From: Kofleriaceae bacterium
Lineage (GTDB): Bacteria; Myxococcota_A; Polyangia; Haliangiales; Haliangiaceae
Assembly (NCBI GenBank): GCA_024762925.1
Contig: JANTGM010000045.1
Location: 1-43,299, forward strand
Reading direction: 5' to 3'
Length of the DNA: 43,299 nucleotides
Below, in pieces: positions 1 to 43,299 of the stretch. How positions within the stretch are numbered: position 1 is the first letter of the stretch; every line of letters begins with the position of its first letter. A model generated the notes under the pieces. That model was not told the origin of the DNA and did not search any database. It saw nothing but the letters and a program-made list of their open reading frames with translations. Made by a program: the position numbers and the translations under genes.

Positions 1-60
1 GGCAAGGAAGGATCTGAGCAACGATGAGCCGAAGGCGTTCAAAGGGCGAAGAACCGAGCC

Positions 61-92
61 AGGGCGTTCTATGCCTCTGGATCCCACACTAG
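61..92 (+). repeat. Left copy of a long-range direct repeat
   Basis: Positions 64-92 are identical to 42234-42262, and 61-92 match with a single mismatch. Looser similarity reaches back to about position 44. The copies have the same orientation and lie 42,170 bp apart. The left copy contains the stop codon of the minus-strand helicase gene. The 60 bases to its left hold no assignable gene. Its nature (att-like site, dispersed repeat or fragment of a duplicated gene) is not resolved. Confidence 0.8.
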
Positions 93-3000
93 TTGAGAGT
101 CTTCGGCGAATGCTTGGCTTTCGCATCAGCCTGGGATTCGCCTTCGGCTTCGGGCTGAGATTTATGCTTAGTCTCAGTTTTTGTCCCGGCCTCGGCTTCG
201 GCTTTCGCTGCCAGATCTTGCGAAGGCTCCAACTCTCGGGTGCTCTCGATTGCTTGAACGAGACTCTCAAGAGCCTTCAGCGGATCGTCCCTCCAGTCCT
301 TCGTCAATAGGTAGGCTACATTCCAGCCAAAGGCTCGCAGCACATCTGATTTGAGGAGGTAGCGCTCCAGCAAGTCGCGGCTCTGGTAGTACGTCGGCGT
401 ATCGAGAAGAATGGCCAGATCGTAGCGGTCGGAAGCCTTCCGACGAATTGCAAGGTCACACCGAAAGTCCGAGTCTCCAACCGAAACGTCGACCTGATAG
501 CCACGTTTTCCGAGTGCCTTTGCCACTTGGTCGCGAACCGAATCGGCAGGAGCTTTGGTCGCTTCTTGTTGCATGTTGCGAGAGAGCGAGGCGAGTACTT
601 GGTTGGCTTCATCAGCGTCGCCCGAAGAGGTTGCGGCGGCGTATCGCAGGTAATTTCGCAGGCAATTCGCTCCATCGTTGTACTCGTTGGTGATGTCGCT
701 GTAGTCGATGGAACTCACAACGGCCATGTGGCACTTGGCTCGCGAGAAGATGACGTTGAGACGCTTCTCTCCGCCACTCTTGTTGATTGGCCCGAAGTTC
801 ATGATCATGCGGCCAGCATGGTTGTAGCCGTAACAAATGCTCAAGATAATGATGTCGCGCTCATCACCTTGCACGTTCTCTAGGTTCTTGATGAAAAGTC
901 CACAGAACTGATCGTCTTCTTCTCGCTCCTGCTCTGCATCCAGCTGTAGCTTGAAGGCCGAGTCCCTCTCACCAAGCCGACTTAGTGCACGCTCGATTTC
1001 GTCCTGTTGCGCCTCGGAGAATGCAACGATGCCGATGGTGGGAGTGCCTTCCTCGGCAAAGAGGCCGCGAACCATGTGCGCGATGTATTCCGCTTCACCT
1101 GCGTTACGACGCTGATGGTACGGACTCTCGTCGAGTCGGTGAAAGCTGATCGGTCGATCGAGCACACTGGCTGCGTTCCCGAACCCATCTTTGAAATTGT
1201 TCGTGCGAATCGCCGAACGCTCGCCGGGAACTGCAACGGTGGGAATGGTGAGTAACTCGCCACCGTAAAAGGAACGATTGCAAAAGCTAATGAGCGCTTC
1301 GCTTCGGCTTCGGTAGTGCCAAGAAAGAAGCGTAGAGCGAAGTGTATTCGCGGAATGCGCCAGAAAGCTGTCGGCGTCGAGTTCGAAGGTCTCAACCTCA
1401 CCTTCAGCATTTTCAACTTCCAACTCGTCTTCGTCGCGAGATTGGCTGCCAAAGAAGTTGGTGGGTGGTAGCTGCTTTTCGTCACCAACAACAATCACCT
1501 GTGGTGCGCGGTAGATTGTCGGTATGGCGTCCTCCAAGGGGATTTGGCTGGCTTCGTCGAAGATGACGACATCGAAGGTCTCAACGAGTGGCAACGTGTC
1601 GGCAACGCTTAGCGGGCTCATGAGCCACACGGGTTTGAGATCGCGAATGATGGCCCCGCTGTCGCCGGCGGAAAGATCGCGAATGGACTTGAAGCGCATC
1701 ACCTTGGCAAACTCCTTCTCCAGCGCACGACGCCCCGCGGCAAGTTCCTTCTTGGTGATTTTCTCTTCAGGGGTGAGCTGAGCGGCAGGGGTTGTGGAAA
1801 GGGCAAGCTTGCTGCGAAACCTATCGCGCGCATCAGAGACGATCTTCTTTGCGTTGTAGTCGAGCCAACGGCTGTACAGACTCTTGAGGGAGCGTTGTTG
1901 CTTGGCGAGCTCTAGCCCATCGAAGTTGGCAAGTGCTCGGTTGTTTCGATAGGTGCGTTCGACCGTTTCAGAACACACCGCAGCCTCGAGCTCGGTCGGG
2001 TCCAAGGAGAGTTCGCGGAGCGCGCGTCTGACAGCAGCCGGTGCGTCGCGCAGAGAGCGCATGACTCCAGCCAATTCGGTGAGCGATTCGATCCCCGCTT
2101 CAAGCGCCACGAGCTCGTTCTCCAGAGCCTGACTGTCAAGGTGGGCATAGTCTTCCAGCACCTCGTCGAGCTCTGCGTGCAAGAGTTCAACTCTATCGCT
2201 GTGAGTTCCAAGATCGGCGATTCGTTCGCGTGCATTCTTGTCGCTGAGGGCAAAGTCTCGAAGCGCTCGCTCGGCACTGCCAAACTCTTTCGAGCTTTCT
2301 TTCAGCTCCTGCAACGCAACTTGCACTGCCTCTAGATCTTCGATGTCGTGGTCGTCCGCAACTGTAGAGCGCGTCTTGTTCACCGCCTCTTGCGCGTCGT
2401 ACTCTGATTGCAGGTTTTGGAGCACTTGCAGCCAGGAGGGCCGAACAGCTGCAGCCGCGAAGTCGAAGCGGGTGCGCAATACCCGGCGAAGACGCCACCA
2501 CGCCGGCAAGAGAAATGCCCAAAACTTGGACTCAAATGACTTGGCCTGGGAGAGCGCAACACTCAGGTCAGAGACCGCAAGCTTGTCTGTCCAGCCGCCT
2601 GTGCGTTGCTGTGCGACTAAGAGTTCTTCTGTTTTATGGCGAAGAAGCTTTAGTCCCGACTGAAATCGCTGGTACGTGTCACTTGCTTCGTCGAGTAACG
2701 CGAGCGCTCGGCCTTGCATGATCGCGCGCATTTTGTGTGCCAATCCAACTTGCGCGAAAACCGTGCCCACCGAAGCATCGCTGCCATCGACAACTGCCAA
2801 CGCCGTCTTTGCCTTGAGCTCACCCAACAGGGGACGCACTCGCTCTAGCGTGTCGGCAACCGTTGACACGGGACGGTCTCCATCGAAGATCTCGGGACGC
2901 AGTAGGCGAGCGGGATGCTCACTGAGCTTTGTGGTCCCCGCGGAGGCTTCTAGCGCTAGGCAGAGTTCTCGTATCGTGTCCAAGCTCTTCTGATACTCAC

Positions 3001-5365
3001 GATCGCTTGGGAGCAGCTCGCGCTCGCGCGCCTCAAGTATCGGGTGCGCTTCGGACAGCTCGATGCAATGACGCAAGACGCTGAGGACATCCCGCTCGGA
3101 GCCGTTCGCTGCTTGCAACATCGCATCGGAGAATCGCGCCAGTGCATCCACCGTCTTTGAGAGCTCGACAACGGGATTGGCTTCCCTATCCGAGCTGTCC
3201 GGATCCCGGAGCCAGCGCTCATAGGTTTTCTTAAGGTCCTGAATGAACGACTTCTTATCGCCTTGAGAATCGTGAATCAGAACACACAGAGGGTCGAGTC
3301 CGCACTGTCGCAGACGGTGATAGACCACATCAATCGCAGCTCGTTTCTCGCACACGAAGAGCACTCGTTTTCCGCGTGCCATGTAGTCGGCAATGAGATT
3401 AGTAATTGTCTGAGATTTCCCCGTTCCCGGTGGGCCTTGAATAATATACGACGCTCCAGTACGTGCGCGCGCGACAGCAGCTTCCTGGGTTGGATCACTT
3501 GGAACAACGGGGTGGCGCTCCTTGAGCGGCCGATCATCAACAAGCTTCTCCACACTTCTGGCTTCGGTGGAGAAGAGCGCGTCAAAGGCTTGGTGCGATG
3601 CTTGCTCTTCCCGAACAAGCGTTGAGTAGTCACGCACAAGAGACATCTTGCGATAGTTGAAGTTTGCGAGCGTTAGAGCGCATAAATCAAATGACCAACG
3701 AAACGGACTCGCCTCTGGATCATCAACGAGCGAGTACATCTTCTTTTCGACTTCGCGAAGTGGCCCGTCGGATATGGGTTGGGCAGACGATAGCTTGGGC
3801 TTGGGGTCTTCGAGCAGTCCGCGATGCGGCGCCGGTGATGGTTTGACTCGCTCATTGAACAGCTGCAGCCCTAATGGTTGGAACTTGTCTCGTTGATAGC
3901 TGTAGTCAAGTTCACCGTAGCGGCGCACTCCTCGGCCAGTAAGACGCACGCGCTTGCGATAAGCTTCAACACGCCTGCGCACTCTTGAGTGAATGAACCG
4001 TATGTGCGGCTTGGCAACTTTCTGCAGTGTAATGCCGGGCTCACTGGCGTGAATTTGCTCTACTAGGACATCAAAGAGCGAGTCAACGCTGCCTTTGGTT
4101 CCAAGATCGACAAATTCGGGCAGGTCGATGTCGTAGAGCTGCTTGAGATGATGTCGCAACGCAGGGTTGACCTCCGCCAGTCCGGAAAGTGGCGTTAGCA
4201 CGTACGAGTCGCGCACACCTTTCTTCTTTGCCAAGTCGACGGGCTGTAGCAAGAGCGGCGAGTTGATACGCTCATCAGCGTTCTCCTTGACGTTGTGCCA
4301 GCGAAGAAAACAAATCACGAGGCGGAGCTGTGAGAAACCGTATTCCGCCCGATCACGCCGCGCTTGCAGTCGGATCTTATCGAGGCTGCCGCCAAGATAG
4401 GGGAGGTCCTCAAAGCGCAGGTAGCGGCCCAATGGAACGGTTTTGAGCGCAGAGAAGTCTTGCGCCGCTTCCCCCTGCCAGGTGAGTAGTTGGTCGGGCT
4501 TGATCGTCTTGTGATCGAGCACGTGCGGTACAGACGACTCGGTGAGATTGAGCGTAGCAGCTGTTGTCTTGAAGTAGATGAGCCGATTGCGCCTAGAGAC
4601 TTCGAATAGGCGGCTGCGTAGGTGGTTTTGAATGACCTTGCGGCGGCCGTATTGATCGGCTTCCACAAACCCTTCGATCTTCGAAAGATCGATTTCCTCT
4701 TTCAGATCTTGCTCGCGGTAGCGCTCCAAGCTCTTCCGAATCGAGTGCAGGTCTTGTGCGCGATCATGACGATTGAGCTCGGTCATGCGCTCGATGGCGT
4801 GCGCAACAACCGGGTGTAGCCGCGAGTTCAGTGAATGCAGGCTGCGTCGATTTTGCACAAAGACTTTGAGATCGTCGTCTTCGGTAAGATCGAGCTGACA
4901 GCCCAAGCTCGCCATCAGCTGACCGAGGCAGAAAATGTCAGTTAGGGCATCGTGATGTTTGAGACCATGCTCCCAAGAGCGGTAGTCGGGCAGGTATACT
5001 GGTCTGTCGATCTTGCTCCCACGGGTTCCAACAGATAGGTCGTCGACCCTTATTCCGTGGTGCCGAGCATCGCTTGTATGACGCTGTTCACCTGCAATGG
5101 CGAATGCCTTGCTCTCCTTTGTTTGGAGCTTTTCGACGGCCTCTCTCGCGTTGCGTGGGTCGGAGGCAGATGCGTTTTCAAACCAGAGTTGCCCACTGGT
5201 CGACCACAGCTCGTCAACACCATCGAGTGGCGCAACTTTACCTTGTGCGTGTAGCTCTTCGATCTGACGCATTAGGGGCAAGACCGCGAGCAGCAAATCA
5301 TCGGTGCCAATGTCTTGCCATTGACCCAGCTGCACCATGAATGGCGTGCGCTCGACTTCACTCAT
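89..5365 (-). CDS. SF1 (Upf1-like) helicase with DUF4011-like region and C-terminal nuclease-like domain
   Basis: A 1758-residue cytoplasmic superfamily 1 nucleic-acid helicase. Residues about 123-215 resemble the C-lobe of a protein kinase (DIFCLG, then a late NRHDRAQDL segment) but no catalytic loop is seen. A DUF4011-like segment starts near 250 (SRRNRLIYF). Walker A GPPGTGKS is at about 644-651, Walker B is DEASQ, and VVGDEKQLPP is the following SF1 motif. The middle is helical and probably coiled coil. Near the C-terminus, FRCDLAI and YDLAILLD resemble the PD-(D/E)XK fold of MTES_1575-type domains, followed by a charged low-complexity tail. The frame is open upstream to 5539, but the ATG at 5365 overlaps the stop of the upstream peptidase gene by ATGA, which favours this start and implies translational coupling. 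A role in defence or nucleic-acid quality control is inferred. Confidence 0.9.
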   Translation of the reverse strand: MSEVERTPFMVQLGQWQDIGTDDLLLAVLPLMRQIEELHAQGKVAPLDGVDELWSTSGQLWFENASASDPRNAREAVEKLQTKESKAFAIAGEQRHTSDARHHGIRVDDLSVGTRGSKIDRPVYLPDYRSWEHGLKHHDALTDIFCLGQLMASLGCQLDLTEDDDLKVFVQNRRSLHSLNSRLHPVVAHAIERMTELNRHDRAQDLHSIRKSLERYREQDLKEEIDLSKIEGFVEADQYGRRKVIQNHLRSRLFEVSRRNRLIYFKTTAATLNLTESSVPHVLDHKTIKPDQLLTWQGEAAQDFSALKTVPLGRYLRFEDLPYLGGSLDKIRLQARRDRAEYGFSQLRLVICFLRWHNVKENADERINSPLLLQPVDLAKKKGVRDSYVLTPLSGLAEVNPALRHHLKQLYDIDLPEFVDLGTKGSVDSLFDVLVEQIHASEPGITLQKVAKPHIRFIHSRVRRRVEAYRKRVRLTGRGVRRYGELDYSYQRDKFQPLGLQLFNERVKPSPAPHRGLLEDPKPKLSSAQPISDGPLREVEKKMYSLVDDPEASPFRWSFDLCALTLANFNYRKMSLVRDYSTLVREEQASHQAFDALFSTEARSVEKLVDDRPLKERHPVVPSDPTQEAAVARARTGASYIIQGPPGTGKSQTITNLIADYMARGKRVLFVCEKRAAIDVVYHRLRQCGLDPLCVLIHDSQGDKKSFIQDLKKTYERWLRDPDSSDREANPVVELSKTVDALARFSDAMLQAANGSERDVLSVLRHCIELSEAHPILEARERELLPSDREYQKSLDTIRELCLALEASAGTTKLSEHPARLLRPEIFDGDRPVSTVADTLERVRPLLGELKAKTALAVVDGSDASVGTVFAQVGLAHKMRAIMQGRALALLDEASDTYQRFQSGLKLLRHKTEELLVAQQRTGGWTDKLAVSDLSVALSQAKSFESKFWAFLLPAWWRLRRVLRTRFDFAAAAVRPSWLQVLQNLQSEYDAQEAVNKTRSTVADDHDIEDLEAVQVALQELKESSKEFGSAERALRDFALSDKNARERIADLGTHSDRVELLHAELDEVLEDYAHLDSQALENELVALEAGIESLTELAGVMRSLRDAPAAVRRALRELSLDPTELEAAVCSETVERTYRNNRALANFDGLELAKQQRSLKSLYSRWLDYNAKKIVSDARDRFRSKLALSTTPAAQLTPEEKITKKELAAGRRALEKEFAKVMRFKSIRDLSAGDSGAIIRDLKPVWLMSPLSVADTLPLVETFDVVIFDEASQIPLEDAIPTIYRAPQVIVVGDEKQLPPTNFFGSQSRDEDELEVENAEGEVETFELDADSFLAHSANTLRSTLLSWHYRSRSEALISFCNRSFYGGELLTIPTVAVPGERSAIRTNNFKDGFGNAASVLDRPISFHRLDESPYHQRRNAGEAEYIAHMVRGLFAEEGTPTIGIVAFSEAQQDEIERALSRLGERDSAFKLQLDAEQEREEDDQFCGLFIKNLENVQGDERDIIILSICYGYNHAGRMIMNFGPINKSGGEKRLNVIFSRAKCHMAVVSSIDYSDITNEYNDGANCLRNYLRYAAATSSGDADEANQVLASLSRNMQQEATKAPADSVRDQVAKALGKRGYQVDVSVGDSDFRCDLAIRRKASDRYDLAILLDTPTYYQSRDLLERYLLKSDVLRAFGWNVAYLLTKDWRDDPLKALESLVQAIESTRELEPSQDLAAKAEAEAGTKTETKHKSQPEAEGESQADAKAKHSPKTLN

Positions 5366-6591
5366 GCTTTCTCCTTGCCCAGTTGAATCTCTTGCGCATC
5401 GATGGCGCGGCCAACAACGTCCCCTGCGCGGGCGGCGAGTGCTTCGAACTTTGCCTTCGTTGCCTTCACTTCTTTTCGATAGACTTGTGAGAAGGCGTCT
5501 CGAAGACCGAGTTCTTCGGAAACGAGAATGGCGTGACAAGCGCCAACCTCGTCGAGATCAGGATCGATAAGGGCGAAGTCGAGCATGAGGTAGGCCAGGT
5601 ACTCTTTGGCGGGCTTGTCGAGTCTTGCGATTGCGTTCGTGAGTTGCTCATCGACCTCGTCCGACGTCTTGTGTGAGCTTCTTTTGTAGTCGGCGAAAAA
5701 GCACTTAGCGTGACCAAGCTGCGCCTCGCTGGTGAATGCAGTGGTGGCGAGCATCGCATCCAGCACGCGCCGAGTTGTGCTTTGCAGATCGCGCTGGTCG
5801 AGAAGGTCCATACAATCGAAGCGCAGTGCTCCTTGCACAAGCTCGGCGATCTTCGAGTCCATGTCTTTGGGGTTGTCGTTAAAAAGTTGAATGGCACGAG
5901 CACGGAGAAAGCTCTCAGGATGGCTCGTTTCCTCCGTGGCCTTGGCCTCCGCCTTCAGAATTTCACCAGCCTGCTCAAGATAGGCCTTGGCATCAACGTG
6001 CGCGAGTCCGGTGGCTACTTTGACAAGGCATCGAATCACCGCATCCACATCGCCTGTGGCCAAGAAGCCTCCGCGATCGGCGTAGATTTCGGTGTAGAGG
6101 CGATGGCGAATGATGCTCTCCACGTGACTTGGCTTGCCCGCAGGGTCGGTAGCGATTGCTGCAAGTAAGCGATCTGTAGTGAAGAACCTGCCATCTTCTT
6201 CGGACCAGAGTTTGTAGTGCGAGAACTCGTGCCCCAGAAGTACTCGAAGTTCTGCATCAGAGAGAGAGCGGAGCACAGGGCCCTGCAGAGCGACATGAAT
6301 CTCACCTGGAATGAAGCACAGGGCGGCGTTCATCATCGTTCCGCCTTCGGCCTGATAGATCGTAATTGGTGCCGAGAGCTCGAGCGCTTCGGCTACGGCA
6401 TCTGCTGCGAGATGCAGGTCCATGTGAGTTGCTCTATCGAGTCGATAGGTTGACTTCAGAAGTTCGAGACGAATGGCGTCGGCGTACTTCGTTCCAAACT
6501 CATCACTTCGAAACCAGTTCCAAAGTCCCGACTCCTCGTCTTCGAGATACGTGCTGATATTGCAGTGGTAGGGCAGTGGACGAAGCGACAT
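5362..6591 (-). CDS. M48-like zinc metallopeptidase, cytosolic
   Basis: A 409-residue predicted gluzincin peptidase. HEFSH at 121-125 is the HExxH zinc and catalytic motif. E168 in EIYAD supplies the third ligand in the M48-type E-x-x-A-D arrangement. No signal peptide or membrane segment is visible, unlike classical HtpX or Ste24 M48 members, so it should act in the cytoplasm. The C-terminal half is helical and unassigned. The stop overlaps the start of the SF1 helicase by 4 bp, so the two form one transcription and translation unit, and the peptidase is made first. The substrate is unknown; a regulatory cut in the partner helicase or in a cellular protein is inference. The gene is divergent from the SRPBCC gene. 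Confidence 0.85.
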   Translation of the reverse strand: MSLRPLPYHCNISTYLEDEESGLWNWFRSDEFGTKYADAIRLELLKSTYRLDRATHMDLHLAADAVAEALELSAPITIYQAEGGTMMNAALCFIPGEIHVALQGPVLRSLSDAELRVLLGHEFSHYKLWSEEDGRFFTTDRLLAAIATDPAGKPSHVESIIRHRLYTEIYADRGGFLATGDVDAVIRCLVKVATGLAHVDAKAYLEQAGEILKAEAKATEETSHPESFLRARAIQLFNDNPKDMDSKIAELVQGALRFDCMDLLDQRDLQSTTRRVLDAMLATTAFTSEAQLGHAKCFFADYKRSSHKTSDEVDEQLTNAIARLDKPAKEYLAYLMLDFALIDPDLDEVGACHAILVSEELGLRDAFSQVYRKEVKATKAKFEALAARAGDVVGRAIDAQEIQLGKEKA

Positions 6592-6783
6592 GGGAAGGGA
6601 ATCCTACAGCGATCAACTTGGGATGGGTGGGATCGTCTACCTCAGAATCGAGAGTCCTTGCGATTGGCCACGTCGCATGCTCTCAAGAGACAATTCGGCC
6701 TACTTTGCAGCATGTGAGGTCGCTGGCTTGGCGAGCCTGCTGGCATGTTGAGCAACAGAAGGCGCTTTGCTAGCGTCCTGGTC

Positions 6784-7704
6784 ATGCCCAAGTTCCAGGT
6801 AGAAGAGTGCATCATGATCGATGCCGAGCTATCGCAAATTCGGAAAATCGTGCGGGACTTCAAGCAGTGGGAACCTTGGTCGCCATGGCTTTCCGCCGAA
6901 CCTGATTGCGCGCTGAGCTATGCAGAGGACGGTAAGAGCTACTCCTGGGACGGAACGATCATCGGTAGCGGAACATTGGAGCTGCTCAGAGAAGAAGATG
7001 CGGCGTTGTGGTGTCGCATCACATTTCACAAGCCTTGGAAGTCGCAAAGCGAAGTGGATTTTCAGTTTGAAAGTACTGGTGCCGGCACAAAGGTCTGCTG
7101 GCGCATGAATGGCTCGTTGCCGTTCTTCATGTTCTTCATGAAGAAGATGATGTCGGCTTGGATTGGTTCCGACTACCGTCGCGGCCTCGCGAAACTGAAA
7201 GACTACGTCGAGACCGGCACGGTGCCATCGCAGAACGAGTTTCCCGGTTTGGGCGAAGGAGTTGTTACTGCATATATTGGTTTACGCCAGAAGGTCGAGC
7301 TTGAAGACATGAAGTCCACCATGTCGGAGCAGTACAACCGTCTGCACGAGTGGTTTACCGAAAACAAATTGGAGGCTGCTGGCGCGCCCATGGCCATCTA
7401 TCACAAGATGAGCATGGTCGATTCGTTGGTTGATTACACAGCAGCGATTCCAGTTGCGAAGATTCCCGACGGTGTTACAAACCAGTTTGTTTGCGGAGAG
7501 CTAGACGCCCCACGGACCTTCAAGGTCGTACACAAAGGTGCCTATCGCCATCTTGGGAGTGCGTGGTCAGCGGCCATGATGCACCAGCGCAGCAAGCGCT
7601 TTCGCAAGAACAAAAACTGCGATCCGTTTGAGGTCTATCAAACCGATCCGCATGTGACGCCAGCCGAGGATCTCATCACAGAGATTCATCTGCCGGCGCG
7701 CTAG
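6784..7704 (+). CDS. SRPBCC - GyrI-like effector-binding fusion protein
   Basis: A 306-residue soluble protein. The first ~150 residues fit the SRPBCC (polyketide cyclase/START-like) fold, opening with KFQVEECIMID and DFKQWEPWSPW, which is the usual beginning of this family. The rest matches the GyrI-like or AraC-effector-binding domain, ending in the typical VYQTDPHVTPAEDLITEI motif. Such fusions are common and presumably bind small hydrophobic ligands; the ligand is unknown. The frame is open to an ATG at 6745, but the family start aligns with the ATG at 6784. No strong ribosome-binding site precedes either. It is monocistronic and converges on the epimerase gene. Confidence 0.85.
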   Translation: MPKFQVEECIMIDAELSQIRKIVRDFKQWEPWSPWLSAEPDCALSYAEDGKSYSWDGTIIGSGTLELLREEDAALWCRITFHKPWKSQSEVDFQFESTGAGTKVCWRMNGSLPFFMFFMKKMMSAWIGSDYRRGLAKLKDYVETGTVPSQNEFPGLGEGVVTAYIGLRQKVELEDMKSTMSEQYNRLHEWFTENKLEAAGAPMAIYHKMSMVDSLVDYTAAIPVAKIPDGVTNQFVCGELDAPRTFKVVHKGAYRHLGSAWSAAMMHQRSKRFRKNKNCDPFEVYQTDPHVTPAEDLITEIHLPAR

Positions 7705-7716
7705 AGCAAGACGACG

Positions 7717-8760
7717 CTACACCAGGTTGTTCTCAATCAGGCTGTCGGCTGTGCTAACAACCATCTCTCGCAGGCTTCGATGCGCATATCCTAAGAGTTC
7801 TTCTGCATTCTTGCTGGAGACGTTGGTCGGCATGCCCAATTCGGGGACTATAAGGGCTACTGTCTTGTCAAATCGGGCGACGAAACGCAGAAGGATGTTT
7901 GGCAACCGCATCGTTGGGATTCGATAGCCACGAGGTCCATACTCGCTGCGAAGCACTAGAGCGATGTCGCGCATAGATGTGCTTTCACCGGCCAGTATGA
8001 AACGTTTTCCATTGGCCTCAGGCAACTCCATGGCCGCGACGTGTGCCGCCGCGACGTCTCGAACGTCGGTGAGTGCAATGTTGATCTGTGGACAACCTGG
8101 AATCTCTTTGCGGAGGAGCTTACCGACGAATTCGGCTGATATGCTGTAGTCGGGGATAAGGGTCGGGCCAAGAACAACGCCGGGATTCATCGCGACAAGT
8201 TGCATTGGGGTGTCGAGCGATTCCAGAACGTCCCAGGCCGCGCGTTCAGCCAAGGTCTTGCTCTTCTCGTAGGCGCCCATGGAGCGGGAAAGATCTGACC
8301 AGTCGTTTTCATCGTAGACCCGGCCAGGAGGTCGCTTGTGGCCAGAAGTCACAGCGGCTAGAGAAGAGGTGAGAACAACTCGCTCAACACCGGCGGATGA
8401 TGCGGCTCGCAGAACACGCAGAGCTCCCTCCCGGGCTGGTGTGATGAGCTCCATTTCGTTCTTCGGAGGGCCGTTGGGCAGGGGCGAGGCAATGTGCATT
8501 ACATAGCGTGCGCCTTCGACTGCCGCGTCCCAACCGTCATCTGCGAGTAAGTTAGCTTCAACAAATTCAAGGCGACCTTCAACGTCGACGACGTTGGCCA
8601 AACCCGCTTCAATTTCTTCCCGGCGCTTGAAGCTTCGCACCGTTCCTCGCACTCGGTACCCTTTCTTGAGGAGTTCGTGAATGCAGTGAGTTGCGATGAA
8701 ACCACTTGAGCCCGTAACAGTGACTAGGGATTCTTCTGGAGGTATCGCAGTCATGGCCAT
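7717..8760 (-). CDS. NAD(P)-dependent epimerase / dihydroflavonol reductase-like enzyme
   Basis: A 347-residue extended short-chain dehydrogenase. The Rossmann nucleotide-binding motif TGSSGFIATH lies near residues 16-25. VRGTVRS follows the second strand and suggests NADP preference. The YEKSK segment carries the Y-x-x-x-K catalytic pair. The overall pattern (PNGPPKNEMELITPAREG, then VVLTSSLAAV) is that of the dihydroflavonol-4-reductase/cinnamoyl-CoA reductase-like group, whose bacterial members act on diverse carbonyl substrates. The substrate cannot be stated. The start ATG at 8760 is followed by another ATG two codons later, and either could be used. The gene lies downstream of, and on the same strand as, the Ser/Thr kinase, 58 bp away. 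Confidence 0.9.
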   Translation of the reverse strand: MAMTAIPPEESLVTVTGSSGFIATHCIHELLKKGYRVRGTVRSFKRREEIEAGLANVVDVEGRLEFVEANLLADDGWDAAVEGARYVMHIASPLPNGPPKNEMELITPAREGALRVLRAASSAGVERVVLTSSLAAVTSGHKRPPGRVYDENDWSDLSRSMGAYEKSKTLAERAAWDVLESLDTPMQLVAMNPGVVLGPTLIPDYSISAEFVGKLLRKEIPGCPQINIALTDVRDVAAAHVAAMELPEANGKRFILAGESTSMRDIALVLRSEYGPRGYRIPTMRLPNILLRFVARFDKTVALIVPELGMPTNVSSKNAEELLGYAHRSLREMVVSTADSLIENNLV

Positions 8761-8818
8761 TGCCCAACCGCTCTCACGAACTCACGCACCGCATTGCGAA
8801 GCTCAAGGGCAGAGGACT

Positions 8819-10771
8819 TCATGTCAGAGCTCGTCGCTTTCCCGAGAGCAATCCAGATTCGTATTGGCCGGGCTTGGGATACCAAATGACGATTGCGGTT
8901 GCTGTGAGCACTAGGTTGCCCCCTGACATGGCGAAGAAGCGCAGCTCGGGATACCTGGCAGCCACCAAGAGAGCTACCGCATATCCAAGCGCAACCGGAA
9001 CGAAGCGAACATCAACCGCAGTGACCACACCAACGGCACACATGGTCCAAACAAAGAGCATGAGTTGCTGTGCTTGTACGATGGAGATATCCATCAACGA
9101 ACCTGCTGCAAAGAGTAAGAACTGGCAGGGGAAAAGCGCGAGCAGTGCCAAACTATAACGCCGATTGATCAAGGTTAGTGACATGCTCTCACGAGCCCAG
9201 AACCAAAGAGCACCCGTGAGTATCATGAAGAACCCCGTGATGAGTGTCATGCCAAGGTAGGTGGAGAGCAGTCGGTCAACCGCCCAGAGGTGCTTAAGCA
9301 TCGGCGTGATGGTCCAGCTGAGACCGAGAATCGTTATTAGAAAAATTCTGGTTCGGCTGCCAAGGGAAGAATCTGAGTCATCTCGGTACTGGCCTAGTTC
9401 GGCGAGCTCTTCCCGTTGCCTGCGTTGCGCATCCTCGATACGCTTTGCAAGACCTTCTGGAGGTGACGTGAGTTCGGAGAATATGGACTGGGCTGCATGC
9501 GGGTTGCCCTCTGCGAGTTCAAACTCAATCACGTCGATGCGGGCGCGGTCGAGAGCAGTCTGCGCGTCGTGGTTGTCTCGCCAGACGCGAAGAGACTCAA
9601 TGTACCCCAAGCGCAAAGCACCGAAGAGCCGATAGCACTCATGTCGACTCGGCTCGGAGGTCTGAAGTAGTGCATCCATCTTGGCGTGTTGCGCTGCCGC
9701 CACTCGAGCGAGGCGGGCGGACTCGCGCTGTTCAATGCAGGTGTCCAATGCGTGCACAAAATCGGTGGCGTTCTGGAAGCGTTTCTTGGGATCTGCGTGC
9801 ATCGCTCGGAGCGCAAGCGCTGTGAGCAAGGGACAGGCGTCTTTCGGCGCAGAGGGCGAGGAAACGCGAATCTCGTTAATCAGCTCTTCCAGCGTCATCG
9901 ATTGATGTGGCGGCGAACCTGAGAGTATTTCGTAGAGAATGGCGCCTAGTAGGTAGGTGTCGGTTCGCTCGTCTAAGGGAGCCTCGCCCAGCATCTCGGG
10001 TGCCATATAGCAAGGAGTACCCGCCATGCTATCCGATGTTTCTGCTGGCGGTAGCCTACTCTCGTCCACAATGGGCAGACTAAGGGCGATACCCCAATCA
10101 ACGACATAGACCTCGCCAAAGGCACCTATCATGACGTTGTCGGGTTTTAGGTCTCGGTGCAAGATACCGCGGCTGTGTGCAAAACGCATTGCTTGAGCCA
10201 CGTGCCCCAAGATCTTGAGGTTCCACTCGAGCAAGTTGGACTCTTCAAAACGCTCTTGCACGGCATTGGCATCGGCCATGAGCTCAGTCCACGAAAGGCC
10301 TTCGATGCGCTTGAGAACAATGAGTGGAGCGCCGTCTTTGTCGACACGAATATCGTGTACGGGAACAATGTTTGGATGCTCAAGTGCACCAGTCGCCCAT
10401 GCTTCTCGCAGCACATGCTCGGCAGCATGAGCCGCGTAGTTTGCTCGCAGCGTCTTTACGACAACGGTGCGACCCAGTGCTTCTTGAGCTGCCAGACGGA
10501 TGAGCCCCATGCCTCCCTCGGCAAGCGTGCCTTTGACTTCGAGTGGTGCCGCAGAAGTCGTGCTACCAAGACCGGCGAACGCCTTGAAAAGCGGCTGCTG
10601 TGATCCTGCTTCTGGGCGCAAGGTGAGAGAGGCCGGGCGACGTGCGCTATCGGCGGCAATCGTGTCAAGCCAAGCGCCAAGCGCCGCTTCTGTCTTGGAA
10701 AATGACAACAGGGAACTCTCGCAAGGAGTGTAGCAGTGGTCGGGCAAGGGCACCGAGGAGATTCCTTCCAC
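8819..10771 (-). CDS. Membrane-anchored Ser/Thr protein kinase
   Basis: A 650-residue eukaryotic-like kinase of the PknB/myxobacterial type. The glycine loop is GTLAEGGMG at 81-89, the ATP-binding lysine is K106 (VVVKTLR), the catalytic loop is HRDLKPDN from 205, and the metal-binding motif is DWG at 225, the form often seen in myxobacterial kinases. The activation segment ends in APE. Residues about 350-460 form a helical linker. About six hydrophobic segments occupy roughly residues 475-640, so the kinase faces the cytosol from a C-terminal membrane module rather than the usual single helix. The start is a GTG; no ATG is available before the kinase domain, so the exact N-terminus is uncertain. 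Targets are unknown. Confidence 0.92.
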   Translation of the reverse strand: MEGISSVPLPDHCYTPCESSLLSFSKTEAALGAWLDTIAADSARRPASLTLRPEAGSQQPLFKAFAGLGSTTSAAPLEVKGTLAEGGMGLIRLAAQEALGRTVVVKTLRANYAAHAAEHVLREAWATGALEHPNIVPVHDIRVDKDGAPLIVLKRIEGLSWTELMADANAVQERFEESNLLEWNLKILGHVAQAMRFAHSRGILHRDLKPDNVMIGAFGEVYVVDWGIALSLPIVDESRLPPAETSDSMAGTPCYMAPEMLGEAPLDERTDTYLLGAILYEILSGSPPHQSMTLEELINEIRVSSPSAPKDACPLLTALALRAMHADPKKRFQNATDFVHALDTCIEQRESARLARVAAAQHAKMDALLQTSEPSRHECYRLFGALRLGYIESLRVWRDNHDAQTALDRARIDVIEFELAEGNPHAAQSIFSELTSPPEGLAKRIEDAQRRQREELAELGQYRDDSDSSLGSRTRIFLITILGLSWTITPMLKHLWAVDRLLSTYLGMTLITGFFMILTGALWFWARESMSLTLINRRYSLALLALFPCQFLLFAAGSLMDISIVQAQQLMLFVWTMCAVGVVTAVDVRFVPVALGYAVALLVAARYPELRFFAMSGGNLVLTATAIVIWYPKPGQYESGLLSGKRRALT

Positions 10772-10843
10772 AGGTCTCGGTTCGACACAGGAAGTTCACA
10801 AAGACGCCATACGGTTGTCCCAAGCAGCTTGCACCATGCCGTC

Positions 10844-11362
10844 ATGGAAGAACCCAGACTCGCTCCTGAGCCCTACGTTCGCGAGCATCGCTCGGTGCGA
10901 AGGCGCTTCGGATTTCGCAGAGGGTTGGATGGCCTTGGAAAGAGGCGCCCTCTGCCAGCGGTTTCATGTCTGGCTCGTGAGCTCTGTGCCCAACGCGGGC
11001 TCAAAGTAGGTTCTCACGGACTGCTTCCATCTGGTGGCACAATTGTCTCCGTCGACGACTTGAGTTTCGATGTGGCGCTTGTGCTTCTCAGTCTTCTTGA
11101 TGACGCTCGGGTGTACTCGGACCGAGCGTTCGCTGCGGCGCCAAATTTGGTGCACGCGCTTTCGCTACGAAGCTGTCAACAATTGGCCAATGCGCCGATG
11201 TTTGAATCGCTTGTGCACGACTTGTCGTGTGGTCGTGTGGTCGTGTTGAGCGCCTCTCACACCCACGCTTTGACCAACTCCGTGGTCTTGCGGACCCGAG
11301 TTCGGAAGATGTATGTAGATGTCTCCACACCCTCTATGGTGCGGTTGCTGAGCGAGGTTTGA
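10844..11362 (+). CDS. Hypothetical protein, possibly frameshifted
   Basis: A weak 172-residue reading frame. Its second half (from about 11010) reads like a real protein, with a leucine-rich pattern such as DVALVLLSLLDD and APNLVHALSLRSC that is vaguely like a leucine-rich repeat. The first half is arginine-rich and less convincing. The neighbouring frame, 10818-11009, has better third-position GC and protein-like text (DFAEGWMALERGALCQRF) but stops at 11009. A single frameshift near 11000 would join the two into one protein of about 180 residues. No family was recognised. It could be a decayed gene. Confidence 0.35.
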   Translation: MEEPRLAPEPYVREHRSVRRRFGFRRGLDGLGKRRPLPAVSCLARELCAQRGLKVGSHGLLPSGGTIVSVDDLSFDVALVLLSLLDDARVYSDRAFAAAPNLVHALSLRSCQQLANAPMFESLVHDLSCGRVVVLSASHTHALTNSVVLRTRVRKMYVDVSTPSMVRLLSEV

Positions 11363-11404
11363 TAATTTTTAGACCCGTGTTGTGGGTGGCTCGTTTGACC
11401 TCCC

Positions 11405-11935
11405 ATGGCCAAGTCTCCCATCAAGCTCAAAGTCGCAAGTCCCTGTTCCGCAAGCTGGAGTGAGATGGAGGGCGATGATGCCGTGCGCCATTGTGGTGCT
11501 TGCGATCAGAAGGTCTACCAGCTCTCGAACATGGACTCAGATCAGGTCGAAGAGTTCTTGCTAAGTCGGAGGACACGCGGCCTTCGAACCTGCGTGCGTT
11601 TTTACCAGCGGGCGGATGGCACCATGCTCACAAGTGACTGTTCGGTTGGCAAGAAACGCAAACGCAAGAAGCAGGTTGTGACCGCGTTTGGTGCTCTCGC
11701 CGTCTCGGCTTCTGCAGTGGGCATTGGTATGCGTGCCCAATCCAATTCTCCAACACCCAAAGAGAAGCCTGTGGTCATTGAGCATGAAATCATGGGTGCC
11801 GAAATCGCCATACCCGATCGTCCTGAGCCACCGCCCGAGCCAAACGAGATTGTGCAGGGCGGTATCGGCGAGGAGAGCATCGAGATGCTTGGGGAGGTGG
11901 AATACATTCCGCCAGGGGAGCCCGAGCAGCACTAG
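11405..11935 (+). CDS. Small membrane protein with N-terminal cysteine-rich PC-x-x-x-W motif
   Basis: A 176-residue protein. Residues 1-80 carry a recurring motif of myxobacterial and other bacterial proteins: PCSASWSEM, then RHCGACDQKVYQLSNM, then a CVRFYQRADGT and SDC segment. The cysteines (PC, C-x-x-C, TC, DC) suggest a zinc-ribbon-like fold, although metal binding is not demonstrated. A basic KKRKRKK stretch precedes a hydrophobic segment (VVTAFGALAVSASAVGIGM), so the N-terminus is probably cytosolic and the acidic, proline-rich C-terminus external. The function is unknown. The stop overlaps the 3' end of the convergent metalloprotease gene by 4 bp. Confidence 0.75.
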   Translation: MAKSPIKLKVASPCSASWSEMEGDDAVRHCGACDQKVYQLSNMDSDQVEEFLLSRRTRGLRTCVRFYQRADGTMLTSDCSVGKKRKRKKQVVTAFGALAVSASAVGIGMRAQSNSPTPKEKPVVIEHEIMGAEIAIPDRPEPPPEPNEIVQGGIGEESIEMLGEVEYIPPGEPEQH

Positions 11936-13305
11936 CTACGAGTTTGGATGCGGCTCTGCCTTCGAAAGAAGAAGGCAACAAAGAGCAGTCCCCAAAGCGT
12001 CGCGGTTCCCGAGCCGGTTGAGCGACAACCACAGCCAGCGGTGTTGTCATCGGAAACCCAGCACAGACCACCGTCTTCGGTTTCAAGACAGGTTGTGCCG
12101 TTGCCACACTCATCGGCTCCAGGTGTGCACCGTGCGGTGCATAGCGAGGTATCACCGGCAGATGCGCAGAGTCCCGAGTTGCAAGTAGCGTCCCCATCGC
12201 AGGAATCGCCAACCTCTCCATAGGGCAAGCATTGATCTCCGTCGCAGTATTCTCCATCAGCGCACGCACATGCAGCCGATACGGTCACCTCGCGGATGAT
12301 CTCGTCTCGTCGCTCGTACTGGTCAACGACAACAACCCTTATCGTGTGTGGTCCCTCCGAGATATTCTCAGGCGCACTTAGATCAATGGCGTCATCCGCA
12401 AGGCGCGCTTCAAGCACGTCGTCGATGTAAACCTCGATCGACTCCCCACCGTTCATGCCAGTCGCTTCTCCGCGGATTGGAAATCCGAGCCCCACAATGG
12501 CGTTGTCCGCAGGGCTGTCTAGTTGCAAGGTGGGAACCGCCTCGTTGTTTGGACCAAAGTAGTCGAGCAAGGTGCGGTAGGAATTCTGCGTTCCTCCCCC
12601 ACAGCTGCATGCTTCACGCTGCCAACCACCGTTGCTCGCAACGCCTGCACACGAGAGTTCTGAGTCCTGAAACGACTTGTCGCCGCACCCAGAGAGGTAG
12701 GTCATTGGGTCCGCGCAATCAAAGAGGTGGTTGAGGCTCCACGTGTGCCCTGCTTCATGCGCAATTGTCTCCGCAAGGTCTCGTGGATCGCCTGAGTGAT
12801 TTTCTGCGAATGCATACCCGATGGCGTTTGCGACCAGGCTACAGCTGAATGGTGCAATGCCGAGCACGTTGGCTCCAACGAAAGACTGACCACAGGCGAT
12901 GATTTCTGTGTGTGGTGTCTCGCCTGGATCCTGGTCGGTAATCTCGATACCAAAGGGAGAGAGAATCGAGCGCACCTCGGTCAATACTTGATTCCAAGAA
13001 GCATCACCGTATGGGTACTCGGGAAACGTGATGCTTTGGTTTGGAATGGAGGAGGTATTCCTACGCGAGTCATTGAATCCGGGAGTGACGGTCGTTCCTC
13101 CGACGCATCGGTTGAGGTACAGCAGGTAGTATCCTGCGGCCTGCGCATCGACAGGCGTTAGAATCTCGGCTTCATCGGGTCCAACCTCGACCACAATGTC
13201 TCGGTGTTCGATATGGTAGTCACCCAGTTGGTCGAGGGCTGGCGCTGCAACGGCTAGAGAAGGCGCGAGGCCAAGAATGGCGAATGCAAGCAGGAAGCGG
13301 TTCAT
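11932..13305 (-). CDS. Secreted zinc metalloprotease with MYXO-CTERM-like tail
   Basis: A 457-residue exported protease. A signal peptide spans residues 1-20 (ends SLAVAA). The zinc site HEAGHTWSLNH at 183-193 is the HExxHxxxxxH metzincin pattern, followed by a CADPMTY Met-turn. Residues about 265-345 look like an Ig-like or bacterial surface domain (IRGEATGMNGGESIEVYIDD). A cysteine-rich region of about 75 residues follows (CACADGEYCDGDQC onward). The C-terminus GCGCRSTG, a hydrophobic stretch, then RR resembles the MYXO-CTERM sorting signal of Myxococcota, implying processing and cell-surface display. It may digest host or prey proteins or modify the surface; the substrate is unknown. Confidence 0.9.
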   Translation of the reverse strand: MNRFLLAFAILGLAPSLAVAAPALDQLGDYHIEHRDIVVEVGPDEAEILTPVDAQAAGYYLLYLNRCVGGTTVTPGFNDSRRNTSSIPNQSITFPEYPYGDASWNQVLTEVRSILSPFGIEITDQDPGETPHTEIIACGQSFVGANVLGIAPFSCSLVANAIGYAFAENHSGDPRDLAETIAHEAGHTWSLNHLFDCADPMTYLSGCGDKSFQDSELSCAGVASNGGWQREACSCGGGTQNSYRTLLDYFGPNNEAVPTLQLDSPADNAIVGLGFPIRGEATGMNGGESIEVYIDDVLEARLADDAIDLSAPENISEGPHTIRVVVVDQYERRDEIIREVTVSAACACADGEYCDGDQCLPYGEVGDSCDGDATCNSGLCASAGDTSLCTARCTPGADECGNGTTCLETEDGGLCWVSDDNTAGCGCRSTGSGTATLWGLLFVAFFFRRQSRIQTRS

Positions 13306-13491
13306 GCTATGGATCGTGCGCCTGAGTCCCGCTTGCAGCCAAGGTCACTAGCTCGACAGGTCATGACATCGCTGTTGCCCGTTCGCATCAGTGCGGCAGG
13401 GTGCCGCGGAAGTGGCAAAGACCAACAGCGAGAGAGCAACGTTTCGTAGGAATACCTCTGGAGTGGCCGAATACTGTAGATATAGATCCTG

Positions 13492-14307
13492 ATGTTTCTG
13501 CTCCGTATCACTGTCGCTTTCATTATCGTCACTGCAGGACTGACGTCGGCTGGTGGCGTAGCAAGCGCGAACTGTGGCGTTGACTATTGCCCGTTGCCAA
13601 ACGACCCAGCACAAAAAACGTCTCTAGGAGCGGTGCAGTTATTGGTGCGCCATGTGGAATTCTCTTTGCCCGACGGCGAGGGATCTTACATCGAGAACTT
13701 GGTACGTGTTGAGGTCCGGCGTTTTTCGAATTGGAACTTTGGCGGATGGATTGCTCCAATCATGCTCTCGGTCGATGGGGAGAACCGCACAGGGCTTTCG
13801 AATCCTGTCCTCTTTGCTGAGCGCCGAGAGCCCGTTGGAGAGCGCTGGCGATTGCTTGGAGGAGCCCAACTCGAAGTGCCAATGGGAGACAGTCACAACG
13901 GTATCGCCTCCGGTCATTCAGAGTTACTCTCATACGTAGGAGGAACTCTCGACGATCGCTCGATTCGTGTTCAGATTCGGGTGGGTCTTGCTACTGCACT
14001 CAGCAAGGGCCATGCACACGCCGGTGGAAACGCACTACTTGTGAATCCTCATGCCGATACGGAAGCACAGGTGAGGGCATCGATCGTAGCTCCACTTCGA
14101 GAAGGAAAGCTGCAACCTGGTGCCTTCCTCACCGGTCGCATGGTTCTGATGGAGGATGTAGAGGAACGCTCGTTCCTCACGGGCGCCCTTGGGGCAAGCT
14201 ACCAGGTCACAAAGATTGCTCGGCTCCAAGGCCAGGTTGAGGTGCCGCTTACTGAGGCGCAGCGCTTTGATTGGCGAGCTGGCGTTGGCGTAGGCTTCGT
14301 GCTCTAG
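13492..14307 (+). CDS. Exported outer-membrane beta-barrel-like protein
   Basis: A 271-residue protein with a signal peptide (residues 1-27, ends GGVASA). The mature part alternates polar and hydrophobic residues, with many Gly and aromatic residues, and ends in a beta-strand with terminal GVGFVL, as expected for an outer-membrane barrel. LVRVEVRRF, GERWRLLGGAQLEVPMG and GKLQPGAFLTGRMVLM are plausible strands. CGVDYCPLP near the mature N-terminus may form a disulphide. The ligand and function are unknown. It lies upstream of ccmH on the same strand, 112 bp away; a shared transcript is possible but not shown. Confidence 0.7.
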   Translation: MFLLRITVAFIIVTAGLTSAGGVASANCGVDYCPLPNDPAQKTSLGAVQLLVRHVEFSLPDGEGSYIENLVRVEVRRFSNWNFGGWIAPIMLSVDGENRTGLSNPVLFAERREPVGERWRLLGGAQLEVPMGDSHNGIASGHSELLSYVGGTLDDRSIRVQIRVGLATALSKGHAHAGGNALLVNPHADTEAQVRASIVAPLREGKLQPGAFLTGRMVLMEDVEERSFLTGALGASYQVTKIARLQGQVEVPLTEAQRFDWRAGVGVGFVL

Positions 14308-14419
14308 CCCGGAGCGCCCTATATGCGGCAATACGCCGCGGTCGCGGTGGCATTGTGGTCATGGCGAGCAGGTGAGCAAAATCCCTGGCGCTAAGCCGAG
14401 GCGTAACTACGATGACCTC

Positions 14420-14890
14420 ATGCGTGCCTTCGTCGTTCTTTTCCTGAGCGCAACTCTCCACTTTGGCTGGGTCCCCCAAGCGGCCGCGCAGATGCAAGCG
14501 GACCTTCCCGGCGATCGTGCTGACATCGTTGCGCGCGAACTAATGAGTCCCTTCTGACCTGGTAAAACTCTCGCGTCGTGTACGTCGAGTCAGGCAGCAG
14601 AGTGGGTTGAGGAAATGCGAGTCTGGCTCAACGCTGGAGTGAGCGAGGAGGAAGTGCGCGCTCGGCTTCAGGCACGAGTTCCTGGCTTCAGCATGTCGCC
14701 CGATCCCGGAGGCCGTTGGGATTGGCTTCTCGGAGTACTCGCCCTGGGCATTGCATCGGGAACGCTTGTGCTACTCACACGTAGAGCCGTGTCCCGTAAG
14801 ACCTCGCTTGAGGCACCCGAGGCTGTTGATGAAGAGTCGTTGCATTGGGAGGAAGTGCTCGACGACGAACTCCTCAATTCTAACCTCTGA
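14420..14890 (+). CDS. ccmH: CcmH-like cytochrome c biogenesis protein, candidate selenoprotein (in-frame TGA read as Sec46)
   Basis: Read through one TGA (14555-14557), this is a complete 156-residue CcmH: signal peptide 1-24, then the family text ELMSPF-U-PGKTLASC, helices (AAEWVEEMRVWLNAG, SEEEVRARL), and a C-terminal membrane helix (WDWLLGVLALGIASG) with an acidic tail. In relatives the residue after SPF is the first active-site Cys of a C-x7-C pair; here it is TGA, while the second Cys (C54) is kept as TGT. CcmH handles the CXXCH thiols of apocytochrome c on the periplasmic face. The frame is open for 110 codons after the TGA, and a hairpin begins 12 nt behind it. TGA is a normal stop elsewhere in the window, including this gene's own end, so the code is not globally changed. 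The alternatives are a sequencing error or a nonsense mutation. Confidence 0.82.
14570..14589 (+). promoter_or_regulatory. SECIS-like hairpin behind the in-frame TGA of ccmH
   Basis: The 20 nt from 14570 fold as CTCG-CGT, a five-base loop CGUGU (14577-14581), then ACG, a bulged U (14585), and CGAG. All seven pairs are Watson-Crick. The loop begins 19 nt after the TGA and has a G as its second base. Bacterial SECIS elements are hairpins just downstream of the Sec codon, with a small G-containing apical loop and often a bulged U, so size and distance fit. The structure was drawn by eye, without energy calculation. Confidence 0.6.
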
Positions 14891-14950
14891 ATCGCTGAGC
14901 GGGGGGTAGACGCAAGTTGTTTGCGGCCCTATATTGCTGCGGATACTGAT

Positions 14951-16228
14951 ATGAGCAGGAACGCAGCAATTCGTGATTCCCCGGTGCGCATCGCGCTTCA
15001 GGGGCTCATTTCTGCGCGCTGGGTTCTGCTACTTATTCTTATTGGCGTTGGCATCCTAGGTGAGTTGGTGCCAAGCCTTGGCACCGATTCCATCCGATGG
15101 TTTGGAGAGAGGTCCAATCTGCCGGCGATTGTCGCGACTGTGGTTCTTTGGGGTGGTAGCAATCTCGCTGCTCATCACTGGAGTCACGAGCTTGCGAGCT
15201 ACGGCCACCGCGTTGCGGGGGTTCATCTCCTCTTGGACGTGCTGGCTCTAACGGTGCTCATTGGGCTTACGGGCGGAGCTGCCAATCCTTTCACGGTTCT
15301 CTATGTCGTGCCGATTACTCTTGCCACGCTGGTTTCTCCGCAGTGGACTTGGGGAGTTGCAATCGCTAGCGTGGCAGCATTCGGTATCTTGTTGGAAGTC
15401 GCCCCGGCTGAGAGCACCGCACATCACATGCACGGCTCAATGAGCGATCATCTCCGAGGCATGTGGCTCTCGCTCGGGCTAGCGGGTGCTCTCATCACCT
15501 TCTTCGTTCACCGAATTGCGCTTGGATTTGCACAACAGCGTGACGAACTCGCCAGGCTTCGTGACGCCGCCCGAGCAGATCGCGAGCTCGCCCGCATTGG
15601 TAGCTTAGCGGCAGGAGCTGCGCACGAGTTGGGAACACCGCTTGCCACACTCGCGGTTCTAGCTGGCGAGCTTGAGCATATGGAAGACGATGAAAAGCAA
15701 GAAGCCATCAATGTCATGCGAGGCGAAATCTCACGCTGCAAACGCATTATTGGTTCGATGGCGTCCTCTGAGCTTCGGGCAGAAGCGCTCTCGTTAAGCG
15801 ACATCGATCCCTGGAATCTTGGCGAGCTGGCCGAAGGCTGCGGGCAGGACACGGCCTGTGATTGGCAAGGAGCAGAACTCGAAGTGGCGTTCGTTCCAAA
15901 GGCTCTTGTCCTTGGCATTCTGCAGGAGCTCGTCAAAAACGCCGAGAACGCCTCGGATGGAGCCGCTGAGGTGCGCGTCTCTGGTCAGCGAAATGCTTCC
16001 GGTCTCGTTCTTCGCATCACGGACTCTGGGCGGGGAATGACTGATGAAGTTCTTGCCGCGGCAACCGATCCTTTTTATTCAACAAAGGAAAAACCCGAAA
16101 GCATGGGATTGGGACTTTTCTTAGTGAGCGCGCAACTTCGCGCGTACGGCGGCTCATTGTCTATTGAGTCAAGAGTCGGCCAGGGCACGACGATCCAGGT
16201 GTCCATTCCAGAAAACGAGGAACTATGA
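14951..16228 (+). CDS. regB: RegB/PrrB-family redox-sensing histidine kinase
   Basis: A 425-residue membrane sensor kinase. About six transmembrane segments occupy residues 20-195. The GGAANPF motif at 108-114 is the conserved quinone-responsive loop of RegB. The phosphorylated His is H225 in AAHELGTPLATLAVL, the RegB form of the H-box. C263 in SRCKRII sits where RegB carries its redox-active dimer-interface cysteine. The ATP-binding domain shows DSGRGM and GLGLFL. A TTG at 14921 is in frame, but the ATG at 14951 gives the more usual N-terminus. It overlaps regA by ATGA and starts 60 bp after ccmH, suggesting a redox operon in which aerobic respiratory state controls genes for cytochrome function. 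Confidence 0.9.
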   Translation: MSRNAAIRDSPVRIALQGLISARWVLLLILIGVGILGELVPSLGTDSIRWFGERSNLPAIVATVVLWGGSNLAAHHWSHELASYGHRVAGVHLLLDVLALTVLIGLTGGAANPFTVLYVVPITLATLVSPQWTWGVAIASVAAFGILLEVAPAESTAHHMHGSMSDHLRGMWLSLGLAGALITFFVHRIALGFAQQRDELARLRDAARADRELARIGSLAAGAAHELGTPLATLAVLAGELEHMEDDEKQEAINVMRGEISRCKRIIGSMASSELRAEALSLSDIDPWNLGELAEGCGQDTACDWQGAELEVAFVPKALVLGILQELVKNAENASDGAAEVRVSGQRNASGLVLRITDSGRGMTDEVLAAATDPFYSTKEKPESMGLGLFLVSAQLRAYGGSLSIESRVGQGTTIQVSIPENEEL

Positions 16229-16785
16229 GTGATGGGAACGATGCCATCTTGGTGGTTGATGACGATATTCCATTCTGCACAGCGCTTAGAAGTGCCCTGA
16301 GGCGACGGGGGATCAAGTGCCTTATTGCGCATACCTTTGAAGATGCCATTGAAGAGGCCCAAGCGTGGACGCCCTCGCGAGCAGTCGTAGACTTGCGACT
16401 CGCCGAGCGCTCAGGTCTGGAGCTCGTTGGGCAGCTAAGTGGCAAGCATCCGGGAATGAAGATTGTCGTACTGACTGGCTATGGCAGCATCACGACCGCT
16501 GTTACCGCAATCAAGCTTGGGGCGGTCAACTACCTTACCAAGCCTGCAGAAGTGGACGACATCCTCAAGGCATTTGACACCGAGGCAAAGCCCGCTTTGA
16601 CGCTGTCTACTGAGGGTAAAGAGCCCCTCTCGATGCGCGAATTGGAGCACCAGCACATGCTCAACGTCTATGCAGAGACTGGTGGCAATGTCTCAAAAAC
16701 AGCTCGGATTCTCGGCATCGATCGACGAACTGTGCAGAGGCATCTGGCCCGGCTTCGGGAGAGCAAGAAGCAAGAATCCGAGTAA
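16225..16785 (+). CDS. regA: RegA/PrrA/ActR-family response regulator
   Basis: A 186-residue two-domain regulator. The receiver domain has the acidic pocket DDD at 12-14 and the phosphoacceptor D56 (VVDLRL). GYGSITTAVTAIKLGAVNYL is the highly conserved RegA receiver segment, and KPA carries the conserved Lys. A linker leads to a Fis-type helix-turn-helix at the C-terminus (NVSKTARILGIDRRTVQRHL), the DNA-binding domain typical of RegA/PrrA/ActR. It is translationally coupled to regB (ATGA overlap at 16225-16228), so phosphotransfer from RegB is very likely. Relatives regulate respiration, cytochromes and anaerobic metabolism. Confidence 0.93.
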   Translation: MSDGNDAILVVDDDIPFCTALRSALRRRGIKCLIAHTFEDAIEEAQAWTPSRAVVDLRLAERSGLELVGQLSGKHPGMKIVVLTGYGSITTAVTAIKLGAVNYLTKPAEVDDILKAFDTEAKPALTLSTEGKEPLSMRELEHQHMLNVYAETGGNVSKTARILGIDRRTVQRHLARLRESKKQESE

Positions 16786-16858
16786 GAGAAATACCTATCC
16801 ACACGGGCATGACTCCTTCCGAACCCATGCAACATCATAGTCGCTGCACCCAAGCCTC

Positions 16859-16874
16859 GTTTCGAAGACGAAAC
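16859..16874. terminator. Candidate hairpin between convergent genes
   Basis: GTTTCG, loop AAGA, CGAAAC forms a perfect 6-bp stem between the convergent regA and PilZ genes. There is no clear U tract on either side, so it is at best a weak bidirectional terminator. Confidence 0.3.
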
Positions 16875-16903
16875 CGGTTCTCACCTGGCTCTCTTGTCGA
16901 TGA

Positions 16904-17344
16904 CTAACTGCGGTAGCAAGAGGCACTCATGAGCCAATTGTCGTTGATGTCAGCATCAAGATCTCGCCATGTATCCATGACGTACTCACGAAGAAGTCGC
17001 TTGTGACGTTCGGCGACGCCAATTAGCCGCACTCCGGTACTGCGAACCATGCCTGCCATTCCGATTGTGCAGTTCGGTGGTGCGTGTTTGACTTGGTCGA
17101 AGCACACCTCTCCAAGAGCCCACAAGACCTCGTCAACCTCGGGAATTTCGAACTCCATGGGGATTGTTCGTCCATGCCTGCCGCCAATTGGGCGGAGCAT
17201 GCACAATCCGTTGGCACTCAAGTCAGTCACAATCGCGTGTTGCATCGCATCTTGTTGAAATTCCGTGCAAAAAGTCTCCACGCCTATCCGCGGAGAGCTC
17301 CGTCGTCGCCCCTCATTCCAGATCGTCCCCATCATGTAGGACAT
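16904..17344 (-). CDS. PilZ-like domain protein
   Basis: A protein of about 146 residues. RRRSSPRIGVETFCTEF followed by VTDLSANGLCML matches the PilZ layout: an arginine-rich N-terminal element, then D-x-S-x-x-G. PilZ domains bind cyclic di-GMP, although the RxxxR spacing here (RRRSSPR) is only approximately conserved, so binding is not certain. The rest forms the expected barrel strands (EVLWALGEVCFD, GVRLIGV). A C-terminal helix and a cysteine-containing end follow. The frame extends upstream to a TTG at 17371; the ATG at 17344 is preferred, with two more ATGs just behind it. It is monocistronic. Confidence 0.7.
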   Translation of the reverse strand: MSYMMGTIWNEGRRRSSPRIGVETFCTEFQQDAMQHAIVTDLSANGLCMLRPIGGRHGRTIPMEFEIPEVDEVLWALGEVCFDQVKHAPPNCTIGMAGMVRSTGVRLIGVAERHKRLLREYVMDTWRDLDADINDNWLMSASCYRS

Positions 17345-17371
17345 TGTAGTATGGCTGTCTTCGATTCCCAA

Positions 17372-17848
17372 GAAAACGTCGGCGAATCTGCCAAGGCCTT
17401 TGCCAGATATGCCTGCGATATATTCTTAGATTCTGGTCGGGGTGGACTCTTTGGCGCGTGTTCGGCTATGGCGGGCGAAGGGGAGTGGCCTCCGATGTCG
17501 GCGCCAGTCGCGCGCTTCACCGTTCTGATGCTAAGAAAAAATCGTACATCAGCTGCTCTCCAGGACAATGAGCGGCTCTCAGTCCAGTGAGAGTTTCGCG
17601 CCGGCTAGCTTCGCTTCCTCGCTCACTGAATGGGGGAGCCCCAAACATGCCAGATCTGTCAACAGGAGATTGTACGGAGAAGCCAAATCGTTAGCGCCAA
17701 CCAGGATTCAACCACTTGAGAATCCGACCCTGCGCCCGCAGCACATGACCCACTCCCAAGCTTCGAAAACCTTGCAATCCGGATTGCTCTCTTCCCCAAG
17801 ATTTCGATCCCAACGCTCAATGCATTTGCCACAATTGAAGGCAAGGCA
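17372..17848. other. Intergenic region upstream of ppk1
   Basis: About 480 bp without a convincing gene. Short open frames exist on both strands, but their text is low-complexity or arginine/serine-rich and no family is recognisable. The notable element is the 14-bp palindrome at 17774-17787, listed separately. The region may carry the ppk1 promoter and possibly the remains of a lost gene. Confidence 0.4.
17774..17787. promoter_or_regulatory. Perfect 14-bp palindrome upstream of ppk1
   Basis: GCAATCCGGATTGC is a perfect inverted repeat 61 bp before the ppk1 start codon. Its position suits an operator for a dimeric regulator. No cognate regulator can be named from the window. Confidence 0.35.
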
Positions 17849-19966
17849 ATGTACGTTTCTCAGAAAGAAATCGATGCTATTCCCGTAGCTCCGAGCGAGG
17901 AAGAGGCCAATTCGGCCCGCTTCAAAGATCCCTCGCTCTATTTCAATCGCGAGCTGAGCCTGCTCGAATTCAATCGCCGAGTGTTCGAGCAAGCTGCGGA
18001 TACCACCGTTCCGCTTCTGGAGCGCCTGCGATTTCTCTGCATCGCCAGTTCAAACTTGGACGAGTTCTTTGAGATTCGTGTCGCTGGGCTCAAAAAGCAT
18101 GTGGAGCTTGGCACTGCCTACTCCCCTGCAGATAGGAAGACTGCAAGCGAAGTTATTCGTGAGATTCATGCCAGTGCGGGGGCCTTGGTCGAGGCCCAGT
18201 ACCAGTTGCTCAACCGCGATCTTCTACCAGCACTTGCCGAGCAAGACATCCATTTTCTCAAACGCGATATCTGGAGCGCGAAGCAGCGCGAGTGGATTCG
18301 CACATACTTTGAGACGCAAGTGCTACCGATCCTCAGTCCGATTCGACTCGATCCTTCGCATCCCTTTCCAAGGGTTCTCAACAAGGCGCTTCACTACATT
18401 GTAACACTCGATGGCATTGATGCCTTTGGCCAAGCAGGTGGGCGATCGGTTCTACAAGCGCCAAGGGTCCTGCCTCGCTTCATTCGACTGCCCGATGAGG
18501 TTTGTGAAGGTGGCGACAATTTCGTCTTTCTCACTTCGATCATTCATGCCCATGTGGAAGCGCTATTTCCCGGCATGGAGGTGACGGGTTGCCATCAGTT
18601 TCGCGTCACTCGAGATTCGGATCTCATGGTCGATGAAGAAGAAATCGACGACCTCAAGGCAGCGCTAGAGGGAGAGCTAAACTCACGGCGATTTGGTGGA
18701 GCTGTGCGCCTCGAAGTGGCAAATACGTGTCCCGACGATATCGTCTCATTCCTCTTGGCGCGTTTCGACTTGGAAGACGATGACCTCTATCGCGTGCATG
18801 GACCCGTAAACTTGGCCAGGCTCATCGCTGTACCCGATCAGCTTGTTCGTTCCAATCTCAAGTACCCATCCTTTGTGCAGGGGACACCGGAGCGAGCGAG
18901 CCAAGAACGCGATCTATTTGGGCGTATCGCTGACGATGATGTGCTGGTGCATCATCCATATGAGAGTTTTTCTGTTGTGCTGGATTTTGTGCGCCAAGCA
19001 GCAAACGACCCTCAGGTGCTCGCGATCAAACAGACACTCTATAGGGCGGGCGCGGAATCTGCGCTAGAAGATCTCCTGTACGACGCCGCACTGGCTGGCA
19101 AGGAGGTGACTGTTGTCGTCGAACTGCGAGCACGATTTGACGAGGCCGCCAACATCTCGCTTGCAGAACGCCTGCAGAGCGCTGGTGCCCATGTCGTGTA
19201 CGGCGTTGTCGGCTACAAGACGCATGCAAAGATGCTCATGGTCGTGCGCCGAGAGGGAAACCGACTGCGTCGCTACGTGCACCTCGCAACAGGCAACTAC
19301 CATGCGAAGACAACGCGCATGTACACAGACTTTGGGCTCTTTACTGCAGAGCCTTCGATTTGCCAGGAAGTGCACGACATCTTCTTACTCCTCACATCGG
19401 TGAGTCAGGCGCCTAAACTCGACCAGCTTTTGTGCTCTCCATTCACGCTCTACGAAGGGTTGCTGGAGAAGATTCGCCTTGAAGGCACGAAGGCTCGCGA
19501 GGGAAAGAAGGCGCGCATCATTGCAAAGATGAACTCGCTTGTTGATCCTGGAATCATTCAAGCGCTCTATCAAGCCTCATGCGACGGCGTGGAAATCGAT
19601 CTCATCGTTCGCGGCGTTTGCTGTCTGCGTCCAGGGGTGGTTGGAGTCTCAGACAAGATTCGCGTTCGCTCGGTGGTTGGGCGTTTTCTCGAGCACACAC
19701 GGGTCTTCTACTTTGAGAATGGTGGCGTCTTCTGCTCAAGTGCCGACTGGATGCCACGCAATCTCCACAAGCGGGTCGAGGCCTGTTTTCCGATCAGAAA
19801 TCCAGAGTTGCGCGAACGTGTGATTGAAGATGGCCTCCTTAGCTACCTGAACGACAACACGCAGACTTGGCATTTGCGTGAAGATGGCAGCTACCAAAGA
19901 CCTGCGCGCCCAACCGATCAGGCCTTCTCCGCACAGAGCGATCTGCTGATGCGGCTTGGCGACTGA
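17849..19966 (+). CDS. ppk1: Polyphosphate kinase 1
   Basis: A 705-residue enzyme catalysing reversible transfer of the ATP gamma-phosphate to polyphosphate, at the usual length for the family. The N-terminal part has the PPK signatures YFNRELSLLEFNRRV and SNLDEFFEIRVAGL. The catalytic phosphohistidine is H459 in KTHAKML. ATGNYHAKTTRMYTDFG follows, and the second conserved His is H616 in RFLEH, with SSADWMPRN behind it. These are the landmarks around H435 and H592 of the E. coli enzyme. The start ATG has an AAGGC-type ribosome-binding site a few bases upstream. No exopolyphosphatase gene (ppx) lies beside it; the gene stands alone between the PilZ gene and a lipoprotein. Confidence 0.97.
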   Translation: MYVSQKEIDAIPVAPSEEEANSARFKDPSLYFNRELSLLEFNRRVFEQAADTTVPLLERLRFLCIASSNLDEFFEIRVAGLKKHVELGTAYSPADRKTASEVIREIHASAGALVEAQYQLLNRDLLPALAEQDIHFLKRDIWSAKQREWIRTYFETQVLPILSPIRLDPSHPFPRVLNKALHYIVTLDGIDAFGQAGGRSVLQAPRVLPRFIRLPDEVCEGGDNFVFLTSIIHAHVEALFPGMEVTGCHQFRVTRDSDLMVDEEEIDDLKAALEGELNSRRFGGAVRLEVANTCPDDIVSFLLARFDLEDDDLYRVHGPVNLARLIAVPDQLVRSNLKYPSFVQGTPERASQERDLFGRIADDDVLVHHPYESFSVVLDFVRQAANDPQVLAIKQTLYRAGAESALEDLLYDAALAGKEVTVVVELRARFDEAANISLAERLQSAGAHVVYGVVGYKTHAKMLMVVRREGNRLRRYVHLATGNYHAKTTRMYTDFGLFTAEPSICQEVHDIFLLLTSVSQAPKLDQLLCSPFTLYEGLLEKIRLEGTKAREGKKARIIAKMNSLVDPGIIQALYQASCDGVEIDLIVRGVCCLRPGVVGVSDKIRVRSVVGRFLEHTRVFYFENGGVFCSSADWMPRNLHKRVEACFPIRNPELRERVIEDGLLSYLNDNTQTWHLREDGSYQRPARPTDQAFSAQSDLLMRLGD

Positions 19967-20079
19967 GGCATCTTGGAAGGGCGCCCCAAGACGGTTCGAA
20001 AAAAATCGTATCTTTTCCTGTAAGTCAGCAAGCGCTCGATCGTTAGCGTTGGCAGACAACCAACAAAGGGATACTGACT

Positions 20080-20460
20080 ATGCGACCCATATTTCTTAGC
20101 CTGCTCTTCGTTCTTTCTGCTGCCTGTGGTGGCAGTGATGGCAAGGGAGACACCTCAAACTCCAAGACCGTGGATCTCGGCAGTGAGACCACGAATGACT
20201 GTGCCCAGGAAATCGCGTTGGAATGCGCGGAAGGGACCACCGATGGATGCGGACTCATCGATGAGTCCGGCACAGCGCTGACGTTGGCACACATCTGTGT
20301 GCAAGCCACTGAGACGCATAGCCAGCCTCCGTGCGAGCAAGAAATCGCCCGAGTCTGCGAAGAGGGATTCATCGACGCCTGCCTGCTCATGCCCGCCGCG
20401 GCCGCTACGCATGTGTGCGTTGTTCAGCCAGAATCGAGCGAGCCCTCTATCGGCGAGTAA
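20080..20460 (+). CDS. Small lipoprotein with a duplicated cysteine domain
   Basis: A 126-residue exported lipoprotein; the lipobox LSAAC gives lipidation at C16. After a polar linker the mature chain has two copies of a ~35-residue unit: CAQEIALECAEGTTDGCGL and later CEQEIARVCEEGFIDACLL, each followed by a histidine and a further Cys (AHICV, THVCV). Four cysteines per unit could make disulphides or bind metal. The family was not recognised and the function is unknown. AAGGGA eleven bases before the ATG serves as ribosome-binding site. Confidence 0.75.
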   Translation: MRPIFLSLLFVLSAACGGSDGKGDTSNSKTVDLGSETTNDCAQEIALECAEGTTDGCGLIDESGTALTLAHICVQATETHSQPPCEQEIARVCEEGFIDACLLMPAAAATHVCVVQPESSEPSIGE

Positions 20461-20577
20461 CATGTCGCGCTCTCGGTCATCGGAATTCTTCTGGTGACCG
20501 CAGAGCGGCTCTCAAGCTCTACTTGCGATAGACTCGCAGCGTCGGTTGTGAGTTGCATGAGCGACTTGGAGAGCCCA

Positions 20578-20949
20578 ATGAATGACGAAACTACACACAC
20601 ACATCACGCGATTGATTACATCGAAATCACGGTGACAGACATCGCCACGGCCAAAGATTTCTACGGAAGTGCCTTTGGTTGGCAATTCAACGACTACGGG
20701 CCAGACTATGCGGGCATCAAAGGCGCGCATCGAGAGGTCGGGGGCCTTGCAAGAGGCGAGACCGCGCCTGGTGGAGCGTTGGTTGTGTTGTTCTCCGAGC
20801 AGCTCGACAAGACGCTAGATGCGGTGCGCAATGCCGGCGGAACCATCACAAAAGAGCCATTTACATTCCCGGGTGGACAGCGGTTTCACTTCTCGGATCC
20901 CAGCGGCAACGAACTCGCTGTTTGGACACCTGCTACTGAGATCCTCTAG
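20578..20949 (+). CDS. VOC-superfamily (glyoxalase-like) protein
   Basis: A 123-residue protein of the vicinal oxygen chelate fold. It opens with IDYIEITVTDIATAKDFYGSAFGW, the classic start, and ends with FHFSDPSGNELAVW, the usual second metal-binding half. The pattern resembles the PhnB/glyoxalase-like subset whose enzymatic role is often unknown; candidate metal ligands are an E near the start and the E in NELAVW. The GTG at 20494 is in frame, but the ATG at 20578 has GGAGA five to six bases upstream and fits the family start. It is probably cytosolic. Confidence 0.85.
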   Translation: MNDETTHTHHAIDYIEITVTDIATAKDFYGSAFGWQFNDYGPDYAGIKGAHREVGGLARGETAPGGALVVLFSEQLDKTLDAVRNAGGTITKEPFTFPGGQRFHFSDPSGNELAVWTPATEIL

Positions 20950-20958
20950 TGTCTAGAG
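20944..20958. terminator. Candidate hairpin at the end of the VOC gene
   Basis: CTCTAG-TGT-CTAGAG is a perfect 6-bp inverted repeat that includes the stop codon. No U tract follows. It is weak as a terminator. Confidence 0.25.
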
Positions 20959-21155
20959 CGTATCTCAGAACCTCTTCGGTCGTCTGAGTCCCGATCTGCC
21001 GCGCATCTCGGCGTCGCAAAACCTTGCCGTAGAGCCACTATGCCTGCGCTCCGGCTCGTGGACCTGCCCTCAGCTCGGGCCCTCATACTCGGTCAGTATG
21101 TCTAGTACATTCTCTGTACAGTGGATGGCGTAGTGTTGGCCTCCATACCAGCGAA
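20950..21155. other. Non-coding region rich in inverted repeats
   Basis: About 206 bp with no gene. It contains several inverted repeats: CATAC-N7-GTATG (21084-21100), GTACA-N5-TGTAC (21105-21119), and CTCAG/CTGAG arms around 20974-20998. The last pairs lie 37-72 bp before the start of the MASE1 kinase gene and could be operators; the whole block could instead be a dispersed repeat. Confidence 0.4.
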
Positions 21156-23258
21156 TTGCGGTATAACGATTGTGTGGCAGTGAATGTATCCAGAGCGAGC
21201 AAGCTGGCACTGCGAATCATTCTCTTTGCCATAGCGTACTTTGTGACTGGCCGCCTTGGGCTGGAGTTCGCTGTTCTACAAGAAAACGTAACGCTAATCT
21301 GGCCACCCACCGGACTATCAATCGGAGCCTTGGTGCTCTTTGGTCCTCGTCTCGCTGTGGGTGTTGCGATTGGCGCATTCGCTCTCAACGCGAGCTTGCA
21401 CTCACCGCTTCTGGCATCGGCTGCAATCGCAGTTGGCAACACGCTTGAAGCACTCACTGGTTGGGCCCTTCTCCGTTGGTTTCGCTTTGACGCATCGCTA
21501 TCCCGAATGCGCGATGTTCTGCGACTGCTCTTGTCTGTCCTAGTGGCTTCTTCTGTTGCTTCCCTTGTGGGGGTGGCTTCTCTTGTTCAAAGTGGCCTCC
21601 TCGATAGTTCGGCCTTTGCGCCCGTGTGGCTGCAGTGGTGGGCTGGCGATGCGGCTGGTGGTGTCATCGTCACACCCCTTGTCACCGTTGCTGCAAAAGG
21701 GGCGCCCAACTGGCGTTCGCTCTACAGCCGATTCGAGTCGTGGTTTGTGATTGCTCTTCTCGTCGGAGGCTCGAGCCTGGCCTTCCTGCTCAACATCGGC
21801 GGCCTTGTGGAACGAGCGCTTCCGCTGGGCATGTTGGTGGTCTTGGTGTGGGCTGGCCTTCGTCTCGGCCCCCGAGGTGCAGTGATCGCAGGAGCTGTAA
21901 CATCCATCATTGCCGTGATTGGCACAGGTCGCGGTCTTGGACCATTTGCCGATGCTGATATGAGTTCGCGAATTCTCGCGCTCTGGTCCTATGTCATTAC
22001 CAACGGGGCGTTGGCGGTGGTATTGGCAGCGGCGGTCGCCGAACGAGAAGCAGCTCTTTCGCGGTTGCTGGAAGCGGAGCGTGCTGCCCGCGCACTAGAG
22101 CAGCAGATGCAGCACGTTCAGAGACTCGAGAGTTTGGGAGTGCTTGCGGGCGGTGTTGCTCATGACTTCAACAACCTGCTAACAGCCGTTCGCGGAAACG
22201 CGAATCTCATCGATCTCGTTCGAACCGATGAGGAGCGGTCGGAATGCGTCCGTCAAATCGATCTCGCCGCCATACGCGCCTCAGAACTTTGCCAACAGCT
22301 CCTCGCGTATTCGGGAAAGGCGCGCCCTCGGATCGAGATCGTAAACCTAGAAACCATGACGAATGAGATAGGAGCGTTACTGAGCACAACCCTCGACAAG
22401 AATGTAACGCTCAAACTCGATTTCGATGACTCTGTTCCGAACGTCGCTGGCGACCCAGCACTCTTACAGCAAATCCTCTTGAACCTTCTAATGAACGCGT
22501 CGGAGTCATTGGGAGACGTCCAGGGGACGGTGTCAGTCTCAACCAAGCGCATCACCTGTGACCGAGCCTATCTCGACTCGACATTCTTGCCATCAGACAT
22601 TCCCGCAGGTGACTACGTTGGGCTCATCGTTGAAGATGATGGTTGCGGCATGTCGGAAGAAACGTTGCAGCACGTATTTGACCCGTTCTTTTCTACAAAA
22701 TTCACGGGGCGCGGCCTTGGCCTTGCTGCCGTTATTGGAGTGGTCCGGACACATGGTGGCGCAATCAAGGTGACCTCAGAAGTATCCCGAGGTAGTCGGT
22801 TCGTGGTGTTGTTGCCAGAGGCCGAATCAACCGCCGATGAAAGCGTTGAAACGCAGGATTCCGTGCCACCAGTTTCAGGCCGATGGTTGGTGGTCGACGA
22901 TGAAGAGGATGTTCGTCGCGTGACGAAACAAACCTTGCGCTCACTTGGGGCCGAGGTCGTGGAAGCCGCCAACGGAGGAGAGGCCAAGGAAAAACTCGCA
23001 GAGGAACTAGACTCATTGGAAGGCATGCTAATTGACCTCACAATGCCTGGAATGAGCGGCATTGAGGTAATCACACAGGTTCGCGCAAAGTGGCCGACCC
23101 TGCCTATCGTGCTCATGAGCGGGTACCCGAGCGCCGACCAGGCATCGTCCGATGTGGTGTTTCTCGCCAAGCCCTTTAGTCCTGAAGAACTCGCGCGTGC
23201 CCTGGATGCTGCTCAGAAAAGCACCAAGAAGCGGTTCCCGGCAGCTGAGGCTTCGTGA
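21156..23258 (+). CDS. MASE1-domain hybrid sensor histidine kinase with C-terminal receiver
   Basis: A 700-residue membrane signalling protein. Residues about 15-295 carry eight or so hydrophobic segments with the MASE1 text VTLIWPPTGLSIGALVLFG. A short coiled coil (residues about 300-325) leads to the kinase core: phosphorylated H336 in GGVAHDFNNLLTAVRGNA, the N-box, DDGCGMSEE, and FSTKFTGRGLGLAAV. The receiver domain follows, with DDE near 587 and phosphoacceptor D627 (MLIDLTMPG), then KPF with the conserved Lys. The H-box with FNN is typical of the hybrid family that ends in a receiver. There is no ATG near the N-terminus: a TTG at 21156 or GTGs at 21174 and 21180 must be used, so the start is uncertain. 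The signal is unknown. Confidence 0.9.
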   Translation: MRYNDCVAVNVSRASKLALRIILFAIAYFVTGRLGLEFAVLQENVTLIWPPTGLSIGALVLFGPRLAVGVAIGAFALNASLHSPLLASAAIAVGNTLEALTGWALLRWFRFDASLSRMRDVLRLLLSVLVASSVASLVGVASLVQSGLLDSSAFAPVWLQWWAGDAAGGVIVTPLVTVAAKGAPNWRSLYSRFESWFVIALLVGGSSLAFLLNIGGLVERALPLGMLVVLVWAGLRLGPRGAVIAGAVTSIIAVIGTGRGLGPFADADMSSRILALWSYVITNGALAVVLAAAVAEREAALSRLLEAERAARALEQQMQHVQRLESLGVLAGGVAHDFNNLLTAVRGNANLIDLVRTDEERSECVRQIDLAAIRASELCQQLLAYSGKARPRIEIVNLETMTNEIGALLSTTLDKNVTLKLDFDDSVPNVAGDPALLQQILLNLLMNASESLGDVQGTVSVSTKRITCDRAYLDSTFLPSDIPAGDYVGLIVEDDGCGMSEETLQHVFDPFFSTKFTGRGLGLAAVIGVVRTHGGAIKVTSEVSRGSRFVVLLPEAESTADESVETQDSVPPVSGRWLVVDDEEDVRRVTKQTLRSLGAEVVEAANGGEAKEKLAEELDSLEGMLIDLTMPGMSGIEVITQVRAKWPTLPIVLMSGYPSADQASSDVVFLAKPFSPEELARALDAAQKSTKKRFPAAEAS

Positions 23259-23440
23259 TAGGACACATGTCCCGTGTGGTCGTGCTTTGCTGACGCCATC
23301 AATGCGCGAGATGCTCTGGGAACACAGGGCGGTTCGCCTTCGCTCGTGGCGTCGAACTGGGTGGTAGATGCTGAGTTCTTGAAGACCGTGCCGGATTTGG
23401 AGGTCGGTGACGAGCTGGGCAACCGAGCGAGCCCCAAAGA

Positions 23441-23583
23441 GAAGAAGCCAACGCCACACTCAAGAGCCCTATCAATGATTTGGAACGACGTCTCTTCGCT
23501 ACATCCAACTCGCCAAAGGTCATTGTGCCAAGGCAAAGCTCAGAGACTTTGACGTCTGCAGATCCGAGATTTCGATGATTCAT
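23441..23583 (-). pseudogene. Aldo/keto reductase remnant (N-terminal fragment)
   Basis: From the ATG at 23583 the text [22 protein letters not shown] is a clear aldo/keto reductase N-terminus. The match then continues one frame over as CSEETSFQIIDRALECGV and fades after about 23441; the rest of the family (catalytic Tyr, Lys, His) is missing. A frameshift plus a large deletion makes it non-functional. Confidence 0.7.
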
Positions 23584-23630
23584 CGGAGCAATCTGGCACT
23601 GCCGACTCCCTTTGCTACCATCGATATCAA

Positions 23631-24854
23631 ATGTCAAAATTCGACGCTTACACGGTGGATTTGGTTGAGCAAGCTCGCATCGGCAAGCTCGATCCGGTGA
23701 TTGGCAGAGAGCCTGAAATGCGCAGAGCCATGCAGATACTAGGAAGGCGCACAAAGAATAACCCGGTCTTGATCGGTGAGCCGGGAGTAGGGAAGACAGC
23801 GATTGTTGAAGGGCTGGCCTCGCGCATTGCCGGTGGTGTGGTTCCCGAGAGTCTCAAGGCTAAGCGTATTCTTGCCCTCGACCTCGCGCAGCTGCTAGCC
23901 GGAACTCGTTACCGGGGCGATTTTGAAGAACGTCTGAAGGAAGTGGTTGGCGCAGTCATGACTGACCCAAACATCGTTCTCTTTATTGATGAATTGCATG
24001 CGGTCATTGGTGCAGGGGCAGGGGAGGGAGCCTTGGACGCAGGAAATATGCTCAAGCCGGCTCTGGCTCGCCGCGAGTTTTCTTGCATCGGTGCAACGAC
24101 CACGGCCGAGTACAATGCACACGTTGCGAAGGACAAGGCATTGTCTCGTCGCTTTCAGCCGGTGCGAGTCTCTGAGCCAGACTTTGAAGATGCACTCGTG
24201 ATCCTTCGCGGCACTGTTGAGCGTTACGAGTCCCATCATCGTGTGCGCATCGCTGACGCGGCGCTCATCGCTGCAGTGCAGATTTCCCGGGCTCATATTC
24301 CCGATCGGTTCTTGCCCGACAAGGCTATCGATCTCGTCGATGAAGCTGCAAGCCAACTGAAACTCGAGCTGGAAAGCGTTCCCAAGGAGATTGCTGTCGC
24401 TCAAGAGCGGCTAATCCGACTGCGGATCGAAATGAGGGCCAAAAGGTCAGAGCATGGAGAGCATTCTGCGGCCTACCAAGAGCTCAAGGTGAAGACGGAC
24501 TCTCATGAGAGACGTGTGGAGTGGCTCAATACCGAGTGGGAAAGCCAGCGGCGAACCGTGTCTCGCATTCGCGAGCTCTTGGCAGAAGAGGAGAGCCTTC
24601 GCACCGAAGAAGAGCAAGCGAGACGGAGTGGTGAGCTCGACACAGCTGCGCACCTGGCCTATGTCGAGCTACCGAAAGTGAGCCTACGTGTCGAGATGCT
24701 CGAGACAGAGCTCAGTGCTGCGTCTGAGGGGAAAGCACTGATGCGTGACTCTGTTGGTGTTGACGATGTTATCAGTGTTGCATCGGTCTGGACAGGGCTG
24801 TGTTCCGACGAACTGCGCAGAACCGTTGCGCTGCGTGATGAAGACGTGGGTTAG
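23631..24854 (+). CDS. ClpB-like ATPase consisting only of the first AAA+ domain and middle domain
   Basis: A 407-residue protein aligned to the centre of ClpB. It starts right after the usual N-domain ([21 protein letters not shown]). Walker A is GEPGVGKT at 49-56, Walker B is VLFIDELHA near 116-124, and the arginine-finger region [12 protein letters not shown] is present. Helices from about 240 to 370 correspond to the ClpB middle (coiled-coil) domain. It stops at [10 protein letters not shown], exactly where the second AAA+ domain of ClpB would begin (there the text is RWTGIPV). No second-domain sequence follows in any frame before the TetR gene. All visible ATPase motifs are intact, so it may work as a single-ring factor; a decayed clpB is the alternative. 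Confidence 0.85.
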
Positions 24855-24908
24855 GTAATATTCTTAGTCTTTGCGGCCGAGAAATACAACTGAAGTCGAG
24901 AGCCGCCA

Positions 24909-25511
24909 CTAAGAAGAAATTGCGTGGCGTGCGAGAAATGTCGCAATGACTTCGTCAATGAGGCGTTCGCGCATGTCCTCGCCAAGAGGTTCCTCAAAGA
25001 TCTGCGGCCAGAAGACCGTACCTGCGACCATGCCCCAAAAGAGCTTCGAGGCGAGGGCGGGATCGGGAACATGCAAGCGTTTGGCTCGATTGGCTTCTTC
25101 AAGCCATGTGACGAACGCAGCCTCTCCATCGCCGGCCTTCTCCATGGTTGCTCTGGCGCGTTCTGGCTGCTGGATGGCGATACCCAGGACGACTTTGACA
25201 AGAGCAAGCCACTGTGGGTCATCGACTATCGAGGTCTTTGCCTTTGCGAATGACCGCAGCTGAGATTCAAGTGGTCGATCAGGATCCCACGAGATTTGCT
25301 TGCGAGCCATGACGGCTTCGAGGAGCTTCTCGATGACCTCTTGGAAGAGGGCATCCTTACTTCTAAAGTGGTTGTAGATGGTGCGCTTAGAAGCACCGCT
25401 CACCTCGGCAATGCGATCCATGCTGGCGTTCTCAAAGCCTTCACGGCGAAAGACTTCCACAGCGCCCGCGAGAATCTCGCGGCGCTTTTGTTTTTGCCTC
25501 TCCTCACTCAT
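24909..25511 (-). CDS. TetR-family transcriptional repressor
   Basis: A 200-residue regulator. The N-terminal helix-turn-helix is typical (ILAGAVEVFRREGF, then MDRIAEVSGASKRTIYNHF, then SKDALFQEVI). The C-terminal region is the effector and dimerisation domain, with no recognisable ligand class; its DUF-like end (FWGMVAGTVFWPQI) resembles members controlling dehydrogenases or efflux. It is divergent from the SDR gene, and a 19-bp palindrome at 25533-25551 lies between them, so self-regulation and repression of the SDR gene are likely. Confidence 0.93.
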   Translation of the reverse strand: MSEERQKQKRREILAGAVEVFRREGFENASMDRIAEVSGASKRTIYNHFRSKDALFQEVIEKLLEAVMARKQISWDPDRPLESQLRSFAKAKTSIVDDPQWLALVKVVLGIAIQQPERARATMEKAGDGEAAFVTWLEEANRAKRLHVPDPALASKLFWGMVAGTVFWPQIFEEPLGEDMRERLIDEVIATFLARHAISS

Positions 25512-25514
25512 CTC

Positions 25515-25551
25515 TTGACATCATATCGGCTAACACTACACTGTGTAGTGT
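25515..25551 (+). promoter_or_regulatory. Promoter of the SDR gene overlapped by a TetR-type operator
   Basis: TTGACA (25515-25520), 16-bp spacer, TACACT (25537-25542) is a good sigma-70 promoter facing the SDR gene. The palindrome ACACTACAC-T-GTGTAGTGT (25533-25551) covers the -10 element, so a bound repressor dimer would block RNA polymerase. The site lies 22 bp upstream of the divergent tetR start. Confidence 0.75.
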
Positions 25552-25594
25552 ATCTATCAGACTGGAATAATATCAATAGCATACGGAGATATCA

Positions 25595-26497
25595 ATGACT
25601 TGGAACGTAGATCAAATCCCCAATCAGGACGGACGAGTGGCAATTGTGACCGGGGCCAATTCAGGCATTGGCCTGGTGGCAGCCCAGACGTTGGCAGACA
25701 AAGGCGCACGCGTGATTTTGGCGTGCCGAAGTGAAGAGCGGGCCAAGAGTGCGCTCTCTGTGATTCGAGAGGCGAATCCCAACGCTGAGGTGGAATACCA
25801 GAATCTGGACCTCGCAAGCCTCGAGTCGATACAAGCATTTGCCGCGAAAATCCTTGAGACCGAAGAGCGGCTCGACCTGCTCATCAACAATGCTGGTGTC
25901 ATGATGCCCCCAAAGCGCAGCGAAACCGCAGATGGTTTCGAGTTGCAGTTTGGCGTTAACCACCTTGGCCACCAGGCGCTAACAGCACTGCTCTTTGAAC
26001 GTATCAACGCAACACCAGGCTCGCGAATCGTCAATGTTGCAAGCCAAGCCCATCGCGGCGGGAAAATCGACTTTGCCGATTTGCAATGGCAGGCACGGGG
26101 CTACAAGAAGATGGCTTCGTATGGCCAAAGCAAGCTCGCCAATTTGCTCTTTACCTTCGAGCTCGACCGAAGACTGAAGGCATCAGGAAGCGAAACGAAA
26201 TCGGTTGCAGCGCATCCTGGTTGGACTGCCACCGACTTGCAGCGTCACAGTTTTAGCGCCCGAGTTTTCAATCCACTCTTGGCAATGAAACCAGAGCAAG
26301 GGGCGTTGCCAACCCTTCGTGCGGCAACCGATCCTGAGGTCAAAGGAGGAGAGTACTTTGGACCGTGCGGAATGCTCGAAATACGTGGCAACCCTGTGGA
26401 GGTTGGCAGCTCAAAGCGCGCTCGTGACACTGACAGTGCTGCAAAGCTGTGGCAGGTGAGCGAAGAACTCACGGGTGTGCGTTTCAAGCGCCTATAA
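25595..26497 (+). CDS. Short-chain dehydrogenase/reductase
   Basis: A 300-residue NAD(P)-dependent oxidoreductase. The cofactor motif is VTGANSGIGLVAAQTL from about residue 19, NNAG is present, and the catalytic pair is in SYGQSKLANLLF (Y-x-x-x-K). The text resembles the retinol/protochlorophyllide reductase-like group (LDLASLESIQAFA, VNHLGHQALTALL), which is broad in bacteria. The substrate is unknown. It is placed behind a promoter overlapped by a TetR-type palindrome, with the repressor gene divergent, so it is probably induced by a small hydrophobic compound. Confidence 0.93.
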   Translation: MTWNVDQIPNQDGRVAIVTGANSGIGLVAAQTLADKGARVILACRSEERAKSALSVIREANPNAEVEYQNLDLASLESIQAFAAKILETEERLDLLINNAGVMMPPKRSETADGFELQFGVNHLGHQALTALLFERINATPGSRIVNVASQAHRGGKIDFADLQWQARGYKKMASYGQSKLANLLFTFELDRRLKASGSETKSVAAHPGWTATDLQRHSFSARVFNPLLAMKPEQGALPTLRAATDPEVKGGEYFGPCGMLEIRGNPVEVGSSKRARDTDSAAKLWQVSEELTGVRFKRL

Positions 26498-26518
26498 GGC
26501 GATGCCCGAAAGCCTGCA

Positions 26519-26538
26519 AGGCCCGCACGAACGGGCCT
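26519..26538. terminator. Hairpin between convergent genes
   Basis: AGGCCCG-CACGAA-CGGGCCT forms a perfect 7-bp GC-rich stem between the SDR gene and the convergent lipoprotein gene. It lacks a U tract but is symmetrically placed for bidirectional termination. Confidence 0.45.
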
Positions 26539-26559
26539 CGAAGGTTGGCTGACAGGGGC

Positions 26560-27339
26560 CTACTTCTTTGGACAGGATGCCTGTCCAGGCATGCTCTCGG
26601 CGATAGCGCAATCGGCGAGGTCACAGCCGCCTGCCTTGCACGCATCGACGTCGGTCTTGAAGCACCGACCCTCAAAGGTCACGTTGCATCCCTTGTCGCC
26701 AGCTTTGAGATCGGTGAGTTCACCTTTGGCAGGTGCTACCTTTGCATCAACAGATGTGGGCGGCGTCGAAGCGTCCTCGGCCGGCATCATCGCCGCCATG
26801 AATGCGATCATCATTGCGCGGCGAGCTTCTTTCGGCCCCTCAAAGACAACCTTCTCGCTCATCTCTGGCATCGCCAACAGACCATCATCGCCTATCGTCG
26901 AGACTGTCTCCCGCTTGACGGTGATCGAGCCATCCTCCGCGATGATCATTGTTTCGTCTTCGCCCTCAAACGTGACCGTCCCGTCCGCCGTGATCTTAGC
27001 GATGACCTTTCCATCTTTGTCGGTCACACTGCCATCGGTCGCTAGCTTTATGACCGTCTTGCCGTCGACGGTGACATTGCCTTCATCATCCAATGCAATC
27101 TCTTCAGGGCCGTCAGGGTTGTTCTCACCTTTCTCGACTTTCAGCTTGGCAGCCTTGAGGACTAGGCCCGAGGCCGTCGGCTGAGCTGCGACGACGGGAG
27201 CGGTTGGCTTCTTCGGAGCTTCGGTATTCTTCGGAGCTTCGGTATTCTTCGGAGCTTCGGTAGGCTTCTCTTCGTTCTTTTTGCTGCAGGATGCCAGGAG
27301 ACTCGCCGCAAGCGTTAGTATGAGAATTTTGTTGAGCAT
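26560..27339 (-). CDS. Lipoprotein with acidic DG repeats and cysteine-rich end
   Basis: A 259-residue lipoprotein; the lipobox LLASC gives lipidation at C18. A linker has three perfect NTEAP/K repeats (DNA repeat 27209-27262). The central region repeats a ~17-residue unit centred on D-G-x-V/I-T: DDEGNVTVDGK, ATDGSVTDKDGK, TADGTVTFEGE, AEDGSITVKRE. This suggests a beta-solenoid or a calcium-binding stack. The C-terminal 45 residues carry six cysteines (GCNVTFEGRC to GQASC). No named family. The gene is divergent from the first EF-hand operon; the intervening DNA contains that operon's enhancer and sigma-54 promoter. Confidence 0.75.
   Translation of the reverse strand: MLNKILILTLAASLLASCSKKNEEKPTEAPKNTEAPKNTEAPKKPTAPVVAAQPTASGLVLKAAKLKVEKGENNPDGPEEIALDDEGNVTVDGKTVIKLATDGSVTDKDGKVIAKITADGTVTFEGEDETMIIAEDGSITVKRETVSTIGDDGLLAMPEMSEKVVFEGPKEARRAMMIAFMAAMMPAEDASTPPTSVDAKVAPAKGELTDLKAGDKGCNVTFEGRCFKTDVDACKAGGCDLADCAIAESMPGQASCPKK
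27209..27262. repeat. Three tandem 18-bp repeats inside the lipoprotein gene
   Basis: The unit TTCTTCGGAGCTTCGGTA occurs three times without change and encodes the repeated proline-containing linker of the lipoprotein. It is a site prone to expansion or contraction. Confidence 0.9.
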
Positions 27340-27464
27340 GGCAGTCCGATAGCACTCATGCGACTCGGCCTCAATAGCTCCAAACGCCGGTTGGGGTTGG
27401 GTGAAAGTATTCGAGATTGCGCTCACAATTGCGCATACCGTCGCTCTAGCGAAGTTTGCAGAGG

Positions 27465-27501
27465 CTGCGGAATCTGCAGACTGCCTCTGCAGCTTTCGCA
27501 G
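27465..27501. promoter_or_regulatory. Paired upstream activator sites, first EF-hand operon
   Basis: Two CTGC-N7-GCAG sites: CTGCGGAATCTGCAG (27465-27479) and CTGCAGCTTTCGCAG (27487-27501). Their centres are 22 bp apart, about two helical turns, and the nearer centre is 60 bp before the -24 box. The first is a near-perfect palindrome and is repeated exactly upstream of the second EF-hand gene. They are probably bound by the NtrC-type regulator at 29578-30912. Confidence 0.7.
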
Positions 27502-27553
27502 CCGAGGTCTGACCGGAAACTGCGATTTCAGGGCCTTGGAGTGAGAAGTCGAT

Positions 27554-27569
27554 TGGCATCGCACTTGCT
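27554..27569 (+). promoter_or_regulatory. Sigma-54 promoter of the first EF-hand operon
   Basis: TGGCATCGCACTTGCT matches the consensus TGGCACR-N4-TTGCW at correct spacing, with GG at -24 and GC at -12. It lies 34 bp before the EF-hand start codon. The NtrC-type activator encoded in the same apparent operon suits it. Confidence 0.7.
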
Positions 27570-27603
27570 CAAATAGAATACGAACCCAAACAAGGAGCTT
27601 TTC

Positions 27604-28215
27604 ATGAGCACAAGTAATAGGAAATTTTCTAAGCGCGCCGGTCTTCTGCTCGCGCTCCCTCTCACCTTTGGCTTGGCAGGCCTGGCTGTGGCACATCCTG
27701 GTGGCGGCCGAGGTGGACCGGGCGGCCCCAGTGCTCACGACGGACCGATGTCCGCAAAGATGCAAGCGTGTCGTGCGAAACACAAAGCCAAGAGGCTTGC
27801 AGTCGCCGACACAAACAAGGATGGGAAGGTTAGCCCCGAAGAGCGAAAGCTTGCGCACGAAACGCGCAAGGCTGCGCGACTCGCTGAGTACGACAAGGAT
27901 AGGAGCGGTGATTTGAGTGAAGCGGAGCGCAAAGAGGCGCGTCACGACAAGATGGTCGAGAAGTTCGAAGAGCTCGACACCAACTCGAATGCCGAAGTGA
28001 GCCTTGCTGAAGCAGAAGCGAGTTGTAGCCCACTTAGCCGCCACTTCGACAAAGTCGATGCGGATGGCAACGGCTCGATCACTTGGACCGAATTCGAAGC
28101 TGAGGCGAAGAAGCATATCAAGCGCGGTCGCCGTGGTAAGGGAATGCGCGGTCATCATGGTCGCTTTGGCAAGCGTGGCCGTGGCATGCACAAAGGGAGT
28201 CAAGACGCCAAGTAG
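27604..28215 (+). CDS. Secreted EF-hand protein (first)
   Basis: A 203-residue exported protein with a signal peptide (residues 1-30, ends AVA). Four EF-hand loops are at 69-80, 97-108, 125-136 and 152-163, for example [12 protein letters not shown] and [12 protein letters not shown]. The third ([12 protein letters not shown]) has Ala at the position usually held by Gly and may be weak. The ends are His-, Gly- and Arg-rich ([10 protein letters not shown]), so other metals are possible. The AAGGAG ribosome-binding site is 5-6 bases from the ATG. A sigma-54 promoter precedes it, and the kinase gene begins 18 bp downstream, so it heads a three-gene operon. Such periplasmic partners beside kinase/NtrC pairs recall ZraP, though ZraP has no EF-hands. 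Confidence 0.9.
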
Positions 28216-28232
28216 CGTTGGTGTAATTGGGC

Positions 28233-29573
28233 ATGATGGGCGGCCCGCACGTGGAACCGATTCTCCCCCAGCTCCGCAGGCGGGTCGCCATGCTCTACAA
28301 TGAGGGCCTGGTGACAACGCGTAAATCAGTTTTCCATTGGAGTCGCTTTGTGCTCGTAGGCACAATCGTCTTCATGGGCGCAGCCCTTCTGCTCACTGTG
28401 TGGATTACCTATCGCGGAGTGGGCAATGCCTCCGAGGCTTTGGTGCGTGGTCAAGCTTCAGCCCTCCAGGCAGATTTGCGCGGCGAGTTTCGCTATCTCG
28501 AAGGTCCTCCAACCAACCAGGACTTGGAGGAGATTCTAGAGACCTACGAAGAGTCGGGCCTTCGCTATATTGCAGTTGTGAGACGCCGTGAAGTCGTCGC
28601 GCACGCAGGTTCTCCTGCACTTGACGACCCGCGAGCGCTCCTGCAATCGGTGCGTCGAGGTGAGCCAACCAAGCATAAAGGTCGCGTACGACTTCTTCTT
28701 AGAGCGCCTCGGGTTCGAGGTGCAAGGCGTGGTCCTGGCGGCGTTCGGGCCAAGGGCCCTCCGCCCATCTACATCGAATTCGTACCGATAGAAGCGGAGG
28801 CCCTGCGCGATTCCTCCTCTCGTAGTCTCATGGTCGGCGCGGGAGCTGCAGCGTTGTTGCTTCTTATTGCTGGTTCGCTGATGCGCTGGTTTGTGCATCA
28901 AGACAAGCTGCGGGTGCAGCAAGAGAACGATCGTCGCCTAAAGAGCCTTGGTGAGATGTCCGCAGTCCTCGCTCACGAGATACGCAATCCACTGGCGTCG
29001 CTGAAGGGCAATGCGCAGATCTTGGAGAAGCTCATTGAGAAGGAGGGTGCGCCCGATGGCAAGTCTGCTGGCAAGGCGCGACGGGTTGTCGGTGAGGCAA
29101 GTCGTCTTGAAGCACTGATCAACGATCTGTTGAACTTTGCAAAGAGCGGTGAGTTGCGTCGCGAGAGTGTAGATCCTGGCGAGTTGCTGAAGTCATGCGC
29201 TGAGAGTGTTCCCGGAGGAAGCATCGAAGTGGATGTGAGCCAAGCCCCTGACCATTGGTTGCTCGATGCTGCTCGTATGGAGCAAGTGCTCAGCAATCTG
29301 CTTACGAATGCCGTACAGGTTAGCGACCAAGTCACAGCTTCAGTGGCAGTGGAGGCCAAGAGACTGGTCTACGTTGTGCGCGATTATGGCACCGGTCTCA
29401 ATGAAGCCGATATCGATCAGCTCTTTGAGCCCTTTCATACCAAGAAGGTGAATGGAACAGGGCTTGGGCTCGCGGTCGCAAAGCGGCTTGTGGAGTTGCA
29501 TGATGGTACGATTGAGGGGCGCAATGCCGACGGTGGCGGAGCAGAGTTCCGCATCGAGATACCCGCACAGTAG
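28233..29573 (+). CDS. Membrane sensor histidine kinase (NtrB/ZraS-like)
   Basis: A 446-residue kinase. Transmembrane helices are near residues 34-57 and 200-218, bracketing a ~140-residue periplasmic sensor region. A HAMP is not obvious. The phosphorylated His is H248 in [15 protein letters not shown]. The ATP-binding domain shows LLTNAVQ (N-box), DYGTGL and [15 protein letters not shown]. The form of the H-box and the pairing with a sigma-54 activator point to the NtrB/ZraS/AtoS class. The first ATG is 28233; a TTG at 28227 and an ATG at 28290 are in frame, and no strong ribosome-binding site decides among them. The gene lies 5 bp before the regulator gene. Confidence 0.9.
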
Positions 29574-29577
29574 CAGC

Positions 29578-30912
29578 ATGGCACGGATACTTGTTACAGA
29601 CGACGAAGCAGGCATTAGAGAATTTCTCTCAGATGCGCTTGAGCTTGATGATCACGTCCTCGGTGCTGCAGGCAGTGGAGAAGAAGCAATTGCCGAACTC
29701 AAGAAGCGAAGTTACGCACTCTTGATTACCGACTTGAGCATGCCGGGCATCAGTGGGATGGAACTCTTGCGTTGGGTTCGCCGCGAGCAGCCCGAAGTGG
29801 AAGTCATCGTTCTCACAGCGCATGGCACCGTAGACAATGCAGTCGAGGCCATGAAGCTCGGGGCATTCGAGTTTTTGCAGAAGCCAATTAGCGGTCCCGA
29901 CGAGCTGCAGCTTCTCGTGCGCCGGGCACTTGAGCGGCGGCAACTCAAAGACCAGGTTGCACTAAACAGTCGAACCCAAGCAACTGGTCCGCAGCTGAGC
30001 TACGGAGACCCGGCAATGGAACCAGTGGTTCGGGCACTCGGCAAAGTGGCCAAGACCAGTGCCACAGTGCTACTGCTCGGCGAGAGTGGCGTGGGCAAAG
30101 AAGTCGCGGCTCGCGCTGTGCACGAACAGAGCGAGCGCAGTGGCAAGCCGTTCATGGCGATCAACTGTGCGGCGCTCACAGAGACCCTTCTTGAGAGCGA
30201 GCTTTTTGGGCATGAAAAAGGCGCCTTCACGGGAGCGGATGAGCGGCGGAGAGGGCGCATCGAACTCGCAGAAGGTGGCACGTTCTTTCTCGACGAAGTC
30301 GGGGAGCTAAGACCGGAGCTTCAAGCCAAGCTACTTCGAGTCCTGCAAGAGCGGCGCTTCGAACGCGTTGGTGGATCGCAGACCTTAGAGACCGACGTTC
30401 GATGGATTGCTGCAACGAATCGGGACTTGCGCTCGATGATTGAGCACGGGGAGTTTCGCGAGGACCTTTACCATCGGCTCGCAGTGTTTCCGATTCGCCT
30501 GCCACCCTTGCGAGACCGGCCCGCAGACCTGCTTCCGATAGCACGATGTCTCTTGGCACGGGCAAGCGAGAGCGTTGGTAGACCCAATCTGCAGCTCTCT
30601 GGGGAGGCCGAGCAAAAGCTCAAGGCCTACACATGGCCGGGCAATGTACGCGAGCTAGCCAATGCGCTGGAACGCGCGAGTATCCTTGCTGACACCCAGG
30701 TGATTTGCGGAGAAGACCTCTGGCTCGAGAGTGGCGATGTCGCCAGCGCATCGGTGGAGCCATCGGGCGAGGTACGTCACTTGATTGACGTCGAGAGAGA
30801 CGCCATTGCCCATGCTCTTCGTGCGGTCGATGGCAACCGCAGGAAAGCCGCCGATTTGTTGGGCATTGGCGAGCGAACACTCTACGACAAGATCAAGAAG
30901 TACGAGCTGTAA
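29578..30912 (+). CDS. NtrC-family sigma-54-dependent response regulator
   Basis: A 444-residue regulator of classical order. The receiver has DDE near the N-terminus, phosphoacceptor D52 (ITDLSMPG) and KPISGP for the conserved Lys. The AAA+ domain has Walker A GESGVGKE near 168 and the sigma-54-contacting loop GAFTGA near 217-222, then [13 protein letters not shown] as Walker B. A Fis-type helix-turn-helix closes the protein ([20 protein letters not shown]). The frame is open upstream, but the ATG at 29578, 5 bp after the kinase stop, fits the receiver. It is very likely paired with the preceding kinase. Paired CTGC-N7-GCAG sites before both EF-hand genes are its probable targets. Confidence 0.95.
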
Positions 30913-30962
30913 GCGTTCTCGCAAACGAGGATGTCTCGCTCCCCCGACTCTTACAGAGAGTA

Positions 30963-31376
30963 CTACTTTTTCTTAAGCGGAGGGAGCCCGAATGGACCCT
31001 CCAATCGCGGATAGAGCGCACCAAATGCACCCGCTCCTACGAAGACACCCGCGAACGCCGCAATTGCGTAGAGCTTGCCCTCTCCAACATTTACGAGGAT
31101 TGGACCAGGACACATGCCAGTGAGGGACCATCCAATACCAAAGAGTATGCCACCCACAATATTGCCACGATGTCGCGGTTTGGTTGATGGAACAATCCCG
31201 CGACGCTTCAGCAAAAGCAGACCAGGGGCGATGACAGCGATGGCAACTCCGATAATTCCGTACATCTGAAACTCCGTGAAGAGAAACATGCCTTGCACGT
31301 AGTTGTAGTCCGCTGCACCACTGCGACTGAGAATCCAGCCAAAGACAATTCCGAATGCTAAGTAAAATGCTGGCAT
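30963..31376 (-). CDS. YeeE/YedE-family half-size transporter, second gene
   Basis: A 137-residue membrane protein of the YeeE/YedE (sulphur transport) superfamily. Four hydrophobic segments are visible, with the conserved GIGWSLTGMCPGP motif whose Cys is typical of thiosulphate-type transport. The N-terminal part fits the family helices. It starts 1 bp after the stop of the 181-residue partner gene, so the two are co-translated half-transporters, the common two-gene form. Relatives move thiosulphate or other sulphur species; YedE has also been linked to selenium. The actual substrate is unknown. Confidence 0.85.
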   Translation of the reverse strand: MPAFYLAFGIVFGWILSRSGAADYNYVQGMFLFTEFQMYGIIGVAIAVIAPGLLLLKRRGIVPSTKPRHRGNIVGGILFGIGWSLTGMCPGPILVNVGEGKLYAIAAFAGVFVGAGAFGALYPRLEGPFGLPPLKKK

Positions 31377-31377
31377 C

Positions 31378-31923
31378 TTAGAAGCCTAGGATTACGCGGT
31401 AGAGGAGGTTGCTTGTGACCACGCCAGCGGCCATGAAGCTAAGTACCGTGACCACGCTTGAGAGTTCCAGATTGGAAATCCCAAAGATGCCATGCCCACT
31501 TGTGCAACCACCTGCGAGGCGGGTGCCAAAACCAATGAACAAACCGCCAATGAACATCCACAGAACTTTTCCGGCAGGGCCCCAACCAACGGCGATGTCG
31601 AAAATTCCGAGATCCCACAATGGTGACCACGTGCCACTTTCAATAACGGCCGAAAGCACGCCACCAAGTACAAGTCCGAGCAGTATTGGCAATCGCCACG
31701 AATGAGTGGAGACAAGCGACTCACGTCGAAAGTATGGCGCGGGGATTACGAGTGAGCAGATGTTCTCAATGCCTGTAGAAATGCCTAGCCGCTTTCTTGC
31801 AACGGTCAAGAGAACCAACGTGAGGACGCCAATCCCCGTGCCCGCAATCGCCCAGTGATACGGGGCTATATGGTTTAGAATTAACACGGGATGAGTGTCG
31901 CAACTTGGCACGAAGATCGCCAT
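31378..31923 (-). CDS. YeeE/YedE-family half-size transporter, first gene
   Basis: A 181-residue membrane protein with five or so hydrophobic segments. GFGTRLAGGCTSGHGIFG carries the conserved Cys motif of YeeE/YedE. The TARKRLGIS and FRRES segments between helices match the family loops. It forms an operon with the 137-residue gene, 1 bp downstream. The start ATG at 31923 is 112 bp after the stop of the aldehyde dehydrogenase gene on the same strand. It probably imports a reduced sulphur compound; the direction and substrate are not shown. Confidence 0.85.
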   Translation of the reverse strand: MAIFVPSCDTHPVLILNHIAPYHWAIAGTGIGVLTLVLLTVARKRLGISTGIENICSLVIPAPYFRRESLVSTHSWRLPILLGLVLGGVLSAVIESGTWSPLWDLGIFDIAVGWGPAGKVLWMFIGGLFIGFGTRLAGGCTSGHGIFGISNLELSSVVTVLSFMAAGVVTSNLLYRVILGF

Positions 31924-32035
31924 CTGTCACTTCACCGAGTGGACGCACTGACAATGCGACCACAGATGATGTTTCTTTGTTGCTTCGTCGAGAGCCTGCG
32001 CCGTGTTCGTTCTGGGCGCGAAAACAGATTAGAGG

Positions 32036-33565
32036 CTAATCACCAAATTCAATGCCTTGGGCGAGGGGTAGCGACCCAGACCAGTTGATGGTGCAGGTTT
32101 GCCTGCGCATATACGTCTTCCACGCGTCAGAGCCTGACTCACGTCCACCACCAGTGTCTTTCTCACCTCCAAAGGCGCCCCCAATCTCTGCTCCACTCGT
32201 GCCAATGTTTACGTTTGCAATGCCGCAGTCGGACCCTTTGGCCGATAGGAAATGCTCTCCGGTAGAAAGACCGCTTGTGAAGATGGCGCTTGAGAGTCCT
32301 TGAGGCACGTCATTCTGTGCTGTGATGGCTTGGTCCAGATCGCTGAAGCTCATGAGGTAGAGGAGCGGAGCAAATGTTTCTTCACGAAGCACATCGGCCC
32401 CCAGTGGCATGCGCATGATGGTGGGCTGCACGTGAAACGGTCCAACATCGGGAAGAGAAGCACCACCAGTAAGCACCTCGCCGCCCTGTGCCCTCGCCCT
32501 CTCGATGGCCGCCATCATTGTCGAAACGGCAGCGGCGTTTGCAAGTGGCCCCATTAGCGTCGAATGGTCGAGTGGGTCGCCAATTCTGACGGTTGCGTAA
32601 GCTTTCACGAGTGAGTCTGCGAGTTTCTCTGAGAGACTCTCGTGAACAAAGACTCGCCTCGTTGAAGTGCAGCGCTGGCCTGCTGTACCAACCGCGCCAA
32701 AAACGATTGCGCGGGTCGCCAGGTCTAAATCGGCATCCTCTGCGACGATGATGGCGTTGTTTCCCCCAAGCTCAAGCAGCGATCGCCCCAAGCGTGCAGC
32801 CACCGCTTGCGCAACGTCACGTCCGACCGGAACCGACCCTGTGAAGCTCACAAGAGGAAATCGTGAATCAGCAACTAGTGGTTTGGCAATTGCCTCGTTC
32901 GATCCAATGAGAAGATTGAAAACTCCTGCAAGCCCATGGTCGGCCATGACTTGATTGCAAATGTGTTGAACCGCTACGGAGACAAGAGGCGTGGTTGGTG
33001 ACGGCTTCCAAACCATCGTGTCTCCGCAGATTGCCGCGAGGGCTGCGTTCCAAGACCACACGGCAACCGGGAAATTGAAGGCGCTGATGATGGCAACCGG
33101 GCCAATTGGATGCCACTGCTCGTACATTCGGTGACCTGGCCTCTCTGAGTGCATCGTGGAGCCACAGAGTTGTCTTGAGAGTCCCACCGCAAAGTCACAG
33201 ATGTCGATCATCTCTTGGACTTCGCCAATTCCCTCGGCCCGAATTTTCCCCATCTCCAAGCTGACCATCTCTCCGAGGGGCTCACATTTCTCTCGAAGAG
33301 CATTGCCCAGATCGCGAACGACGAGTCCGCGCTTTGGGGCGGGCACCTCGCGCCACGTTACAAAGGTGCGCGCGCTCTCCTCAACGACGGTCTCGTATTG
33401 TGTACGCGACGCCATTTGCACCGAGCCAAGTTTTTCACCAGTGTTTGGGTTGAGTGACACCAGTTCTTGGCTTCCTGGTTCAGCAAGCCACGCGTCTTGA
33501 CCTGTACAGGCTCCAAGGTTTTTCTCGCTGAGGTTGAGGGCTTCAAAGATGCTTGCAGTCTTCAT
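32036..33565 (-). CDS. Aldehyde dehydrogenase, ALDH7/antiquitin (aminoadipate-semialdehyde) type
   Basis: A 509-residue NAD-dependent enzyme. The NAD-binding and catalytic landmarks are VVWKPSPTTPL, FTGSVPVG, LELGGNNAIIV (catalytic Glu) and GTAGQRCTSTRR (catalytic Cys). The text FNFPVAVWSWNAALAAICGD and INIGTSGAEIGGAFGGEKDTGGGRESGSDAW-type ending (here VNIGTSGAEIGGAFGGEK) is typical of the ALDH7A1/AmaB group, which oxidises alpha-aminoadipic semialdehyde in lysine catabolism. The frame is open to an ATG at 33628, but the ATG at 33565 fits the family and leaves the 33608-33644 enhancer outside the gene. There is no lysine-degradation gene next to it, so specificity is inferred from sequence only. 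Confidence 0.92.
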   Translation of the reverse strand: MKTASIFEALNLSEKNLGACTGQDAWLAEPGSQELVSLNPNTGEKLGSVQMASRTQYETVVEESARTFVTWREVPAPKRGLVVRDLGNALREKCEPLGEMVSLEMGKIRAEGIGEVQEMIDICDFAVGLSRQLCGSTMHSERPGHRMYEQWHPIGPVAIISAFNFPVAVWSWNAALAAICGDTMVWKPSPTTPLVSVAVQHICNQVMADHGLAGVFNLLIGSNEAIAKPLVADSRFPLVSFTGSVPVGRDVAQAVAARLGRSLLELGGNNAIIVAEDADLDLATRAIVFGAVGTAGQRCTSTRRVFVHESLSEKLADSLVKAYATVRIGDPLDHSTLMGPLANAAAVSTMMAAIERARAQGGEVLTGGASLPDVGPFHVQPTIMRMPLGADVLREETFAPLLYLMSFSDLDQAITAQNDVPQGLSSAIFTSGLSTGEHFLSAKGSDCGIANVNIGTSGAEIGGAFGGEKDTGGGRESGSDAWKTYMRRQTCTINWSGSLPLAQGIEFGD

Positions 33566-33607
33566 GGCAGACGCATCATGCCCGAGCGGTGATTGCTTGT
33601 CGCGAAG

Positions 33608-33644
33608 CTGCGGCTTTGGCAGGCTCATTCTGCGGAATCTGCAG
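33608..33644. promoter_or_regulatory. Paired upstream activator sites, second EF-hand gene
   Basis: CTGCGGCTTTGGCAG (33608-33622) and CTGCGGAATCTGCAG (33630-33644), centres 22 bp apart, the nearer centre 60 bp before the -24 box. This is the same geometry as upstream of the first EF-hand gene, and the near site is identical in sequence to one of its sites. Confidence 0.7.
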
Positions 33645-33696
33645 TGCGAACTTCATAGATGGATCAGTAGTTTAGTTGTTTTAGCTACTTAGGCTG

Positions 33697-33712
33697 TGGC
33701 ACAGGCCTTGTA
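33697..33712 (+). promoter_or_regulatory. Sigma-54 promoter of the second EF-hand gene
   Basis: TGGCACAGGCCTTGTA has a perfect -24 half (TGGCAC) and correct spacing; the -12 is TTGT instead of TTGC. It lies 34 bp before the start codon, exactly as in the first EF-hand operon. Confidence 0.65.
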
Positions 33713-33746
33713 CTACCAGAGGGCAACCCCAACTAAGGAGCACCGC

Positions 33747-34403
33747 ATGACCACCATTCTCACCCGAATTCCCAAGATGATTCTCACCATTACCGCCCTC
33801 ACCTTTGGCACCGCAGGTGTTGCAGTGGCGAGTCCTGGCCACGATGCCACACCATCGCAGTACGCAAAGCCCGTAGCAATCGTCGCACAAGCAGGTCCCG
33901 CCAAGATGCAGCGCAAGGCGCTCAAGCAAAGCAAGCGCAAAGCGCTTCGGAAAGCAAAGCGCAAGGCCAACAAGCAAGCGAGGCACGCAAAACGTCTCGC
34001 AAAGTTTGATAGCAATCGCAACGGGAAGATTGAGAAGTCGGAGAGGCGAGCCCTTCGCCAACAACGCTTCACCACCATTGATGCCAACCGCGATGGCTCA
34101 ATCACTCTACGCGAGATGGAGGCTGCGAGAGCTGCGCGACGAGCTGCGAAAAAGTCTGAGCGTTTGGCAAATCTCACGCCCGAGCAACAAGCGAAGCGCG
34201 CCAAGCGTTTGGCAAATCTCACGCCGGAGAAGCAAGCGAAGCGCGCTGCGAGAAAAGCGAAGAGGCAAGCGAAGCGACCAGGCTTGGCAAAGCGTTTTGC
34301 CAAGCTCGATGCCAACAACAATGGCAGTGTCAGCCAGAGTGAGTTTGTTAAGCGCCCGGGAAAGGGCAAGCGTCGTGGCAAAGGCAAGCGCCAGCGAGGC
34401 TAG
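33747..34403 (+). CDS. Secreted basic EF-hand protein (second)
   Basis: A 218-residue exported protein with a signal peptide (residues 1-29, ends AVAS). Three EF-hand loops are at 88-99, 112-123 and 188-199 (DSNRNGKIEKSE, DANRDGSITLRE, DANNNGSVSQSE). Between the second and third are two repeats with LANLTPEQQAKRAKR and LANLTPEKQAKRAAR; LTPEQ/LTPEK recalls the LTxxQ motif of the CpxP/Spy/ZraP periplasmic family. The rest is strongly Lys/Arg-rich. An AAGGAG ribosome-binding site precedes the ATG. A frame open to 33696 exists, but the start is clear. A sigma-54 promoter with the paired CTGC-N7-GCAG sites precedes it. It is probably induced by the NtrC-type regulator at 29578. Confidence 0.88.
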   Translation: MTTILTRIPKMILTITALTFGTAGVAVASPGHDATPSQYAKPVAIVAQAGPAKMQRKALKQSKRKALRKAKRKANKQARHAKRLAKFDSNRNGKIEKSERRALRQQRFTTIDANRDGSITLREMEAARAARRAAKKSERLANLTPEQQAKRAKRLANLTPEKQAKRAARKAKRQAKRPGLAKRFAKLDANNNGSVSQSEFVKRPGKGKRRGKGKRQRG

Positions 34404-34429
34404 CGCCTAGCGGCAGATAAGACGAAAGC

Positions 34430-34456
34430 AACGGGTCCTCCTCTCGAGGGCCCGTT
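34430..34456 (+). terminator. Rho-independent terminator of the second EF-hand gene
   Basis: AACGGGTCCTC, loop CTCTC, GAGGGCCCGTT gives an 11-bp stem (one G-T pair), followed by T-rich DNA (TTTCTGCTT). It lies 26 bp after the stop. Confidence 0.8.
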
Positions 34457-34478
34457 TCTGCTTCTAGCGCTTGTCGAA

Positions 34479-34956
34479 AGGAACGATTGCGCCTTCGGGA
34501 CCGACAATTCAGAAGCGAAATGGCGCGCCAAAGGCAACCGACCAGAAGTCACCTGGGTCGAGCGGAGCCCAGCTCTTCGCATCATCTGTGGACACCGCCA
34601 CTCCATTCGGACCAAGGACAACGAGCATCGGTTGCTTGAACCTCCTGACGCGGCACCATAGATGGTGCCAGCAAAACTCGGAGAATCTTGCAGAACCCAA
34701 GTGCCCCCTGATCCAAGCTGCGCGCCACGCGATCTTTCGTTGCGTCTGGTTGTCCCAGATCACCGCCGACGATGAGCAGAGAGCGCCACGACGCCACAGC
34801 GGACATCACCAGCGCTATCACCACAGCGAGCGGTGTGTCTTCCGCTCGCCAGCTTGCGCCGTCGTCAGGAGTTCGCAAGATGCGGGCGTTGCCCCCAGCG
34901 CTGGTTCCAATCCACGCATGGCCTCCCTTTGCTGCTCGAACGCAGCCCCCACTGGC
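34479..34956 (-). pseudogene. Decayed BNR/Ycf48-like repeat protein
   Basis: Scattered pieces of a beta-propeller repeat protein in more than one frame: GTSAGGNARILRTPDDGASW, then LLIVGGDLGQPDATKDRVARSLD, then LVVLGPNGVAVSTDDAKSW and FWSVAFGAPFRF, a TGA (34511-34509) and IVGPEGAIVPFDKR before the final stop at 34479. At least one frameshift and one in-frame stop are present. The TGA most likely replaces TGG (Trp). It is fused directly downstream of a murE fragment. Confidence 0.75.
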
Positions 34957-35340
34957 AATGCGTTCACCTGCGATTTCCTGAACTTGCTCATGCCCTTTGC
35001 CAGCAATGACCACGACGTCATCCATGCTGGCGGCTTGGACAACTTGACGAACGGCTTCGCGGCGATCAAGACACAGGCTCCAGCTTGCCAGGCCCTTTCG
35101 CGCGAATCTGTTCTGCGATCGAGAGTGGATCTTCTCGTCGAGGGTTGTCATTGGTTACGACAACCGCGTCGGCGAGAGAATGCGCGACGCTTGCCATGAT
35201 AGGACGCTTTCCCATGTCACGTTCTCCCCCGCAGCCAAAGATGAGAAGCAGGCGACCATGGCCACGCACCAGTTCGCGAGCGATCGTTAGCAGGGTATCG
35301 TCGCGAATGCCACTAGGCAAGAATCTGCCAATGCGCAATT
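34957..35340 (-). pseudogene. murE: murE C-terminal fragment
   Basis: [19 protein letters not shown] and [13 protein letters not shown] are the Mur ligase C-terminal domain of MurE, including the DNPR motif that contacts meso-diaminopimelate. A frameshift near 35085-35100 leads to [14 protein letters not shown] and VVIAGKGHEQVQEIAGERI, the family end, cut at the point where DDRE would follow. The N-terminal and ATP-binding domains are missing. The BNR fragment is joined directly to it, so this is probably a deletion product; the working murE must be elsewhere. Confidence 0.8.
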
Positions 35341-35389
35341 TCTATTCGCCCGATTAGATCGAATCGCCAACCTGTGCGTTTTTCTCCAG

Positions 35390-36079
35390 ATGCGCATCGT
35401 TTTGCTCGCTCTGGTCCTATCGCTATTGCTTCCAACCACAGCGGCAGTGGCCGAGGATACTGCCGCGAACTACCGGGCCGCTACAGATGCCATGCAGACG
35501 CGGCGTGCGGCCCTTGCGAGTCAGTGGCAGCGATCACCGAGCGAGACGCTAGAGCGCAAAATCGAGCTTGAGCTTATTGATTCCGTGCACGCCCTCACAC
35601 GACATTGGCTTGGGACACGTTGGGCACTGGGGGCTCCTCAGACCACGACTCCTCAGGTTGGCAAGGTGAATTGTGGCACGTTTGTTGGGAGGGTCTTGCA
35701 CGATGTCGGCTTCAACGTCAATGTGCGAAAACTGCAGCGACAACCCTCTCAGCTCATCATCAAGAGTTTCGTTGGGGGAAAACGAATTCGCAAATTCTCG
35801 AACAAACCGATGAAGAAGTTTCTGGCCTCGGTGCGGGACATGGGACCAGGACTCTTCATTATCGGACTCGACTTCCACGTGGGGTTCCTGCTGCAAACTG
35901 ATGACGACTTGCGATTTATTCACGCCTCTTTTGAGACCGAAACGGTCGTTGACGAGGATGCAGCAACCGCCGTGCCTATCACAACAAGTGGCTACAAGGT
36001 CGTCGGCAAAATTCTCAGCCCTAGCAATATCTCAAGCTGGCTCAATGGCTCCGCGATCCAGGTCCAGGGGGACTGGTAG
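35390..36079 (+). CDS. Exported NlpC/P60-like cysteine peptidase
   Basis: A 229-residue protein with a signal peptide (residues 1-21, ends AVAE region). KVNCGTFVGRVL at 92-103 is the catalytic Cys95 context of NlpC/P60 and related papain-like folds, and LDFHVGFLL places the His at 163. The following FIHAS may supply the third polar residue. Relatives cut peptidoglycan stem peptides or act as amidases; the substrate here is not established. The N-terminal helical part (residues 25-80) is unassigned. It is divergent from the murE/BNR remnants. Confidence 0.65.
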   Translation: MRIVLLALVLSLLLPTTAAVAEDTAANYRAATDAMQTRRAALASQWQRSPSETLERKIELELIDSVHALTRHWLGTRWALGAPQTTTPQVGKVNCGTFVGRVLHDVGFNVNVRKLQRQPSQLIIKSFVGGKRIRKFSNKPMKKFLASVRDMGPGLFIIGLDFHVGFLLQTDDDLRFIHASFETETVVDEDAATAVPITTSGYKVVGKILSPSNISSWLNGSAIQVQGDW

Positions 36080-36093
36080 TTCGTCCCTGCGTT

Positions 36094-38190
36094 CTAGGGA
36101 ATTGTCCTAGGAGGCTCAGATGGGGAGTCGGGCCAGGATCCGATCATCTCCTCAAATGTTCGCAATGTTGGCTTGGCTCGCAGCACCGTAGGCGGCACCT
36201 CATCCCATCGGGGCCACTGAAAACGCTGGGTTTCGATACGCTCAGCGCCCAAGGCAACACTCACTGCAATGCCATCGGACTCGGTAGTTTCCGTCCGCTC
36301 TTTGGTTGCACGGTCGTCGTGAATGACGTTGAGAGCACTTGGGTCAGAGAATTGAAGCAGTGCCCACGGCATGCGAATTCGAATGGTGTCTCCGAGGAAC
36401 ACAGCATCCAAGGTGGTGGGTTCCGAGCCCTCAGCATTCACTCGAAGATTGCCCATGTTGTAGTCTACAAGGTCGTAGACCATAGAGCCATCATCGGAGG
36501 TTGCCGGATCATTTGTGATCCAACGCCACTCTTTCCATGCGCCACCATCGGTGGCGATTGAGTGTCCAACTTGTGCCTCGGTTGCACGATCTTTGTGTAT
36601 GCCGTAGAGGTCATATGCTTCGGTCACGTACAGCTGAGCCGTGCCTGGAGCTTGGATAACGAGCGCGAACTCGGAGCGAAGATCGGACTGTGTGATGCCG
36701 CCAGGAAGCACCGATTCACCTACTGTTGCATCATAGGTGTCAAACCCAATGGTGAGAGTTTCTCCGTCCATCAGCTTGTTTGTGAGATCGATCTCTACGT
36801 GGAAGTACGCGGCATCGTAGTCTGCTCTGACCTTCTGAATTCGTCCCAAACCCTCTTGCTCAGGCCACGTCATGAAGTCTCTGCTTCCCAGATCGTAGGT
36901 TAGTAGACCGTAGTTTTGTTCGGGGTTGGTCACATCAAACCACAATGGCAGACGCTCGGTGGGAAACGTGCGGTGATGCAGAATCCAGTTGCGCTTCCAC
37001 CATTCGTCAATCCATGAAAAGACCATGCCGCCTGCGCAGCCAGCGTCATAAATGTTCTCACCGAGCCGGCGCGTCATGTCTGCTTGGGTTGCTTCGTCAT
37101 GGCCACCGTGGTGAAAGCCAGCTACTGGTGCATCATGGGCATTGCCCCAACTCGAAGGCATTCCAAACTCCGAGATCAGGAGAGGCATCGTGCCGTAAAA
37201 GTCTTTGAGGTCTGTAACGTAACCAATGTAGTTATTGGGGCCTTCATCGTCACTTGCCTCAGCGTATTTCGGATCGCGATAGATGAAGTTCGGGTAATAC
37301 GGATACACGTGGTAGCTGGCAAAGATTCCAGCGGGTGCTTTGCTTGTATCAACCTGGGTTAGTTCCATTACCGCATCGTCCTCGCCCGCGTCCCAGAGGA
37401 TGTCGAGTTCTCCACCTTGATATCGATGCGGCTCACTTGGATGATCGAGAGGATCTGTGGTTGGCCAATTGGAGAACGCGACGGGGCGCTCCACACTGAA
37501 TGTATCGCGCTCGTACGTGATTAGATTGTCGAGTCGCTCAGTTGCCCATACCTGCGCGGGCGTACTGTTTTCGATGCTGAGAGCAGATCCTCGAAAGGAG
37601 GTCACTTCAGGGTGCAATGCGTTTGCCGTTAGCAGCTCACCACCATAGGTCTCGCGCCCAAGAATCCACGCGATGACATAGCGTGATACATCGACCTCGT
37701 AGGTGCCAAACGCGCGTCCAAGTCGATGCGGAATGTCTGCATCTCCATGAACGGCTGAGACAACCTCTTCAATTGCCTGGTCGACACCTGAGCTGAAATC
37801 GAAGATATCGATTCCACCCGTCGGGTTGTCTTCATCAAGCCAGATGTTTTGGATCAAGTAAAGAGGGCGGTTGGGATGAAGATTGTTGTAGGCGAAGAGC
37901 GCTTCGTAAAAGCGTGGGTAGTGCAGAGTATAAATGCGCAACGTGTTGACGCCCATCGAACCCATTTGCTCGAACCACTCCGTGTAGGTGTCGTAGTCGA
38001 GAGCAAGCTCGCCCGGCTCGGTTCCAGGTATGCCAACGCCGAGGTTGACGCCTTTGATCATGAGCGGCTCGTAGCCATCCGATGTCTTGATCCCGAGATA
38101 GTGATCAAGTGCCTTGAAGGGAACACTGGGCTCATTGCGCCCACAAGCTGAAAGCGCGAGCAAGCTTGCCATGCAAAGAGCAACCTTCAT
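36094..38190 (-). CDS. Glycoside hydrolase-like TIM-barrel lipoprotein
   Basis: A 698-residue lipoprotein; the lipobox LSAC gives lipidation at C16. The first two thirds form a (beta/alpha)8 glycosidase-like barrel: KGVNLGVGIPG, GVNTLRIYTLHYPRFYEAL, WILGRETYGGE (candidate acid/base E180) and LLISEFGMPSSW (candidate nucleophile E341). This resembles clan GH-A enzymes, but no family can be named. The last ~300 residues are beta-rich, with a carbohydrate-binding-like appearance (DLTNKLMDGETLTIGFDTYD, then RIRMPWALLQFSDPSALNVI). The start at 38190 is set by the signal peptide; an upstream ATG exists at 38298. It is divergent from the RCC1 gene. Confidence 0.8.
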   Translation of the reverse strand: MKVALCMASLLALSACGRNEPSVPFKALDHYLGIKTSDGYEPLMIKGVNLGVGIPGTEPGELALDYDTYTEWFEQMGSMGVNTLRIYTLHYPRFYEALFAYNNLHPNRPLYLIQNIWLDEDNPTGGIDIFDFSSGVDQAIEEVVSAVHGDADIPHRLGRAFGTYEVDVSRYVIAWILGRETYGGELLTANALHPEVTSFRGSALSIENSTPAQVWATERLDNLITYERDTFSVERPVAFSNWPTTDPLDHPSEPHRYQGGELDILWDAGEDDAVMELTQVDTSKAPAGIFASYHVYPYYPNFIYRDPKYAEASDDEGPNNYIGYVTDLKDFYGTMPLLISEFGMPSSWGNAHDAPVAGFHHGGHDEATQADMTRRLGENIYDAGCAGGMVFSWIDEWWKRNWILHHRTFPTERLPLWFDVTNPEQNYGLLTYDLGSRDFMTWPEQEGLGRIQKVRADYDAAYFHVEIDLTNKLMDGETLTIGFDTYDATVGESVLPGGITQSDLRSEFALVIQAPGTAQLYVTEAYDLYGIHKDRATEAQVGHSIATDGGAWKEWRWITNDPATSDDGSMVYDLVDYNMGNLRVNAEGSEPTTLDAVFLGDTIRIRMPWALLQFSDPSALNVIHDDRATKERTETTESDGIAVSVALGAERIETQRFQWPRWDEVPPTVLRAKPTLRTFEEMIGSWPDSPSEPPRTIP

Positions 38191-38301
38191 CCGGTCGAGG
38201 ATAGCATCAATCGTATGGAACAGCCGCGTAGCTATGGTAGGCGACCGTCCTACGTGCAGGGCGAAGTGCGCGAGAAACACAAACGAGGTCTGTGGCAAAC
38301 T

Positions 38302-39603
38302 ATGTTGGTGCGAACGATTCTCATCGGGCTGCTGGCTCTCGTCGCGTCATGTGGAGAGTCTCCGTCGCATGTTCCAAGCGAGTACGCAGATGTGGTGCAG
38401 CTAGCCGCCGGCTCGGTTCACACCTGTGCGCTGGTTTCGGATGGCAGTGTTCGTTGTTGGGGACGCGGTGAACGGGGCCAGACAGGGCATGGCTCCACCG
38501 AAGATGTTGGTGACGACTTGCAGGACGATATGCAGCGAGCAGTTTCGCTAGGTGGGCGTGCGACGCAAATTAGTGCGGGCTTTGAACATACATGTGCACT
38601 CATGGAGTCCGGTGAGGTGTTGTGCTGGGGGCACAACGCCTTTGGCCAGTTGGGATATGGGCATACGGAGACGATTGGCGATGACGAGTTGCCAATCGCC
38701 GCCGGGCCAGTGGCGTTGGGCGAGAAAGCGGTCTTCGTTGCGGCTGGAGGGCTCCACACATGTGTCTTGGTCGAGAGAGGTGCCATTCGTTGTTGGGGCG
38801 ACAACACCAATGGGCAACTTGGTTATGGAAACACAGAAGATCTCGGAGACGATGAGACCCCGATTGATGCACCAGATGTTGATGTTGGCGAAGGTGAGGT
38901 TGTCCAGCTGACAACGGGGTTTGTGCACAGCTGCGCGCGATTTGCTAGCGGCGCACTTCGCTGCTGGGGACGCGGTGAGCGCCCTCTAGAAACCGCTGTC
39001 GGTGGCCATGGTCAACTCGGTTATGGCAATACCGAAGACATCGGAGATGACGAAGTTCCTGCAGAGGTCGGAGATGTTCCGGTTGGCGAGCCCGTCGCAT
39101 ATGTATCGGCCGGCATTGCTCACACATGTGCTGTGACCGTGAGTGGAAACGTTCGCTGCTGGGGACGCGGTGAGGGGCGACAGGGGCAGGGCCAGCTCGG
39201 CTATCAAGAAAAAGAGAACATCGGGGATGACGAAACCCCTGCCGATGCTGGCGACGTCGAGACCATCGGCAATGCCGTTGTTGCTGTCGCGGGGGACACG
39301 CACAGCTGCCTCATTGATGAAAGTGGCGCACTGCAGTGTTGGGGCTTTGGTGGGTTTGGACAGCTTGGCTATGGAAACATGCACAACATTGGCGACGACG
39401 AGGCGCCAGCCGTTGCGGGAACTGTTCCCGTCGGCGAAACCGTAATTCAAGTTGTCGCTGGCAGCTATCACAGCTGCGTCTTGACCGCATCGCACAGGGT
39501 CTATTGCTTTGGCCTTGGCAACTCCGGGCAGCTCGGCTACTGCGATGAGCGCAGCTTGGGAGACGACGAGACACCTGAAGTGGTGGGAGCTGTGCCCCTG
39601 TAG
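38302..39603 (+). CDS. RCC1-repeat lipoprotein
   Basis: A 433-residue lipoprotein; the lipobox LVASC gives lipidation at C17. The mature chain is a seven-bladed RCC1-type propeller: each blade has HTCAL or HSC-like text, then a CWG/CFG centre and GQLGYG, as in GAIRCWGDNTNGQLGYGN. Such proteins are numerous in Myxococcota and form surface or periplasmic binding platforms; the ligand is unknown. The upstream frame is open to 38215 but the ATG at 38302 begins the signal peptide. The 3' end overlaps the convergent CotH gene by 67 bp. Confidence 0.9.
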   Translation: MLVRTILIGLLALVASCGESPSHVPSEYADVVQLAAGSVHTCALVSDGSVRCWGRGERGQTGHGSTEDVGDDLQDDMQRAVSLGGRATQISAGFEHTCALMESGEVLCWGHNAFGQLGYGHTETIGDDELPIAAGPVALGEKAVFVAAGGLHTCVLVERGAIRCWGDNTNGQLGYGNTEDLGDDETPIDAPDVDVGEGEVVQLTTGFVHSCARFASGALRCWGRGERPLETAVGGHGQLGYGNTEDIGDDEVPAEVGDVPVGEPVAYVSAGIAHTCAVTVSGNVRCWGRGEGRQGQGQLGYQEKENIGDDETPADAGDVETIGNAVVAVAGDTHSCLIDESGALQCWGFGGFGQLGYGNMHNIGDDEAPAVAGTVPVGETVIQVVAGSYHSCVLTASHRVYCFGLGNSGQLGYCDERSLGDDETPEVVGAVPL

Positions 39604-41219
39604 GAGTATTCGGCAACTGGCAAAGCAATGTCATTTGCGCGCAACACAGACTCTACATAGGCCCGGCGATCACGGACGAAGGCACCAAGCTCTGCAACCC
39701 GATCGAGGAACTCACTGTTGCTTGCCCGCTTGGCGTTGTCTGCAAGAAGGTCCGGTTCGAGAAGGCAAAGCGCATACTGGACCCGCTCTTCTACGAACTC
39801 TTCTGTGAAAGCAGACTCCAGCAGCTGCGCAACGAGTAGCAAGAAGCGCTTTCGTAAGTCTGGATGCTTGAGCACGCGGTCGGTGAGTTGGTTGAAGTAT
39901 CCAAACCTCTCGGGAGCGTACTCCCCAACAAAGAGGTCTGCGTCGGAAATGATGCGCTCGTCCAACACGTCGTCGATTTCAGACCATAGATGTCCAAATG
40001 TCAGGTCCAGATCCCATGGCAGAACCAGCCAACCTGTGACGGGCCCTTCTGGATCTCGGTAAAGGTAGTAGTTTTTTCGGATGTGCTCGTGGTTCTGAAT
40101 GACTGCCATTACGGCGAGGTAGCGAAGGTATTCGTTGAGCTGAACTTCGTCGGCAATCACCAGTTCAAACGCGGCTTCTGGCAAGAGTAAGGTAAACTCA
40201 ATGAAGCGAATTAGATCTGCCCATGCGCCCGGTCCAGCATGCCACTGATATGTTCGGAAGTAGTCTGCTTCGCTCTCAAGCGGAGTGAGATTTCCTCCTG
40301 GGACAGCGAGCTCAGAGGGCGGATCTGCTTCGTACAGATTGCCGTCATCGTTCAAGCCGTGCACCGCGAGAAATCGTTTGTCGATACGCTCAACTCGGTG
40401 CATGAGTCCGTAGTACCGCTCGTTAAGTCTGAGGTGGACGTATTCACTGCTGGGAGTGGGCAAAAACGATCCGTTTCGGAATAGTTCGTAGCCAAGCCAA
40501 GTGCGCAGCATCGACTTGTCATTGTACTCGGCCCGCAGAATAATGTTGCTCTCTCCTCCCGAAAGCTCACTTCCTTGAAGATTGAATCGCAGTGACTTCT
40601 TTGGAAACCCACGGCTCGCACCGCCGTGCACGCGAAACTCTGTGTCGTGGCTCTCGCCATCCACCTCAATGACTCCAGCAATGGTGATGCGGTCTTCGGA
40701 GTTTGCAAACATCTCCTCCAACAATTTCGGATCGGCTTGCAGATGCCAAATTGGAAGTCTCGGTTCATAGGCCTCCAACTCGATGCGCCCAACTCTGGTA
40801 TCACCATCGAGGGATAACTCAATCACCGTTGGGGCTGCTTGGGAGAGCTGCAAAACAACTTCGCCAAATCCTTCAGTCACGCTTCCTTCTGAGACAATCA
40901 CAACACCTGGTGCAGCAGTAACGCGCAACTGCCCTGCGGCACTTGTGTCAAGCGTGCTGTCCTTGTTGAGCACACGCACCAAGATACGCTCTGACACGTT
41001 GGTGGGCAGAAGGGAAGAACTCGCTTGCATTCGCAACCCACCAGATGGAGCTTCCAAGTCCGGAACAGAATAATCTCCACGCCAGGGCTCGCATGTTGGG
41101 AGTGGGGCGATTGTCGGATGCTCGAGATCCTCAAATGCCGTGAGCTCGATGCCCGTGTCTTCTCCGCAGCCCGCGGCGAGGAGTGCGATGGCCGTGAGAC
41201 ATCTCAGAGCGTGTGCCAT
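39537..41219 (-). CDS. CotH-kinase-domain lipoprotein
   Basis: A 560-residue lipoprotein; the lipobox LLAAGC gives lipidation at C18. After an Ig-like N-terminal region, residues about 155-540 match CotH proteins: RVHGGASRGFPKKSLRF, EYNDKSMLRTWLGYELF, YYGLMHRVERIDKRFL and WLVLPWDLDLTFG. CotH domains are atypical protein kinases; here PWDLDLTFG is the DFG-like metal-binding segment and RNYYLYRD the related catalytic region (text KNYYLYRD). The substrate is unknown, perhaps a surface protein. The start overlaps the end of the barrel gene upstream (41204) by 16 bp, so the two form an operon. Confidence 0.9.
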   Translation of the reverse strand: MAHALRCLTAIALLAAGCGEDTGIELTAFEDLEHPTIAPLPTCEPWRGDYSVPDLEAPSGGLRMQASSSLLPTNVSERILVRVLNKDSTLDTSAAGQLRVTAAPGVVIVSEGSVTEGFGEVVLQLSQAAPTVIELSLDGDTRVGRIELEAYEPRLPIWHLQADPKLLEEMFANSEDRITIAGVIEVDGESHDTEFRVHGGASRGFPKKSLRFNLQGSELSGGESNIILRAEYNDKSMLRTWLGYELFRNGSFLPTPSSEYVHLRLNERYYGLMHRVERIDKRFLAVHGLNDDGNLYEADPPSELAVPGGNLTPLESEADYFRTYQWHAGPGAWADLIRFIEFTLLLPEAAFELVIADEVQLNEYLRYLAVMAVIQNHEHIRKNYYLYRDPEGPVTGWLVLPWDLDLTFGHLWSEIDDVLDERIISDADLFVGEYAPERFGYFNQLTDRVLKHPDLRKRFLLLVAQLLESAFTEEFVEERVQYALCLLEPDLLADNAKRASNSEFLDRVAELGAFVRDRRAYVESVLRANDIALPVAEYSYRGTAPTTSGVSSSPKLRSSQ

Positions 41220-41926
41220 TGGCCTCCAATAGCGAGGCTTATGCCCGAGTAGTCTAGCTCACCGAGGCTTTGCACGGGGGGAAAGCGTTGTCCGCGAAGC
41301 TTCATTTCGGTTGAGCGCGAGACTCGATAGCGCAGCAAGACTTGAAGGCTTACCCGTTTGGTCATGAAGAGATCCGCGCCGAATTGAAACTCGAGCCCCC
41401 CACCGCGCCCAGATGAGAAACTCGAGACGTCACCTCGATCGTAAGCCCAGTCCGAGCGATTGCGAAAGAGGATACTCGGCCCAAGCGCACCAAAGAACGA
41501 TGACGAACCATAGCTTCCAAACTGCATACCAAAGAGCAGCGGGAGCTCGACTGATGTGTTTGTATAAGAAAATCTCGCAGGAAGATCTCCGATGGTTATG
41601 CTCAATCCGCCCGCATTGCGCATGTACCCGACACCCGATTCAAGAAATGTGTGATGTGGTAAGGAAAGACGAAACCTCGGGCTAACGGCCAGCAAGTAAC
41701 CAGAGTCGGGAGTCCCCTCCAGGGAAATTTCTGAGTTTAGGGAGCGAAGCTCGTCGGCGAACTCCCGCATGCCTGTTTCGAAGCGCCCCATCGAGACGGT
41801 GCCCACATCCATCGTGATGGAGAGCGCCATATCGTAGGAGGAAGCAGCGGGCTTGGCCTCCGTCTCTTGGTTCCAAGCCGCGAGGGAAGTCACCACGGCA
41901 AGCAAGGCTCTGCTTGCAGCTCTCAC
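41204..41926 (-). CDS. Outer-membrane beta-barrel protein
   Basis: A 240-residue exported protein. A signal peptide ends near AAWNQETEA. Alternating strands with Gly and aromatic residues (SVELPLLFGMQFGSYGSSSFFGALGPSI, split by turns) and repeated short turns indicate a small outer-membrane barrel like the porin or OmpA-like families. The C-terminal strand ends ISLAIGGQWHTL. The start is GTG at 41926. The function is unknown. It lies directly upstream of the CotH lipoprotein gene, which it overlaps by 16 bp. Confidence 0.75.
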   Translation of the reverse strand: MRAASRALLAVVTSLAAWNQETEAKPAASSYDMALSITMDVGTVSMGRFETGMREFADELRSLNSEISLEGTPDSGYLLAVSPRFRLSLPHHTFLESGVGYMRNAGGLSITIGDLPARFSYTNTSVELPLLFGMQFGSYGSSSFFGALGPSILFRNRSDWAYDRGDVSSFSSGRGGGLEFQFGADLFMTKRVSLQVLLRYRVSRSTEMKLRGQRFPPVQSLGELDYSGISLAIGGQWHTL

Positions 41927-42366
41927 GGTACCACCATATTTCTATAATACTCGACCGGCGGCCAGCACGCGATTTCTCTCTAGCTCTGAGGCGGTATGGT
42001 AGGCGCCTGTGGTTACTTAGAGCCACTCTTCGCCGACTGCCTGCGGAGTGACCCATGTCTCTGCGCGCTCGCACCATCGGCATCTAAGACCTCGACGCGC
42101 AGTAGTACCCGCTCAGAGTACAGTGCTGGCACCAGCCCGCCCTCTTCCACCAGCTGCTGATCAATGGCGAGAATGCGCCCCAAGGGCAACTCGAACCAAC
42201 CAGTCTGTCCAGCGGGCGAGAAGACGAGTGAGCGCGTTCTATGCCTCTGGATCCCACACTAGAGTGGACTGGCGCGGAGTGGGTTGCGGTTCTCTGGCCC
42301 GATGGTCGCCAAGTCGTTGTGAGGAGTGTTGAAGGAAACAAAGCTCTCAACACGCCTTCTTCGCAA
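41927..42366. other. Decayed region with gene fragments and the right repeat copy
   Basis: No intact gene. On the minus strand, 42013 to about 42230 reads like protein (SPAGQTGWFELPLGRIL, then LVEEGGLVPALYSERVLLR) but has no start codon and runs into the repeat. On the plus strand, 42241-42378 encodes 45 residues including VAVLWPDGRQVVV, resembling the end of CRTAC/ASPIC-type proteins. Both may be remnants cut at the repeat. Confidence 0.4.
42231..42262 (+). repeat. Right copy of the long-range direct repeat
   Basis: Identical to the left copy over 29 bp (42234-42262), one mismatch in the preceding three. It separates two gene fragments of opposite strand. An open frame that includes the repeat continues rightwards as a 45-residue ORF, which also begins ATG-CCT-CTG at 42241. 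Confidence 0.8.
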
Positions 42367-43299
42367 CTACTTTCCTAGCGCGCGTAGGTGACCTACGATC
42401 TGCCCAGAGGTCACGACCGCGCCCTTCTCGAGTTGGTGCTCAAAAACGCCCCCCTCAGGTGCATAGGCGATCGACTTTCGATTGCCTTTCCAGCCCGCCT
42501 TGAACAAGTCCAGCTTGCGTCTCGCTTCTTGGAGTTGTGCCTCTTGCGCCTCGTTGCGTTCCTCAATCGACACGAGGTCCGCGATGGTGATCTTCAGGGC
42601 GGCCGCTTCTTCAGCAGCGCTTTCCTTTTGGGCGACGGTAAACAGTCGCTCGCCCTTCCAAACGCGTTGTCCCGGTTTGGCAAATACCTTTGTTATGACT
42701 CCAGCGCGTGGTGTTGGAATGGCGGTTCCCGGAAGGCTTGGATCGTTGACAGCGCTTTCGTCAGCCTTGGTTGCAGTCTCTTCCGAAGTTATCTCACCTG
42801 GCGTGGTTTCGCCTAGCGTGGTTTCGCTTGGCGCGGTTTCGACAGGATTCTCGCTGGGTGCAGCATCGTTTGGCATCGCTTGCGCCTGCGCGGCATCGGC
42901 CGGGACAACCGCGTCCACTGCCATGGCTTCACTCTGAGGTTGTACAGGCGGAGGAGTAATCACAGCTGGAACCGCCTCTTGGTGTGCTGCTGGCTGAGCT
43001 GCCCTGCTGCCCGCAGGCGATGCAAACCAGCCAATTCCCACGCCAACTACCAAGCCGGCAAAGAGACCCATCAATAGGTAGTTTCGTTTGCCAGCTCGCT
43101 GATTGCGCACTTCGGATGCACGCGCTGCTTGCTGCTTTCGTCTGTGCGCCTTAGCCCTGAAGGCAGCCACGGCACCGTCTTCTTCCGATTTCTCTGACTG
43201 GAGTTCGTCTTCTTGCTCGAAGTCGCGCTGGTCTTGTTGGTCTTGTTGGTCTTGTTGGTCTTGTTGGTCTTGTTGGTCTTGTTGGTCTTGTTGGTCTTG
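42367..43299 (-). CDS. Partial: membrane-anchored barrel-sandwich (HlyD/lipoyl-like) protein
   Basis: At least 310 codons; the start lies beyond the right edge. The visible N-terminus is a DQQ tandem repeat, then acidic QEDELQSEKSEEDG and basic AKAHRRKQQAARAS. A transmembrane helix follows (YLLMGLFAGLVVGVGIGWF). Then comes a long Pro/Ala/Glu/Thr-rich spacer (TTLGETTPGEITSEETA). The C-terminal ~110 residues form a barrel-sandwich hybrid of the membrane-fusion-protein type: TPRAGVITKVFAKPGQRVWKGERLFTV, coiled-coil helices, then SIAYAPEGGVFEHQLEKGAVV. It could be an inner-membrane adaptor for an export system. No ABC or RND partner is visible in the window. Confidence 0.8.
   Translation of the reverse strand, partial: QDQQDQQDQQDQQDQQDQQDQQDQRDFEQEDELQSEKSEEDGAVAAFRAKAHRRKQQAARASEVRNQRAGKRNYLLMGLFAGLVVGVGIGWFASPAGSRAAQPAAHQEAVPAVITPPPVQPQSEAMAVDAVVPADAAQAQAMPNDAAPSENPVETAPSETTLGETTPGEITSEETATKADESAVNDPSLPGTAIPTPRAGVITKVFAKPGQRVWKGERLFTVAQKESAAEEAAALKITIADLVSIEERNEAQEAQLQEARRKLDLFKAGWKGNRKSIAYAPEGGVFEHQLEKGAVVTSGQIVGHLRALGK
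43231..43299. repeat. Nine-base tandem repeat at the right edge
   Basis: The unit GTCTTGTTG (on the complementary strand a D-Q-Q codon triplet) runs for 69 bp, about 7.7 copies, to the end of the window inside the barrel-sandwich gene. The real length may be longer; assemblies often break at such a stretch. Confidence 0.9.

Follow-up and report, generated by a model that had tools for sequence, protein, structure and literature searches.

A putative selenocysteine form of a CcmH-like protein in a Kofleriaceae bacterium

The CcmH-like gene and its surroundings

In the window analyzed here (43,299 nt of contig JANTGM010000045.1 from a Kofleriaceae bacterium), we found a CcmH-like open reading frame (14420-14890, forward strand) that starts with ATG at 14420, ends with a stop codon at 14888-14890, and contains a single in-frame TGA (14555-14557, forward strand) at codon 46, followed by 110 codons. 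With the TGA read as selenocysteine (Sec), the 156 codons that precede the stop encode a protein of 156 residues with a signal peptide, a CcmH domain, a C-terminal membrane helix, and an acidic tail. No further stop or frameshift was found within these codons. A preliminary description of this locus had reported a frame that runs from signal peptide to membrane helix and is broken only by this TGA; both the frame and its coordinates are correct. When the TGA is read as Cys, residues 11-134 match the Pfam CcmH family (PF03918) with 30.9 bits, compared with a cut-off of 25, and in the whole-genome scan, in which the TGA was counted as an internal stop, the same ORF scored 22.7 bits. A single-sequence structure model of the protein had a mean pLDDT of 50, and no inference was drawn from it.

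The region downstream of the TGA was compared with orthologues by codon position. Over codons 47-92, the differences were 0.385/0.350/0.681 between the TGA gene and the orthologues and 0.358/0.324/0.556 among the intact orthologues. This resemblance argues that the sequence 3′ of the TGA is real coding sequence and agrees with the earlier statement that the 110 codons after the TGA remain family-like. Within this region lies a shorter ORF with an ATG start (14615-14890, forward strand), which encodes 91 residues without the active site and is the probable product of a standard gene caller; standard annotation would thus probably shrink the gene to this fragment.

The downstream neighbors of the CcmH-like gene encode a RegB-like membrane histidine kinase (14952-16228, forward strand; the ORF opens with TTG at 14921 and has an ATG at 14952) and a RegA-like response regulator with a Fis-type HTH (16225-16785, forward strand). 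These RegB- and RegA-like names are presumptive, being taken from the domain make-up of the two proteins and from general knowledge of the RegB/RegA pair. Neither ccmF nor other ccm genes were found beside the CcmH-like gene. Immediately 5′ of it is a 271-residue ORF (13492-14307, forward strand) with a hydrophobic N-terminus, for which Pfam gave no match. Farther downstream in the window, a 407-residue ORF (23631-24854, forward strand) resembles, by eye, a lone AAA module of the ClpB/ClpA type that lacks the domains usually found on its flanks.

The active-site segment of the CcmH-like protein reads ELMSPF-U-PGKTLASC. When aligned with the solved CcmH structures 2hl7 and 2kw0, codon 46 corresponds to the second Cys of the LRCxxC motif, and the first Cys is replaced by Ser43. 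The canonical LRCxxC pair is therefore absent: Ser occupies the first Cys position, the TGA occupies the second, and an additional Cys is found at codon 54 (TGT, 14579-14581, forward strand). The preliminary description had assigned the TGA to the first Cys, which holds for the C-x7-C pair formed with codon 54 and is refined to the second Cys when LRCxxC is the reference. Similar to CcmH/NrfF proteins (PF03918; 2hl7 and 2kw0), the CcmH domain lies between a signal peptide and a membrane helix and has a conserved PxC active-site segment. Unlike these proteins, it has Ser for the first LRCxxC Cys, TGA/Sec for the second, and an extra invariant Cys eight residues on, and its gene lies outside any ccm or nrf operon in the window. 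Judged from these sequence features, the protein is CcmH-like but not a canonical CcmH.

Relatives and the invariant cysteine column

Stand-alone relatives were searched for in 317 genomes of the class and, with a profile, in 377 genomes of the phylum. These CcmH-like proteins, with the motif SPFCPG[KR]TLxxC, share the architecture and the invariant pair of redox positions, and the best matches in the class have 37-47% identity. Among the aligned class orthologues, the columns of codons 46 and 54 are each Cys in 34 of 34 sequences, which upholds the earlier placement of the TGA on a Cys of the C-x7-C pair with the second Cys intact. The relatives differ from the TGA gene in that all those aligned have Cys at codon 46 and most of the tested genomes that bear them lack selB. 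The proposed comparison at this column thus recovered the expected Cys partners but no Sec partner: no Sec-containing homologue turned up among the class genomes or in the phylum sample. The genome contigs were also scanned for the exact motif with TGA, and the nine matches obtained were all due to chance.

Among about 170 phylum matches listed from the 377 genomes, none besides the CcmH-like gene was found to have a stop inside the gene. The TGA codons flagged in the G181 and G561 matches are natural stop codons, and the one flagged in the G101 match is located 5′ of the start. The G054 match at first sight appeared to be a TGA copy and proved to be a deletion/frameshift remnant with TGT. This decayed gene (locus L073, approximately 5915-6300, reverse strand) retains a signal peptide and VSPFC, followed by a deletion and a frameshift and then by an open C-terminal half.

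No clear orthologue was found in the family of the source genome, including two genus mates with assemblies that are 82 and 86% complete. No other branch in the tree is as long as that of the TGA gene (2.34, compared with a median of 0.4). The gene keeps 19 of 24 conserved columns, with changes of P to T, R to V, I to M, I to V, and L to M, and its nearest group keeps nearly all of these columns.

Selenocysteine machinery and the hairpin after the TGA

Genes for the complete Sec machinery were found in the source genome, as the preliminary description had proposed to check: selC, which encodes tRNA-Sec (67.6 bits with Rfam; ARAGORN concurs, with tRNA-SeC tca), selB (331.8 bits), selA (579.5 bits), and selD (373.7 bits). 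The selD gene itself carries one in-frame TGA (C125:12235-13164, L115), and a SelW-like (Rdx) gene contains CxxTGA (C94:17105-17305, L121). The TGA codons in both genes are common to many relatives, which indicates that Sec is an established trait in this group. With all four machinery genes present and TGA at known Sec positions in two other genes, the source genome very probably decodes UGA as Sec. In the selD genes of its own genus, a SECIS-like hairpin lies approximately 32 nt 3′ of the TGA, with the loops AGUUU, GGUGC, and GGUUC. Another TGA was observed in contig C8 (approximately 73419-73421, reverse strand, L179), where it lies between the two similar halves of a long sensor-like frame (189 and 588 codons); this may be a real interruption or the border of two adjacent genes.

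Outside the genus, selB was found in only 10 of the 41 other genomes that bear an orthologue, and in none of the f16 genomes tested. A random nonsense change in this gene would therefore usually hit a genome unable to use the TGA.

A candidate SECIS-like hairpin (14558-14594, forward strand) follows the TGA of the CcmH-like gene. It consists of a lower helix (14558-14562/14590-14594), an upper stem (14570-14576/14582-14589) of seven base pairs with one bulged U, and the pentaloop CGUGU (14577-14581), with G and U at loop positions 2 and 3. The spacing from the TGA to the pentaloop is 19 nt. The 46 nt from the TGA have a fold energy of -11.3 kcal/mol, which is not better than that of shuffled sequences. 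A published model of bacterial SECIS elements specifies a loop of 3-9 nt, a G in the first two loop positions, a spacing of 16-37 nt, and an MFE of -7.5 or lower (PMC13188914). The candidate fits all of these constraints; a general version of the model, however, accepts 22-48% of random coding sites as well and therefore does not discriminate.

As a clade-specific reference, we used 35 SECIS regions taken from selD and selW in the group. Almost all of these carry an NG[GU]NN pentaloop, the type to which CGUGU belongs. The energy of the candidate is -6.1 for the hairpin alone and -9.7 with the lower helix. Hairpins at least as stable alone were found in 94% of the 35 clade SECIS, 9% of random coding sites, and 3% of Cys orthologues; with the lower helix, the corresponding values were 77, 8, and 15%. 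The hairpin is weak, and the local densities of clade SECIS and random sites at its energy are accordingly near equal, with ratios of approximately 1.2 (alone) and 1.8 (with the lower helix), or 1.1-3.4 when only xGU loops are counted. The clade-specific score thus separates the two groups only weakly. This element is compatible with Sec insertion and, as a predicted structure, argues slightly in its favor while adding little. The hairpin depends on two atypical residues, T55 and S57, and only 2-3% of codon pairs at this site reach its energy. The idea that these two residues were selected for the hairpin was dropped, since the Cys homologue in G561 has the same residues.

Probable selenocysteine insertion, alternative explanations, and possible function

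Taken from sequence comparison, these observations make it likely that Sec is inserted at the TGA of the CcmH-like gene, whose product is thus probably a new selenoprotein, the Sec form of a known thiol-redox family. UGA 14555-14557 would be decoded by the SelA, SelB, SelC, and SelD of the same genome, with SelB acting by way of the hairpin at 14558-14594. The resulting Sec46 would replace the invariant catalytic Cys of a periplasmic, membrane-anchored thiol oxidoreductase of the CcmH family and would form a selenenylsulfide/selenol-thiol pair with Cys54. The Sec interpretation offered in the preliminary description gains from the machinery, the other TGA genes, the invariant column, and an acceptable though weak hairpin, and it is weakened by the singleton status of the gene. 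Among the outcomes that this description had named as contrary to Sec were close relatives all with Cys combined with a missing hairpin, and a genome without selB/selC. Relatives that all carry Cys are what we found, whereas neither the hairpin nor selB/selC is missing. The singleton, the failure to find the gene in either genus mate, the weak hairpin, the longest branch, the decayed copy in G054, a second CcmH in the genome, and the presence of T55/S57 in a Cys homologue (G561) all count against Sec.

With no second Sec homologue found, a new nonsense change and an error in the assembly both keep some probability. The stronger of these two alternatives, to which we give a small but appreciable probability, is that the stand-alone gene was pseudogenized recently, with the TGA falling on the catalytic Cys by chance. 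The deletion and frameshift in G054, the failure to find the gene in most of the family, and the long terminal branch all speak for this explanation. Furthermore, the source genome contains a second CcmH (contig C223:448-801, L061) within a 947-residue frame that is an apparent CcmF-CcmH fusion with its cysteines kept (CLCGC...HCKC); this fusion could substitute, so that the organism could tolerate losing the stand-alone gene. Against these points stand a genome that decodes Sec, a frame of 156 codons with no other lesion, a codon-position pattern after the TGA like that of intact orthologues, and the rarity of internal stops among the phylum matches listed. Moreover, a Cys version of the ORF has 49 possible single-base nonsense changes, only one of which gives TGA at codon 46, in agreement with the earlier argument that a TGA at this Cys codon goes beyond chance. 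This count, the distribution of selB, and the rare internal stops clearly favor Sec over random nonsense, provided that the recruitment of Sec to new uses is not much rarer than assumed, the prior being a matter of judgement rather than measurement. We also sought a background rate of nonsense-broken genes from codon usage in 1.67 Mb of the genome; the candidates were mainly gene junctions and antisense shadows, and no firm rate was obtained.

A consensus or assembly error that turned TGC or TGT into TGA is improbable. The assembly is fragmented (246 contigs) and probably metagenome-derived, and the TGA copy is a singleton, but such an error needs one specific base change among approximately 1400 possible and would have left the frame with no other stop. 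Finally, expression only as the 91-residue product from the ATG at 14615, a CcmH remnant without an active site, is extremely improbable despite that ORF being present, given that the signal peptide and the conserved active-site segment, both upstream, are retained and that the domain, if it lacked the signal peptide, would probably be mislocalized.

Similar to known bacterial selenoproteins with a Sec/Cys pair (SelW-like, SelD, and the families in PMC13188914 and PMC12013277), the CcmH-like gene combines a TGA at the position of a redox Cys with Sec machinery in its genome and a near downstream candidate hairpin; it differs from these in being a single instance, and CcmH is mentioned in neither paper. 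The literature searched yielded no report of a Sec-containing CcmH as a finding, with the terms co-occurring only incidentally, in accordance with the preliminary description, which knew of none. If Sec insertion is true, this would be the first Sec-containing protein of the CcmH family that we could trace and would add a class of redox proteins to the bacterial selenoproteome. The role of the cysteines in the CcmH active site is still debated (PMC3601427), and a Sec form would open a test of what Sec does there.

As for function, the protein would be a selenol/thiol oxidoreductase of the periplasm in which Sec46 pairs with Cys54. The preliminary description had proposed that Sec would change the redox potential of a step of cytochrome c maturation. 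A role in that process is possible, but such a step is not established, considering the C-x7-C variant active site, the RegB/RegA-type neighbors, and the separate CcmF-fused CcmH. The protein is possibly tied to redox signaling through the adjacent RegB/RegA-type pair. The specific proposal that it provides this pair with a periplasmic selenol/thiol redox input, and does not act in cytochrome c maturation, is rather doubtful and is put forward tentatively. Among approximately 15 loci examined, the gene order ccmH-regB-regA was also found in G266 and the order regB-regA-ccmH in G193 and G194. The recurrence of this neighborhood in these three genomes suggests that the arrangement is older than the source genome.
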